6,187 bases of DNA from assembly GCA_903839795.1 (NCBI GenBank), contig CAIMDR010000325.1, positions 1 to 6,187 on the forward strand. Direction: 5' to 3'. The position numbers were made by a program, and so were the translations under genes. Below, in pieces: positions 1 to 6,187 of this stretch (positions within the stretch are counted from its first letter, which is position 1; each line of letters begins with the position of its first letter). The DNA is from an uncultured Methylococcaceae bacterium (lineage in GTDB: Bacteria > Pseudomonadota > Gammaproteobacteria > Methylococcales > Methylomonadaceae). The notes beneath the pieces are model-generated. The model was not told where the DNA came from. It saw only the letters and a program-made list of their open reading frames with translations, and did no database searches.

Positions 1-152
1 CTCTTACCTTCGAGAAATTGCATTAGTTCGGCGAAAACGCCTCGGACTACAAGATCGCGTGATGAGGTGTAGAGCCAGATATTGCGGGTACCAAAATTTT
101 CAGTTTGTCCTGTTAAAATAGCCAAGAATAAAATTCTTGTTGTTAAGTACAC
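1..152 (-). CDS. Edge of an unrecognised gene (5' part only, runs off the window)
   Basis: On the minus strand the frame is open from a stop at 164-162 to the window edge. The only candidate starts are GTG at 152-150 and TTG at 125-123, and neither has a well-spaced Shine-Dalgarno. The translation includes TGQTENFGTRNIWLYTSSRD and then LVVRGVFAELMQFLEGK, which has a natural mix of hydrophobic, charged and aromatic residues. I do not recognise the family. A plus-strand frame over the same bases is also open for about 39 codons but is arginine-heavy, as expected of an antisense shadow. It could equally be a truncated remnant, since neighbouring genes are broken. The call rests only on amino acid character and the open frame. 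Confidence 0.33.
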   Translation of the reverse strand, partial: MYLTTRILFLAILTGQTENFGTRNIWLYTSSRDLVVRGVFAELMQFLEGK

Positions 153-160
153 AATCCTGC

Positions 161-480
161 ATTACAAACGATACGAACAAATAAACTATTTTCTGTTTTT
201 TATATATAAAAATACGTGGACGGGTTTATATTCCAAATCGTGAATCGACCAAAATTATTGCACTTTGTTACATTTAGATACAATTCAGCTATAGATAATG
301 ATTTTTTTTAGTGTAATATGAAAAACGGACTACCGATTTAAGGTGACTGTTTTAGAGCCCCATCAGGGAATGTATCAGTCCCGGCTTAAGTTGATAGCTA
401 ATATGGAAGAAATAGATTGTTATTTTTTTACCGTATCTTTTAACTTGGTAAATTAGAATTTTTGATAAAAGGTGATTGTG
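161..480. other. AT-rich non-coding stretch with structured leader
   Basis: No convincing gene lies here. An AT palindrome (five T, ATATAT, five A) sits at 197-212. A weak sigma70-like pair, TTACAT (268-273) and TATAGA (290-295) with a 16-base spacer, could drive transcription rightward. The nested hairpin at 334-393 and a smaller TTTACC/GGTAAA dyad (427-432 with 447-452) would then lie in the 5' leader of the peptide gene at 481. A 37-codon frame from GTG 343 to 456 exists but has no supporting signals. Confidence 0.4.
334..393 (+). promoter_or_regulatory. Nested hairpin, candidate structured 5' leader RNA
   Basis: Three coaxial helices can be drawn. P1 pairs CGATTTAAG (334-342) with CTTAAGTTG (385-393), nine pairs of which two are G-U. 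P2 pairs GACTG (345-349) with CAGTC (376-380). P3 pairs CCC (358-360) with GGG (366-368) around a five-base loop. Between P1 and P2 lies an asymmetric GU/CCGG internal loop. The element ends 87 bases before the ATG of the 25-residue peptide gene. There is no T-run directly after it, so it is not a standard terminator. It may be a cis-regulatory leader or small RNA; no known riboswitch class is recognised, and chance folding cannot be excluded by eye. Confidence 0.33.
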
Positions 481-558
481 ATGGCTGTAATAATATTATT
501 TACAATAGCAATAGCGGGTGCATTACTTTGTGTCGCTGCCAGACGTTCTGAGGCTTAA
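481..558 (+). CDS. Small single-pass membrane peptide, 25 residues
   Basis: The reading frame starts at ATG 481 behind GGTGAT (471-476, within AAAAGGTGAT). This is a good match to the 16S anti-Shine-Dalgarno, with four bases between it and the start. The peptide has a hydrophobic core VIILFTIAIAGALLCVAA (residues 3-20) followed by a short tail with two arginines, RRSEA. That gives a classic single transmembrane helix with positive residues at one end, predicted to lie at the cytoplasmic side. Many bacterial membrane peptides of this size act as accessory subunits or regulators of larger membrane proteins, but no family is recognised here and no partner gene is adjacent on the same strand. The long leader with a nested hairpin suggests possible post-transcriptional control. 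Support comes from the ribosome binding site and the composition; length alone would not suffice. Confidence 0.5.
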   Translation: MAVIILFTIAIAGALLCVAARRSEA

Positions 559-860
559 CTAAAGTCTTGCAGTCAATACGTTGTTTTAAACCTGTCTACA
601 GCATTGCTTTTAACCTATTGAATAGCAATGCTATTGCTTTCATTATTGAATTTATAAATGTTGCTTGTTTTAATGTATTTTTATATTGGACAAGCAACAA
701 GCAAAAAAGTATTAAATAACGCCCTACAAGAATGTCGAAAACGGATGATAACACCACGTCGCGGGTGAAAACAGGTCAATCAAGCCAGCGTGGATAAGGT
801 CGCCAGGTAGAAGTCCAGCTGAGGATCATGGAGTCAGGTTTTGCATCATAACTTCTTAAT
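559..860. other. Unassigned intergenic stretch with two small stem-loops
   Basis: No gene is supported. Two inverted repeats follow the peptide gene. AGCATTGCT (600-608) pairs with AGCAATGCT (624-632) over a 15-base loop. TGTTGCTTGT (659-668) pairs with ACAAGCAACA (690-699) over a 21-base loop and is followed by an A-rich run. Loops this long make them poor intrinsic terminators. From about 720 to 850 the GC rises, and short open runs occur on both strands interrupted by stops. This could be a degraded mobile or gene fragment, but I recognise no family. Confidence 0.4.
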
Positions 861-1186
861 TTAAAAACAAGACAGCAGCGTCTTACTCATACATAAAATG
901 AGCTCCCCTCTTATATAGGCTCCCTTTATTTTTTTATTACTCTTACGTTTCCAGCTATATGGGGTGGATCGATCATAGAGCGTTTCGGGAGCAATATCAA
1001 GATCAGCTGGCCAGCACACGGTATCCAGAGCTACGAAGCCTGCTTGAATAAGTTAATATCTTGCAGACGGGTAAATACTCCTCTGTCCAGATAGGGTCGG
1101 GTATCAAATAACCGGTGATCGCCGGTATCAAACCATAACTCCAACGAGAAATCATTTCTCGGTATAACACGAATAACAGCTTCCAT
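861..1186 (-). pseudogene. DUF2442 family protein, interrupted by a frameshift
   Basis: Read from ATG at 1186 on the minus strand, the product begins MEAVIRVIPRNDFSLELWFD and continues LFDTRPYLDRGVFTRLQD, INLFKQA. A TAG then interrupts it at about 1036. One frame over, homology resumes as VALDTVCWPADLDIAPETLY. Together these match the DUF2442 (NE0471 N-terminal-like) fold pattern: an FD..PYLD.G.F..L.D..LF core followed by V.W..G/DLDI.P..LY. The span of 326 bases is one short of a multiple of three, so a single missing base just before GTA explains the break. After LY the frame runs on for about 30 extra residues to TAA at 863-861, unlike the usual compact end of this family. DUF2442 genes often pair with DUF4160 genes in toxin-antitoxin-like modules; no DUF4160 gene is seen here. 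It may be a true pseudogene or a sequencing deletion. Confidence 0.75.
1145..1161. repeat. Short perfect palindrome inside the DUF2442 frame
   Basis: CGAGAAAT and ATTTCTCG flank a single central C. It lies in codons for PRNDFS of the DUF2442 frame and may be coincidental. Confidence 0.35.
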
Positions 1187-1243
1187 TATACCGCTTAGCG
1201 CAAGGGATCAATTGCAAAAGGCATTTGAACCATTAACAGTCAT

Positions 1244-1372
1244 GTAGGTTGGACAACAGCTTTATCGTTGCCCAACATTTTCAACGGATAAAAGTATAAT
1301 AATGATACATTGCTAGACACCATTAACATATTCCGTTGTTGAAATGTCGGGCACGAAAAGATGTGCCCGACC
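1244..1372. repeat. REPIN-like paired hairpin element
   Basis: Two hairpins point at each other across a spacer. Hairpin 1 is GTTGGACAAC (1248-1257) with GTTGCCCAAC (1267-1276), nine of ten pairs, and a nine-base loop. Hairpin 2 is GTCGGGCAC (1346-1354) with GTGCCCGAC (1363-1371), a perfect nine pairs around GAAAAGAT. The inner flanks are themselves inverted copies: CCCAACATTTTCAAC (1271-1285) against GTTGAAATGTCGGG (1338-1351). This arrangement of two REP-type palindromes in opposite orientation is that of REPIN/BIME elements, which are mobilised by REP-associated tyrosine transposases (established for REP families). Family membership of this particular sequence is from memory. It lies wholly in what would be the C-terminal half of the DUF4239 frame. 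Confidence 0.65.
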
Positions 1373-1408
1373 CGCCTTGCGCGTCCCGCGTCAGGAACTG
1401 AATGCTTA

Positions 1409-1428
1409 ATTGCAAGACTTGACCCCAT
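1409..1428. repeat. Fragment resembling a RAYT-associated terminal repeat (GGGGTCAAGTCTTGCA)
   Basis: On the minus strand the sequence reads ATGGGGTCAAGTCTTGCAAT. GGGGTCAGGTCTTGCA-type sequences commonly border REP-associated or IS200-like transposase genes in gammaproteobacteria (from memory). Here it abuts the exact point where DUF4239 similarity stops (about 1441), so it may mark the edge of a former insertion. No transposase gene remains. Confidence 0.35.
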
Positions 1429-1702
1429 ACTTGTATATGAGACGATAACCATAAACGCAAGCAATACCGCATAGATAACCCCTATCGTTGAAAAAATAAA
1501 TCCAGCGACATCGTTATGGGATTTAAGTCTGTGGAAGGGAATAAAGCGCCTGACCAGAAAAAGCGATCCTACAGTTATTCCGAGGAATAACCCAATCAAT
1601 AAAATCGCTAACGGGGTACTTGGAATGTAAAACAACAACCATTGATTTAGCGTCATTTGTTTCTCCTTTACTAAAGGTAAATATTCAAGCTCCCTTACTT
1701 TG

Positions 1703-1774
1703 CTCCCTTGAAAGAGGGTGACTGAGGGGGATTTATTTAAAAAATCTCCCCTAAAATCTTTTTTTCAAAGGGGA
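1703..1774. repeat. Large imperfect palindrome, CCCCTTTGAAA type
   Basis: The left arm runs CTCCCTTGAAAGAGGG then GAGGGGGATTT. The reverse complement of the right arm runs ATCCCCTTTGAAAAAAAG then TAGGGGAGATTT. The two arms match imperfectly around a centre near 1740. The left arm also holds a small CCCT/AGGG hairpin (1705-1708 with 1715-1718). Located between two minus-strand genes, it could work as a terminator-like structure for the upstream gene (1797-2030), but its shape and G/C blocks suggest a dispersed palindromic repeat. Confidence 0.55.
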
Positions 1775-1796
1775 TGGACTGAATAATTACCAGCTT

Positions 1797-2030
1797 TTAA
1801 AGTTCGCATTCTAATCGTTCACAGAGTTCATCAAGCTCGGCAGCCAATTTTTTACTGCTACAATGGTTACACGCTGCTGCCACATAGCCAACTAAATTCT
1901 TAAGTTCCTCATACTCTATGTCTATGGTTTTTCTTCGCATATTCAGTAATTGAACACGCATGTCTTTTGATGCCTCATACCAATATTCATTAATGAGTTG
2001 CTTCTGACGATTATCAAGTTGTATTCTCAT
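1797..2030 (-). CDS. Small helical hypothetical protein with four cysteines
   Basis: This is a 77-residue protein starting at ATG 2030; an in-frame TGA two codons upstream fixes the start. The Shine-Dalgarno is weak (GAGA around 2040). The sequence is soluble and predicted mostly helical: an N-terminal basic and aromatic stretch (RQKQLINEYWYEASKDMR, 8-25), a polar middle (RRKTIDIEYEELKNLVGYV, 32-50), and an acidic end (ELDELCERLECEL, 65-77). Cysteines lie at 54, 57, 70 and 75, in a C-x2-C ... C-x4-C arrangement that could bind a metal or simply be chance. No family is recognised. It is divergent from the membrane protein gene at 2139 and lies upstream of the DUF4239 remnant on the same strand, separated from it by a palindromic repeat. 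Confidence 0.6.
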   Translation of the reverse strand: MRIQLDNRQKQLINEYWYEASKDMRVQLLNMRRKTIDIEYEELKNLVGYVAAACNHCSSKKLAAELDELCERLECEL

Positions 2031-2053
2031 AGATCAATTTCTCATCTTGGGAT

Positions 2054-2082
2054 AATTTATTTACTGTAAAGGTACGATTCAA
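2054..2082 (-). promoter_or_regulatory. Candidate sigma70 promoter for the 77-residue protein
   Basis: On the minus strand TTGAAT (2082-2077) and TAAATT (2059-2054) are 17 bases apart, with four of six matches in each box. The predicted transcript start would be about 17 bases before the ATG at 2030. Confidence 0.3.
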
Positions 2083-2138
2083 ACCAAGTAATGATAAACT
2101 GACCTGATTTTTTTACATCATTTTACCTAACTATCTTC

Positions 2139-2467
2139 ATGTTTAAAGCAATCTTTTTTATCGCTGTTATTTTACTGTTTATATTCATAGTTGCCCTAAT
2201 AGCAGTCGGACTGTGCATTGGTATGGCGAACCTTATGATTTATTTTATTCCAACCATCGAGTTGGCTAACGCTCTGGTTCCTGCTGCCATTCTGGTAACT
2301 GTGCTTATTGTTGTTTTTGGTGGAATGATAAAAGTTGGCTTGGGAATGCCTGGGCAGAATCACAATCAATTCTATCTGGTTACTATGAAGACGAAGACGA
2401 TGATGAGCCTGAGCCACCACCCGTAACCAGAATCCATCCAAATCGTTCTAATAGACATAGACGCTAA
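2139..2467 (+). pseudogene. Two-segment membrane protein with acidic/basic tail, frameshifted at an A-run
   Basis: From ATG 2139 the frame gives two strong membrane segments, AIFFIAVILLFIFIVALIAV (residues 4-23) and ALVPAAILVTVLIVVFGGMI (about 45-64). As written, the frame then drifts into an implausible tail ending at 2426. One frame over, from about 2334, it reads SWLGNAWAESQSILSGYY, then EDEDDDEPEPPPVTRIHP, then NRSNRHRR, with a stop at 2465-2467. This looks like the real C-terminus: an acidic cluster followed by a basic end. The run AAAA at 2330-2333 would need one more A (ATA AAA AGT TGG) to join the frames into 109 residues. The span of 329 bases is one short of a multiple of three, in agreement. 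It may be a genuine loss-of-function mutation, an indel in the assembly, or (less likely) slippage. No clear Shine-Dalgarno precedes the ATG. The family is not named. Confidence 0.68.
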
Positions 2468-2607
2468 AAATATTTCGGATTTGGACATCTAAAAATTGAG
2501 TCGCGGTCAGGTTACGGCTGGTGCCTAACTCGACATTGTATACTTTAAAAAGTCGCTGATTCACATCCTGGACATAAGCAAGAACATTACCCAGTCGATC
2601 CGCTGCT

Positions 2608-2859
2608 TTAACCGTTAATCCAAGAATCCCATTTGATATTTGTTTTTACAAAATCATCATTCAATTTGCCAAGATATAATTTACTTTTTTCTTTATCGCC
2701 ACGCCTGCCAAATAAAGCCGCTAAAGCTATAATTTTACTCTCAATAGAGGAAACTTTATCATAATCAGATTCAGATAAGCCATAAGTTAGCAGTTCAAGT
2801 TCATCGTCAGTCAAATCATAATCAAAAATTGTTTCTATATAATTTAAACTGGCAGACAT
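2608..2859 (-). CDS. Acidic hypothetical protein, 83 residues
   Basis: The start is placed at ATG 2859 because GGAGGT (2869-2864) precedes it by four bases. An in-frame ATG at 2871 overlaps that Shine-Dalgarno and is therefore unlikely. The protein is soluble. It begins MSASLNYIETIFDYDLTDDE, is strongly acidic through residue 41, carries a hydrophobic helix (SKIIALAALFGRR, 41-53), and ends in a helical lysine-rich part (KEKSKLYLGKLNDDF, 56-70) and WDSWING. No family is recognised. The size, the acidity and the location beside a restriction-modification gene would fit an antitoxin, immunity or regulator protein, but that is speculation. It is divergent from the restriction gene, and the two share the 183-base intergenic region. 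Confidence 0.7.
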   Translation of the reverse strand: MSASLNYIETIFDYDLTDDELELLTYGLSESDYDKVSSIESKIIALAALFGRRGDKEKSKLYLGKLNDDFVKTNIKWDSWING

Positions 2860-2884
2860 AAATACCTCCAAATCGTTGGATTAA

Positions 2885-2913
2885 AGTATAACACGCTATT
2901 GACGCCTTATAAA
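2885..2913 (-). promoter_or_regulatory. Sigma70-type promoter for the acidic 83-residue protein
   Basis: On the minus strand TTTATA (2913-2908) and TATACT (2890-2885) are exactly 17 bases apart. The -10 box is strong (five of six matches) and the -35 box weak. It lies 25 bases upstream of the start codon, so the transcript would have a short leader containing the GGAGGT site. Confidence 0.48.
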
Positions 2914-2921
2914 TCACCCCC

Positions 2922-2955
2922 TTATCGAGTTTAAAATAGTGCCTATTGTCGATAA
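2922..2955. promoter_or_regulatory. Nested dyad between divergent genes, candidate operator
   Basis: TTATCGA (2922-2928) pairs with TCGATAA (2949-2955). Inside, AATAG (2935-2939) pairs with CTATT (2943-2947) around TGC. The 9-base word TTAAAATAG occurs at 2931-2939 and again exactly 50 bases on, at 2981-2989. Lying between the divergent promoters, the dyad is well placed to bind a regulator of the restriction-modification gene, or to form an RNA hairpin in its leader. No regulator gene is visible in the window. Confidence 0.3.
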
Positions 2956-3042
2956 TGTGCAGGTTTTTCTGTCCTTATGGTTAAAATAGCGAAAGTTTAA
3001 TCATATTTGACGTTGCGCTTCATTCGATACTAAAGGAACACT

Positions 3043-5955
3043 ATGGCTGTCACTGTTAATTTCAATACCCTTCGTCAACGCGCCAGTCAGTTTGCCAAGG
3101 ATTTTGAAGGAGTCACCTCAGAAAAAGAGCGCGATCAAGATTTTATGCGGGGATTTTGCAAAATATTTGGCATTAATCCCAACCGTATTGACTGGCAATA
3201 CAAGGTTAAGGAAATCGACAAGGCCGGCAAAAAATCCACGACAACCTTCATCGATGGCGTCTTGCGCGGCATGATGCTGATGGAGATGAAGTCAGCCGGT
3301 AAAGACCTGGATGACGCTTACCTCCAAGCCAGCCGCTACGCGAGTTTGATGAACGAACAAGACCGGCCGGATTATATTCTGGTCAGTGATTTTGCCAACC
3401 TGCATTTATACAACCGCCTGACCGGTGTGCCACGTATTGAGCTTAAACTGGCCGACTTACCGCAACAAATAGAACCTTTCCTGTTTTTGGCAAACTATGA
3501 AACCATCGCCATTGAACAGCAAGTGCATATCAACAAAGAAGCCGCCGAAACCATGGCCAAGTTGCATGATGCGCTTAAAGCCACCGGTTACAATGGCAAA
3601 GATTTAGAAACCTATCTGGTGCGTTTGTTGTTTTGCCTGTTTGCTGAGGACACCGGCTTGTTTGGTGAAAACGGTGAGTTTCTCGATTATCTGTTCAATC
3701 ATACCCAAGCCGATGGTTCCGATTTACACGGCAGTTTGATGTCTTTGTTTGATACCTTAAACAAGCCGGATGACAGTTATTTACAAGAATACGCTAATTA
3801 TACCGGTGCTAAACGCTTAAAAAATCTGCCCGAACATCGCGCCAAGTTTCCTTACATTAACGGCCAGCTTTTTGCAGGCACTTTGGCCGAATGTTGTTTT
3901 GACGAAGCGGCCAGAAAAACCCTGATTGACTGCGCCAACTTGGATTGGAGTCATATCAGTCCGGCTATTTTTGGTTCCTTGTTTCAAGCCATCATGCACT
4001 TTGAGGATGAAGCCGCAGCCGCCAAAAGTAAAAAACGCCGTGAGTTTGGTGCCCATTACACCAGTGAAGAAAATATTCTTAAAGTGATCAATCCCTTGTT
4101 TATGGATGACTTGCGTAAGGAATTTGCAAAGTGCGGTAAAAACGCCGCCAAGTTAGGCGCTTTTCATAATCGTTTGGCCGCCTTTAATTTTTTTGATCCG
4201 GCTTGTGGTTGCGGAAACTTCCTGGTTATTGCTTACCGTGAATTACGCTTGTTGGAGCTGGAAGTTATCCAAAAGCTGTTTGGTAAAAACCTGACCGCCC
4301 AGCTCGATGTTGATACGCTCATCCGTTGCAATGTGGATCAATTTCACGGTATCGAAATAGACGACAGCGCCGCGCAAATTGCCACGGTCGCCTTATGGCT
4401 AACCGACCATCAAATGAACACCAAGGTGCAAAGTCTCGGACTTTATTACCACCGCATTCCCTTGGTAAAAAAAGCCAATATCGTTTGCGCCAATGCCTTG
4501 CGGATTGATTGGAATGAGGTGATTCCTGCTGAACAGTGCAGTTTTATCATGGGTAATCCGCCGTTTGTGGGTTACAGTTATCAAAGCAAAGATCAAAAAG
4601 CCGATCTTGCCACTGTGTTTAAAGGCATGAAGGGTGCGGGTGTGTTGGATTTGGTGGCGGCTTGGCATATTACCGCTGCGCGTTATATTCAGGCCAATCC
4701 TAAAATCCCCGTTGCCTTTGTGTCCACCAACAGCCTGACCCAAGGCGGACAAGTTGCATTATTATGGACAGAGCTATTGAAGCTCAATATCAAATTGCAT
4801 TTTGCCCACCGCACGTTTCGTTGGAGTAATGAAGGCAAAGGCGTAGCTGCTGTGCATTGTGTCATTATGGGTTTTGCAACCGTAGGAGAGGCTTTAGCCT
4901 CGACAATCGAGGCTAAAGCCTCTCCTACGGTTTGTCGCCTGTTCGATTATGGTGACGACATCACAGGCGAGCCGATTGAAATTCAAGCCAAACAGATTAC
5001 TCCCTATTTGGTCGATGCGCCGACTGTGCTAATTGATAAACGCCGTAAGCCATTAAATCCTGATATGCCTGAAATGACTTATGGTAATAAACCCACCGAT
5101 GGCGGAAATTTGCTGCTATCACAAGAAGAAGCTGATTTCATCCACAAAAACGATCCTATAGCCTTAAAATACCTGCGTCAATTTTTAGGTGCGGATGAGT
5201 TTATTAACAATCTGCCGCGTTACTGTCTGTGGCTTAAAAAAAGCACAGCACAAGATCGTAAATCATCGCCTGAAATTCAACGACGCATGGAAGGTGTGAA
5301 AGCTATGCGCTTAGCCAGTCCAAAACTACCTACGAAACAAATGGCAGAAATACCGTATTTATTTGGTCAAATTCGCCAGAAAGACCAACCATATTTGTTA
5401 ATTCCAAGCACTTCGTCTGAACAACGAAACTTTGTGCCATTAGGTTACTTTCAATCCGATGTTATTTGTAGTAATGCTAATTTCATGCTTCCAAACGCCA
5501 GTCTTTTTCATTTTGGGATACTTAGTTCTACTTTCCATAATGCGTGGCTTCGAGCAGTTTGCGGACGACTTAAGAGTGATTACCGTTATTCCAACACCAT
5601 CGTCTACAACAATTTCCCGTGGCCGCAAACCATCAACCCCACTCAACAAGCGAAAATCGAAACCGCAGCCCAACTTGTTTTAGATGCCCGTACTGCTGAA
5701 GAAAACCGTTGTGCCGAACAAGGCCAAAAATGTTCACTGGCCACGTTATACGCCGCTGGCAATATGCCGACCGATTTATTGAAAGCCCACGCCCAACTCG
5801 ATAAAGCCGTCGATGCCGCCTACGGTTACAAAGGCGGCAAAGACGATGCTTCTCGGGTCGCTTTCTTGTTTGAGCAATACCAAAAACTGGTTTCTTTGCC
5901 ACAAACGCCACTACCAAAACCCACAATAAAACCAAGCAAAGCAACTAACAGGTAA
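3043..5955 (+). CDS. MmeI-like type IIL restriction-modification enzyme (nuclease, adenine methyltransferase and target recognition in one chain)
   Basis: This 970-residue protein is close to the ~920 typical of MmeI. It starts at ATG 3043 behind AAAGGA (3032-3037, five-base gap). The N-terminal nuclease domain (1-150) carries D71, E81 and K83, the exact D-x9-E-x-K spacing of the MmeI-type PD-(D/E)XK site. A helical connector follows (about 155-325). The gamma-class adenine-N6 methyltransferase shows the motif X region GAHYTSEENI (336-345), motif I DPACGCGNFL (385-394, a cysteine where serine is usual), acidic GIEID (436-440) and catalytic NPPF (505-508). The target-recognition domain spans about 631-860, ending at SDYRYSNTIVYNNFPWP, and is followed by a helical C-terminus. 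Known enzymes of this class methylate one strand of an asymmetric site and cut about 20 bases away, using S-adenosylmethionine for both. All key residues are present, so activity is expected. Two oddities: an in-frame palindrome at residues 612-630, and low GC in the target-recognition part. A BREX PglX-type methylase is less likely because of the intact nuclease site. Confidence 0.95.
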   Translation: MAVTVNFNTLRQRASQFAKDFEGVTSEKERDQDFMRGFCKIFGINPNRIDWQYKVKEIDKAGKKSTTTFIDGVLRGMMLMEMKSAGKDLDDAYLQASRYASLMNEQDRPDYILVSDFANLHLYNRLTGVPRIELKLADLPQQIEPFLFLANYETIAIEQQVHINKEAAETMAKLHDALKATGYNGKDLETYLVRLLFCLFAEDTGLFGENGEFLDYLFNHTQADGSDLHGSLMSLFDTLNKPDDSYLQEYANYTGAKRLKNLPEHRAKFPYINGQLFAGTLAECCFDEAARKTLIDCANLDWSHISPAIFGSLFQAIMHFEDEAAAAKSKKRREFGAHYTSEENILKVINPLFMDDLRKEFAKCGKNAAKLGAFHNRLAAFNFFDPACGCGNFLVIAYRELRLLELEVIQKLFGKNLTAQLDVDTLIRCNVDQFHGIEIDDSAAQIATVALWLTDHQMNTKVQSLGLYYHRIPLVKKANIVCANALRIDWNEVIPAEQCSFIMGNPPFVGYSYQSKDQKADLATVFKGMKGAGVLDLVAAWHITAARYIQANPKIPVAFVSTNSLTQGGQVALLWTELLKLNIKLHFAHRTFRWSNEGKGVAAVHCVIMGFATVGEALASTIEAKASPTVCRLFDYGDDITGEPIEIQAKQITPYLVDAPTVLIDKRRKPLNPDMPEMTYGNKPTDGGNLLLSQEEADFIHKNDPIALKYLRQFLGADEFINNLPRYCLWLKKSTAQDRKSSPEIQRRMEGVKAMRLASPKLPTKQMAEIPYLFGQIRQKDQPYLLIPSTSSEQRNFVPLGYFQSDVICSNANFMLPNASLFHFGILSSTFHNAWLRAVCGRLKSDYRYSNTIVYNNFPWPQTINPTQQAKIETAAQLVLDARTAEENRCAEQGQKCSLATLYAAGNMPTDLLKAHAQLDKAVDAAYGYKGGKDDASRVAFLFEQYQKLVSLPQTPLPKPTIKPSKATNR
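4878..4932. repeat. Perfect 26-base inverted repeat inside the restriction enzyme gene (REP-like element in frame)
   Basis: The arms 4878-4903 and 4907-4932 are exact reverse complements around the loop CAA. The core is GTAGGAGAGGCTTTAGCC, of the GTAGGAG-GGCTTTAGCC type that I know as a dispersed REP-like palindrome in gammaproteobacteria. It encodes residues ATVGEALASTIEAKASPTV (612-630) without a stop. The two other forward phases would contain TAG or TAA. It lies after the last methyltransferase strand (HCVIMGF, 605-611) and before RLFDYG (632-637), where family members, as I recall them, have only a short linker. In mRNA it would form a 26-pair hairpin. Confidence 0.92.
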
Positions 5956-5960
5956 CAATT

Positions 5961-6187
5961 ATGTACGCAGAAAAATTAAAGCACTTTGAAAACGTCGAAA
6001 ATTTAGGCGGTAAAGCATGGGAACACGCGGTAGCTATTGATCTGCTTGCTACCGTCAAATTAAAAGATTGCTCAATGCACTGCTTTCATTATCAACAGAT
6101 GTTAGAAATGTTGCTAAAGCATTTGCTGGAAACTAAAAGTATCTACGGCGCTTATCCACATACGCATAAACTTAATAAGTTATTGGA
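5961..6187 (+). CDS. HEPN-domain protein, N-terminal part (runs off the window)
   Basis: The start ATG 5961 lies five bases after the stop of the restriction enzyme gene. Its Shine-Dalgarno, AGGT (5950-5953), overlaps the last codon and stop of that gene, so translation is probably coupled. The 75 visible residues are helical. The segment HCFHYQQMLEMLLKHLLETK (40-59), followed by IYGAYPHTHKLNKLL (61-75), fits the HEPN pattern of an alpha helix rich in YH.QQ..E..LK..L, then a loop with P.THKL..LL. The HEPN catalytic R-x4-6-H motif normally comes in the C-terminal helix, which is beyond the window, so it is not known whether this is an active RNase or an inactive member. HEPN proteins are common as toxins (with MNT antitoxins) and as effectors in defence loci. 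As a co-transcribed partner of a type IIL enzyme it may act in abortive infection or as a regulator; that role is inferred. Confidence 0.7.
   Translation, partial: MYAEKLKHFENVENLGGKAWEHAVAIDLLATVKLKDCSMHCFHYQQMLEMLLKHLLETKSIYGAYPHTHKLNKLL

What the first reader, a model, noticed from the sequence alone, without database searches (positions are those of the whole stretch)
4878..4932. Mobile-type perfect palindrome carried in frame as a linker in a restriction-modification enzyme
A 26+3+26-base perfect inverted repeat forms part of an otherwise intact 970-codon gene. Only one of the three forward reading phases through it is stop-free, and that is the phase used. It falls at the methyltransferase/target-recognition boundary, adding about 19 residues (A612 to V630). 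This resembles the protein-coding palindromic elements described in Rickettsia (RPE), but here a REP-like element sits in a type IIL restriction enzyme. Perfect arm identity suggests a recent insertion or selection to keep the hairpin. The long mRNA hairpin might also affect translation or expression of the downstream HEPN gene.
Basis: partly seen in the sequence, partly recalled or inferred. Interest (0 to 1): 0.85.

Follow-up and report, generated by a model that had tools for sequence, protein, structure and literature searches.

The report
Restriction-enzyme loop collecting repeat palindromes
A short mirror-image DNA repeat sits in frame inside a bacterial restriction-enzyme gene, at a predicted flexible loop where related enzymes carry many unrelated repeats instead, so this loop is likely a recurrent landing place for small mobile DNA.

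Summary
The palindrome is real: 26+3+26 bases, perfect, in frame in an intact 970-codon MmeI-type (type IIL) restriction-modification gene, far beyond chance. Its core (4882-4928) is a head-to-head pair of GTAG-type REP repeats, dispersed and mostly intergenic in relatives. The unexpected part is the site. The linker between the methyltransferase and target-recognition domains is enlarged in 49 of the 119 best-listed homologues, nearly always by recurring repeat-like peptides. At DNA level about a dozen different palindromes occupy it, eight headed GTAG or GTGG. Genes 92-98% identical in protein on both sides carry unrelated palindromes there, and linker type barely follows the gene tree. Distant relatives fill two further loops (near residues 553 and 869); three hold a whole Vsr/DUF559-like nuclease domain in the 553 loop. 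Best reading: permissive loops of MmeI enzymes are recurrent in-frame landing sites with rapid turnover; the insertion mechanism and any function are inferred, not shown. In-frame GTAG REPs are already published (PMC3733652), including one same-site case in recB. This is a new variant of a known kind, at larger scale.

The parts
3043..5955 (+). MmeI-type (type IIL) restriction-modification gene, 970 aa, intact
   Evidence: Pfam MmeI_N, MmeI_hel, MmeI_Mtase, MmeI_TRD, MmeI_C over cut-off; PDB 5hr4 MmeI E 1.9e-280; fold match 5hr4 TMt 0.91
4878..4932 (.). perfect inverted repeat, arms 26 nt, loop 3 nt
   Evidence: shuffles
4882..4903 (+). REP unit 1, GTAGGAGAGGCTTTAGCCTCGA (GTAG head, GA, 6-bp stem, TT loop)
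   Evidence: dispersed in relatives
4907..4928 (-). REP unit 2, identical, inverted (GTAG ends outside: head-to-head dimer)
   Evidence: orientation terms from PMC3733652
4876..4932 (+). repeat-encoded linker peptide A612-V630 between MTase strand 604-613 and strand 631-635; predicted disordered at 618-620 and 623-628
   Evidence: AlphaFold2 model, pLDDT under 50 at 618-620 and 623-628
5961..6187 (+). downstream HEPN-like gene, cut by the contig end
   Evidence: PF05168 E 4.4e-4, 20.8 bits, just below its cut-off of 22

Best explanation
The 55-base palindrome is a head-to-head pair of GTAG-type REP repeats read in frame as the linker between the methyltransferase and target-recognition domains of an MmeI-type enzyme, and it most likely arrived by insertion into a predicted flexible loop that unrelated palindromic repeats have likely entered and replaced again and again. 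Shown: the repeat, its frame, its dispersed copies, the different palindromes at the same place in relatives, and close orthologues whose linkers are unrelated. Inferred: small hairpin repeats, probably moved by a REP transposase or by template switching during replication, insert at random or hairpin-prone sites. Only in-frame, stop-free insertions in loops that tolerate extra residues survive. In MmeI these are the linker and the loops near residues 553 and 869. Palindromes are prone to deletion, so one is lost and another takes its place. The peptide would act as a neutral spacer and the enzyme would stay active.
For: REP unit with up to 3 mismatches in 21 of 41 genomes, reversed control 0 in all 41. 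Of the 30 loci fetched from that hit list, 27 lie outside the MmeI gene, and 21 of these 27 (some overlap each other) are covered by no ORF of 120 aa or more. 49 of the 119 best-listed homologues have an enlarged linker. Among 133 DNA-backed ORFs, palindromes with arms of 11 or more fall 10 times in the linker and 4 times in the rest of the gene; collapsed to distinct elements 7 of 10, p 3e-9, and 6 of 9 without the window's own, p 7e-8. L184 and L074 are 98/93/98% identical in MTase/TRD/C-terminal protein and 95.3/94.2% in flanking DNA, with unrelated palindromes. 14 of 17 filled DNA-backed genes keep an open frame of 930 codons or more. Linker type on the MTase tree: 31 changes among 51 filled rows, 100 shuffles mean 37.4, minimum 33. 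The loop is predicted disordered. Two other loops are filled in distant relatives.
Against: No target-site duplication or precise empty site was identified. No GTAG-edged palindrome lies near the three Y1-transposase genes found in this genome, two of them close to a contig end. The GTAGGGGCGAAT element is single-copy in its own genome, and the AGGGATGTTATCCCTT element was seen only in the two MmeI genes of one genome, so not every linker palindrome is shown to be a dispersed repeat. Some filled genes are not intact: G010 is split near residue 735, L061 is a 457-codon frame, G012/G094 lack part of the methyltransferase, G004 has stops. Whether other proteins of these genomes are hit as often was not measured, so a special role of MmeI is unproven.
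Confidence: 0.72

Rival explanations
1. The hairpin is selected. A stable mRNA structure at the domain boundary would slow the ribosome so that the methyltransferase folds before the TRD, or would tune the message of the downstream HEPN gene; any strong palindrome serves, which is why the sequences differ.
For: RNA fold -57.7 kcal/mol, z -12.4, against z -1.8 and -2.0 for two neighbouring stretches. The three other linkers tried also fold (z -12.1, -4.1 and -4.2). One outer pair is C-G in the window and G-C in G012.
Against: 70 of the 119 listed homologues have no enlarged linker. The palindrome is kept in G012 and G094, whose gene has lost 239 codons of the methyltransferase. Some filled linkers have short perfect arms (L155 6, L164 5). 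Two other loops that are not the MTase/TRD boundary are also filled.
Confidence: 0.1
2. The loop is a DNA-level target: the transposase or the replication error prefers this sequence or an existing hairpin there, so each insert recruits the next.
For: Compound linkers such as VGEALAS...NKFAPT look like one element inside or beside another (P0005, P0014, P0015, P0016, P0019). REPs are known targets of insertion sequences (PMC3733652, passage).
Against: Inserted types start at differing distances after the conserved GGTTTT. The 553 and 869 loops have other sequences and are also hit. Compound linkers were seen as protein only.
Confidence: 0.12
3. Linkers travel with target-recognition domains when these are exchanged by recombination; the repeats are passengers or seams of domain shuffling.
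For: TRDs do differ between near relatives: window against G012 drops to 50-77% in 60-base blocks over 5063-5602 and returns to 92-100% after that. Linker type shows some tree signal.
Against: In that pair the drop begins 70-130 bases downstream of the palindrome. Linker type fits the TRD tree no better than the MTase tree (33 and 31 changes). L184/L074 keep both sides and differ in the linker.
Confidence: 0.05
4. Assembly or binning artefact.
For: The window is a 6.2-kb contig of an 83%-complete draft genome.
Against: Same palindrome at the same site in two other genomes; different palindromes at the site in many independent assemblies, e.g. a protein cluster of 28 sequences on 13 contigs (P0006).
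Confidence: 0.01

Closest known systems
Intragenic GTAG REPs (PMC3733652: start of abstract in a listing, passages, section 15 whole, section 17 part 1 of 2)
   Same: GTAG-headed palindromes, often head-to-head dimers, read in frame inside known proteins; authors suggest flexible linkers or loops; one case of different REPs at about the same site (recB of two Xanthomonas species)
   Different: Those are mostly scattered over unrelated genes. Here one loop of one enzyme family carries about a dozen element types in relatives, with turnover between close orthologues and two further loops used. 'restriction' and 'methylo' do not occur in its main text
Rickettsia palindromic elements, RPE (Ogata 2000, 2002; originals not read, one look-up failed; seen through passages of PMC10969869 and PMC3733652)
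   Same: Palindromic elements inserted in frame in protein genes
   Different: About 150 bp, ten families spread over unrelated genes of Rickettsia; here 47-55 bp for the window, many families in one gene family
MmeI, type IIL restriction-modification enzyme (PDB 5hr4; PMC4833311, passages seen)
   Same: Same domains, fold and motifs
   Different: MmeI itself has a short linker without the insert (alignment)
REP/TnpA-REP (RAYT) system (PMC8266576, search listing only)
   Same: REP hairpins; Y1-type transposase genes are present in this genome
   Different: No GTAG-edged palindrome found beside the three transposase genes examined here

Membership tests
GTAG REP (head-to-head dimer) | GTAG end, two unpaired bases (GW), short stem and short loop | tested here: met
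   GTAG-GA-GAGGCT-TT-AGCCTC at 4882-4901, inverted copy at 4907-4928 (sequence; definition). The 3-base tail was not compared
GTAG REP (head-to-head dimer) | dispersed, mostly extragenic copies in the host group | tested here: met
   21 of 41 genomes, control 0; 21 of 27 fetched non-MmeI loci not under an ORF of 120 aa or more
GTAG REP (head-to-head dimer) | high copy number in the host genome | tested here: inconclusive
   only 6 matches with up to 3 mismatches in an 83%-complete genome
GTAG REP (head-to-head dimer) | association with a RAYT gene flanked by the repeat | tested here: inconclusive
   three Y1 transposase matches in G000, no GTAG-edged palindrome (arms 7 or more) within 1.2 kb or up to the contig end; genome incomplete, and the source paper says such pairs may be lost
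Rickettsia palindromic element | about 150-bp element inserted in many unrelated genes | tested here: not met
   47-55 bp; among 27 fetched copies outside the MmeI gene, 21 lie under no ORF of 120 aa or more
MITE | terminal inverted repeats with target-site duplication | tested here: inconclusive
   no duplication recognised in pairwise alignments, but no precise empty site was available
Type IIL RM enzyme (MmeI family) | five MmeI domains and catalytic motifs | tested here: met
   D71, E81, K83, D385-L394 and N505-F508 invariant in A1; that D71/E81/K83 are the nuclease residues is recalled
Type IIL RM enzyme (MmeI family) | methylation and cleavage activity | not testable with these tools
   needs long-read modification calling or an assay

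The most novel reading that the evidence does not exclude
MmeI-type defence enzymes keep 'revolving-door' loops: hairpin DNA already in the loop attracts the next mobile palindrome, so unrelated repeat families, and even whole nuclease-coding elements, enter the same two or three loops of the same enzyme in frame, over and over, and reshape the spacing between methyltransferase and target-recognition domains faster than the rest of the gene evolves.
Probability: 0.25. Interest if true: 0.8.

Novelty: new variant of a known kind. Interest (0 to 1): 0.62.

Why it matters
In-frame palindromes in proteins were described as scattered cases in a few genomes. Here a single loop gives a replicated natural experiment: many different insertions at one place in one enzyme family, with close orthologues as controls. 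That makes it possible to test how REP-like elements insert, how they are lost and whether they cost anything. It also marks loops of MmeI enzymes that in nature accept from about 8 to about 150 extra residues, which is useful to those who engineer them.

Tried and rejected
Simple 'present in one, absent in relatives' insertion: rejected, since near relatives hold other palindromes. TRD exchange as carrier of the linker: weakened. RAYT next to the repeat: looked for, not found. L161 'NPTY' as a deletion scar of the GTAGGTTGGGTTGC element: considered, dropped as possible chance. The tree label F caught L161/P0038 wrongly; add a length condition. One search counts the window five times (L001, L002, L004, L033, L053) and G010 twice (L005, L020), and its L073 linker hit is native sequence, so I rely for linker counts. 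The 80 ortholog pairs are not independent (the same gene appears under P and L ids) and some, such as L069/P0103, compare two unfilled linkers. The ungapped upstream DNA figure of 51.1% for L177/L176 came from an indel; gapped it is 86.5%. Literature searches gave nothing nearer than PMC3733652; subscription papers are mostly not held.

Full report
Observation. The window holds one perfect inverted repeat far above background: arms 4878-4903 and 4907-4932, 26 bases against a best arm of 7-11 in 100 Markov shuffles. It lies inside an open 970-codon gene, 3043-5955. Codons 612-630 contain it. Of the three forward phases only the one used has no stop. As RNA the surrounding 91 bases fold at -57.7 kcal/mol, z -12.4.

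The gene. All five MmeI domains score above their Pfam cut-offs. The only solved relative found by sequence is MmeI, 5hr4, E 1.9e-280, and the AlphaFold2 model (mean pLDDT 84.9) matches it best, TMt 0.91. Residues at the nuclease and methyltransferase motifs are invariant in a 55-row alignment (the methyltransferase motifs are named in PMC4833311; the nuclease residues are recalled). The domain boundary is at the repeat: the Pfam MTase match ends at 612 and the TRD match begins at 659. In the model 618-620 and 623-628 have pLDDT under 50, between a strand at 604-613 and one at 631-635.

The repeat. 4882-4903 reads GTAGGAGAGGCTTTAGCCTCGA and 4907-4928 is its exact inverse. With up to 3 mismatches this unit occurs in 21 of 41 genomes searched, 6 times in this one, and the backward-read control finds none in any. 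Thirty loci were fetched out of the longer hit list. Three of them are the MmeI gene of the window or of G012; of the other 27, some of which overlap, 21 are covered by no ORF of 120 aa or more on either strand. GTAG ends outside, GA after the tag, a 6-bp stem and a TT loop fit the GTAG REP dimers described in PMC3733652. The three Y1-transposase matches of this genome have no GTAG-edged palindrome within 1.2 kb or up to the contig end. The assembly is 83% complete, so the mobilising enzyme is not identified.

Same site, other palindromes. Aligning the site in relatives showed the same element in G012, but GTAGGGGCGAATAAATTCGCCCCTAC in G010 (91% identical over residues 1-735, its frame split there), GTAGAGACGCGATTAATCGCGTCTCTAC in the broken gene of G004, and a GTCGGGTTA-type repeat in G003. 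The protein search passed 7,990 proteins and listed the best 120. Of the 119 besides the window, 49 have a linker of 28 or more residues where unfilled ones have 24-25. Repeat-like peptides recur there: VGEALAS..EAKASPT, VGAN..NKFAPT, CRDAINRVST, VGATLVA..DKSAPT, RDVIPSRDNIP, VGRVSDSVTR..NPTY, GGQALPDLQA, RGEKFFALTP, and compounds of these; in the set used for trees 49 of 51 filled rows fall under such a motif and 2 do not. At DNA level about a dozen linker palindromes are distinct, and 8 types begin GTAG or GTGG. Of 17 filled DNA-backed genes 14 keep a frame of 930 codons or more; L005, L007 and L061 do not, nor does G004.

Is the linker special? Of 157 aligned ORFs, 133 remained after removal of near duplicates; six loci that repeat the window or a REP copy had been left out beforehand and one row (L009) could not be indexed. 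Palindromes with arms of 11 or more and loops up to 12 number 14: 10 in the linker, 4 in the remaining gene. With arms of 10 or more the split is 12 to 14; with 9 or more, 15 to 40, where chance hits should weigh more. Counting relatives that share an element once, 7 of 10 fall in 27 of 876 codons (p 3e-9), and 6 of 9 without the window's own (p 7e-8). The site was chosen because a palindrome had been seen there, and an insert lengthens its own target, so these p-values are guides only.

Turnover. L184 (G049) and L074 (G050) are 98, 93 and 98% identical in protein over residues 400-611, 634-860 and 865-950 and 95.3 and 94.2% in DNA over 450 bases on either side, yet the linkers are a GTAGGAGCGGGCC dimer and a GGTAGGGGCGAAAAATTTTTCGCCC palindrome. 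L177/L176 (95 and 93% protein; 86.5 and 93.4% DNA) and L160/L158 (92 and 92%; 88.2 and 86.2%) behave alike. On a FastTree of the MTase part, linker type needs 31 changes among 51 filled rows; 100 label shuffles give a mean of 37.4 and a minimum of 33. On the TRD tree it is 33, shuffles mean 36.9 and minimum 33. So linker type carries a little inheritance and much replacement, and it does not follow the TRD.

Other loops. A search seeded with a deltaproteobacterial relative (L118, 48% identical) passed 7,999 proteins and listed 120: 8 with an enlarged linker, 31 with an enlarged loop near residue 553, 16 near 869, 6 with all three. In the first list the 553 loop is enlarged in 0 of 119 and the 869 loop in 13. 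Over all 246 aligned rows, extra stretches of 8 or more residues with widely varying length cluster at 549-554 (37 rows), 611-619 (43) and 860-871 (34), with smaller clusters near 126-130 (14) and 886-891 (17); those near 243 and 321 are almost all of one length and look like lineage indels. DNA palindromes with arms of 9 or more are seen at 553 in 9 of 150 rows and at 869 in 5 of 149, some of them close relatives, and near 888 in 0 of 148. In P0162, P0163 and P0196 the 553 insert contains a whole PF04480 domain. A class-level sample of 369 genomes gave 16 with strong matches. Of its loci, twelve linkers could be read as new (L215, L216, L219-L226, L228, L229; L214 and L218 repeat earlier loci by DNA, L217 gave no row and L227 no linker): all are short and none has an arm over 8. 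In the same set L215 has an arm-9 palindrome in the 553 loop, while the long 553 loops of L216 and L222 have none. So filling of the linker is common in the methanotroph group and its relatives, and was not seen in this wider sample.

Age and dispensability. G012 and G094 carry the same palindrome in a gene that has lost 239 codons of the methyltransferase; the two loci are 99.2% identical to each other over 2,720 bases. Between the window and G012, the 47-base core is unchanged while three 60-base blocks upstream are 88% identical. At that divergence an unchanged 47-mer has a chance of about 0.0025 (own arithmetic), so either the core was copied in recently on one side, or the arms are corrected against each other. 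One outer pair is C-G in the window and G-C in G012, which fits hairpin-templated correction as well as two separate insertions.

What is shown and what is inferred. Shown: repeat identity, frame, dispersed copies for the window's element, different palindromes at one site, orthologues with unrelated linkers, use of further loops. Inferred: transposition or template switching as source, loss and re-entry as the cycle, neutrality of the peptide, activity of the enzyme. Against my reading: for the two other element types whose copies I counted, dispersal in the host genome was not shown. GTAGGGGCGAAT... is single in G010, though exact copies lie in G049, G050 and G242 (10 of 18 genomes with up to 3 mismatches). 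AGGGATGTTATCCCTT... is only in the two MmeI genes of G238, in 1 of 8 genomes searched. The remaining types were not counted.

Host. By its relatives this is probably a methanotroph: G010's contig has the length of CAJAHC010000504.1, an uncultured Methylococcaceae bacterium, and one homologue is named Methylobacter sp. (P0014). The genus name is an inference.

Known or new. In-frame GTAG REPs are in print, with loops and linkers proposed as harmless sites and one same-site pair in Xanthomonas recB (PMC3733652). RPEs are the older precedent (passages of PMC10969869). My searches found no report of the MmeI loops; of their hits I opened only the three papers named here (PMC3733652, PMC10969869, PMC4833311) and saw the rest as listings, and the library lacks most subscription papers. 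I file it as a new variant of a known kind.

Noticed in passing
P0162, P0163, P0196 (553 loop): A whole Vsr/DUF559-like nuclease domain (PF04480), flanked by repeat-like peptides such as SPLARGRERAGGEG, lies inside the MTase part of MmeI-type proteins: possibly a nuclease-coding mobile element without splicing.
   Followed up: partly
window 5903-6187 against L054 (G012): The 3' end of the RM gene and the start of the HEPN gene are 100% identical in DNA to G012, while the RM gene upstream of the TRD is about 85-90% identical: a recent exchange of this end.
   Followed up: partly
L054 3310-3437 (G012): In G012 a second fragment of the TRD start lies about 1 kb downstream of the gene and begins almost exactly where the palindrome ends in the intact gene.
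   Followed up: partly
window 1697-1802; L057 3989-4082; L059 100-194: A stretch of about 95 bases is 78-84% alike near MmeI loci of G003 and G004: another dispersed repeat, not identified.
   Followed up: no
L154 and L176 (G238 contigs 51 and 29): Two MmeI genes of one genome share an identical 33-base linker palindrome found nowhere else in that genome with up to 3 mismatches: duplication or gene conversion.
   Followed up: partly
L184 and L074, 553 loop: The 553-loop insert is shared by these two orthologues while their linker inserts differ, so the 553 insert is probably older than the linker swap.
   Followed up: partly
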